Assembly: GCA_947461105.1 (NCBI GenBank)
Contig: CANHIG010000010.1
Coordinates: forward strand, 1 to 35,758
Direction of reading: 5' to 3'
Origin: Bacteroidota bacterium
GTDB taxonomy: Bacteria; Bacteroidota; Bacteroidia; Chitinophagales; LD1
Length of the DNA: 35,758 nucleotides
Positions within the stretch are counted from its first letter, which is position 1. The number at the start of each line of letters is the position of its first letter. This document shows, one piece after another, positions 1-35,758 of this stretch. The position numbers and the translations under genes are program-made. The notes below the pieces were generated by a model that did no database searches, was not told where the DNA came from, and saw nothing but the letters and a program-made list of their open reading frames with translations.

Positions 1-300
1 TAAACCTTCACCTGTATTGCCTAATCCACCAGGATTGGAGGTGAGAACAAACATAATTCCATCGGCTCCTCCTCCATTGCCACAACCCAGAAAAACCGAA
101 AATGTATAGTCAAAGGAGTTATTTAGATTAATGGTTTTGTTCTGAAATACTGCCCCTGCCTGATCGTTTGAATTTGGGGTAAGTAAAAAACAATTGCAGC
201 CACTATAAGCACTCGAATTACCTAATAACGTGTAGTTCTGTGAGTAGGAAGCAACATAAAAAAGTAAGAACAAAATAGTTAATGTAAAAAACCTTTTCAT
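1..300 (-). CDS. Secreted L-type lectin-like protein (N-terminal part, cut by window edge)
   Basis: The first 100 residues of a protein reading leftwards out of the window. It starts with a signal peptide (MKRFFTLTILFLLFYVASYS, cleavage likely before QN) and continues with a region of the legume-lectin-like (L-type) beta-sandwich kind. That region has the run LNNSFDYTFSVFLGC, then a Gly-rich GCGNGGGADGIMFVL stretch typical of Bacteroidota lectin domains found in large gliding-motility-associated surface proteins. Such proteins usually end in a T9SS sorting domain, which would lie outside the window. An in-frame ATG at 312 would add four residues (MKFE); the ATG at 300 gives the better signal peptide. 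Carbohydrate binding is inferred from the family only. Confidence 0.7.
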   Translation of the reverse strand, partial: MKRFFTLTILFLLFYVASYSQNYTLLGNSSAYSGCNCFLLTPNSNDQAGAVFQNKTINLNNSFDYTFSVFLGCGNGGGADGIMFVLTSNPGGLGNTGEGL

Positions 301-546
301 TTCAAATTTCATAGTTGTTTACTATTAGTGCATTTAAAAATTCCATCAAAGCCAATTGCATTGTTACTAATTAGCCATAAAACAACAAAATTCGACTTTA
401 GAGAAAAGGTTCCCCAATCGAAATATGTGCTCGAACTAATTAGACAGTTTTAGAATGACATGAGTTGCATACCTCCTAAAACAAAACGAATGAGTTTAAA
501 TGTAAAAAATATTAAACAAAAAGTAAAAAATGAAGGTGCCGTATAT

Positions 547-1536
547 TTATGCTAACGGTGTAACATAGGAATCTGTATTCCTGGTCAAAGCCAAACGAAC
601 CCATTTACCCGCCTCTTCTGCATACTTGCGAACAGCAAGTCGCTCAGCGTTGCATGGACCATTGCCGCTTATTACTCTTTTAAACTCATCCCAATCTGGA
701 TCGCTGAATTCCCAAATCCCTGTATCAGGATTTTTTCGAAGATTAGGGTCAGGAAAAGTAAGTCCTAATTCTAGAATTTTTGGAACATATTGATCCAAAA
801 ACTGATTTCTCATATCATCATTGGAGGCAAGCTTCACCTTCCAACGCATTAATTTTTCAGAATGCTCTGAAGCAACATCAGGTGGACCAAAAAAATGAAG
901 TAGTGGGCGATACCATCTGTTTATTGCAGCTTGAAGCATTTCTCTTTGCTTCTTTGAACCCGTAGCCAAATACACTACATTATCGTGACCTTGTTTTAAA
1001 TGAAAACTTTCTTCATAGCAAATTCTTTCCAAAGCCCTGCAATAAGGGCCATAAGAACCTTTTGAATTAATCACCTGGTTAACAATCGCTGCACCATCTA
1101 CCAAAAAACCAATCACAGCCACATCGGCCCAAGTTTCTGCAGGGTAGTTAAAAACATTGCTGTACTTAGATTTTCCAATCAGTAAATCATGAAGCATCGC
1201 CTCTCTACTTTTCCCGAGTGTTTCAGCTGCGCTGTATAACAATTGTCCATGACCAATTTCATCCTGAACTTTAGCAATCAGCGCCAGCTTTCTTCTGAAA
1301 TTAGGAGCACGGGTTATCCAAGTTCCTTCGGGCAATGCACCTACAATTTCGCTGTGAGCATGCTGCTCAATCATACGAAGCAGTTGTCGTTTATATTCAA
1401 CCGGCATCCAATCGTGTGGTTCAATTTTTTCACCACGAGCGATTCTTGCCTCAAACTCAGCAAGATTCTCGGGATCTTCCTGTGTGGCATTTAATCGTTT
1501 GGTGTCTTCAGGAGATATATAAGCATTACCGTACAT
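547..1536 (-). CDS. paaA: 1,2-phenylacetyl-CoA epoxidase catalytic subunit PaaA
   Basis: The 329-residue protein matches PaaA, the ferritin-like diiron subunit of the multicomponent monooxygenase that epoxidises the ring of phenylacetyl-CoA in the aerobic phenylacetate pathway. The expected metal ligands are present with family spacing: E63 (HSEIVG), E93 and H96 (DEIGHG), D147, and E176 and H179 (EESFH). The length is usual for the family and nothing looks broken. In known systems PaaA works with the structural subunit PaaC, with PaaB and with the reductase PaaE, encoded as paaABCDE. Here the next gene downstream on the same strand is an unrelated lectin-like gene and the gene upstream is an envelope protein, so the partner genes are not adjacent. 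A promoter-like site lies just upstream (1556-1588). Confidence 0.93.
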
Positions 1537-1555
1537 AAGACTATTTTTGTAGTGA

Positions 1556-1588
1556 CGAAGTTAGTTTATAAAGATTCAATTTTCAAAA
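1556..1588 (-). promoter_or_regulatory. Putative promoter of paaA
   Basis: Read on the minus strand, TTTTG (1584-1588) is followed after 20 bases by TAACTTCG (1556-1563). This is one mismatch from the Bacteroidota -7 consensus TAnnTTTG, at normal -33/-7 spacing. The paaA ATG lies about 20 bases downstream. Assigned by motif only. Confidence 0.4.
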
Positions 1589-1640
1589 AAGGTTGATTAA
1601 TATCATAAAAACTGCCTGAAGAACCATGTGTCCTGAAAAC

Positions 1641-2354
1641 TCAATCCATCTTAGCTTCTTTATAATCATAATATTCCTGCATATTGTTTTGAGCAATATT
1701 CATTCCCATTGCTGATATTTTTAAGGTCAAATTTTCCGTTTGAGGCACATATATTTTCTTGTCAGGTTGTAACAGGTAACGTATATCCAAACTAAATTGT
1801 TCAATTTTAGCAACCAACTTTACCCGGAATGGCTCTGCTGATTTTATAACTATTCTGCTCAAGGTTTTATCCGCTTTATTCAAATAAATGTATCCTGGAA
1901 TATTATCCGCTAAAAAACTGAAGCTTTCCGGCAATGCCTTTTCATTGAAATTAAAACTGAGTACAATTTGGGTTTCGTTTTGAGAAACAATTTTAATCTT
2001 TTGCTCATCAACCAAATCTCCTTTTTGAGTTCTAGCTCTACCTTCCTGTGCATTCATTTGCACCTCCTCCTTTAGTTCCTCCTGAGTAGGCTTTGCTCCG
2101 TTTACTGATAACAATTTCCATTTAGAGCCACTTGGTCTTTGAGGATCATAACTCAAGATTTTTTCGCGCTTTTTATTCTCTTTATCAGTATCAATGATTT
2201 TAATCTTGTAAGCGAATTTTTCCAGATATCGCTCTTCAAACAAATCATTTAAAAACTTCTGAGGCACTTTATACTCACGTAAAATTTGCTGAGGAGTTTG
2301 TGCAAAGGCACTCGAGCTTAACAATGAAAACAGCACAAAGAAAAATCTGGTCAT
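1641..2354 (-). CDS. Secreted protein of unknown function in the PadR/PspC operon
   Basis: I do not recognise a named family. The 237-residue product starts with a clear signal peptide (MTRFFFVLFSLLSSSAFA, then QTPQQ), so it is periplasmic or envelope-associated, with no further membrane segment. The rest is Lys/Glu-rich with alternating beta-type patterning (for example the stretch around IYLNKADKTLSRIVIKSAEPF). This is reminiscent of periplasmic LolA-like or outer-membrane-lipoprotein-sorting folds, but that is only an impression. Its ATG overlaps the stop codon of the PspC gene by one base (TAATG), so the two are translationally coupled and probably act together in the envelope. Confidence 0.7.
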   Translation of the reverse strand: MTRFFFVLFSLLSSSAFAQTPQQILREYKVPQKFLNDLFEERYLEKFAYKIKIIDTDKENKKREKILSYDPQRPSGSKWKLLSVNGAKPTQEELKEEVQMNAQEGRARTQKGDLVDEQKIKIVSQNETQIVLSFNFNEKALPESFSFLADNIPGYIYLNKADKTLSRIVIKSAEPFRVKLVAKIEQFSLDIRYLLQPDKKIYVPQTENLTLKISAMGMNIAQNNMQEYYDYKEAKMD

Positions 2355-4066
2355 TACTTATCGTTTTTATTTGATTCAATTTTAATCACTTTTTTGCCGA
2401 TTTTGATATTTACTTTTTCGTTCTTATCAGATGATTTAATCACAACACTGTCTTTATTAATAATTTGAACAATCTCCTCATCTTCCATTGTATCAGTATC
2501 CTCTTCAACATCATTACACTTTGCGCATGTTAGCTTTCCGTTTTCAACTGAAATAAGATTGCTCGAGAGGTCTTCTTCATCAAACTCTTTTTCGAAGTTA
2601 ACCATATCAAGATTAAAAGAGCTATTAATTTTTACGCTCTTTCCTTGGGGAACATAAAGTGTATAAACTACATCCTGATTCCTGAACTTGGCATTTTTAA
2701 AGACTTCAACCCTTTCGCTCAATTCAAGAGATGAGTCGCCTTGGATAAAACGTGTATGAATCAGATTGATTTGCTTGCGCGCATCAAGCCTATTTCTGCC
2801 AGAGGCAGAAAGGGTTTGCTCCAAATGAAAGAGGGAATCTTCAGAAACAGCAAGCTTTACAGTACTTCTCCCAAATAAAAAACCATTTTCCGTAACCATT
2901 ATATCCCCAAGAAAGGCTTCCACCTCTGTGTATCTTTCAGAAAGTTGAACACTATCTATTGGATTTACATACAATACATTACCAGCCGGTTGTAGCATAC
3001 TTAACTTTTCAGTTTGTGACTCATCTGACTTAAAGTTATTTGCAATAGAAATTGAAAAATAAAAGATGATAGCTAAAGCCAATACCCATAAAGAAGCTGC
3101 TGTAATGGAGATTTTTTTATGGAAAACAACTTTACTTGATGCTATAAAAGTGGCACACAGATACATCAGAAAAAACAATGGCACTCCAATAACCACAAAT
3201 AAGGCAATCGCACTGATAATATAGTAAGTATGAGAATTAAAAATGAGCTGAGTAAAAACAGCAAATTTGGGTAATCCGATTACAGAAAATCCTGCTGCGG
3301 ATACTAGGATTCCAAACAGTATAAATAATGAAATGATGAATACGATAATTGCAACAAACTTCAAGAAACCTTTGGCAATCATAAGTATCAACGTTCCGAG
3401 CTTCGCAATCAAATCATTATCTCTTAATGGCTTATTGATAGCATCCGTAGCTCTGCTCAAAGTCTCTTTTACTTCTTTCTCTATAGTATCAAGATTGACT
3501 GGCTCTCCTTTCATTTGCAGCTTATCTGCATAGGTTTTCGCTTCAGGTATTACCAACCAAAAAACAAGATATACCAGCAAAAATGTTCCGAAACTAAACC
3601 ATAGTAAAACTACAAATGCCAAACGAATCCAAAGCGCCTCTTTAATTCCAAAATAATGACAAAAACCAGCAATTACACCCCCAAGAATTTTACTTTCCGG
3701 ATCACGGAAAAGCTTTTTTGTTGAGTTCTTAGAGGCCGTTGTCTCGCTTTGATTACTTGCTGGTTGAGATTGTTGCTGATTTTCATTTTCGGTAACAGTA
3801 ACATCACCAACAATTTCTTCAGGTTTTCCTAATTGGAATATAATAAAGTCGACATCCTCCATATCTACCACCTGCCTGTTTTTGTCTAGTCGCTTAGAAA
3901 AAACCTCTGCCATCCTATATTCTATATCACTCATGATTTCGCTTCGCTCCTGCTCATTCGTAAATCTGTTTTTCAGTGATTGGATATAGTTGCTCAACTT
4001 GTCGAAAGCTTCCTCATCAATAATAAAAGGCATCCCTCCTAAATGAATATTTATTGTCCTTTTCAT
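2354..4066 (-). CDS. PspC-domain membrane protein with N-terminal helical and C-terminal envelope domains
   Basis: The 570-residue protein has several parts. Residues 1-90 form a charged helical domain ending in FQLGKPEEIVGD, resembling the HAAS-type signalling domains that accompany PadR regulators. Residues 91-115 are a Gln/Ser/Thr-rich linker. A PspC domain lies at about 117-177 (KLFRDPESKILGGVIAGFC, then a helical pair ending VFWLVIPEA). Further membrane segments lie near 225-260, 280-310 and 320-345. A beta-rich extracytoplasmic domain from about 350 to 545 resembles the repetitive adhesin-like or 'toastrack' domain of LiaF/PspC proteins and carries a CAKC pair. PspC proteins sense envelope stress in the phage-shock response. 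The gene is 10 bases downstream of padR and overlaps the next gene by one base. Confidence 0.85.
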   Translation of the reverse strand: MKRTINIHLGGMPFIIDEEAFDKLSNYIQSLKNRFTNEQERSEIMSDIEYRMAEVFSKRLDKNRQVVDMEDVDFIIFQLGKPEEIVGDVTVTENENQQQSQPASNQSETTASKNSTKKLFRDPESKILGGVIAGFCHYFGIKEALWIRLAFVVLLWFSFGTFLLVYLVFWLVIPEAKTYADKLQMKGEPVNLDTIEKEVKETLSRATDAINKPLRDNDLIAKLGTLILMIAKGFLKFVAIIVFIISLFILFGILVSAAGFSVIGLPKFAVFTQLIFNSHTYYIISAIALFVVIGVPLFFLMYLCATFIASSKVVFHKKISITAASLWVLALAIIFYFSISIANNFKSDESQTEKLSMLQPAGNVLYVNPIDSVQLSERYTEVEAFLGDIMVTENGFLFGRSTVKLAVSEDSLFHLEQTLSASGRNRLDARKQINLIHTRFIQGDSSLELSERVEVFKNAKFRNQDVVYTLYVPQGKSVKINSSFNLDMVNFEKEFDEEDLSSNLISVENGKLTCAKCNDVEEDTDTMEDEEIVQIINKDSVVIKSSDKNEKVNIKIGKKVIKIESNKNDK

Positions 4067-4076
4067 GTTTTATAGA

Positions 4077-4409
4077 TTATAATGTTTTGTTTAAAATTTT
4101 TTTAACCGCTTCGCTCAGTTGATTGTATGCTTTCTCTAATTCACTAAGGAAATTTTTTCCTGAATCGGTTAGTGTAAAATACTTTCGAGGCGGCCCTGAG
4201 CTGGACTCTACCCATCTGTATGTGAGCAGTCCCTCATTTTTCAGCCTTGTAAGCAAAGGATAGAGTGTGCCTTCTACAATTAATAATTGTGCTTCTTTAA
4301 GCTCATCAATAATGTCACTGGGATATTTTTCCCCTCCCGACAAAACTGATAGTATGCAAAACTCCAGCACCCCCTTTCGCATTTGCGCTTTACTATTTTC
4401 GATATCCAT
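4077..4409 (-). CDS. PadR family transcriptional regulator
   Basis: A 110-residue winged-helix protein of the short PadR subfamily. The family pattern is clear: an N-terminal helix (MRKGVLEFCILSVLS), the recognition region EGTLYPLLTRLKNEGLL, the wing SSSGPPRKYFTLTDSG, and a C-terminal dimerisation helix. Short PadR proteins usually repress their own operon and respond to envelope-active compounds or to a neighbouring membrane partner. The gene precedes the PspC-domain gene by 10 bases, and PadR followed by a membrane HAAS/PspC partner is a recurring arrangement. It lies 35 bases after the 122-residue secreted protein gene, whose promoter at 4844-4875 may drive all four genes. The short gap upstream holds AT-rich dyads that could be operators. 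Confidence 0.92.
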   Translation of the reverse strand: MDIENSKAQMRKGVLEFCILSVLSGGEKYPSDIIDELKEAQLLIVEGTLYPLLTRLKNEGLLTYRWVESSSGPPRKYFTLTDSGKNFLSELEKAYNQLSEAVKKILNKTL

Positions 4410-4427
4410 CTTTATAAATTAATGATT

Positions 4428-4441
4428 AATAAAATTTTATT
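4428..4441. promoter_or_regulatory. AT-rich perfect palindrome upstream of padR (operator candidate)
   Basis: AATAAAATTTTATT is a perfect 14-base palindrome in the 35-base gap before padR. Next to it is ATTAAT-G-ATTAAT, a second dyad at about 4418-4430. It does not match the classical ATGT-N8-ACAT PadR operator, and AT-rich DNA yields such palindromes by chance. Confidence 0.2.
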
Positions 4442-4444
4442 TGC

Positions 4445-4813
4445 TTACAGCATTCTGAATCTGAGTACAACCCGGTAAGTAGCAGCTGTATTTATCTCAT
4501 CAAGATTGAGCCGCATTTTGGAAAGCTGGTTTTCCACCTCTCTTTTCAATTGCTCATCGTTAGTATCGATTGTCAGAATATTGATTTTGCCACCCTCCTT
4601 TACTTTAAAAGCAACTTCAGCAAAAAATTCCGAGTTGGTTTGTATGAGCAGAAAATCAGGAAACAAAATTTGGGTTTTGATTTCCGTAGAAATTTCCCTT
4701 TCAATCTTTCTTTCTTCTTTGCTTGTATTTGGCCTTGCAGCAAATGCTGTTGTCCCCGTCAGCATCATTAAGGTGAAAAACACTTTTAGTGAATTGTGAA
4801 TTCTCGTTTTCAT
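4445..4813 (-). CDS. Small secreted protein of unknown function, first gene of the PadR/PspC operon
   Basis: A 122-residue product with a signal peptide (about residues 1-26, ending TTAFA before ARPNTSKEE) and a mature part of about 95 residues. The mature part has one charged helix followed by beta-type segments (INILTIDTNDEQLKREVENQ, AATYRVVLRFRML). No family is recognised. The overall form, a short periplasmic domain ending in a strand with a hydrophobic-charged C-terminus, loosely recalls TonB C-terminal-like modules, but the sequence does not prove this. It sits 35 bases upstream of padR and has a well-formed Bacteroidota promoter upstream, so it is probably co-transcribed with the regulator and the PspC protein. 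Confidence 0.65.
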   Translation of the reverse strand: MKTRIHNSLKVFFTLMMLTGTTAFAARPNTSKEERKIEREISTEIKTQILFPDFLLIQTNSEFFAEVAFKVKEGGKINILTIDTNDEQLKREVENQLSKMRLNLDEINTAATYRVVLRFRML

Positions 4814-4843
4814 AGTTTATAGTTTTTGTTTTGAATCACAATG

Positions 4844-4875
4844 CAAAGATATAATTAAAACAATGAACTATGCAA
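4844..4875 (-). promoter_or_regulatory. Promoter of the PadR/PspC operon
   Basis: On the minus strand TATCTTTG (4844-4851) is an exact match to the Bacteroidota -7 element TAnnTTTG. A TTG -33 core lies at 4873-4875, with a 21-base spacer. Transcription would start about 25 bases before the ATG at 4813. Confidence 0.6.
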
Positions 4876-5035
4876 TAAATAGTACTAAAATAAAATTTAA
4901 ATCATTGATAATCAGAGTGAAAAAATTAGGAACTAGTTAATTTTCTGTTAATAGAGCATAAAAAATCATACGACACAAACGAATAATTGTAGATATTTAC
5001 CTTGAAAAAAAATATTTTCATCACAAAAATTCATC

Positions 5036-6136
5036 ATGAAAAAATCATTACTATTTGGTTTAATGCTCATACTATTGCTACCGCTGAGCATTATAGCACA
5101 AGACTCAGACAAAACCATAAAGGAAGTTGCAGTAAAACCAAAAGACGTAACGCCTGCTGCTGATACCATTTCAAAAAAATGGAGATTCGGTGGCTCTATA
5201 GCTGCAAACTTTGGTCAAGTGGCTCTCGTAAATTGGGCAAATGGTGGTCAAAACTCCATGTCTGTATTGTTTAACGGCAACTTTTTTACCAGATTCAAAA
5301 AAGGGAAATTTGCCTGGGATAATGATTTATCTCTTTCATGGGGATTTATTGCTCAAGGAAAAATCCGTGACGTACAAAAAAACAAATTTCCAATCCGTAA
5401 AAACGTTGATGTGCTTCAACTTACATCAAGATTCGGATATGCGCTAGACAAAAAGAATACTGTATATGTAGCCGGATTACTTGACTTTAGAACACAACTC
5501 ACAAACAGTAACGAATATCCTGGTGACAGTATCAAACGAAGAATTTCATCATTTGCTGCTCCAGCATACCTCACTTTATCACTTGGTATCAATTATAAAC
5601 CTGTAAGCTATTTTTCATTATATGTTTCACCGGTAGCCGGCAAATTGACTTTTGTTACTAAGGATGTTCCCGGAGCTGTAACACTTAATGATATTGATGA
5701 AACCAGATACGGTCTTGACCTTGGTAAAACCATGCGCGCAGAAATTGGGGCATATATCAGAGCAGACTTTCAAAAAGACATCTTTAAAAATGTAAACCTG
5801 AAAACATCGGTTGAGCTATTCCAAAACTACACTGAGAAGAAAAAGCTTGATTTATTAGTTGATGAAGAGATAAAAGCAATTACAGACGCAGGAGGAACAC
5901 CAAGTCAGGATTTACTGAACAAACAATACTACGACAACAGAAAAAATACGGATGTAAACTGGACCACAGCAATTACTTTTAAAATCAATAAATTCCTGCA
6001 AGCCTCTTTAGAAACTCAATTAATTTATGACCATGATATTGTACTTCCAAAATACAGAGGTGACGGCACAGAATACAAAGGACGAGGCACACAATTTCGT
6101 GAAGGATTTAACCTTGGAATCGGATATAAATTCTAA
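5036..6136 (+). CDS. DUF3078 family outer-membrane-type protein
   Basis: The 366-residue protein has a signal peptide (MKKSLLFGLMLILLLPLSIIA, then QDSDK) and the characteristic DUF3078 start of the mature domain (WRFGGSIAANFGQVALVNWA, then GGQNSMS). The remainder alternates aromatic and polar residues in many short strands and ends in an aromatic residue (NLGIGYKF), the hallmark of an outer-membrane beta-barrel C-terminus. DUF3078 proteins are widespread in Bacteroidota and their function is unknown; the barrel form is inference. The gene stands alone, divergent from the PadR operon and followed by a strong terminator at 6160-6190. The upstream TACCTTGA near 4999 is only a poor match to a -7 element. 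Confidence 0.88.
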   Translation: MKKSLLFGLMLILLLPLSIIAQDSDKTIKEVAVKPKDVTPAADTISKKWRFGGSIAANFGQVALVNWANGGQNSMSVLFNGNFFTRFKKGKFAWDNDLSLSWGFIAQGKIRDVQKNKFPIRKNVDVLQLTSRFGYALDKKNTVYVAGLLDFRTQLTNSNEYPGDSIKRRISSFAAPAYLTLSLGINYKPVSYFSLYVSPVAGKLTFVTKDVPGAVTLNDIDETRYGLDLGKTMRAEIGAYIRADFQKDIFKNVNLKTSVELFQNYTEKKKLDLLVDEEIKAITDAGGTPSQDLLNKQYYDNRKNTDVNWTTAITFKINKFLQASLETQLIYDHDIVLPKYRGDGTEYKGRGTQFREGFNLGIGYKF

Positions 6137-6159
6137 AATTGAAAAAAATTGTCTTTTAA

Positions 6160-6190
6160 AAAGTCTCTGTCAAACGCAGAGACTTTTTTG
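6160..6190 (+). terminator. Rho-independent terminator after the DUF3078 gene
   Basis: AAAGTCTCTG (6160-6169) and CAGAGACTTT (6177-6186) form a perfect 10-bp stem with a 7-base loop, running into a T tract. It lies 24 bases after the stop codon and separates this gene from the bat operon promoter. Confidence 0.85.
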
Positions 6191-6262
6191 CTTATTAAGA
6201 TTCTTTCTCATTCAAGTTCCTATACTTAACCTTTTTTTACAACCATTTTCATTTGTTAAAAA

Positions 6263-6270
6263 TAACTTTG
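6263..6270 (+). promoter_or_regulatory. -7 element of the bat operon promoter
   Basis: TAACTTTG matches TAnnTTTG exactly, 20 bases before the moxR ATG and downstream of the previous gene's terminator. No clear -33 TTG is seen at the usual distance. Confidence 0.5.
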
Positions 6271-6289
6271 CCCCACTAAAAACGCTAAT

Positions 6290-7300
6290 ATGGAAATTAT
6301 AGGAAGTTCGCAATCAGTAGATATTGCAGCGCTCAATGAAAAAATAAACAGAGAAAGCGCATTCGTAGATGTATTAAATCTGGAGCTGAGCAAAACAGTT
6401 GTGGGACAGAAATACATGATAGAAAGATTACTCGTTGCAGTTCTTGCAAATGGTCATATTCTACTCGAAGGTCTGCCGGGATTGGCAAAAACGCTTTCCA
6501 TTAAATCTCTTTCAAAGGCTATCAATGCTAAGTTCTCGAGAGTTCAGTTTACTCCTGATTTGCTACCAGCAGATATTATCGGAACGATGATTTACAATCA
6601 AAAAGACAATGACTTCATCGTAAAGAAAGGGCCGATTTTTGCAAACTTTATTTTAGCAGATGAAATCAACCGTGCTCCGGCAAAAGTTCAGTCTGCATTG
6701 CTAGAAGCTATGCAAGAACGACAGGTTACCATCGGAGAAAATAGCTACAAACTAGATGAACCATTTTTAGTTTTGGCTACTCAAAATCCTATTGAGCAAG
6801 AAGGTACTTACCCACTTCCCGAGGCTCAGGTAGATCGTTTTATGCTAAAGGTTGTTATTAACTATCCCAAAAAAGAGGAGGAGCAATTGATTATCCGTCA
6901 GAATATGGCTTTGGAAATGAAACCAATCAATACAGTAGTAGATAAAGAAGCCATAATGATTGCACGACAAACTGTGCGGGAAGTATACATGGATGACAAA
7001 ATTGAAAAATATATTTTGGACATCGTGTTTGCATCAAGAAATCCTGAAGAATATAAGCTGAATAAAATCAAGCAATTTATCAGCTATGGTGGTTCACCAA
7101 GAGCAAGTATAAATCTTGCATTGGCTTCAAAAGCATATGCGTTTATCAAACGAAGAGGCTACGTAATTCCGGAAGATGTGAGAGCTGTATGCTATGATGT
7201 AATGCGTCACAGAATAGGACTTACATACGAAGCTGAAGCCGAAAATATCAAGCCTGATGAAATAATCAGTGAAATATTGAACACTGTAGAGGTTCCATAG
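6290..7300 (+). CDS. MoxR family AAA+ ATPase of the bat operon
   Basis: A 336-residue MoxR-type AAA+ ATPase. Visible motifs are Walker A GLPGLAKT (61-68), Walker B FILADEINRAP (120-130), sensor 1 LATQNPIEQEGTYPLPEAQ, the arginine-finger region DRFMLKV, and a C-terminal lid with GGSPRAS. MoxR ATPases act as chaperone-like remodelers that work with VWA-domain proteins encoded beside them. Here the partners would be the DUF58, BatA and BatB proteins that follow. It is the first gene of the run; the 68-base gap to the DUF58 gene and shared orientation indicate one operon. In Bacteroidota such loci were linked to oxygen tolerance (bat, Bacteroides aerotolerance). Confidence 0.93.
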   Translation: MEIIGSSQSVDIAALNEKINRESAFVDVLNLELSKTVVGQKYMIERLLVAVLANGHILLEGLPGLAKTLSIKSLSKAINAKFSRVQFTPDLLPADIIGTMIYNQKDNDFIVKKGPIFANFILADEINRAPAKVQSALLEAMQERQVTIGENSYKLDEPFLVLATQNPIEQEGTYPLPEAQVDRFMLKVVINYPKKEEEQLIIRQNMALEMKPINTVVDKEAIMIARQTVREVYMDDKIEKYILDIVFASRNPEEYKLNKIKQFISYGGSPRASINLALASKAYAFIKRRGYVIPEDVRAVCYDVMRHRIGLTYEAEAENIKPDEIISEILNTVEVP

Positions 7301-7368
7301 TCGTTGAAGAAATTTAGTTTTCAGAATCTGCTGTTCTCAAAAAAATCAAGAGTGAGTAAGTAATAAAC

Positions 7369-8367
7369 ATGAGTGCCACTGTCGTCATATCAATTTTAAT
7401 TGGACTAGCTATAATAACTATAGCTGCAGTAGCTGTCTTGTTTTTTCTTGCCAATAAAAACAGAAGCAGTGAAGCCTCTATACAACAAACAAATACAAAT
7501 GAAAAGAAGGCTCATATCCGCAGAATCGAAATAGTAACCAGAAAACTTACTAATCAGGTTTTTGCCGGAAGTTACCATTCTGCTTTTAAGGGAAGAGGGA
7601 TGTCTTTTTCCGAGGTGCGTGAATACCAATATGGCGATGATGTGAGAACTATTGACTGGAATGTTACTGCCAGAGGAGGTAAACCATACATCAAAGTTTA
7701 CGATGAGGAAAGAGAACTAACTATGATGCTTTTGATTGATGTGAGTCGCTCTACGCTATTTGGCACTCAAAATGAGTTCAAAAAAGAAATCATTGAAATC
7801 ATAAGTGGCATTTTTGCGTTTTCTGCGATCACTAATAACGATAAAGTGGGTGTGATTTTCTTTAGCGATAAAGTAGAAAAATATATCCCGCCCCAAAAAG
7901 GCAAAACACACATTCTGAGAATCATTTCAGAAATAGATGGATTTGAATCTACTTCAAAGGGAACAGACATCAAATCTGCTTTGCATTTTTTCAATAATGT
8001 AAACAAGAAGAAATCAATTGCATTTATCATTTCCGATTTTATCAGCGAAAGGAATTTTGAAAAAGAACTCGCTGTAGTAGCCCGAAAACATGATTTCATA
8101 GGCATTCAGGTGTTCGATAAATTTGAAGAATTGATGGAAGACGCTGGTTTGATAATGATGCAGGATAATGAAACCGGACAGAGCATGTATGTAAACACCT
8201 CTGATAAAAGCATACATAAACAAGCAAAATCTGCGTTTGAAAAAAGACAAAAAGAAACTAAAAATCTGTTTCAAAAGTCAGGAGCGCAGTTCGTTTCAAT
8301 TGCAACAACTGATAATTACGTAAAGTCACTGATTCAAATGTTTCAGGAAAGAGGTTCAAGAAGATAA
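7369..8367 (+). CDS. DUF58 protein with VWA-like fold and extra N-terminal membrane anchor
   Basis: A 332-residue DUF58 protein. The signature stretch GSYHSAFKGRGMSFSEVREY, then QYGDDVRTIDWNVTARGGKP, is conserved. A VWA-like MIDAS motif follows (LIDVSRSTLF, DxSxS form) with a later GTD. DUF58 proteins accompany MoxR and VWA proteins and are thought to be MoxR partners. Unusually, residues 5-28 form a hydrophobic helix (VVISILIGLAIITIAAVAVL) followed by a polar linker. Most bat-operon DUF58 proteins begin close to the RRIEI segment (here about residue 50) and are soluble, so this one looks tethered to the inner membrane. The ATG at 7369 is the only sensible start that keeps the helix. Confidence 0.9.
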   Translation: MSATVVISILIGLAIITIAAVAVLFFLANKNRSSEASIQQTNTNEKKAHIRRIEIVTRKLTNQVFAGSYHSAFKGRGMSFSEVREYQYGDDVRTIDWNVTARGGKPYIKVYDEERELTMMLLIDVSRSTLFGTQNEFKKEIIEIISGIFAFSAITNNDKVGVIFFSDKVEKYIPPQKGKTHILRIISEIDGFESTSKGTDIKSALHFFNNVNKKKSIAFIISDFISERNFEKELAVVARKHDFIGIQVFDKFEELMEDAGLIMMQDNETGQSMYVNTSDKSIHKQAKSAFEKRQKETKNLFQKSGAQFVSIATTDNYVKSLIQMFQERGSRR

Positions 8368-8373
8368 TATAAA

Positions 8374-9366
8374 ATGAAAGTAGTTAGTAATAAAAATAAG
8401 GCTTTAAAATATGCAATGAGAACATGGCTTTTGTTCTTATCGATTAGCACATTAAGTACCGTAAATATTGCAGCGCAAGTTTCAGTAAGCTTCAGAGCAG
8501 ATTCTAACAAAATCATGATTGGTGACCCTCTGAAATTTAAACTTGTTATTCAAAAGCCAGCCAAGACAACTATTGAGTTTCCAAATTTCGCAGGAGATAC
8601 TATTGCCAAGCTGGAAATATTTGAAAAAGGAAAGATTGATACCGCAACTATAAATGATAAAATAGTTTTATCGCAGACTGTTACGCTGTCTGCTTATGAT
8701 TCCGGAACTTATCACATATCAGCATTTCCGGTTTTTTTCGTTACAGAACAAAAAACTACTGACTCAGCTCTTTCAAATGAGTTTGACGTATTCGTTTCTA
8801 CACTTGATGTAGACACTTCAAAACCGATAAAACCCATCAAAGCTCCGATGGATGTACCTTATGTAATTCAGGAGTTCAAATGGTGGATTTTAGCAGCTCT
8901 GCTCCTTATATCTGCTCTTGTTGCTTATCTACTTTACAGAAAATACAGGAAAAAACCTGCTGCCACTGATGAGAAGCCCCGACCTAAAGAACCTGCTCAT
9001 ATATGGGCTATAAACGAGTTAACCAAACTAGATAATGAAAAGCTTTGGCAATCTGATCAACATAAAAAATTCTATTCTCGCCTGAGTGATATCCTGAGAT
9101 TATACCTTGAATATCGCTTCGATATTTATGCTATGGAATCTACAACTGATGAAATAGAAACACTGATTGCAGATTTAAAACTGAAAAATGAGTACAGGAA
9201 CAGATTGCTTGAAACACTTCGCTTATCAGACTTTGCAAAGTTTGCAAAGATGACTCCAATGCCTGATCAAAACATGAGAAGTATGGAAAATGCCAAAGCA
9301 TTTGTAGAACATACCAAGCCAAACGAACAGGAATTATTAAACCAACAAACTGGAGAGATAAAATAG
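8374..9366 (+). CDS. BatD-like membrane protein (short, single membrane segment) of the bat operon
   Basis: A 330-residue envelope protein. A signal peptide lies near residues 15-35 (MRTWLLFLSI to IAAQ). A periplasmic beta domain (VSVSFRADSNKIMIGDPLKF) matches the opening of BatD-type repeats. One membrane helix lies at about 168-188 (WWILAALLLISALVAYLLY), followed by a cytoplasmic helical domain (ELTKLDNEKLWQ, then HKKFYSRLSDILRLYLEYRF) of the DUF4381/BatD C-terminal kind. Proteins like this are often encoded between DUF58 and batA in Bacteroidota. It is only about half the length of true BatD. The gene starts 6 bases after DUF58, and its stop codon abuts the batA ATG (TAGATG), so translation is probably coupled. 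Confidence 0.8.
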   Translation: MKVVSNKNKALKYAMRTWLLFLSISTLSTVNIAAQVSVSFRADSNKIMIGDPLKFKLVIQKPAKTTIEFPNFAGDTIAKLEIFEKGKIDTATINDKIVLSQTVTLSAYDSGTYHISAFPVFFVTEQKTTDSALSNEFDVFVSTLDVDTSKPIKPIKAPMDVPYVIQEFKWWILAALLLISALVAYLLYRKYRKKPAATDEKPRPKEPAHIWAINELTKLDNEKLWQSDQHKKFYSRLSDILRLYLEYRFDIYAMESTTDEIETLIADLKLKNEYRNRLLETLRLSDFAKFAKMTPMPDQNMRSMENAKAFVEHTKPNEQELLNQQTGEIK

Positions 9367-10380
9367 ATGTTTAAAGAATACTCACATATCACTTTCGCAG
9401 ATAAATGGGTGCTTTATACTATACCTATTGTAGTTGTATTGATGATACTGTGGTGGTTTTATTCGCTGCGAAAGAAAAGTCCGGTATTGAATTATTCTGA
9501 TTTATCGGTATTCTCAAATTCAAAAACACCAATCAGAGCCATTGCGCTAAAGTATCTTCCGTTACTGAGAATTTTGGTTGTTGCATTTTTATTATTGTCA
9601 TTAGCGAGGCCTCAGTCATCATTCAACGAATCAGAAATCACTACTCAAGGTATAGACATCGTAATGAGTCTTGATGTTTCTTCCTCCATGCTTGCCAGAG
9701 ATTTTAAACCAAACAGACTGGAGGCAGCAAAGAAGACTGCGCTTGATTTTGTAAACGGCAGACCAAATGATAGAATAGGATTGGTGATTTTCGGAGGAGA
9801 AAGTTTCACCCAATGTCCGGTTACTATTGACCACACTGTGGTTAAAAATCAACTGAAAGAAATGAAAAACGGACTGCTTGAAGATGGTACAGCCATAGGA
9901 ATGGGACTTGCAACTGCAGTGCAACGTTTGAAAGACAGCGAGTCGAAAACCAAAGTAATTATTCTGATGACAGATGGGGTAAACAACAAAGGGTTAGTTG
10001 ACCCATCTACAGCAGCTGACATTGCCATCCAATTTGGAATTAGAGTGTACACCATTGGAGTAGGCACACAAGGACAGGCCTATACTCCGGTAGCTATGGA
10101 TCAAAATGGCAATTTGATATACGATTATGCAGAAGTACAAATTGATGAAAATTTGCTGAAAGAGGTGGCTGAAAGAACAGGAGGGGAATATTTCCGCGCA
10201 ACAAACAACGAAAAACTGAAAGATATTTTTGCAGAAATAGACAAGCTGGAAAAAACAAAAATCAAAGTTTCTTCATACACACGAAAAAAAGAAATGTTCT
10301 ATCTGTTTGCATTTATAGCACTTGAGTTACTGATTTTAGAGTGGCTTTGCCGAAATTCATTTTTAAAATCAATTCCTTAA
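9367..10380 (+). CDS. batA: BatA, VWA-domain membrane protein
   Basis: A 337-residue protein with two N-terminal membrane helices (about 15-32 and 62-80), a VWA domain and a C-terminal membrane helix (about 310-328). The metal-ion-dependent adhesion site is complete: DVSSS (D103, S105, S107), the Thr in DGTAIG, and the Asp in MTDG. RPNDRIGLVIFGGESF is typical of BatA. VWA domains mediate protein contacts; BatA and BatB are thought to form a membrane complex operated by MoxR. The gene follows the BatD-like gene with no gap and precedes batB by three bases. Which of the two VWA genes is called batA rests on gene order. Confidence 0.9.
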   Translation: MFKEYSHITFADKWVLYTIPIVVVLMILWWFYSLRKKSPVLNYSDLSVFSNSKTPIRAIALKYLPLLRILVVAFLLLSLARPQSSFNESEITTQGIDIVMSLDVSSSMLARDFKPNRLEAAKKTALDFVNGRPNDRIGLVIFGGESFTQCPVTIDHTVVKNQLKEMKNGLLEDGTAIGMGLATAVQRLKDSESKTKVIILMTDGVNNKGLVDPSTAADIAIQFGIRVYTIGVGTQGQAYTPVAMDQNGNLIYDYAEVQIDENLLKEVAERTGGEYFRATNNEKLKDIFAEIDKLEKTKIKVSSYTRKKEMFYLFAFIALELLILEWLCRNSFLKSIP

Positions 10381-10383
10381 ACC

Positions 10384-11394
10384 ATGGAAATGTTCAGATT
10401 TGAAAATAGCGAGGAACTGTGGTTGCTTTTGGGGCTGATACCTGCATTGATATTGTTTTTGCTTCACCTGAGATGGAAAAAAAATAAAATCAAAAAAATC
10501 GGGAATAGCACATTGGTTAAAAAACTAATGCCCGATTTTTCTGTACCCAAATTAGTGCTCAAATTTTGTCTATTATCTATAGCTTATACTTTTTTGGTAC
10601 TAGGATTAGCAAACCCTCAGGTTGGGACAAAAACTGAGAAAGTGAAACGAAGTGGTATTGATGTAATTATTGCCCTTGATGTTTCAAAAAGTATGTTGGC
10701 AGAAGATGTGGCACCAAGCAGATTATCAAAAGCAAAAAATTTTATTTCACGTTTTATTGATGATTTACAAAACGACAGACTGGGTATAATCGTTTTTGCA
10801 GGTAGAGCCTATTTACAAATGCCGGTTACAGTTGACTACAGTGCGGCTAAAATGTATTTAAAAACTATTTCTACCGATATGGTTCCCACTCAGGGAACTG
10901 CAATATCTCAGGCAGTAGATTTAGCTATGGAGTCCTTTGATAAAAATGCGAAAACATCCAAAGCGTTAATTATTATCTCTGATGGAGAAGACAATGAAGA
11001 AGGCTCTAATGAAGCGGTAGATGAAGCCGTAAAAAAAGGAGTGCGCGTATACACCATTGCTGTAGGCTCTGACAAAGGGGGACCTATTCCATTGGGCAAT
11101 GGAGATTTCAAACGCGATGGTAATGGCAATATTGTATTATCGAAAGTGAACAGAGATATATTGAGAGAATTAGGCATTATTGGAAAAGGTAAAGCCTATA
11201 ACCTTGACAACAGTGCAGATGCGGTAAATGCTATTCTTAGTGATTTAGGAAAACTGCAAACCAGAGATTTTGAAGAAATGGTTTATACTGATTATGATGA
11301 CCAGTTTCAGTGGTGTTTGTTGATCGCGGTGATCTTCCTGTTGATTGATTACCTTCTTAGTGAACGAAAAAGCCGATTTGCTTTTAAAATTTAA
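10384..11394 (+). CDS. batB: BatB, VWA-domain membrane protein
   Basis: A 336-residue paralogue of the preceding gene with the same design: membrane helices near 11-28 and 57-76, a VWA domain, and a C-terminal helix near 312-328. The MIDAS is intact (DVSKS at D99, S101, S103; GTAIS; ISDGEDNEEG). The pattern LANPQVGTKTEKVKRSGIDV, then IIALDVSKSMLAED, is characteristic of BatB. It lies 3 bases after batA and 6 before batC. BatA and BatB probably form the membrane core of the complex, with BatC contacting them through its TPRs; this is family knowledge rather than something shown by this sequence. Confidence 0.9.
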   Translation: MEMFRFENSEELWLLLGLIPALILFLLHLRWKKNKIKKIGNSTLVKKLMPDFSVPKLVLKFCLLSIAYTFLVLGLANPQVGTKTEKVKRSGIDVIIALDVSKSMLAEDVAPSRLSKAKNFISRFIDDLQNDRLGIIVFAGRAYLQMPVTVDYSAAKMYLKTISTDMVPTQGTAISQAVDLAMESFDKNAKTSKALIIISDGEDNEEGSNEAVDEAVKKGVRVYTIAVGSDKGGPIPLGNGDFKRDGNGNIVLSKVNRDILRELGIIGKGKAYNLDNSADAVNAILSDLGKLQTRDFEEMVYTDYDDQFQWCLLIAVIFLLIDYLLSERKSRFAFKI

Positions 11395-11400
11395 GATGCA

Positions 11401-12129
11401 ATGAAGAGTCAAGTCAGAAATGTTTTTTCAAATGCTATGCTGATAGTTTCGGTGTATTTGCCTTTACATGCATTCAGTCAGGAAGAACGTGCATTAACCA
11501 GACAAGGAAACAAGGACTTTAATAAAGGAAATTTCACTGATGCAGAAGCCAATTACAAAAAGGCTTTAGATAAAAAGAATAATTTCCCCGAAGCCATTTT
11601 CAATTTAGGCGATGCCATCTATAAGCAAGGAAAAAGAAATGAAGAAGCCGCTGTTCAGTTTGACCTGGCAGCAAAAACATTTACCGATAATAAACAAAAA
11701 GCCAAGGCGCTTCACAATCTTGGCAATGCACTGCTATCCTCAGATAAATATGAGGAATCTGTGAGCGCCTATAAACAAGCGCTGAAACTCAACCCAAATG
11801 ACCAGGATACGAAGTATAATCTCGCTTATGCTCAGGCAAAACTGAAACAACAGCAACAACAAAATAAAGACAACAAAAACGATAAAAACAAAGATCAGGA
11901 GCAAAAAAAGCCTGACAGCCCTGATAAAAAAGACAAAAAGGACGACAATAAAGGCGAAAACAAAGGCGACAATAAAGATAAACAAGGTCAACAACCGCAA
12001 CCCAAACTCTCTAAGGAAGCAGCTGAAAAATTACTTCAAGCTCTCCAAAATGAAGAGCAAAAGACTCAGGAAAAAATGAATAAAAAACAGGCAAGACCTG
12101 TGGAAGTTAAGATTGAAAAGGATTGGTAA
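11401..12129 (+). CDS. batC: BatC, secreted TPR protein with a Lys/Asp/Asn-rich tail
   Basis: A 242-residue protein with a signal peptide (about residues 1-26, ending HAFSQ). Two to three tetratricopeptide repeats follow (GNKDFNKGNFTDAEANYKKA; FPEAIFNLGDAIYKQGK; ALHNLGNALLSSDKYEESVS). Then comes a low-complexity segment of Gln, Asn, Asp and Lys (about 157-200) and a final helix ending VKIEKDW, the usual BatC ending. TPRs bind partner proteins, and BatC is taken to be the periplasmic TPR element of the Bat complex. It is the last bat gene here: batD and batE, which normally follow, are missing and uvrA comes next. Confidence 0.88.
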   Translation: MKSQVRNVFSNAMLIVSVYLPLHAFSQEERALTRQGNKDFNKGNFTDAEANYKKALDKKNNFPEAIFNLGDAIYKQGKRNEEAAVQFDLAAKTFTDNKQKAKALHNLGNALLSSDKYEESVSAYKQALKLNPNDQDTKYNLAYAQAKLKQQQQQNKDNKNDKNKDQEQKKPDSPDKKDKKDDNKGENKGDNKDKQGQQPQPKLSKEAAEKLLQALQNEEQKTQEKMNKKQARPVEVKIEKDW

Positions 12130-12238
12130 AAATCTTTACACAACACCTGTGCTCTCAGCTTCAATCTTATATCTTCATTAATATTTCAAAACAATGACTC
12201 ACAACTGATTGTTTCTCCTTTTTAGTTGTATAAAAATA

Positions 12239-12246
12239 TACCTTTG
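12239..12246 (+). promoter_or_regulatory. -7 element of the uvrA promoter
   Basis: TACCTTTG matches TAnnTTTG exactly and lies 12 bases before the uvrA ATG at 12259. A start site about 6 bases downstream would leave a very short leader and would exclude the in-frame TTG at 12226 as the start codon. The nearest good TTG core (12209-12211) is 27 bases away, longer than usual. Confidence 0.45.
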
Positions 12247-12258
12247 CGGTTTGCAAAA

Positions 12259-15138
12259 ATGGAGAAAACAGCTACTGAAACGTTTATAATAAATGATTTT
12301 AACGATACTGTCGAAGAGCCTTCGCATATTGAAGTAATCGGTGCACGTGTTCATAATCTTAAAAACATTGATGTCAATATTCCCCGCAATCAGCTGGTGG
12401 TAATTACAGGATTGAGCGGCAGTGGCAAATCTTCGTTAGCATTTGATACTATATATTCCGAAGGGCAAAGAAGATATTTAGAAAGCTTCTCAGCTTATGC
12501 GCGACAGTTTATTGGCAACCTCGAACGGCCGGATGTAGATAAAATAAACGGACTATCGCCCGTTATCTCCATCGAACAAAAATCAACCAATCGAAATCCC
12601 CGCTCCACAGTAGGAACAGTTACTGATATATATGATTTCATCAGACTACTTTATGCCCGCGCCTCTGATGCCTACTCCTACGAAACGGAAAAGAAGATGG
12701 TGAAATTCACCGAAGAACAAATTCTTGAAAATTTGCTGAGCAATCATGAGGATAAGAAACTTATGTTTCTTGCTCCTGTTGTTCGCGGAAGAAAAGGACA
12801 CTACCGCGAGTTATTTGAAAACGTTCGCAAACAGGGTTATCTGAAAGTACGAGTAGATGGGGAAGTGGTAGATGTGAAACCTAAAATGCAGGTGGACAGA
12901 TTTGTGGTGCATGATATCGAAATGATTATTGATTCCGTAACCGTAAATGAAAAAAGCAAAGATAGACTCAGAGCCGCTCTTCAGGCAGGACTTAATAAAG
13001 GCAAAGGTCTCATCATGCTTTTGGACACTACTACTAACAAAACTTTCTTTTTTTCCAAACACCTGATGTGCCCCGATTCGGGAATATCCTACGAAGAGCC
13101 ATCACCAAATTCATTCTCGTTCAATTCACCTTATGGTGCATGCCCAAAGTGTAACGGTCTGGGGCAAACCTATGAGGTAGTAAGTAACATAATTATTCCC
13201 GATGAGTCTGTATCCATAAACAAAGGAGGCATTCTGCCAATTGGTGAAGCAAGAGAAAATTTCATTTTCAAAGAACTGGAGGGTATTGCAAAAAAATATA
13301 AGTTTTCGCTCACTTCTCCAATTTCAAAAATTCCGAAGGAGGCATTAAATTACATACTCACCGGTGACCCTAATCAGGAGGAAGATGAGGAGGAGATAGA
13401 GATTCAGGAATTTGACGACAGATGGTACACACTGAAAAAAGGTGGCATTGTCGGTATGCTCAAAAGATGTTTCCGATTCACCACCTCCGAAAGTATACGC
13501 TCATGGGCGGAAGGCCACATGACCAGTATGACTTGCGAATCCTGCAAAGGCACACGATTGAAAAAAGAATCGCTGTTTTTCAAAATTGACAATAAAAACA
13601 TCGGAGAACTTGCTTCATGGGATATTGATGTATTGGCAGAATGGTTTAGCAATCTGGAAGAAAGAATCAGCGACAGACAAAATCTGATTGCAAAAGATTT
13701 ATTGAAAGAAATCAGAACCAGAATTCAATTTATACTTGACGTGGGCCTAGATTATCTTTCGCTCAATCGTCCTGCAAAATCGCTTTCAGGTGGAGAGGCG
13801 CAACGAATAAGATTAGCAACACAAATAGGTTCGCAGCTTTCGGGTATTACTTATATTCTGGATGAGCCTAGTATAGGATTACATCAACGCGATAATCACC
13901 AACTCATCAAAGCATTGCGCAAACTCAGCGATGCACCAAATACAGTTTTAGTTGTAGAACATGACAAGGACATTATGCTCAGCAGTGACTATATTATTGA
14001 TATTGGACCGGGAGCAGGCGAGCATGGCGGAAAAATTATTGCAGCGGGAACACCAAAAGATTTCATCAAAAACAACTCTACTACAGCCAAATATCTTTCA
14101 GGAAAACTGAGCATAGAAGTGCCTGAAAAAAGAAGAACAGGAAGTGGAAAAAATCTTGAAATAATGGGCGCCACAGGTAATAATCTCAAGAAAGTAAATG
14201 CCTCATTCCCTCTTGGTAAATTTATTTGTGTTACGGGCGTTTCAGGTGGCGGAAAATCATCTTTGATTGTTGATACACTATACCCGATTCTATCAAAGTA
14301 TTTTTTCAGAAGCAATCTGAAAGCATTGCCATATAAGGAAATAAAAGGACTGGAATATATTGACAAAGTGATTGAAATAGACCAATCACCTATAGGCAGA
14401 ACGCCACGCTCCAACCCCGTTACTTACATCAAAGTATTTGATGAAATCAGGAAGCTGTTTGCGCAATTGCCGGAAGCAAAAATCAGAGGTTATCAACCCG
14501 GAAGATTTTCATTTAACGTGAAAGGCGGTCGCTGTGAAGAATGTCAGGGCGGGGGGTTGAAAGTAATAGAAATGAATTTTCTGCCTGATGTAGAAGTACT
14601 ATGTGAAAAATGTCAAGGCAAGCGATACAACAGAGAAACACTTGATGTTCGCTTCAAGGGCAAATCAATAAATGATGTGCTCAATATGACTGTGGAAGAT
14701 GCGATGACGTTCTTTGAAAATGTTCCTTCTATTTATCCAAAAATCAAAACATTGTATGATGTAGGACTTGGATACATCAGATTGGGGCAATCCTCCACAA
14801 CACTATCGGGTGGCGAGGCGCAACGCGTGAAACTTTCTGCCGAACTCAGTAAAAAAGATACCGGAAAAACTTTTTACATTCTCGATGAACCCACCACAGG
14901 CTTACACTTCAACGACATAAAAGTACTGCTTGATGTCCTCAATAAATTAGTAGACAAAGGCAATACTATTCTTGTGATTGAACACAACATGGATGTAATC
15001 AAAGTAGCTGACCATATCATAGACATTGGCCCCGAAGGCGGTAATAAAGGCGGAACAATAATAGCCCAAGGAACTCCGGAAGAAGTAGCCAAAGTGAAAG
15101 GCAGCCACACAGCTAAGTTTTTAAAAGAGGAATTGTGA
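12259..15138 (+). CDS. uvrA: Excinuclease ABC subunit UvrA
   Basis: UvrA is the damage-recognition ATPase of nucleotide excision repair, acting as a dimer with UvrB. This 959-residue copy is complete. Walker A 1 is GLSGSGKSS (51-59), followed by the usual SEGQRRYLESFSAYARQF. Zinc-binding CxxC pairs are seen at CPKCNGLG, CESCKGT, CEECQGGG and CEKCQGKRY. ABC signature 1 (LSGGEAQRIRLA) has ILDEPSIGLH; Walker A 2 is GVSGGGKSS; signature 2 (LSGGEAQRVKLS) has ILDEPTTGLH. I chose the ATG at 12259 over an in-frame TTG at 12226 because a TAnnTTTG promoter element lies between them and family members begin near this point. The second P-loop has Gly where Ser is more common, probably a harmless change. 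Confidence 0.97.
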   Translation: MEKTATETFIINDFNDTVEEPSHIEVIGARVHNLKNIDVNIPRNQLVVITGLSGSGKSSLAFDTIYSEGQRRYLESFSAYARQFIGNLERPDVDKINGLSPVISIEQKSTNRNPRSTVGTVTDIYDFIRLLYARASDAYSYETEKKMVKFTEEQILENLLSNHEDKKLMFLAPVVRGRKGHYRELFENVRKQGYLKVRVDGEVVDVKPKMQVDRFVVHDIEMIIDSVTVNEKSKDRLRAALQAGLNKGKGLIMLLDTTTNKTFFFSKHLMCPDSGISYEEPSPNSFSFNSPYGACPKCNGLGQTYEVVSNIIIPDESVSINKGGILPIGEARENFIFKELEGIAKKYKFSLTSPISKIPKEALNYILTGDPNQEEDEEEIEIQEFDDRWYTLKKGGIVGMLKRCFRFTTSESIRSWAEGHMTSMTCESCKGTRLKKESLFFKIDNKNIGELASWDIDVLAEWFSNLEERISDRQNLIAKDLLKEIRTRIQFILDVGLDYLSLNRPAKSLSGGEAQRIRLATQIGSQLSGITYILDEPSIGLHQRDNHQLIKALRKLSDAPNTVLVVEHDKDIMLSSDYIIDIGPGAGEHGGKIIAAGTPKDFIKNNSTTAKYLSGKLSIEVPEKRRTGSGKNLEIMGATGNNLKKVNASFPLGKFICVTGVSGGGKSSLIVDTLYPILSKYFFRSNLKALPYKEIKGLEYIDKVIEIDQSPIGRTPRSNPVTYIKVFDEIRKLFAQLPEAKIRGYQPGRFSFNVKGGRCEECQGGGLKVIEMNFLPDVEVLCEKCQGKRYNRETLDVRFKGKSINDVLNMTVEDAMTFFENVPSIYPKIKTLYDVGLGYIRLGQSSTTLSGGEAQRVKLSAELSKKDTGKTFYILDEPTTGLHFNDIKVLLDVLNKLVDKGNTILVIEHNMDVIKVADHIIDIGPEGGNKGGTIIAQGTPEEVAKVKGSHTAKFLKEEL

Positions 15139-15141
15139 TGA

Positions 15142-15189
15142 TTCGCTTTGCGATTGTTCGATAATTCTATCTATCAATCGCAAAGCGAA
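15142..15189. repeat. Perfect 15-bp inverted repeat between uvrA and the DUF1761 gene
   Basis: TTCGCTTTGCGATTG (15142-15156) and its exact reverse complement (15175-15189) flank an 18-base spacer, itself able to form a GATA/TATC pairing. It starts four bases after the uvrA stop, between convergent genes, as a bidirectional terminator would, but neither side has a T tract. The flanking GCGAAAGCGAAGCGAG sequence is more GC-rich and repetitive than its surroundings. A REP-like dispersed element is the alternative. Confidence 0.6.
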
Positions 15190-15230
15190 AGCGAAGCGAG
15201 TCGCATATCGCGCATAATCAAAAATCAGGT

Positions 15231-15722
15231 TTAGGCAGAATGACAAACTATAGCACCCATTACAGTGAAAGTAGCTATCCAATATCCCGTATGAATTAGA
15301 ATATACTTCCAACCTCTTCGCTCAAACAAAGCATTAATACCTATTATGGGAAGAATCAGAAATATAGATGATATTGCTCCATGAAGTGCTCCATGCTTAT
15401 AGGTACGGAAGCTATGTCCATGAGCTTCCATAATAGAATTATAAAGTTCGCTGTTTGCTGCTACAGCTTTAGGGTCTGACATCAAAAGAGAATAAACGCC
15501 CATTTGATGAATCACTATGGAATGAAGAGAAATAGTAATCAATAAACCAAAGAAATAAGTCAGTCCTAAAATCAGTGGCATATTAGCTCCTTTCAGCTGC
15601 TCTTCTGTCAGCCCAGTCGCTTTCACCCAAGCAGTTCCTAATACTTTTGGGTTGTACCAAACAAATCCTATTGCCAGAGGCGCCAGCGCAGTGGCAAAAA
15701 TCATTATAAAATTTAATTTCAT
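15231..15722 (-). CDS. DUF1761 family membrane protein
   Basis: The protein is 163 residues from the ATG at 15722, with four membrane helices: residues 4-24 (MIFATALAPLAIGFVWYNPKV), a second near 52-72, a third near 106-125 and a fourth at the C-terminus. The opening, a helix followed by the GFVWY-P-VLG pattern and a short polar segment, is characteristic of DUF1761 proteins, small integral membrane proteins of unknown function. An in-frame ATG at 15779 would add 19 residues; I prefer 15722 because family members start right before the first helix. It converges on uvrA across the 15-bp inverted repeat. Confidence 0.8.
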   Translation of the reverse strand: MKLNFIMIFATALAPLAIGFVWYNPKVLGTAWVKATGLTEEQLKGANMPLILGLTYFFGLLITISLHSIVIHQMGVYSLLMSDPKAVAANSELYNSIMEAHGHSFRTYKHGALHGAISSIFLILPIIGINALFERRGWKYILIHTGYWIATFTVMGAIVCHSA

Positions 15723-15889
15723 GGTTAGTGGGTTTTGGTTATTAAATCGGCTGTCAAAATCGTCAACCAACCCTAACATATTACTTTTTTCTAAATCAAA
15801 GATTATTCAATTCCACGAAAAAATTAATGCAGTGAAAGTTTTAATCCTTCGACTGCATTAACAATCACAAAGCATTATGAATCAAAGCT

Positions 15890-17908
15890 TTACTCGATTT
15901 TTACCATCCTGCTCTTATAGCTCTTTTCCTCACAGTTGATTGATAGAATATAGACTCCAGCATGTAAATCTGAAGTATTAATATGTAAATCATTCGAGCT
16001 CTTCTCTGCTATTTTTCTGTCGTAAACTTTTTGACCTGCAACATTTAAAATTTCCAATGAAAAAGGTTTGCCATTAAGCTGACTGATATCTATTACCGCC
16101 TCATCTTTTACAGGATTTGGATATACTGCTATTTGATTTTCTTCAATTTTATCAATACCGGTAGTATTTACACTATCATTCTCCCAGGCATAATCAATAG
16201 TAGTAGTATCAAAAACAATTTTAGCGTAGTATGTAGATTTCTTGTTTACAGAATCATAGTATCGTTGCTCTTCAAATTGAGATTGATGAACTATAGTTTG
16301 GAAGTTGGAAAAGCTGCCATACATAGTAGAGTCGCCAACTACCACCACCCATGCCTGTCCATCAGTATTATAATTGCAAGCCGGCACTCCGCTTATATAA
16401 TCGGTACAATAACGCCTCACGGCAGCAAAGCGATTTTGCTGACGGCCAATTATCCAAAGGCTATCATAAACTACCTGATCGAAATCATTTGTTGCCCATC
16501 GAAGTGCTACTTCATTATGGGTATATGGTAAAATATCCGGCTTAGGCTCTGGACGATACATAAGTAATGCAATATTTTTCTTTTGCTTTACATAAGGCAA
16601 ATGCTCGTTATTATTGGAACCTCCGCCTGCATTCCAAGTAGAATCTACCTGCCCGGATGCAACATAAACAGCAGTAGTGCCAACATTGGCAACACAAGGA
16701 AATTGCTGATAACCTAGCTTACCTTTCCAGTAATCTTGAATAGAAGATAGGGTAATGGAATTATGTTTGAAAATAGCAATATCCTCTCCGCAAAGCAAAC
16801 TGCTCTTTGAAGCTACACCAAGATACTCTGCTATATTAGGAAATGCCGGAGGGCTAATATTACGTAGCGAGTAAAAAGGTTGAAAATCAACATGTTTCCA
16901 CATATTGGAGTCTACCAACAACTGACCTGTTTCCTGAGCAACTCTTGGATGAAAATATCCGCCAAAACTCCATTGTGCAATAGTTCTATCAAGAGGATAT
17001 AGTGAATCGTTGATTACAAAGCTACTATCCAATGAATGACCATTTTTATACAAAGTATCTAACGTAGCGCTCCATGATGTTGAAATGCTATCTGTAAACA
17101 AAGAAGATGTGGCTAAAAAAACGCCACCATGAGACGCGCTTGTAGGAGCCGATCCAAACCCAGTAAGCATGTAAATGAGGTTATTGTGGTTTTGATCGTA
17201 TGGTGAATCATATTTACCCGTATAATTTCTTCCTGCTGCTGGAAAAAAAACGCCTTTATCATTTGTTACCATCAGTATGCTCTTTAGCAAACGCGTTGCG
17301 GCTTGACTTGCCAGATTCTTAATTTCAACATCCTGAGAAAAGTCAGCAAGATTTAGTAACCCACTCAAGCAGTATGGCGCATACACTGAAGAGAAAAACT
17401 CATAAAACCCATACTTAATTTTTACACGCAAATAGTGACGAAGTCTACTGCTCAAATGAGGATCTATAGCTTTACCATACTTTTCATGAAGCAGCCAATC
17501 TGAAGACATCCATTGAATCATGTGATTTTCTGACCAATAACCGCGAAGTGTATCCCCATAATTTATCCAATAAGGCAGCGAATTCACTGCTGTTAGAATC
17601 TGGCTGTTATATGTAGTGTTACTTTGAGCATTAGTTAGGAAAAGTATTCGAACAAGTTTTACTAAATCAAAATCAACAGTGCCGTGAGTAGTAATACCGA
17701 CAGTCATGCCGTCTAAAGCTGACTGATTAAGCGGTTGATTCTTATACGCCTGAAGCACTATCGCGTGATCTGAAAAATGAGCTAATGAGCTATCGATATA
17801 TGCAAGTCTTCTGTTTTCATACACTGGATTATTGGCATATAAAAAAGATGTTGCGCTATTAAATGCCAACAATATTGACAATGAGATTAAGAGCAAGAAA
17901 CGATTCAT
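15890..17908 (-). CDS. Large T9SS-exported protein, possible polysaccharide-lyase-like fold
   Basis: The 672-residue protein has a signal peptide (about 1-25, ending SFLYA) and a C-terminal type A T9SS sorting domain over about the last 80 residues (IAVYPNPVKDEAVIDISQ; GQKVYDRKI; HAGVYILSI; final RMVKIE). It should therefore cross the outer membrane through the type IX system. The N-terminal half is helix-rich with SENHMIQWMSSDWLLHEKYG and AAGRNYTGKYDSPYDQNHNN, in the manner of alpha/alpha-toroid carbohydrate-active enzymes such as heparinase-like lyases. The middle is beta-rich (residues about 330-560). I cannot assign a family or catalytic residues with certainty. A flanking gene of related function is not visible. 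Confidence 0.75.
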   Translation of the reverse strand: MNRFLLLISLSILLAFNSATSFLYANNPVYENRRLAYIDSSLAHFSDHAIVLQAYKNQPLNQSALDGMTVGITTHGTVDFDLVKLVRILFLTNAQSNTTYNSQILTAVNSLPYWINYGDTLRGYWSENHMIQWMSSDWLLHEKYGKAIDPHLSSRLRHYLRVKIKYGFYEFFSSVYAPYCLSGLLNLADFSQDVEIKNLASQAATRLLKSILMVTNDKGVFFPAAGRNYTGKYDSPYDQNHNNLIYMLTGFGSAPTSASHGGVFLATSSLFTDSISTSWSATLDTLYKNGHSLDSSFVINDSLYPLDRTIAQWSFGGYFHPRVAQETGQLLVDSNMWKHVDFQPFYSLRNISPPAFPNIAEYLGVASKSSLLCGEDIAIFKHNSITLSSIQDYWKGKLGYQQFPCVANVGTTAVYVASGQVDSTWNAGGGSNNNEHLPYVKQKKNIALLMYRPEPKPDILPYTHNEVALRWATNDFDQVVYDSLWIIGRQQNRFAAVRRYCTDYISGVPACNYNTDGQAWVVVVGDSTMYGSFSNFQTIVHQSQFEEQRYYDSVNKKSTYYAKIVFDTTTIDYAWENDSVNTTGIDKIEENQIAVYPNPVKDEAVIDISQLNGKPFSLEILNVAGQKVYDRKIAEKSSNDLHINTSDLHAGVYILSINCEEKSYKSRMVKIE

Positions 17909-18082
17909 AATGATTTGTTTTAGGATTAGAAAATTAAACTACTAAGCAATATACTCAAACTAATTTCAAAACCTGAATGCAAATTTTTAGCAACCCCAAA
18001 AGGGACTGTTAAATCATGGCCAACAAGTGATTTTTTTGCTTGAACTGATGTAGTAGAAACCATTTCTAGAGAATACTCGCGC

Positions 18083-18664
18083 TTATTTTTCTGCAAGTGC
18101 CGTTTTACTTTCTATACGGGAGAGGATTCTCTTCATAGAGTTTTTGAGAAAAGAATGATCGTTGAAGACACGGGCAAACATCAAACTACCCTCAATCTCT
18201 GCCACACTCCGCTCTGCCAATTCATTAGCAACTTGTTCGGAATATTTGTCCAGATAAATTGTCTTTATGGCATGAAAGAAATCGGTGAAAAATTGTTTTA
18301 CCAAATCAGCAAATTCAGGAATCATGAGTGCGGTTTCAACACCTACATTTCCCATCAATGAGCCTGTTTCTTCATCCATAAATATCCGCTCTGCACTCTC
18401 AAAAAGCAATTCCAGACGCTTGGTAGGCGAAAGTTTTTTGTTGTAGGCATGAGCAAACACGGTATCTTTGAAGTATTGATGCACAGTTACAATTACCTTT
18501 TTCATCAACTCCTCTTTGCTTGGGAAATAGTGATATAAGCTGCCTTTTTGCAAGCCGCATGCAGTGGCAATATCTGACATAGATGTGTGGTAATAGCTCT
18601 TCTTTCTGAACAATTTCAGTGACTGCAATATGATTAAACTCTCATCTACTTTCTGCTTTGGCAT
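18083..18664 (-). CDS. TetR/AcrR family transcriptional regulator
   Basis: The protein is 193 residues from the ATG at 18664. Its N-terminal helix-turn-helix is typical (SLKLFRKKSYYHTSMSDIAT, then CGLQKGSLYHYFPSKEELM). The C-terminal ligand domain is of the YcdC/TetR_C-like kind (FESAERIFMDEETGSLMGN; VAEIEGSLMFARVFND). An in-frame ATG at 18784 would add 40 residues but would swallow the promoter and the palindromic operator candidate, so I reject it. The regulator is divergent from clpP, separated by about 155 bases that hold CAAACGTTTG (18704-18713), a plausible operator. TetR proteins usually repress themselves and a neighbour; whether clpP is a target is inference. Confidence 0.9.
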   Translation of the reverse strand: MPKQKVDESLIILQSLKLFRKKSYYHTSMSDIATACGLQKGSLYHYFPSKEELMKKVIVTVHQYFKDTVFAHAYNKKLSPTKRLELLFESAERIFMDEETGSLMGNVGVETALMIPEFADLVKQFFTDFFHAIKTIYLDKYSEQVANELAERSVAEIEGSLMFARVFNDHSFLKNSMKRILSRIESKTALAEK

Positions 18665-18676
18665 AACTATTGACCG

Positions 18677-18713
18677 TAAATTTAAACCGATGTTGTTATT
18701 TACCAAACGTTTG
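18677..18713 (-). promoter_or_regulatory. TetR gene promoter overlapped by a palindromic operator candidate
   Basis: On the minus strand TTTG (18704-18707) and TAAATTTA (18677-18684, one mismatch to TAnnTTTG) are separated by 19 bases. The 10-base perfect palindrome CAAACGTTTG (18704-18713) covers the -33 element. This is the expected layout for autorepression by a TetR protein. The same palindrome lies just upstream of a clpP-directed -7 element. Confidence 0.45.
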
Positions 18714-18726
18714 TTTGAAAAGAAAC

Positions 18727-18734
18727 TAAATTTG
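18727..18734 (+). promoter_or_regulatory. -7 element directed towards clpP
   Basis: TAAATTTG is an exact TAnnTTTG match on the plus strand, about 88 bases before the clpP ATG. A -33 TTG at the usual distance is not obvious (TTG cores lie 9, 13 and 31 bases away), so this is a weaker call. The operator candidate at 18704-18713 lies roughly in its -33 region. Confidence 0.35.
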
Positions 18735-18821
18735 AAGAATTGTTGTTTTATGGCAACTTTCTCAAATAAGTTTTGGTAATCCAATATTTATTTAAATTTT
18801 TGAACACAAACAAATAAACTA

Positions 18822-19529
18822 ATGAATATCAAAGAAGCCGAAGACTTTAAAAACTATGCAGTAAGACACCGCGGACTCAGCAGCATGCATGTAGAAAAAT
18901 ACATGAGCTCCATAAGACCGCAGGGAATAGATAATATGACCAGAACCGTGATTGAAGAAAGACCCATGCCTTTCAGAGAAGTAGATGTTTTTTCGCGATT
19001 GATGATGGATAGGATTATTTTCTTAGGCACAGAAATAAATGATTACATAGCGAGCATCATTCAAGCTCAGTTACTTTTTTTGGAGTCGAGCGATAATCGC
19101 TCAGACGTTCAAATTTACATTAACTCGCCCGGTGGTGAGGTATATTCCGGTTTAGGAATTTATGACACCATGCAGTATGTAAATATGGATGTGGCTACAA
19201 TATGTACAGGAGTGGCGGCATCTATGGCGGCAGTGATTTTGTGTGCAGGTGAGCATGGCAAAAGAACCGCATTGAAGCACGCCAGAGTGATGATTCATCA
19301 ACCTCTTGGTGGAATTGGTGGAAAAACGAGCGATATCATGATTTCGGTAAATGAAATGCGCAAAATAAAAGATGAACTATATGAAATTCTTGCCAATCAC
19401 AGCGGACAATCTTTAGAAAAAGTAGCTAAAGACTCAGACCGCGACTATTGGATGCGTGCTCAGGAAGCTAGAGAATATGGTATGATTGATGAAGTGCTGA
19501 TTAGAAGTAATTCAAAAGCGAAAAACTAA
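18822..19529 (+). CDS. clpP: ATP-dependent Clp protease proteolytic subunit ClpP
   Basis: ClpP is the barrel-shaped serine protease that degrades proteins unfolded and fed to it by ClpX or ClpA/C. The 235-residue product has the complete catalytic triad with canonical spacing: S134 (GVAASMAA), H159 (RVMIHQPLGG) and D208 (SDRDYW). IYINSPGGEVYSGLGIYD is the usual substrate-binding strand. The N-terminus is about 35-40 residues longer than the E. coli mature form and contains a Met/Arg-rich segment; it may be a propeptide. clpX follows after 39 bases, so the two form an operon. Gene, order and orientation all agree with a ClpXP unit; regulation may involve the divergent TetR gene. Confidence 0.97.
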   Translation: MNIKEAEDFKNYAVRHRGLSSMHVEKYMSSIRPQGIDNMTRTVIEERPMPFREVDVFSRLMMDRIIFLGTEINDYIASIIQAQLLFLESSDNRSDVQIYINSPGGEVYSGLGIYDTMQYVNMDVATICTGVAASMAAVILCAGEHGKRTALKHARVMIHQPLGGIGGKTSDIMISVNEMRKIKDELYEILANHSGQSLEKVAKDSDRDYWMRAQEAREYGMIDEVLIRSNSKAKN

Positions 19530-19568
19530 ACAACCATTTTGACCTAACCGACATCTTACTAAGTGTAT

Positions 19569-20807
19569 ATGGCAACAAAAAAAGAAATAGAGCAATCATG
19601 CTCCTTTTGTGGAAGAAAAAAAAAGGAGACACAAATTCTGATTACTGGTCTTGAAGGACAGATTTGTGATCAGTGTGTGGCTCAGGCTCAGCATATCATC
19701 AATGATGAGCTTCATAACAAAAATAAAAAAACTGCATTTAGCCTGCCTGGAGGCATTAAACCTAAAGATATCACAAAGTTTTTAGACCAGTTTGTAATCG
19801 GACAATCAGAAGCAAAAAAATATCTTTCAGTAGCTGTTTATAATCACTACAAAAGATTGAACCAACGCAAAGACGATGATGTAGAAATTGAAAAGTCTAA
19901 TATCCTCATTGCCGGAAGAACAGGAACCGGAAAAACACTTTTTGCAAAAAGCATTGCCAAGTTTCTGAACGTACCTTTCACTATTGTAGATGCTACTGTT
20001 TTTACAGAAGCAGGCTATGTAGGAGAAGATGTAGAAAGCATTTTATCCCGTTTGCTTCAAAGTTGTGATTATGATATTGAAGCTGCACAGCGTGGCATTA
20101 TCTATATTGATGAAGTAGATAAAATTTCGCGAAAAAGCGATAACCCTTCTATTACACGTGATGTTTCAGGAGAAGGGGTTCAGCAGGCTTTACTGAAATT
20201 GCTTGAAGGAACGGATGTATTGGTACCACCACAAGGCGGCAGAAAACACCCTGATGCCAAGATGGTGAAGCTGAATACATCTAATATACTTTTTATTTGC
20301 GGTGGTGCATTTGATGGCATTGAGCGCCTTATCTCTTCTCGACTGAATCAAGCAAAAATCGGCTTCAAAAAAGGAGATGAAAAAGACCTTTTGGACACCA
20401 CAAATTTTCTACAATTTATTTCACCGGCAGATTTGAGGTCGTTTGGGCTTATTCCGGAACTTATTGGACGTTTACCGATTTTGGTCCATCTGGATCCATT
20501 GAATGAGGAAACATTGATGGCTATTCTTTCAGAACCCAAAAATGCACTACTTAAGCAATATCATAAACTCTTTCAGCTCGAAGGAATTGACTTGGAATTT
20601 ACTGAAGAGGCAAAACATTTTATGGTGGAAAAAGCTTTAGAGTTTAATTTGGGAGCAAGAGGATTGAGAGCTATCTGTGAAACAATAATCACCGATGCTA
20701 TGTATGACCTGCCTTCTGAAAAAGGCATCACAGAGTTTACTATTGACAAGAAATATTGCGAAGAGAAATTTTCAAAATCAGCAGCCAGAAAATTAATGGC
20801 TGCTTAG
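19569..20807 (+). CDS. clpX: ATP-dependent unfoldase ClpX
   Basis: ClpX is the hexameric AAA+ unfoldase that recognises tags such as the tmRNA (SsrA) tag and threads substrates into ClpP. From the ATG at 19569 it has 412 residues (an in-frame GTG two codons upstream is less likely). Features: C4 zinc domain (C11, C14, C33, C36); Walker A GRTGTGKT (116-123); pore-1 loop GYVGEDVES; Walker B IIYIDEVDKI; RKH loop GRKHP; ClpP-docking IGF loop (AKIGFKK); and sensor 2 GARGLR. All functional loops for ssrA-tag binding and ClpP docking are intact. The Arg at the second P-loop position is unusual; Pro or Glu is more common. The tmRNA gene starts 85 bases downstream. Confidence 0.97.
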   Translation: MATKKEIEQSCSFCGRKKKETQILITGLEGQICDQCVAQAQHIINDELHNKNKKTAFSLPGGIKPKDITKFLDQFVIGQSEAKKYLSVAVYNHYKRLNQRKDDDVEIEKSNILIAGRTGTGKTLFAKSIAKFLNVPFTIVDATVFTEAGYVGEDVESILSRLLQSCDYDIEAAQRGIIYIDEVDKISRKSDNPSITRDVSGEGVQQALLKLLEGTDVLVPPQGGRKHPDAKMVKLNTSNILFICGGAFDGIERLISSRLNQAKIGFKKGDEKDLLDTTNFLQFISPADLRSFGLIPELIGRLPILVHLDPLNEETLMAILSEPKNALLKQYHKLFQLEGIDLEFTEEAKHFMVEKALEFNLGARGLRAICETIITDAMYDLPSEKGITEFTIDKKYCEEKFSKSAARKLMAA

Positions 20808-20892
20808 TTTCTAAGAGAAGGCATTAAACCTTACGAGTAGTTTTAAGTCGAAAGCAAAAATAGAGCGGAAGCTCAACTGTTTTTTGAAATAT

Positions 20893-21262
20893 GGGGCTGA
20901 CAGGTATTGACGGGAAGTTATGTCGGTAAATTTGCATGCAGTGCGTGTGTGTAGCACTTTAATCCATTGCACAGAACATTCAAATGGCGAAGAAACTTTC
21001 GCTATGGCTGCTTAATCTAAGAGATTAACCACCATTTTCTCCTCGCTTGAGGTATCATACACAGCGGGCTTGAAATCAAAAAACTGATACTCATCCGAAA
21101 TGTGCTTCATTCACACATTAGGAGAAATTTGACGAATGTAAGGAAATGACAGGTGGGTTTCTTGACCAGCTCATTTCCCGACAACCAACTAAGGAACTAA
21201 GCATGTAGTAGATTTATCCTCATCTTGTCCGGACGCGGGTTCAAATCCCGCCAGCTCCACCA
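20893..21262 (+). ncRNA. ssrA: tmRNA (ssrA), trans-translation RNA
   Basis: The 5' end GGGGCTGA and the 3' end CAGCTCCACCA form the 7-bp tRNA-like acceptor stem, and the CCA is encoded. The T arm (GGACGCGGGTTCAAATCCCGCC) lies at the 3' end. The 370-base length fits one-piece tmRNA. The tag reading frame starts with GGC at 20986 and encodes GEETFAMAA before the stop at 21013-21015. tmRNA rescues ribosomes stalled on broken mRNAs and adds this tag for degradation by ClpXP, which is encoded directly upstream. The alanine-rich end (AMAA) is the ClpX recognition part. No exact TAnnTTTG element is seen before it, so it may be read from clpX or from a diverged promoter. Confidence 0.96.
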
Positions 21263-21277
21263 ATATATAATTGTGCT

Positions 21278-22195
21278 ATGATAAAAAAACACCTTTTTGC
21301 ATTTTGGCACAGTTTCACAAACAGTTTCAGATTATTTACCAAGCATGATACGCTAACTCTTGGTGCTGCGCTCTTCTATTACACTGGGTTTTCGCTCATC
21401 CCTATTATTATCATTGTAATATCAATAGCCGGCTCTATCCTTGGTCCGCACGCTGTGCAAGGAGAATTAAAAAATCAACTTGCAGATTTATTGGGCAATC
21501 AAAACGCACTTCAACTTGAAGATATTATTAAAGCAGTTTACAAGCCCGGAGATAACTGGTTTGGCACTGGCATAGCACTAATATTATTGCTCGTAGGTGC
21601 TACAAGTGTATTCAGTCAGTTACACACTTCATTAAATTTGATTCGGGGTGTAAAACATATAGAACAAAAACCGTTTCTGAAATTTTTCACTACGCGATTA
21701 TTTTCGTTCGCTATGATTGTATGCCTCTCATTTTTGCTATTAATTTCCTTTATGGCACATGCAGTGCTCACAGCATTTGCAAACTATCTGAGTGCTTTTA
21801 TGCCTGATGTTTCCCTGTTCTTGCTCAACAGCCTAAACTTCACGATAGCCTACGCATTTACGGCACTGCTGTTTGCTTTGGTATTCAAATATATGTCTGA
21901 TGCAGACATTTCCTGGAGGAGTATCTGGCCGGGTGCTTTGTTCACTGCATTGCTTTTTGTAATTGGTAAATACCTGATGGGATTGTATTTCGGCAAACTG
22001 AAAATAGATGACGGATATGGTGCCGCAGGCTCGATTGTGTTATTGCTTACCTGGGTTTTTTATTCTTCACAAATTGTTTTCTTCGGTGCGGAATTTACTC
22101 ATGCGCTAGCTGCTGAACATGGCAAAATGCTCGATCCTATAAAGATATTACCGGATGCTGATGAAGAGGTGTTACAGACGCATATAACTATTTAA
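21278..22195 (+). CDS. YihY/BrkB family membrane protein
   Basis: A 305-residue integral membrane protein with about six helices. The family signature is clear: LTLGAALFYYTGFSLIPIII near the start, ATSVFSQLHTSLNLI in the middle, and GAAGSIVLLLTWVFYSSQIV, then FFGAEFTHA near the end. YihY proteins were once named RNase BN in error; their function is not established, and transport or envelope roles are proposed. The ATG lies only 15 bases after the 3' CCA of tmRNA, leaving no room for a separate promoter outside the tmRNA gene. The gene may therefore be expressed from the tmRNA transcript. It converges on arfB across 21 bases. Confidence 0.92.
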   Translation: MIKKHLFAFWHSFTNSFRLFTKHDTLTLGAALFYYTGFSLIPIIIIVISIAGSILGPHAVQGELKNQLADLLGNQNALQLEDIIKAVYKPGDNWFGTGIALILLLVGATSVFSQLHTSLNLIRGVKHIEQKPFLKFFTTRLFSFAMIVCLSFLLLISFMAHAVLTAFANYLSAFMPDVSLFLLNSLNFTIAYAFTALLFALVFKYMSDADISWRSIWPGALFTALLFVIGKYLMGLYFGKLKIDDGYGAAGSIVLLLTWVFYSSQIVFFGAEFTHALAAEHGKMLDPIKILPDADEEVLQTHITI

Positions 22196-22200
22196 GCACC

Positions 22201-22218
22201 AAAACTTAATATAGTTTT
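22201..22218. terminator. Weak bidirectional hairpin between yihY and arfB
   Basis: AAAACT (22201-22206) and AGTTTT (22213-22218) form a 6-bp AT-rich stem with a 6-base loop between two convergent genes, overlapping the arfB stop codon. The position suits a terminator but the stem is weak. Confidence 0.3.
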
Positions 22219-22630
22219 ACTCCCTACCAATCCTCAGCACACTTCTGCTTTTCTTTATCTCCCCTCTTTTTTCTTTTGCTTTTATCCGCTCGTTCACAGC
22301 TGCCTTAGAAGGTTTCGTTGGCTTTCTCTTTTTCTTTTCTTTGAAAGCAACAACCAAAAGTTTTTCAAACTTTCTAACAGCCACTTCCTTATTTTTCAGT
22401 TGAGAACGATGGGTGTCGCAGGCTATGCCGAACAACCCTTTCTTATTAATATTTGCAACAAGTTTTAACTTGAGTAACGATTTTTGCTCGTCATCAAACG
22501 CATCAGAATCATCAATACTCCAAATCAATTCTACTCTTGTTTCAACCTTATTTACATGTTGCCCACCAGCACCGCTGCTACGAGATGTTTTCCATTTGAT
22601 TTCAGGCAATATTTTCCCTATGTCAATCAT
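22217..22630 (-). CDS. arfB: Alternative ribosome-rescue factor ArfB (peptidyl-tRNA hydrolase, GGQ protein)
   Basis: A 137-residue protein of the ArfB/YaeJ (ICT1-like) family. It carries the catalytic GGQ motif in SRSSGAGGQHVNKVETRVEL, where GGQ hydrolyses peptidyl-tRNA, and a very basic C-terminal tail (KEKKKRKPTKPSKAAVNERI, then KAKEKRGEIKKSRSVLRIG) that enters the empty mRNA channel of stalled ribosomes. It lacks the codon-recognition domain of RF1/RF2, as expected. It rescues stalled ribosomes without a tag and is usually the backup for tmRNA, whose gene lies under 1 kb away on the opposite strand. It lies 22 bases downstream of the oligopeptidase gene in the same direction, so the two may be co-transcribed. 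Confidence 0.94.
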   Translation of the reverse strand: MIDIGKILPEIKWKTSRSSGAGGQHVNKVETRVELIWSIDDSDAFDDEQKSLLKLKLVANINKKGLFGIACDTHRSQLKNKEVAVRKFEKLLVVAFKEKKKRKPTKPSKAAVNERIKAKEKRGEIKKSRSVLRIGRE

Positions 22631-22652
22631 CAGGAACTCTGTTTAAATCATT

Positions 22653-24350
22653 CTAAAATTTAGAATCATCTACTCCTTCCAGCCAAGCCTGAATTTCAGC
22701 AATCACAGGTTTTACTGTAGTTTCCTCAAACGGATTATTCAGTCCTGCAAGTTTCACCAATTCAATAAATGGTTTGCTACCTCCTGCTTTGCAAAGGGTG
22801 AGATAATCTGCCCAAGCTCCTTTAAAATCTTTTTGAGAACGAGACCAAAATTGCAAGGCGCAAATTTGAGCCAAACAATAATCTATGTAATAGAATGGGG
22901 AACGGTAAATATGTCCTTGTTGTTTCCAAAGACCACCTGTTTTAAGATATTCATTATCGCTATAATCTAACCAAGGTCTGTATTTTTTCTCCATTTGCAA
23001 CCACGCATCATTTCTTTGCTGTGGGGTAAATTCCGGATTTTCATAAATGATATGTTGAAATTCATCTACAGCGCAGCCATAAGGTAAAAACAAAATAGCA
23101 GCAGCTACATGTTGAAATTTATATTTATCGGTATCTTCTTTAAAAAATTGATTCATCCATGGCCATGCAAAAAACTCCATGCTCATAGAGTGGATTTCAC
23201 ATGCTTCATAAGTAGGCCACAAATATTCTTCTATCTCCTGATTTCTGCTTTGATAGCATTGAAATGCATGACCTGCTTCATGGGTCAGCACGTCAATATC
23301 GTGTGAAGTTCCATTGAAATTGGAGAAAATAAATGGAGCTTTGTATTTAGAAAAATGTGTGCAGTAACCTCCGGCTTGCTTATTCTTTTTGTTTACCAAA
23401 TCAAGCAATTCGTATTCAGTCATGAAATCGAAAAACTCTTTCGTTTCGGGTGATAGCTCAGCATACATTTTCTTTCCATTCTCTAAAATCCAATCCGGAT
23501 TGCCCTTTGGAGTTGGGTTGCCTGAGTTGAAATTCAGGCTATAGTCGTAATATTTCAGATTTGAGAGTCCAAGTCTTTTTGCCTGACGCTCTCTGAGTTT
23601 AATAGAAAGCGGCACCACATAATCTACAACCTGTTGTCTGAATTTCTTAACGTCTTCGGCATTGTAATCTGTACGATTCATTCTATCGTAACCTAGTTCC
23701 ACAAAATTCTTGTATCCAAGTTTTTGTGCTATTCGCGCTCTTATTTTTACCAACTTATCATAAAGCTCATCAAAGGTAGTTGCGTTTTTTTGCCACCACG
23801 CATAATTTGCATTTGCTGCATTTTTTCTGGTTTCGCGGTCAGTAGATTGCAGATAAGGCGCCATTCCTGCAAGATTTAGCGTTTTGCCGTCAAACTCTAT
23901 TTGTGCAGAAGCTACTAATTTTGAATACTCAGTAGATAGTTTATTTTCCTCCTGAAGATCTTCTATAATTTTAGGGTCAAAACTTCTCACACTCGCCTCT
24001 GCTAAATCAAAAAGTTGGTTGCCGAATTTGTTTCTCAGTTCATCATGATATTGCGATTTGCTAAGCGACACATAAAACTTGATATTCAAATCCTGAAAAA
24101 CAGGACCATTTTGATCAAAAAAAGTTTGTTCTATTTCATAATACTGATTTGATGTATCAATAGTATTTCTGACAGAAGCTATACTTGCCGAAGTGGAAAA
24201 ATCTGCTCTAAGGGCGTTGATTTCTTTTATGGCATCTTCCTGAGTGGTGAAGTTTTTAGCGCTATCGAATTTCTCAAGCAGTTTAGTAAACTCATCTCTT
24301 ACCAAATCAAGATCGGGTCTGCGATATTCTAATTCTGAAAACTTTTTCAT
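22653..24350 (-). CDS. M3 family oligoendopeptidase (PepF-like)
   Basis: A 565-residue zinc metallopeptidase of family M3. The HEAGH motif is at residues 357-361 (THEAGHAFQCYQSR), and the third ligand is in YEACEIHSMSMEFF about 27 residues later. The lack of a signal peptide places it in the cytoplasm. M3 oligopeptidases cut peptides of roughly 5-20 residues and finish the breakdown of protease products. The length is typical of the oligoendopeptidase F group. arfB follows on the same strand after 22 bases, and ClpXP is nearby. A role in degrading ClpXP peptide products is plausible but not shown. The start at 24350 precedes a conserved-looking FSELEYRRPDLD opening. Confidence 0.93.
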   Translation of the reverse strand: MKKFSELEYRRPDLDLVRDEFTKLLEKFDSAKNFTTQEDAIKEINALRADFSTSASIASVRNTIDTSNQYYEIEQTFFDQNGPVFQDLNIKFYVSLSKSQYHDELRNKFGNQLFDLAEASVRSFDPKIIEDLQEENKLSTEYSKLVASAQIEFDGKTLNLAGMAPYLQSTDRETRKNAANANYAWWQKNATTFDELYDKLVKIRARIAQKLGYKNFVELGYDRMNRTDYNAEDVKKFRQQVVDYVVPLSIKLRERQAKRLGLSNLKYYDYSLNFNSGNPTPKGNPDWILENGKKMYAELSPETKEFFDFMTEYELLDLVNKKNKQAGGYCTHFSKYKAPFIFSNFNGTSHDIDVLTHEAGHAFQCYQSRNQEIEEYLWPTYEACEIHSMSMEFFAWPWMNQFFKEDTDKYKFQHVAAAILFLPYGCAVDEFQHIIYENPEFTPQQRNDAWLQMEKKYRPWLDYSDNEYLKTGGLWKQQGHIYRSPFYYIDYCLAQICALQFWSRSQKDFKGAWADYLTLCKAGGSKPFIELVKLAGLNNPFEETTVKPVIAEIQAWLEGVDDSKF

Positions 24351-24431
24351 GTTTAGGATTTTTATTTATAAAACGGACTGTGAAATTAATAGAAGAAGCG
24401 AAAAAATCTATAAAGACGATGGATTTATCAA

Positions 24432-24917
24432 TTATTTAGGATCTACATATAATCTGGTTTTCCTCAGGCTCCAGTAGGAGTGAATCAACCTGAAACAAAA
24501 CAAGACTATCATTACCAAACAGGCAACAACTGTAATATTGATTTCATAATAGAAATAATGAAAAAGCTTTTCCATTTGAGAAAGCGTGAGTGCCTCTCTG
24601 TGTTGTCCCAAGTCGCCTATTGTAAACGAGTCGTAGATTGAAATAAAACTCTGTTCTTTCCTGAGTATAAAAAAGAAAAGATTGATGTTTATGATAAAAG
24701 CCAGAAATCTCATCCACATAGGTTTCAGCCAAATCACCCCATGAAAAAAAATAACCATTCTGAAAAGAATCACTGCATAAAATGCCAATAGAAAATTTTC
24801 CGTAAGAAAGGTATACTGAAGCTTTTGATAAAGCGGATAAACTATCATGCTTGCAAAAGCTGCTGCTATAAGTAGCCAAATTAATTCCTGTGAGATATGT
24901 AACAGTATTTTTTTCAT
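24432..24917 (-). CDS. Small multi-pass membrane protein of unknown function
   Basis: A 161-residue protein with four likely membrane helices: about 10-28 (ELIWLLIAAAFASMIVYPLY), 40-58, 68-86 and 128-148. A polar loop in the middle (SIYDSFTIGDLGQHREALTL) would lie on one side of the membrane. No family is recognised. It lies 11 bases downstream of the RNase G gene on the same strand, so the two are likely co-transcribed, and such a partner is often found next to rng in Bacteroidota. Whether it anchors RNase G to the membrane is speculation. Confidence 0.75.
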   Translation of the reverse strand: MKKILLHISQELIWLLIAAAFASMIVYPLYQKLQYTFLTENFLLAFYAVILFRMVIFFHGVIWLKPMWMRFLAFIININLFFFILRKEQSFISIYDSFTIGDLGQHREALTLSQMEKLFHYFYYEINITVVACLVMIVLFCFRLIHSYWSLRKTRLYVDPK

Positions 24918-24928
24918 TGCAGCTGATA

Positions 24929-26476
24929 TTATTCCAAAATTATTTCTTCATCGTTTTCATCGAAAAACTTGTAATCGTTGAAGCTAATATTTTCGTTAGG
25001 GTAAATTCTAATCCACTGCTTAAATTTCCAGCTCCAGTTTGCTCTGATAGAGAATAAGCCTCTTTTCAAATATGCCTCAATGATAGGATGTACATATAAC
25101 TTCACTTTACTCTGTGTTTGAAGGATATGAGTAAGGTCGCTTTCTATATCGTCTGAAAGCAGCAAAGTGCTTTTTATTGTTCCCGAGCCTGCACAAGTAG
25201 GACATTCATCTGAAGTATTGATTTGAATCTCCGGTTTCACACGCTCGCGCGTGATTTCCATAAGATTAAATTTCGACAACGGCAAAATAGTATGAGTTGC
25301 TTTGTCAGAGGTCATTAGTTCTCTCATCTTCTCAAAAACAAGTCTCTTGTTTTCTGAAGATTTCATATCAATAAAATCAACCACAATAATTCCACCTAAA
25401 TCTCTCAGCCTCATTTGTCGAGCCACTTCATCAGCAGCTTCAAGATTTGCCTGAAGGGCATTGTTCTCCTGACCTTGCTCATTTGCTACTCTATGTCCGG
25501 AGTTTACGTCTATTACATGGCAAGCTTCTGTCTTTTCTATAATCAGATAAGCACCCGATGTTCCGATTTCAACTTTTTTGCTGAAAGTAGATTTAATCTG
25601 CTTAGTGATTCCGTAATGGTCAAACAATGGCGTATTTCCGTTATATCTATTGATTATGCCTTTCCTGTCGGGAGCGATTACGCTGATGTACTGCTCCAGT
25701 TCTTTTGCCAATGCAGGACTATTAGTAACGATACGCTCGAAGTCGGGATTAAGAATATCACGAATCAAGGCAGATGTTTTGTCCACCTCACTCAATACTT
25801 TTTTTACAGGCTGTGCTCCTTTCAGATTTGCAGACATTTCCGCCCATCGAGCCTCAAGATTCAGCAAGTCTTCATGCAAAGTACGCGAATCTTTCCCTTC
25901 AGCTACAGTCCTCACGATTACACCAAAGTTTTTAGGCTTCAGACTTTCTACCAAAACTTTCAATCTTTTCCTTTCTTCGGCAGAATCAATTTTCCGGGAA
26001 ACACCAACAGAATTTGTAAAAGGGGAAAGCACTAGATACCTCCCGGCAAGTGTGATTTCGCAGGTGAGCCTTGGTCCTTTAGTAGAAATTGGTTCTTTCA
26101 GAATCTGCACCAAAATATTTGACTTAGCGGGAAGCACATCCTTAATATTCCCTCCTTTCTGAATTTCAGGTTGAATATCTAATTTATTCAAAGTGCCATC
26201 GCTATGCCCGGCAACTGCTTGCCCCGTAAATTTCAACAAAGTTTTAAAATCAGGACTGAGGTCGGTGTAATGCAGAAATGCATCACGTTCATAACCGATG
26301 TCTATAAATGCAGCATTCAATCCAGGCATTACCTTACGGATTTTTGCCAGATAAATATCGCCTACCTGAAATTGATTTGAATGACGCTCCTGATGGAGTT
26401 CTACCAGCTTTTTATCTTCCAGTAGAGCTACATCAACACCATGAGGTGCTGAATGTATAATGAGTTCTTTGCTCAA
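24929..26476 (-). CDS. rng: Ribonuclease G/E family endoribonuclease
   Basis: A 515-residue RNase G-type enzyme, which cuts single-stranded RNA in rRNA maturation and mRNA turnover. An S1 RNA-binding domain lies near residues 35-110 (QVGDIYLAKIRKVMPGLNAA, then FIDIGYERDAFLHY). The catalytic DNase I-like part has D323 (VIDVNSGHR) and D367 (IIVVDFIDMK), and a zinc-link CPTCAGSG follows near 423. No long RNase E-like scaffold tail is present. The start codon is TTG: the preceding codon is an in-frame stop (TAG) and the next Met is within the S1 domain, so TTG is forced. A small hairpin lies upstream (26492-26509). Confidence 0.95.
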   Translation of the reverse strand: MSKELIIHSAPHGVDVALLEDKKLVELHQERHSNQFQVGDIYLAKIRKVMPGLNAAFIDIGYERDAFLHYTDLSPDFKTLLKFTGQAVAGHSDGTLNKLDIQPEIQKGGNIKDVLPAKSNILVQILKEPISTKGPRLTCEITLAGRYLVLSPFTNSVGVSRKIDSAEERKRLKVLVESLKPKNFGVIVRTVAEGKDSRTLHEDLLNLEARWAEMSANLKGAQPVKKVLSEVDKTSALIRDILNPDFERIVTNSPALAKELEQYISVIAPDRKGIINRYNGNTPLFDHYGITKQIKSTFSKKVEIGTSGAYLIIEKTEACHVIDVNSGHRVANEQGQENNALQANLEAADEVARQMRLRDLGGIIVVDFIDMKSSENKRLVFEKMRELMTSDKATHTILPLSKFNLMEITRERVKPEIQINTSDECPTCAGSGTIKSTLLLSDDIESDLTHILQTQSKVKLYVHPIIEAYLKRGLFSIRANWSWKFKQWIRIYPNENISFNDYKFFDENDEEIILE

Positions 26477-26491
26477 CTAATTTGATTTTTG

Positions 26492-26509
26492 AAGGTATGA
26501 TATACCCTT
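26492..26509 (-). promoter_or_regulatory. Small hairpin in the leader of the RNase G gene
   Basis: AAGGTAT and ATACCCTT pair around GAT, forming a 7-bp stem with one bulged base, about 16 bases before the TTG start. It could lower translation or be an RNase site for autoregulation. It is short and could be chance. Confidence 0.25.
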
Positions 26510-26653
26510 ACGCTACCTTGCATGACGTTACTAGCAATGACTATGCATTAACCATGTAGACTATCTGTATAAAAGATCGACTTAAACGCGACACTAATTA
26601 ACAAGAAAAGACCATTTAAAGCATAAAAGCACGCCTTAAAATAAGGAAGAAAT

Positions 26654-26746
26654 TTATTTCTTCTTCTTATGTCTATTCTTTCTTAGCCTTTTCTTACGCT
26701 TGTGAGTGGCTATTTTATGTCTTTTTCTTTTCTTTCCGCAAGGCAT
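26654..26746 (-). CDS. 30-residue basic protein of the AURKAIP1/COX24 (mS38-like) type
   Basis: A small gene of 31 codons including stop. The product begins MPCGKKRKRHKIATHKRKKR and ends in an Arg/Lys-rich stretch (LRKNRHKKKK); over half of its residues are Lys, Arg or His. This matches the short Bacteroidota proteins annotated as AURKAIP1/COX24 domain (DUF1713), related to mitochondrial small-subunit protein mS38, so it is probably a ribosome-associated protein. The HKIATHKRKKR core is the family hallmark. It sits between the TPR gene (26 bases upstream on the same strand) and rng, an order recurrent in Bacteroidota. Its ribosomal role is inferred from homology. Confidence 0.85.
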   Translation of the reverse strand: MPCGKKRKRHKIATHKRKKRLRKNRHKKKK

Positions 26747-26772
26747 ATCCTACGCTTTTTATGTTAAATAAT

Positions 26773-27582
26773 TTATGACTCTCTTAATTGTCTTATATAT
26801 CCCTCAATCTCCTTTCTAAGCTCAGGCTTCTTCTCATTTCTGCTGCACTTCTCAAGCAGCTCAATCGCCTTATCCTTATGCCCTAAATTCTGATGCGCCA
26901 TTGCCAATAAAAACAAAGCATCATTTGATTGGGGACGCAAATATATAACTTTTTCTAACCTTTCTATAGCTTTTTCAAATTGTCCACTCATCATGGCAAA
27001 TTTTCCAAGCATTAATTGCGCATCTGCATTTTTAGGATTTTTCTTTACAATATCCAAAAGCATTGATATTCCTTGCATTGGGTTAGTTCCCTGCTGAATA
27101 TAGGATGAAGCAAGCTTCATTTTAAGAAAAACATCGGCAGTATCAATTTTCGCAGCATTTTGATAGGAAACGACTGCATTTTCTATTAAAAAGGCACTCA
27201 TGTCTTCTTTATCAGTAAGTGAAGCTGTAGCCTCAAACAAGTCTCCGGCTCTGACATATTGCTCCAATTTATTTGTCTTTGCAGCTTCTTTGCTCAGGTA
27301 GAAAGCTTCTGCCACCGATTCCCCTTTATTGTGATAAACTGAGATAAGATTTTCATTTTCACCCTTTGTAGTCCATTCTTTAATCAGATTTTGAGTGTCA
27401 GCTGAGAAATTGGTATTCACTTTTGATAAATAAACCTGAAAATCAAAACCAGCCTTATTTTGGACTGCTTGCTTAGGCATTTCCGGCTTGGCAATTTTGT
27501 TGTTTTTAAGTGGAAAAAACAGATAGACTGCTGTAGCAGATACAGTAATCAGGACTATAGTAATAAGGTGTGTTAGCTTCAT
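26773..27582 (-). CDS. Tetratricopeptide repeat protein with N-terminal membrane anchor
   Basis: A 269-residue protein with an N-terminal membrane helix (about 5-23, LITIVLITVSATAVYLFFPL) and a helical region. Two to three clear TPR units lie near the C-terminus (ADAQLMLGKFAMMSGQFEKA; NDALFLLAMAHQNLGHKDKA). The N-terminal anchor with a short cytoplasmic start suggests a periplasmic-facing repeat domain. TPR domains bind partner proteins; no specific function can be assigned. The gene is 62 bases downstream of the HU-family gene and 26 bases upstream of the mS38-like gene, in the common Bacteroidota order HU, TPR, small basic protein, RNase G. Confidence 0.85.
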   Translation of the reverse strand: MKLTHLITIVLITVSATAVYLFFPLKNNKIAKPEMPKQAVQNKAGFDFQVYLSKVNTNFSADTQNLIKEWTTKGENENLISVYHNKGESVAEAFYLSKEAAKTNKLEQYVRAGDLFEATASLTDKEDMSAFLIENAVVSYQNAAKIDTADVFLKMKLASSYIQQGTNPMQGISMLLDIVKKNPKNADAQLMLGKFAMMSGQFEKAIERLEKVIYLRPQSNDALFLLAMAHQNLGHKDKAIELLEKCSRNEKKPELRKEIEGYIRQLRES

Positions 27583-27644
27583 ACTTACCCTTAAAAGGGG
27601 GCATGAAAATAAAAAGATATGCTTAATGAAAGAGAAAAATCAGC

Positions 27645-27935
27645 TTAAGAAGGGATTTTTGTGTTTTTCACAGCATCCATAAAAGTCTTGGCTGGTTTGA
27701 AAGCAGGAATGAAATGTTCGGGAATTTCAATGGAGGTTCCCCTTTTAATATTTCTGCCTATTTTCTTGGCTCGTTTTTTTACGATAAAAGAGCCGAATCC
27801 CCTCACATAAACGTTCTCACCTTGTTTCAACGAAGTTTTTACTTCTTTAAAAAAGGCTTCCAATGCTACCAGTACGTCTACCTTGGGGACTCCAGTGAGT
27901 TCAGAGACTCTTGTTACTATGTCGGCTTTTCTCAT
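27645..27935 (-). CDS. HU/IHF family DNA-binding protein
   Basis: A 96-residue nucleoid-associated protein of the HU/IHF family, which bends DNA as a dimer. The N-terminal helical part (MRKADIVTRVSELTGVPKVD) leads to the family core (VYVRGFGSFIVKKRAKKIGR) and the minor-groove arm region (RGTSIEIPEHFIPAFKPAKT). The arm carries the IPEH-IPAFKPAK pattern usual in Bacteroidota HU homologues. The gene is divergent from mutY with 80 bases between the starts, which must hold both promoters. It heads a minus-strand run through the TPR and mS38-like genes to rng. Confidence 0.95.
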   Translation of the reverse strand: MRKADIVTRVSELTGVPKVDVLVALEAFFKEVKTSLKQGENVYVRGFGSFIVKKRAKKIGRNIKRGTSIEIPEHFIPAFKPAKTFMDAVKNTKIPS

Positions 27936-28015
27936 GGTTGTTGTGGTTTGGTTTTACTCAAATTTCGTAATTTTTTTTTAAAAAGTCATTATTTCCATGT
28001 TGTTTTGAGCAGGCG

Positions 28016-29077
28016 ATGAAAAAAAATTCAGCAAACAACTTTTTCCGTAATGCACTATTAAATTGGAATGAGTACCAAAATCTACGTCAATTACCTTGGA
28101 AATCAGAGAGAAACCCGTATTTCATCTGGCTATCAGAAATCATACTACAGCAAACACGAGCAGAGCAGGGACTACCTTATTACCTGACCTTTAAAAAACA
28201 TTATCCCACTATTTTCGACCTTGCTGGAGCACCTTTAGACAAGGTTTTAAGAGACTGGCAGGGGCTTGGCTATTATTCAAGAGCCAGAAACCTCCACCAA
28301 ACGGCAAAAATCATAGCAGAGGAACATGGCGGAGTTTTCCCTGAGACCTATGAAGGTTTAATAAAACTAAAAGGCATCGGAGATTACACTGCAAGTGCAA
28401 TAGCTTCTTTCGCTTTTAACAAGCCAAATGCGGTGGTTGATGGCAATGTAATAAGAGTATTATCGCGCTTTTTTGGAATTGAGTCTCCTTTTGATGCCTC
28501 ATCCGGAAAAAAAGAATTTAGAGAATTGGCGACTGAACTCTTGGGGGATACACCACCTGCCGCTTATAATCAAGCTATTATGGATTTTGGAGCGGTGATT
28601 TGCACACCAAAACTAGCCTCTTGCGAAAGTTGCCCCTTGTCCGTATCATGTTTTGCTTATCAACAAAATCTGGTAAATGATTTACCTGTTAAGCAAAAGA
28701 AGCTTAAAATCAGAAACCGCTATTTTTACTACTTAGTACCCTCTACCAAGTCCCATACATGGATTAGGCGGAGAGATGAAAAAGATATTTGGAAAGGACT
28801 TTGGGAATTTCCAGTCATTGAAAAATCAGAAGAGTTAGATTTGAAATCTTTGAAATCGGTTGAAAAAGCCTTTTCACTGACTTCAGGCTCGGTAAGATCA
28901 GTTTCAGAAAAGATAGTCCAAAAACTTACCCACCAGAAAATACAAAGTGTATTCATAGAGGTGGATGCATACCAAGAAAAACAAATACAAAAAAGCTACC
29001 TGAAAACACCCATTTCAGAACTGAAAAACTACGCTTTCCCTAAGTCCATACTTTCTTATATCAGAAAAAAAACATAG
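28016..29077 (+). CDS. mutY: A/G-specific adenine glycosylase MutY
   Basis: MutY removes adenine mispaired with 8-oxoguanine or guanine in base excision repair. The 353-residue protein has the catalytic Glu in SEIILQQTRAE (E41), a helix-hairpin-helix (KLKGIGDYTASAIASFAF) with the catalytic Asp in VVDGNVIRVLSRFF (D142), and the four iron-sulfur cysteines C196-X6-C203-X2-C206-X5-C212. A C-terminal NUDIX-like domain for 8-oxoG recognition follows from about residue 230 (ESKKW-type fold, WKGLWEFPVIEKSEE). The ATG at 28016 is the first in frame. It leads the mutY-ssb-gldE-gldD group, a conserved order in Bacteroidota, with 23 bases to ssb. Confidence 0.96.
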   Translation: MKKNSANNFFRNALLNWNEYQNLRQLPWKSERNPYFIWLSEIILQQTRAEQGLPYYLTFKKHYPTIFDLAGAPLDKVLRDWQGLGYYSRARNLHQTAKIIAEEHGGVFPETYEGLIKLKGIGDYTASAIASFAFNKPNAVVDGNVIRVLSRFFGIESPFDASSGKKEFRELATELLGDTPPAAYNQAIMDFGAVICTPKLASCESCPLSVSCFAYQQNLVNDLPVKQKKLKIRNRYFYYLVPSTKSHTWIRRRDEKDIWKGLWEFPVIEKSEELDLKSLKSVEKAFSLTSGSVRSVSEKIVQKLTHQKIQSVFIEVDAYQEKQIQKSYLKTPISELKNYAFPKSILSYIRKKT

Positions 29078-29100
29078 CTTGTGTCAAAAATTATCAGGCT

Positions 29101-29541
29101 ATGGTTAATAAAGTATTTTTAATCGGAAGGCTTGGAAAGGATCCTCAGATTAAGACCTTTTCAAACGAAAATGCCATTGCAGAATTCACTTTGGCAACTA
29201 ATGAATCATACAAAGATCGCGAAGGAAAATGGGTAGAGGTGACCGATTGGCACAATATAAAACTACCAACAAAAGGCATGGCTGAGCGTGCTGAAAAAAT
29301 GCTCAGAAAAGGCAGCTCTGTATTTATAGAAGGTAAAATTAAAACTCGCTCTTATGATGATAAAGATGGCAATAAGAGATATATCACAGAGATTGTAGTT
29401 GACAATTTTAGATTGTTAGACAAAAGAGAAGGTGGCACAACAGATAGCGGTTCGCAACAATCTGTGAGTCATGAGAGCACAGGAAGTTCCTCAAATCAAG
29501 TCGAAAACAGCGGTGGCTTTGACGATGATTTACCTTTTTAA
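29101..29541 (+). CDS. ssb: Single-stranded DNA-binding protein
   Basis: A 146-residue SSB that coats single-stranded DNA in replication and repair. The OB-fold is typical (MVNKVFLIGRLGKDPQIKTF; TDWHNIKLPTKGMAERAEKM; KGSSVFIEGKIKTRSYDDKD). It is followed by a Ser/Gln-rich disordered linker and an acidic C-terminal tip (DDDLPF) that binds partner proteins. The length is standard. It lies 23 bases after mutY and 31 before gldE, so it is probably in one transcript with them. Confidence 0.96.
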   Translation: MVNKVFLIGRLGKDPQIKTFSNENAIAEFTLATNESYKDREGKWVEVTDWHNIKLPTKGMAERAEKMLRKGSSVFIEGKIKTRSYDDKDGNKRYITEIVVDNFRLLDKREGGTTDSGSQQSVSHESTGSSSNQVENSGGFDDDLPF

Positions 29542-29572
29542 TGTCAGCTTTCTAAAACTAAATAAATAAAAT

Positions 29573-30940
29573 TTGGACCCCAGTGATTTAGCAGGCATTC
29601 TTAAAACTTTGCCATACCCTACAATTTTTCTTGCCATTGTAAATATTCCTTCTCCGGGAGTTTTTATTTCGCTGTTTGTGATGCTACTTTTAGTAGGCTG
29701 CTCGGCTGTGATGTCAGCATCAGAAGTGGCCTTTTTCTCCATTTCAAATGCAGAGAAAGAAGAGATGAAAGACAGCGATGAACCTTCGGATAAAAATTTG
29801 TCTAAAATGCTCAGTAAACCTAAATACCTGCTCTCGACCATTTTGTTGGCGAATAACCTGGTAAACATAGGTGTGATAGTAATTTCCTACTTTATCATTT
29901 CATCGGTTTTCACTTTTCAGGATATAAATTTCGGTTTTTTTATCCTGCCTAAAGAGGGGCTAGATCTCATAGTCAATATTTTTGTAGTTACTTTTTTATT
30001 AGTGCTTTTTGGAGAGGCCATTCCAAAGGTATATGCTACCCACAATAAGATTGGAGTTGCAAAAGCGGTGCTACCGATTTTTGTTTTTATGAATAAGCTA
30101 TTCTTCCCGATAAACTATCTTTTGGTGAATTCCACCTCCGTAATTGAAAAAAGAATAAAGCGCCACAACGCTGAAATAGATATTGATGAAATCAACAAAG
30201 CGATTGAAATCACAGTAGAAAATAAAGAATCGAATAACGATGTAAAAATGCTGAAAGGCATTGTTCATTTTGGAAATACTACGGTAAGGCAGGTAATGAA
30301 ACCAAGAACGGAAGTTACTGCTGCTGATGCGGAATGGAATTTCGAAGAGCTATTGCGTTTTGTACAGGAACATGGCTATTCGCGACTGCCCGTATATAAC
30401 GAAAGCCTTGATAATATAGTTGGGGTTTTATACCTGAAAGATATTTTGGAACATATACATCAAAAGAAAGACTTCGGCTGGACAAAATTAGTTCGAGAGG
30501 CACTACACACTCCGGAAACAAAAAAAATAGATGATTTGCTTCGTGAATTTCAGGCAACTAAGAAACATTTGGCTGTTGTAGTTGATGAATTTGGCGGCAC
30601 ATCCGGAATTGTTACTCTTGAAGACATTGTGGAGGAAGTAGTAGGCGATATTAAAGATGAATCTGATGAAACATTTGAAAATCTGATTAGAAAAAATCCT
30701 GATGGCTCATATATTGTAGATGCCATCATACCACTTAGTGAACTTGCTGCCGCATTTGAACAAAACATGGATTATTTTGATGAGCAAAAAGGAGACTCAG
30801 AAACTCTTGCAGGATTGATTTTAGAGCAGATTGGCAAAATCCCCAAAAGCGGTGAAGAAATACAAGTGTTATCTTTCAGATTCAAGGTTTTGTCATTCAA
30901 GAATAATCGAATTGACAAAGTAAAATTGACAAGAATTTGA
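29573..30940 (+). CDS. gldE: GldE, CBS-domain membrane protein of the CorC/HlyC family
   Basis: The 455-residue protein has a DUF21-type membrane region with four helices (about 28-46, 88-108, 118-145 and 158-180). A pair of CBS domains follows (VRQVMKPRTEVTAADAEWNF; GYSRLPVYNESLDNIVGVLY; AVVVDEFGGTSGIVTLEDIV) and then a CorC-type transporter-associated domain. This is the GldE protein paired with gldD in gliding Bacteroidota, also resembling CorC-type ion transport proteins. The start is TTG (29573): in-frame stop codons lie just upstream and the first Met inside the frame would cut off part of helix 1. gldD starts one base after the stop. Confidence 0.9.
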   Translation: MDPSDLAGILKTLPYPTIFLAIVNIPSPGVFISLFVMLLLVGCSAVMSASEVAFFSISNAEKEEMKDSDEPSDKNLSKMLSKPKYLLSTILLANNLVNIGVIVISYFIISSVFTFQDINFGFFILPKEGLDLIVNIFVVTFLLVLFGEAIPKVYATHNKIGVAKAVLPIFVFMNKLFFPINYLLVNSTSVIEKRIKRHNAEIDIDEINKAIEITVENKESNNDVKMLKGIVHFGNTTVRQVMKPRTEVTAADAEWNFEELLRFVQEHGYSRLPVYNESLDNIVGVLYLKDILEHIHQKKDFGWTKLVREALHTPETKKIDDLLREFQATKKHLAVVVDEFGGTSGIVTLEDIVEEVVGDIKDESDETFENLIRKNPDGSYIVDAIIPLSELAAAFEQNMDYFDEQKGDSETLAGLILEQIGKIPKSGEEIQVLSFRFKVLSFKNNRIDKVKLTRI

Positions 30941-30941
30941 A

Positions 30942-31559
30942 ATGAATTTAATGATGAAAAGAGCAAAATATAAAACACTCAGTATCGCTGCTATTTTATT
31001 GTCAATGATATTACTGCAGTCGTGCAACAATGAATATACTGCAAAACCTAAGGCCTATCCACGAGTAATTTACCCTGAAAAAAAATTCGAATCATTTTCA
31101 CCGGAAAACTGCCCTTTTGAGTTTGAGAAACCGGTATATGCATTTGTAGAAAAGGATACCGATTATTTTGGAAAAACTATTGCAGATAAATGTTGGATTA
31201 ATATTCAGTTTCCGGAATTTAATGGCACGCTAAATCTTACTTACAAAGAAATCAATAAGGAAAATACTCTGGTTAAGTTGATTGAAGATGCACATAAGTT
31301 ATCATTCAAACACTCTAAGAAAGCAAACTATATTGACGAAGTTTTAATTGAAAATAAATATGGTGTAGGTGGATTACTATATAACGTAGGTGGAGATGCA
31401 GCATCAAACTTTCAGTTTTTCCTAACCGACACCAATCGCCATTTTATAAGGGGTGCACTATACTTCAACAACGAACCCAATACAGATTCAATGGCGCCAA
31501 TCATTTCTTTTGTTCAAAAAGACTTAGATCATTTTCTTGAGACATTTAGATGGAAGTAG
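30942..31559 (+). CDS. gldD: Gliding motility lipoprotein GldD
   Basis: A 205-residue lipoprotein. The signal peptide ends in a lipobox (ILLQSC, Cys at residue 28), so it is probably anchored in the envelope. The body matches GldD (KPKAYPRVIYPEKKFESFSP; CPFEFEKPVYAFVEKDTDYF; WINIQFPEFNGTLNLTYKEI), a protein required for gliding and type IX secretion in Flavobacterium, although its precise role is unclear. It follows gldE after one base, the usual pairing. In this window it is the clearest gliding/T9SS accessory gene and fits the T9SS sorting domain of the protein at 15890-17908. ATGs at 30951 and 30954 are alternative starts. Confidence 0.93.
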   Translation: MNLMMKRAKYKTLSIAAILLSMILLQSCNNEYTAKPKAYPRVIYPEKKFESFSPENCPFEFEKPVYAFVEKDTDYFGKTIADKCWINIQFPEFNGTLNLTYKEINKENTLVKLIEDAHKLSFKHSKKANYIDEVLIENKYGVGGLLYNVGGDAASNFQFFLTDTNRHFIRGALYFNNEPNTDSMAPIISFVQKDLDHFLETFRWK

Positions 31560-31571
31560 AATTTCCTTAAA

Positions 31572-32336
31572 TTATTCACTAAGTTCTTCATACTCATTTT
31601 GTTGTTCCACTCCCCCTTTTATATCATCATAGAATCTGGCCATGCTTACTTGTATATATGGCAAAAGCCAAAGGAGGCCTATACCCAAAGTAAAAATGCA
31701 AAGTATAGCCCATCCAATAAATCGCAAACCAAGAAAGACATACTTTAATTTATACCCTTTCATCATCTCCTTGCTTTGTCTAACTGCATCAAGAGCTTTA
31801 ATAGCAGGATTGTCTGCTATAATATAATACACCTGAGTGTATGATAAAGAAACTACTAGGGCCGGAATTATGAGCAGAAAAAATAAAAACACGAATAGTC
31901 CTGCATTTTGCAATGACCCGAAAATTTCTTCTGAATTCATAATGCTATCAGATGAAACGCTATTAATAACTGCAACAAGGAAGTTCCCTTGCTTGAGAAC
32001 AAAATACACCACAAGTAGAACAAGTGGCAGCAGCCATACAGATACCAATAAAGCAATGAGCAAGTATGCAATAAAAACGGTAATGTAATTTTTAAATCCA
32101 TCAAAAAGTTGAGCAATATTGGCTTCCTTTCCTCTGGCAATAGACAAAGAAAAAAATGCCAAGCCTAATGCTAATGGTGGACTTATTAAAAATGAAATCA
32201 GCCCACCTACTTTAGGAATAGCTTGTATTCCTCCTACAATGAGTATATAAACAACCAATATTCCAATTGCTAAACTCCATTTGCCCTTGAGTGAGGCAAG
32301 GGCTTGAGTCATCAGTGTTGCATTTTTTGTTACCAT
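31572..32336 (-). CDS. DUF975 family membrane protein
   Basis: A 254-residue multi-pass membrane protein with about five to six helices. The family pattern is visible: an N-terminal helical opening (ALASLKGKWSLAIGILVVYI) and a late conserved segment (AVRQSKEMMKGYKLKYVFLG, then LRFIGWAILCIFTLGIGLLW). DUF975 proteins are widespread and uncharacterised. The C-terminus is acidic (EYEELSE). It converges on gldD with only 12 bases between the stop codons and is followed by no visible terminator. Its relationship to the neighbouring genes is unknown. Confidence 0.85.
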   Translation of the reverse strand: MVTKNATLMTQALASLKGKWSLAIGILVVYILIVGGIQAIPKVGGLISFLISPPLALGLAFFSLSIARGKEANIAQLFDGFKNYITVFIAYLLIALLVSVWLLPLVLLVVYFVLKQGNFLVAVINSVSSDSIMNSEEIFGSLQNAGLFVFLFFLLIIPALVVSLSYTQVYYIIADNPAIKALDAVRQSKEMMKGYKLKYVFLGLRFIGWAILCIFTLGIGLLWLLPYIQVSMARFYDDIKGGVEQQNEYEELSE

Positions 32337-32444
32337 GATTCAATTTTCTGTTTTCAAAATAACTGCCAAATGAAGTATATAAATTTTGTACTTAATTAAA
32401 CTTACATGTTTTATTGCAAGAGAAGAAGGAATCCTAAAGAAATT

Positions 32445-33059
32445 TTAATGAGCACTTACTTCTTGAAACTGTCTAAATGTCAAGTTGATCCTTGGGTTTT
32501 TTATCTTCTTTGACTTAGGTAATGCATGTAGCCAGTATTGCTGAATTTCCCCTCTCATCAATAGCAGACTTCCATGTTTGAGGACTATAGAAACATTATG
32601 TGATGTTCTCTTATGCTTAAATGAAATTTTTCTTTCTGCTCCAAGACTTAATGAAGCAATTGCACTATTTTCTTTTATAGTCTTCTCATTATCACTATGC
32701 CAGGCCATTCCATCTTTCCCATCATGATAAAAATTCATTAGACAAGAATTAAATTGCTCTCCTGAAATTTCCTCTATCCTTTTTTTAATCTCCAAAAGTG
32801 CTGTAGTCCACTTCATTGCATGGCGAGTAATATGAGAGTAGGTATAAGCAAAATCTTCATCACCATACCAAGCAGTCATTCGATTAATCATTATACGTTT
32901 GCCAAATAGAATTACCTCATCTTGCTTCCAACTGATATTCTGCTGAAGTATTCCAAAATATTTATCCGCCTCTGCTTGATTAAGAATTTTCCCGTAATAA
33001 TTGAGAATACCATCAAAGGGCAGAAGATTTTCGGTGCTATTTATTGCAAACAAACTCAT
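32445..33059 (-). CDS. AlkB-like 2-oxoglutarate/Fe(II) dioxygenase
   Basis: A 204-residue protein of the AlkB family, which removes alkyl groups from nucleic-acid bases by oxidation. The iron ligands H121 and D123 (MAWHSDNE) and H178 (YWLHALPKS), and the 2-oxoglutarate-binding arginines R190 and R196 (NPRINLTFR), are all present. The core MNFYHDGKDGMAWHSDNE, then SLSLGAERKISFKHK, is closest to the ALKBH2/3-like bacterial subgroup. It is probably a DNA or RNA alkylation repair enzyme; the substrate is not deducible. It lies 51 bases downstream of the methyltransferase-like gene on the same strand and may be in its transcript. Confidence 0.93.
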   Translation of the reverse strand: MSLFAINSTENLLPFDGILNYYGKILNQAEADKYFGILQQNISWKQDEVILFGKRIMINRMTAWYGDEDFAYTYSHITRHAMKWTTALLEIKKRIEEISGEQFNSCLMNFYHDGKDGMAWHSDNEKTIKENSAIASLSLGAERKISFKHKRTSHNVSIVLKHGSLLLMRGEIQQYWLHALPKSKKIKNPRINLTFRQFQEVSAH

Positions 33060-33110
33060 AAATCAATTTTTGTCCCATTAAAACTTATTATCGGAGAATA
33101 AGTCTTTTGA

Positions 33111-33698
33111 TTAAAACAGAAAGGGGATAAACATGTTTACTTTTTTCTGATAAGCTTTATACTCATCACCAAATATCTTAATCAATTTTCTCTCCTCAAG
33201 AGTTGTTCCAATATATAGATATACGATACAAAAAAGTGAAGTCAATAAAATCAAATCAGTTGGATACAAAATCGACAAACCAATAACCAATAAAATTATG
33301 GCAAAATAAATTGGGTGTCGAACAATGCTATTTAAACCAGAGGTAATAAGTTTCCCATGTATCTCCTCTCTGCCAAACAGTTGATTTATTCCTGTAAAAT
33401 CAAGCATTTTGTAGCTATACAAAGCCCATGTCAAAATTACAATCCCGGAAAATAGAAGTATCCAAGCCAGATATTTTAAAATAGGATGGACTGAAAAAAG
33501 AATGTGGTGATTGGAGAAATCACTAAGCAAATAAACAATTGCCGAAAATATAATCATAGAAATAAGATTATAAACAAATCGATAAAAGCGAAAACTATTG
33601 GAGACCCTTTCCTCAACAAATCTTTTCACCGATTCGCTTGCAAGAATGCTATGCAAACTAAAAAAGAGTAACCACAATATTGAAATCTTAATGAGCAA
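33111..33698 (-). CDS. ICMT/NnrU-like integral membrane methyltransferase
   Basis: A 195-residue membrane protein with four to five helices. It carries the ICMT-type SAM-binding signature: GLNSIVRHPIYFAIILLVIG and a C-terminal GTTLEERKLIKIFGDEYKAY. The N-terminal LLFFSLHSILASESVKRFVE resembles the NnrU / methanethiol methyltransferase side of the superfamily. The substrate could be a thiol, phospholipid or isoprenoid; it cannot be deduced. It starts 10 bases downstream of yebC and precedes the AlkB-like gene by 51 bases, suggesting co-expression. Its DNA looks somewhat more AT-rich than its surroundings. Confidence 0.8.
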   Translation of the reverse strand: MLIKISILWLLFFSLHSILASESVKRFVEERVSNSFRFYRFVYNLISMIIFSAIVYLLSDFSNHHILFSVHPILKYLAWILLFSGIVILTWALYSYKMLDFTGINQLFGREEIHGKLITSGLNSIVRHPIYFAIILLVIGLSILYPTDLILLTSLFCIVYLYIGTTLEERKLIKIFGDEYKAYQKKVNMFIPFLF

Positions 33699-33708
33699 TA
33701 GAAATTGT

Positions 33709-34419
33709 TTATCTCATATTATGAAAGATCAGCGTAACATCATCGTCTTCTTCCAACTTATCAATTAGCTTAATCACTTCTTCAGCCTGCTCATCGGTAA
33801 GTCCTTCCTTGTAAAAGTCCGGTATCTTCTCATAAGTTGACTCGACTATCTCGATGCCTTTTTCCTCAAGCGACTTACTTAAATTACCAAAGTCATTGAA
33901 ATCTGCATAAGCCAATATTAAATCATCTTCCACCTGTAATTCAGTTAACCCTCCATCTATTAACTCAAGCTCTAACTCCTCAGGATTCCAATTTCCTTTA
34001 TTGAATTTGAAAAGTGCTTTTTTCTTAAACATATATTCTACAGAGCCGCTTGTACCAAGCAAGCCACCGAGCTTATTGAAATAGGAACGAAGATTAGCTA
34101 CCGTTCTTGTAGTATTGTCCGTAGCTGTGTCTACAACAATCGCAACTCCATGAGCAGCATATCCCTCATAGGTTACTTCTTCATAGTTTTCTGCATCTTT
34201 AGAACTCGCCTTTTTAATAGCATTCTCTACTCTATCCTTTGGCATATTCGCTCCTTTAGCATTTTGCATTGCCTGACGAAGTCGAGCATTATGCTCCGGG
34301 TGCGGACCTCCTTCCTTCACAGCTATAGCTATATCCTTGCCTATTCGAGTAAAGGTTTTTGCCATTGCCCCCCATCTTTTCATCTTCCTTTCCTTGCGAA
34401 ACTCAAATGCTCTTCCCAT
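33709..34419 (-). CDS. yebC: YebC/PmpR family (TACO1-like) protein
   Basis: A 236-residue YebC/TACO1 protein. The start MGRAFEFRKERKMKRWGAMA and the segments TRIGKDIAIAVKEGGPHPEH, NAKGANMPKDRVENAIKKAS and YEGYAAHGVAIVVDTATDNT are hallmark. YebC proteins were first described as transcriptional regulators. Their mitochondrial relative TACO1 and more recent bacterial work point to a role in translation, helping ribosomes through hard-to-translate stretches such as proline runs. The gene is divergent from the lytic transglycosylase and leads the minus-strand yebC, ICMT-like, AlkB-like run. It adds one more translation-related gene to the window. Confidence 0.95.
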   Translation of the reverse strand: MGRAFEFRKERKMKRWGAMAKTFTRIGKDIAIAVKEGGPHPEHNARLRQAMQNAKGANMPKDRVENAIKKASSKDAENYEEVTYEGYAAHGVAIVVDTATDNTTRTVANLRSYFNKLGGLLGTSGSVEYMFKKKALFKFNKGNWNPEELELELIDGGLTELQVEDDLILAYADFNDFGNLSKSLEEKGIEIVESTYEKIPDFYKEGLTDEQAEEVIKLIDKLEEDDDVTLIFHNMR

Positions 34420-34544
34420 GATTTGTGATATTATTTATTGAGGTAAATATATAAAGCCCACTCAAAGTTTTAAAATGTCTTAATACCAAACCGAAATATT
34501 GGATGAAGAAAACAGGTTGACTATATTTTATATATATTGAGCAC

Positions 34545-35495
34545 ATGAACAAAAGACTTATTTATGCTTTGGTGGGACTATGCTGCATGGCTGTAGGTTT
34601 TGCTTCTGCAAAATTCATAGAAAATCTAAAACCCAAACCTGTAAATATTTTTGAAAGAACAGCACTAGAAAGCAAAGGCGTGAAATTCATTAAAACTCCT
34701 GATAGCGTTAATGTTATTTTTCCTTTGACCGTAGAGGGTGATTTGTACTTTGCAGATGAACAGGTGCCACTTGAGGATCAGGATGTAAAAGAGCGATTAG
34801 ACAGAGAACTGCAAGTAAATGCATTTTGGCAATCAAATACTTTGCTGAATATGAAGCTGGCAAACAGGTATTTCGATGAAATAGAAAAAATCCTTGTTGA
34901 GGAAGGAGTACCAACTGACTTTAAATATTTACCCCTTATAGAAAGTGGTTTCAGAGATGTAATTTCTCCGGCAGGGGCAGCAGGCTTTTGGCAGTTTATT
35001 GCTCCCACTGCAAAAACCTATGGATTAGAAATCAACGATGATATTGATGAGCGTTTTAATATTGAAAAATCCACCAGAGCAGCATGCGCTTACCTGCGTG
35101 AGGCCAAAGCGAGTTTGGGAACATGGACACTAGCAGCCGCCAGCTATAATTTAGGCATATCAGGAATTCAAAGCAGAAGCCAGATCCAGCGAACAAACAG
35201 CTATTATGATTTGTACCTGAATCAGGAAACTTCAAGGTATATTTTCAGAATGCTTGCCATGAAAATAATTTACTCAAACCCCCAAAAGGCAGGATACATG
35301 ATTAAGACGGAGGATTTATATCAGCCCTTTTCTTATAATAAAGTTATAGTTGATACTCCGATCACAGATTTAGCATTATTCAGTGAAGCAATGGGTTTAA
35401 AATACAAATACATCAGGTTACTGAATCCCTGGATTCGCTCCGCAAAGCTGCCGAATAAGGGAGGAAAAAGTTATGAAATAAGGATTTTACGGTAG
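34545..35495 (+). CDS. Lytic transglycosylase (SLT domain, MltD-like)
   Basis: A 316-residue murein hydrolase, cleaving peptidoglycan glycan strands. It begins with a signal or anchor segment (LIYALVGLCCMAVGFASAKF). The lysozyme-like SLT domain has the catalytic Glu in LPLIESGFRD (E133), followed by SPAGAAGFWQFIAPTAKTYG, NIEKSTRAACAYLREAKASL and AAASYNLGISGIQSRSQI. The C-terminal region (about 245-316) continues in the MltD manner, but LysM repeats are not evident, so it is shorter than E. coli MltD. It stands alone in its direction, divergent from yebC. tRNA-Phe, with its own promoter, follows on the same strand. Confidence 0.92.
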   Translation: MNKRLIYALVGLCCMAVGFASAKFIENLKPKPVNIFERTALESKGVKFIKTPDSVNVIFPLTVEGDLYFADEQVPLEDQDVKERLDRELQVNAFWQSNTLLNMKLANRYFDEIEKILVEEGVPTDFKYLPLIESGFRDVISPAGAAGFWQFIAPTAKTYGLEINDDIDERFNIEKSTRAACAYLREAKASLGTWTLAAASYNLGISGIQSRSQIQRTNSYYDLYLNQETSRYIFRMLAMKIIYSNPQKAGYMIKTEDLYQPFSYNKVIVDTPITDLALFSEAMGLKYKYIRLLNPWIRSAKLPNKGGKSYEIRILR

Positions 35496-35498
35496 ATA

Positions 35499-35529
35499 TT
35501 TTGGCAATAGCCCGAAAAGACTATATTTG
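35499..35529 (+). promoter_or_regulatory. Promoter of tRNA-Phe
   Basis: TTTTG (35499-35503) and TATATTTG (35522-35529), an exact -7 TAnnTTTG match, are separated by 18 bases, just upstream of the tRNA gene (5' end at 35549). The site begins right after the transglycosylase stop. Confidence 0.65.
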
Positions 35530-35548
35530 CTCTCCGTTTTTAAAAAAT

Positions 35549-35621
35549 GGTTGAGTAGCTCAGTTGGTAGAGCAATAGACTGAAAATCTATGTGTCGGGG
35601 GTTCAATTCCCTCCTCAACCA
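35549..35621 (+). tRNA. tRNA-Phe (anticodon GAA)
   Basis: A cloverleaf of 73 bases including the discriminator A. Acceptor stem GGTTGAG/CTCAACC, D arm GCTCAGTTGGTAGAGC, anticodon stem ATAGA/TCTAT around loop CTGAAAA with anticodon GAA (35582-35584), and T arm with GTTCAATTC. The CCA is not encoded here: ACA follows the acceptor. Confidence 0.97.
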
Positions 35622-35639
35622 CAAATAAACACAATTAAC

Positions 35640-35678
35640 CCCTTGTATATCAAATGATTGCAAGGGTTTTGTTTTTTT
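35640..35678 (+). terminator. Terminator after tRNA-Phe
   Basis: CCCTTG (35640-35645) and CAAGGG (35661-35666) form a 6-bp stem with a 15-base loop, followed by a T-rich tract (TTTTGTTTTTTT). Confidence 0.7.
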
Positions 35679-35758
35679 AAGGGAAAACTATAGAGGCATT
35701 GCTTCAACAAATAAACTTCTATCTCAATAATGTTACATTTCCTGTATGAGCTTGAGTA

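What the first reader, a model, noticed from the sequence alone, without database searches (positions are those of the whole stretch)
1641..4813. PadR, HAAS-like/PspC/envelope-domain protein and two secreted partners in one operon
One promoter (4844-4875) can drive a small secreted protein, a PadR regulator, a PspC-domain protein with helical N-terminal and beta-rich C-terminal domains, and another secreted protein. Overlaps and gaps are tight. This suggests a sensing loop: the envelope domain senses damage, the cytoplasmic helical domain controls PadR, and the secreted proteins act in the periplasm. PadR-linked membrane partners are known computationally; the two secreted partners here are undescribed to me.
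Basis: partly seen in the sequence, partly recalled or inferred. Interest (0 to 1): 0.5.

Follow-up and report, generated by a model that had tools for sequence, protein, structure and literature searches.

The report
Self-repressed envelope-stress operon with TonB-like domain
A repressor gene, a membrane-sensor gene and a gene for a small secreted protein shaped like the tip of TonB share one bacterial promoter with a conserved DNA control site over it, which makes a poorly understood kind of envelope-stress switch directly testable.

Summary
The operon is real: four same-strand genes, gaps of 35 and 10 nt, then a 1-nt overlap. The 570-aa protein is HAAS-PspC-LiaI/LiaF-TM-Toastrack, as described for HAAS-PadR systems (PMC11237479). 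PadR lies upstream of it in 81 of 81 loci (window plus relatives) and 80 of 80 named loci (sets overlap). New here: (1) an inverted repeat, GTACTATG-TATTG-CATAGTAC, covers the -33 element; 64 of 81 loci have it within 3 mismatches, the reversed pattern in none. The window genome has one copy, at 4865-4885. I read it as the PadR operator. (2) The 122-aa protein is predicted to be a secreted domain with the TonB/TolA C-terminal fold; a homologue precedes PadR in 33 of 81 loci, and 5 of 6 detached paralogues carry the same site. (3) In some other genomes the site precedes TonB-dependent-receptor-like barrels. (4) Charge bias puts Toastrack in the periplasm, against the published proposal. The 237-aa protein is not a conserved partner. 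Most likely mechanism: PadR represses its own operon and is released through the HAAS domain of the membrane sensor. Sequence supports the operator and regulon; PadR binding, HAAS-PadR contact and the signal are inferred.

The parts
4865..4885 (-). Inverted repeat GTACTATT-TATTG-CATAGTTC, proposed PadR operator; the central TTG (4873-4875) is the -33 element
   Evidence: only site at up to 3 mismatches in the held window genome; consensus conserved in 64 of 81 loci at up to 3 mismatches, reversed pattern 0 of 81
4844..4851 (-). -7 box TATCTTTG
   Evidence: read; begins 13 nt after the operator, as in 51 of 74 loci
4445..4813 (-). 122-aa protein with signal-peptide-like start and TonB/TolA C-terminal-domain fold
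   Evidence: profile hits TonB chains, best E 0.0017; AlphaFold model pLDDT 84; structure match Z 8.0
4077..4409 (-). PadR family regulator, 110 aa
   Evidence: PF03551, E 7e-19
2354..4066 (-). 570-aa membrane protein HAAS-PspC-LiaI/LiaF-TM-Toastrack
3797..4066 (-). HAAS region (residues 1-90), GxP at residues 80-82
   Evidence: PF22564 15.5 bits, under cut-off; 51 of 53 orthologous N-termini hit it; GxP in 74 of 76
3539..3718 (-). PspC domain (residues 117-176)
   Evidence: PF04024 E 9.7e-18
3032..3412 (-). LiaI-LiaF-TM region (residues 219-345)
   Evidence: PF22571 E 1.1e-12; helices 217-262, 279-309, 317-343 in the model
2510..2860 (-). Toastrack (Pfam match residues 403-519; beta domain of the model 347-566)
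   Evidence: PF22744 E 2.9e-14; Foldseek 3ljy/4opw/3pet/4qrk
1641..2354 (-). 237-aa protein with signal-peptide-like start, unknown family, start codon overlaps the stop of the 570-aa gene; accessory, not a conserved partner
5036..6136 (+). Divergent DUF3078 protein; neighbour, not shown to be regulated by the operator
   Evidence: PF11276 E 3.4e-19; divergent relative in 27 of 81 loci

Best explanation
A HAAS-PadR envelope-stress switch without PspA. PadR binds the inverted repeat at 4865-4885, which spans the -33 element, and represses its own operon. The 570-aa protein sits in the inner membrane with HAAS in the cytoplasm and Toastrack in the periplasm. A membrane or periplasmic disturbance alters HAAS, which takes PadR off the operator. 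The operon then makes more sensor and repressor (feedback) and exports the 122-aa TonB-CTD-like protein (and the 237-aa protein) to the periplasm. Shown by sequence: domains, gene order, conservation and geometry of the site, the same site on detached paralogues. Predicted: the fold of the 122-aa protein, the topology. Inferred: PadR binds and represses at this site, HAAS contacts PadR, the signal is envelope stress, the 122-aa protein works where TonB or Tol systems meet the outer membrane.
For: PadR upstream of the sensor gene in 81 of 81 and 80 of 80 loci. HAAS in 51 of 53 N-termini, GxP in 74 of 76. Site within 3 mismatches in 64 of 81 loci, reversed pattern 0 of 81, -7 box 12-13 nt after it in 61 of 74; arm score of 14 or more in 50 of 81 loci and in 0 of 4,050 shuffles. 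Site present in 108 of 118 relatives with the gene and 6 of 31 without; phylum sample 61 of 70 against 31 of 226. Same site about 60-63 nt before 5 of 6 detached TonB-CTD-like paralogues and before a second HAAS-PspC gene that has no PadR in the stretch read (L320). Loop charges put Toastrack outside. Precedent: Listeria LltR, whose operon (PadR, DUF1700 membrane protein, DUF4097 exoprotein) rises about 107- to 151-fold in the mutant, with liaI up 3.8-fold (PMC6624303, passages).
Against: No binding, expression or interaction data. The window's own HAAS score is under the cut-off and missed in two of three scans. The window's site departs from the consensus at 2 positions. In Listeria the DUF1048 partner LftS was not needed for repression of lieAB by LftR (PMC4517056, passages). 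31 of 226 phylum genomes without the HAAS protein also have a match. The 122-aa family is absent from this position in 48 of 81 loci, is not found in the same-genus genome G001, and 11 stand-alone homologues elsewhere have no site. PMC11237479 argues that Toastrack is intracellular (section 27). Pfam does not place the window's 122-aa protein in TonB_C.
Confidence: 0.6

Rival explanations
1. PadR responds to a small molecule itself, as some PadR proteins do, and the HAAS-PspC-Toastrack protein is only an output that stabilises the membrane, not the sensor.
For: In Listeria LftR represses lieAB with or without LftS, and a title in the listing reports ligand-induced regulation of LftR (PMC4517056 passages; PMC6457526 title). 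PSP proteins are known membrane stabilisers (PMC11237479 abstract).
Against: HAAS was reported always to travel with a PadR gene (PMC11237479 section 28); here PadR is upstream in 81 of 81 loci and GxP is kept in 74 of 76, which a pure effector would not need.
Confidence: 0.22
2. The inverted repeat is the site of another regulator, not of the neighbouring PadR.
For: No binding data; 31 of 226 phylum genomes without the HAAS protein and 6 of 31 such relatives have a match at up to 3 mismatches.
Against: Presence follows the HAAS-PspC gene genome by genome; the held window genome has one site, at the PadR operon.
Confidence: 0.08
3. The 122-aa TonB-CTD-like gene is a passenger under this promoter with no role in the switch.
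For: Found at this position in 33 of 81 loci only; not found in the same-genus genome G001; stand-alone homologues elsewhere have no site; Flavobacteriaceae have another gene there.
Against: Five of six detached paralogues carry the same site about 60-63 nt upstream, so the regulation has been kept apart from the operon.
Confidence: 0.1

Closest known systems
HAAS-PadR-like wHTH systems, theme (i) (PMC11237479; sections 27 and 28 and passages read, supplements not read)
   Different: Here with a conserved inverted repeat over the -33 element, a TonB-CTD-like secreted gene ahead of PadR, and a charge pattern that puts Toastrack in the periplasm. The words operator, palindrom- and TonB do not occur in the paper's main text.
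Listeria LltR operon lmo0599-lmo0600-lmo0601 (PMC6624303, passages read)
   Same: PadR, a DUF1700 (HAAS-type) membrane protein and a DUF4097 (Toastrack-type) exoprotein in one operon; strong derepression in the mutant.
   Different: Gram-positive; HAAS and Toastrack in separate proteins; no TonB-like protein named in the passages seen.
Lia and classical Psp envelope-stress systems (from PMC11237479)
   Different: PadR in place of LiaRS or PspF; no PspA match in the held genome.
TonB and TolA C-terminal domains
   Same: Predicted fold and weak profile match.
   Different: Free secreted domain without the membrane anchor or proline-rich linker of TonB (the linker is recalled as a TonB feature).

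Membership tests
HAAS-PadR system (PMC11237479) | HAAS domain | tested here: met
   51 of 53 orthologous N-termini match PF22564; the window's own is 15.5 bits, under the cut-off of 27, and unreported
HAAS-PadR system (PMC11237479) | GxP motif at the third helix | tested here: met
   GKP at residues 80-82 after the helix 69-79 of the model; GxP in 74 of 76 orthologues
HAAS-PadR system (PMC11237479) | Stand-alone PadR gene next door | tested here: met
   10-nt gap in the window; upstream on the same strand in 81 of 81 loci, gap at most 102 nt in 78 of them; in L077, L125 and L139 the sensor frame is in two pieces
[quoted passage not shown]
   three Pfam matches over cut-off
HAAS-PadR system (PMC11237479) | Toastrack intracellular (a proposal of the paper) | tested here: inconclusive
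   loop charges over 76 sequences favour the periplasm; no experiment
HAAS-PadR system (PMC11237479) | HAAS controls PadR | not testable with these tools
   needs an interaction or genetic test
Classical Psp/Lia system | PspA | tested here: not met
   0 matches to PF04012 in the held genome, 87.65% complete; control found it in 9 of 14 genomes
TonB protein | TonB C-terminal domain | tested here: inconclusive
   fold and PDB profile agree, but the window member has no TonB_C hit; 4 of 29 relatives hit PF03544, best 8.5e-5, and 10 of 29 hit DUF4891 weakly
TonB protein | Membrane anchor and proline-rich linker (recalled) | tested here: not met
   122 aa: signal-peptide-like start, then the domain; no proline-rich linker in the sequence
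Autorepressed PadR operon | Operator over the operon promoter | tested here: met
   conserved inverted repeat over the -33 element; binding not tested

The most novel reading that the evidence does not exclude
Across Bacteroidia a PspA-free HAAS-PadR circuit with its own operator watches the TonB/outer-membrane interface: the sensor's Toastrack hangs in the periplasm, and the regulon makes free, unanchored TonB-CTD-like domains together with TonB-dependent-receptor-like barrels, so that the free domains cap, compete for or report on receptor TonB boxes when energisation or the outer membrane fails.
Probability: 0.15. Interest if true: 0.8.

Novelty: new variant of a known kind. Interest (0 to 1): 0.55.

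Why it matters
HAAS-PadR pairs were proposed as an alternative to two-component systems in membrane stress, but the main text of that paper names no operator. The inverted repeat found here runs from the window's lineage to Flavobacteriaceae, lets regulon members be read from sequence, and can be tested in cultivable genera. It also links the switch to a free TonB-CTD-like protein and, in some genomes, to receptor-like barrels, which bears on how Bacteroidota guard their outer membrane.

Tried and rejected
237-aa protein: no Pfam hit and one chance-level NCBIfam hit; of four homologues scanned three had no Pfam hit and one a sub-threshold Peptidase_M61_N match, E 0.01; PDB profile search gave one chance match, E 2.3. 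It matched 3 other genomes of 149 relatives and 4 other of 345 phylum genomes, three of these being partial matches inside frames of 640-1400 aa. The two structure jobs went to the other proteins, so its fold is open.

Classical PSP membership: rejected for lack of a PspA match. Single-sequence Pfam and NCBIfam of the 122-aa protein gave only sub-threshold hits.

The 122-aa family is not confined to this operon: in the phylum sample (53 of 345 genomes) many hits are parts of proteins of about 700 aa. Of the 30 loci fetched there only the window's own showed PadR or PspC in its flanks, and 11 short stand-alone ones have no site at up to 4 mismatches.

Sites that look like chance among the 20 extra regions fetched: L310, L319, L321, L328. 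One of 6 detached paralogues, G037:C8, has no site. Reversed-pattern hits occur in some genomes, so matches at 3 mismatches include noise. My shuffles keep dinucleotides only approximately. The Fisher tests ignore relatedness; their cell counts were taken by hand.

Structure search of the 570-aa model: Toastrack entries lead Foldseek with E about 0.002 and none at or under 0.001; in VIA they reach Z 5.0 or less among unrelated matches, so the Pfam match is the better evidence. The HAAS fold was not confirmed by structure search (inconclusive).

Samples: the 81 loci are the window plus loci of 80 other genomes, out of 118 (window's included) with a match among 149 searched. The first genome-contig scan confirmed no relative.

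Literature: six operator strings, 0 papers; PadR/Bacteroidetes/PspC domain, 15 listed of 372, only PMC11237479 relevant by title; PspC domain/PadR family/Flavobacterium, 3 papers, unrelated by title. The library holds open-licence PMC papers only, so a description elsewhere is possible.
Full report
Observation. The four genes are present as stated on the minus strand at 1641-4813. Spacing is 35 nt, 10 nt and a 1-nt TAATG overlap. The named promoter at 4844-4875 is TTG (4875-4873) and TATCTTTG (4851-4844), 21 nt apart, which fits the Bacteroidota -33/-7 consensus as I recall it.

The 570-aa protein. Pfam finds PspC, LiaI-LiaF-TM_PspC and Toast-rack_PspC-Cterm over their cut-offs. HAAS is weak in the window's own protein: 15.5 bits against a cut-off of 27 when the N-terminus is scanned alone, and not reported at E<=1 in the full-length scan or in the search of its genome. 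Its orthologues settle the matter: 51 of 53 N-termini hit HAAS, best 6.3e-10, and 27 of 80 genomes have a match over the cut-off. The GxP motif named for HAAS (PMC11237479, section 28) is kept in 74 of 76 full-length orthologues. The AlphaFold model (pLDDT 84, pTM 0.56, 76 sequences) shows a beta hairpin with three helices, the PspC helical pair, long helices at 217-262, 279-309 and 317-343, then a beta domain. Its best PDB matches are Toastrack entries 3ljy, 4opw, 3pet and 4qrk, best E about 0.002.

Topology. Over 76 sequences the loop 306-320, between the second and third long helices, averages 3.6 K+R and 0.2 D+E; the loop 258-282, between the first and second, averages 0.7 and 1.4. By the positive-inside rule Toastrack is then in the periplasm, and HAAS in the cytoplasm if the PspC pair returns to the same side. 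Two downstream proteins of relatives that I scanned (L071, L074) are DUF2807, a Toastrack-type family in the paper's terms, over cut-off, and start like lipoproteins to my eye. PMC11237479 argues for an intracellular Toastrack (section 27). I call this inferred, not settled.

PadR linkage. The set is the window plus loci of 80 other genomes, out of 118 with a match (window's included) among 149 searched. PadR is upstream on the same strand in 81 of 81; the gap is at most 102 nt in 78, and in L077, L125 and L139 the sensor frame is in two pieces. In 80 named loci, largely Flavobacteriaceae, it is upstream in 80 of 80.

Operator. Upstream of the first gene most loci show an inverted repeat, GTACTATG-TATTG-CATAGTAC. 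At least 14 of 16 arm positions match in 50 of 81 loci and at least 12 in 63; shuffles reach 14 in 0 of 4,050 and 12 in 0.9%. In the stretch 250-1,300 nt upstream of PspC, 64 of 81 loci have a site with at most 3 mismatches and 74 with at most 5; the reversed pattern gives 0 at up to 4 and 1 at 5. Of the 7 loci over 5 mismatches, L072, L075 and L079 come from genomes (G007, G010, G014) with a site 5-6 kb upstream, before the TonB-CTD-like gene; in one of them that I read, G010, the genes run on to PadR and PspC (L324). L081 is cut by the contig end; in L125 the site lies further up, before PadR; L099 and L124 have 6 mismatches. A TAnnTTTG box begins 13 nt after the site in 51 of 74 loci and 12 nt after in 10. 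The TTG in the repeat's centre is the -33 element, so a protein bound there would block the promoter. Of the 80 named loci 68 hold a site at up to 3 mismatches somewhere in the fetched DNA; the reversed pattern gives 1 site in all.

Whole genomes. The held window genome (2.51 Mb, 87.65% complete) has one site at up to 3 mismatches, 4865-4885. Of 149 relatives 114 have a site: 108 of 118 with a match to the 570-aa protein and 6 of 31 without (p 5e-15). In a phylum sample of 296 genomes, 61 of 70 with the HAAS-type N-terminus and 31 of 226 without have a site (p 4e-30). These tests ignore relatedness, and the 31 show that 3-mismatch hits include noise.

The 122-aa protein. A profile of 29 relatives hits TonB chains in the PDB: best E 0.0017, first 11 of 14 rows. 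The model (pLDDT 84) aligns to TonB, FusB and TolA C-terminal domains: 23 rows at Z 8.0 to 5.6, next, unrelated, row 4.0. Foldseek agrees weakly, best E 0.011. Pfam on the 29 members gave TonB_C for 4 (best 8.5e-5) and DUF4891 for 10 (best 0.0025), none for the window's own. A mature-domain profile finds 39 family ORFs, in 33 of 81 loci, upstream of PadR on the same strand; the best reversed decoy had E 0.4. Six loci have two copies. In the window's family 19 of 29 loci have it beside PadR, and G007, G010 and G014 have it 5-6 kb upstream with its own site. A single-sequence search found it in 27 of 149 relatives, not in the same-genus genome G001. Six copies in that search are detached from PspC: G004:C3, G007:C7, G010:C12, G012:C280 and G014:C241 have the site about 60-63 nt before the start, G037:C8 has none. 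This ties the protein to the same control site independently of gene order. Against a universal link, 11 stand-alone homologues from the wider phylum have no site.

Other genes with the site. Of 20 further regions my reading is: 7 have it before an outer-membrane barrel of about 810 aa (L309, L311, L312, L316, L318, L323, L324), 4 before the TonB-CTD-like gene (L324 again, L325-L327), 1 before a second HAAS-PspC gene without PadR nearby (L320), 4 before small secreted or lipoprotein-like genes (L313-L315, L322), 1 before a 146-aa protein (L317), and 4 look like chance. The barrels are homologous to each other. Four barrels were scanned: two with the site (L309, L324) and two lying after PspC (L066, the same-genus genome, and L143); all match OMP_b-brl_3 and three also a TonB-dependent-receptor plug. 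The genus of G010 has an ABC ATPase and an ABC2/M1-peptidase protein between the TonB-CTD-like gene and PadR in the locus read (L324). In the 11 flavobacterial loci I looked at, a 148-179 aa membrane-protein-like gene follows the site instead. The window genome's own barrel homologues (best 40% identical) have no site at this threshold.

The 237-aa protein. Its start overlaps the stop of the 570-aa gene, but it has no known family, and its homologues are few; those examined are not beside PspC. The slot after PspC varies: DUF2807 protein, RDD protein, barrel, or this gene. I do not count it as core.

Mechanism. The best reading is autorepression by PadR at the -33 element, relieved through HAAS when the membrane sensor is disturbed, with the TonB-CTD-like protein as exported output. 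Listeria LltR is the precedent: its operon genes rise about 107- to 151-fold in the mutant and liaI 3.8-fold (PMC6624303, passages). Listeria LftR/LftS is a caution: the DUF1048 partner was not needed for repression of lieAB (PMC4517056, passages). Binding, contact, signal and the target of the TonB-like domain are untested.

Verdict. A member of the published HAAS-PadR kind in a variant form: a control site that my searches did not find in print, a TonB-CTD-like secreted partner, and, in other genomes, receptor-like barrels under the same site.

Noticed in passing
window 5036-6136 (+): A DUF3078 protein is divergent to the operon; a relative is divergent in 27 of 81 loci. Whether the site at 4865-4885 also governs it is open.
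   Followed up: partly
window 6290-9366 (+): Next to DUF3078 lies a run that looks by eye like MoxR ATPase, DUF58 and a BatD-like protein, a Bat-type operon.
   Followed up: no
L324:2727-11366: In genome G010 the genes run TonB-CTD-like, ABC ATPase, ABC2/M1-peptidase, PadR, HAAS-PspC, RDD, DUF2807-like, with a barrel divergent and sites on both sides.
   Followed up: partly
L314:2252-2434 and L315:2263-2445: Similar 60-aa secreted-looking peptides follow the site and a -7 box in two genomes.
   Followed up: no
L320:1800-2521: A second, short HAAS-PspC gene has the site 80 nt upstream but no PadR in the 5-kb stretch, which suggests control in trans.
   Followed up: no
L083:4364-4639, L085:7009-7281, L089:7028-7291, L091:2311-2568, L092:4390-4650, L093:1909-2172: Six loci carry a second, shorter (85-91 aa) member of the small secreted family between the first copy and PadR.
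   Followed up: partly
L206, L210, L214, L219, L224, L226, L228, L239, L260, L266, L270: In these flavobacterial loci the first gene after the site is a 148-179 aa protein that looks like a multi-helix membrane protein (DUF4870-like by recall, not scanned).
   Followed up: no
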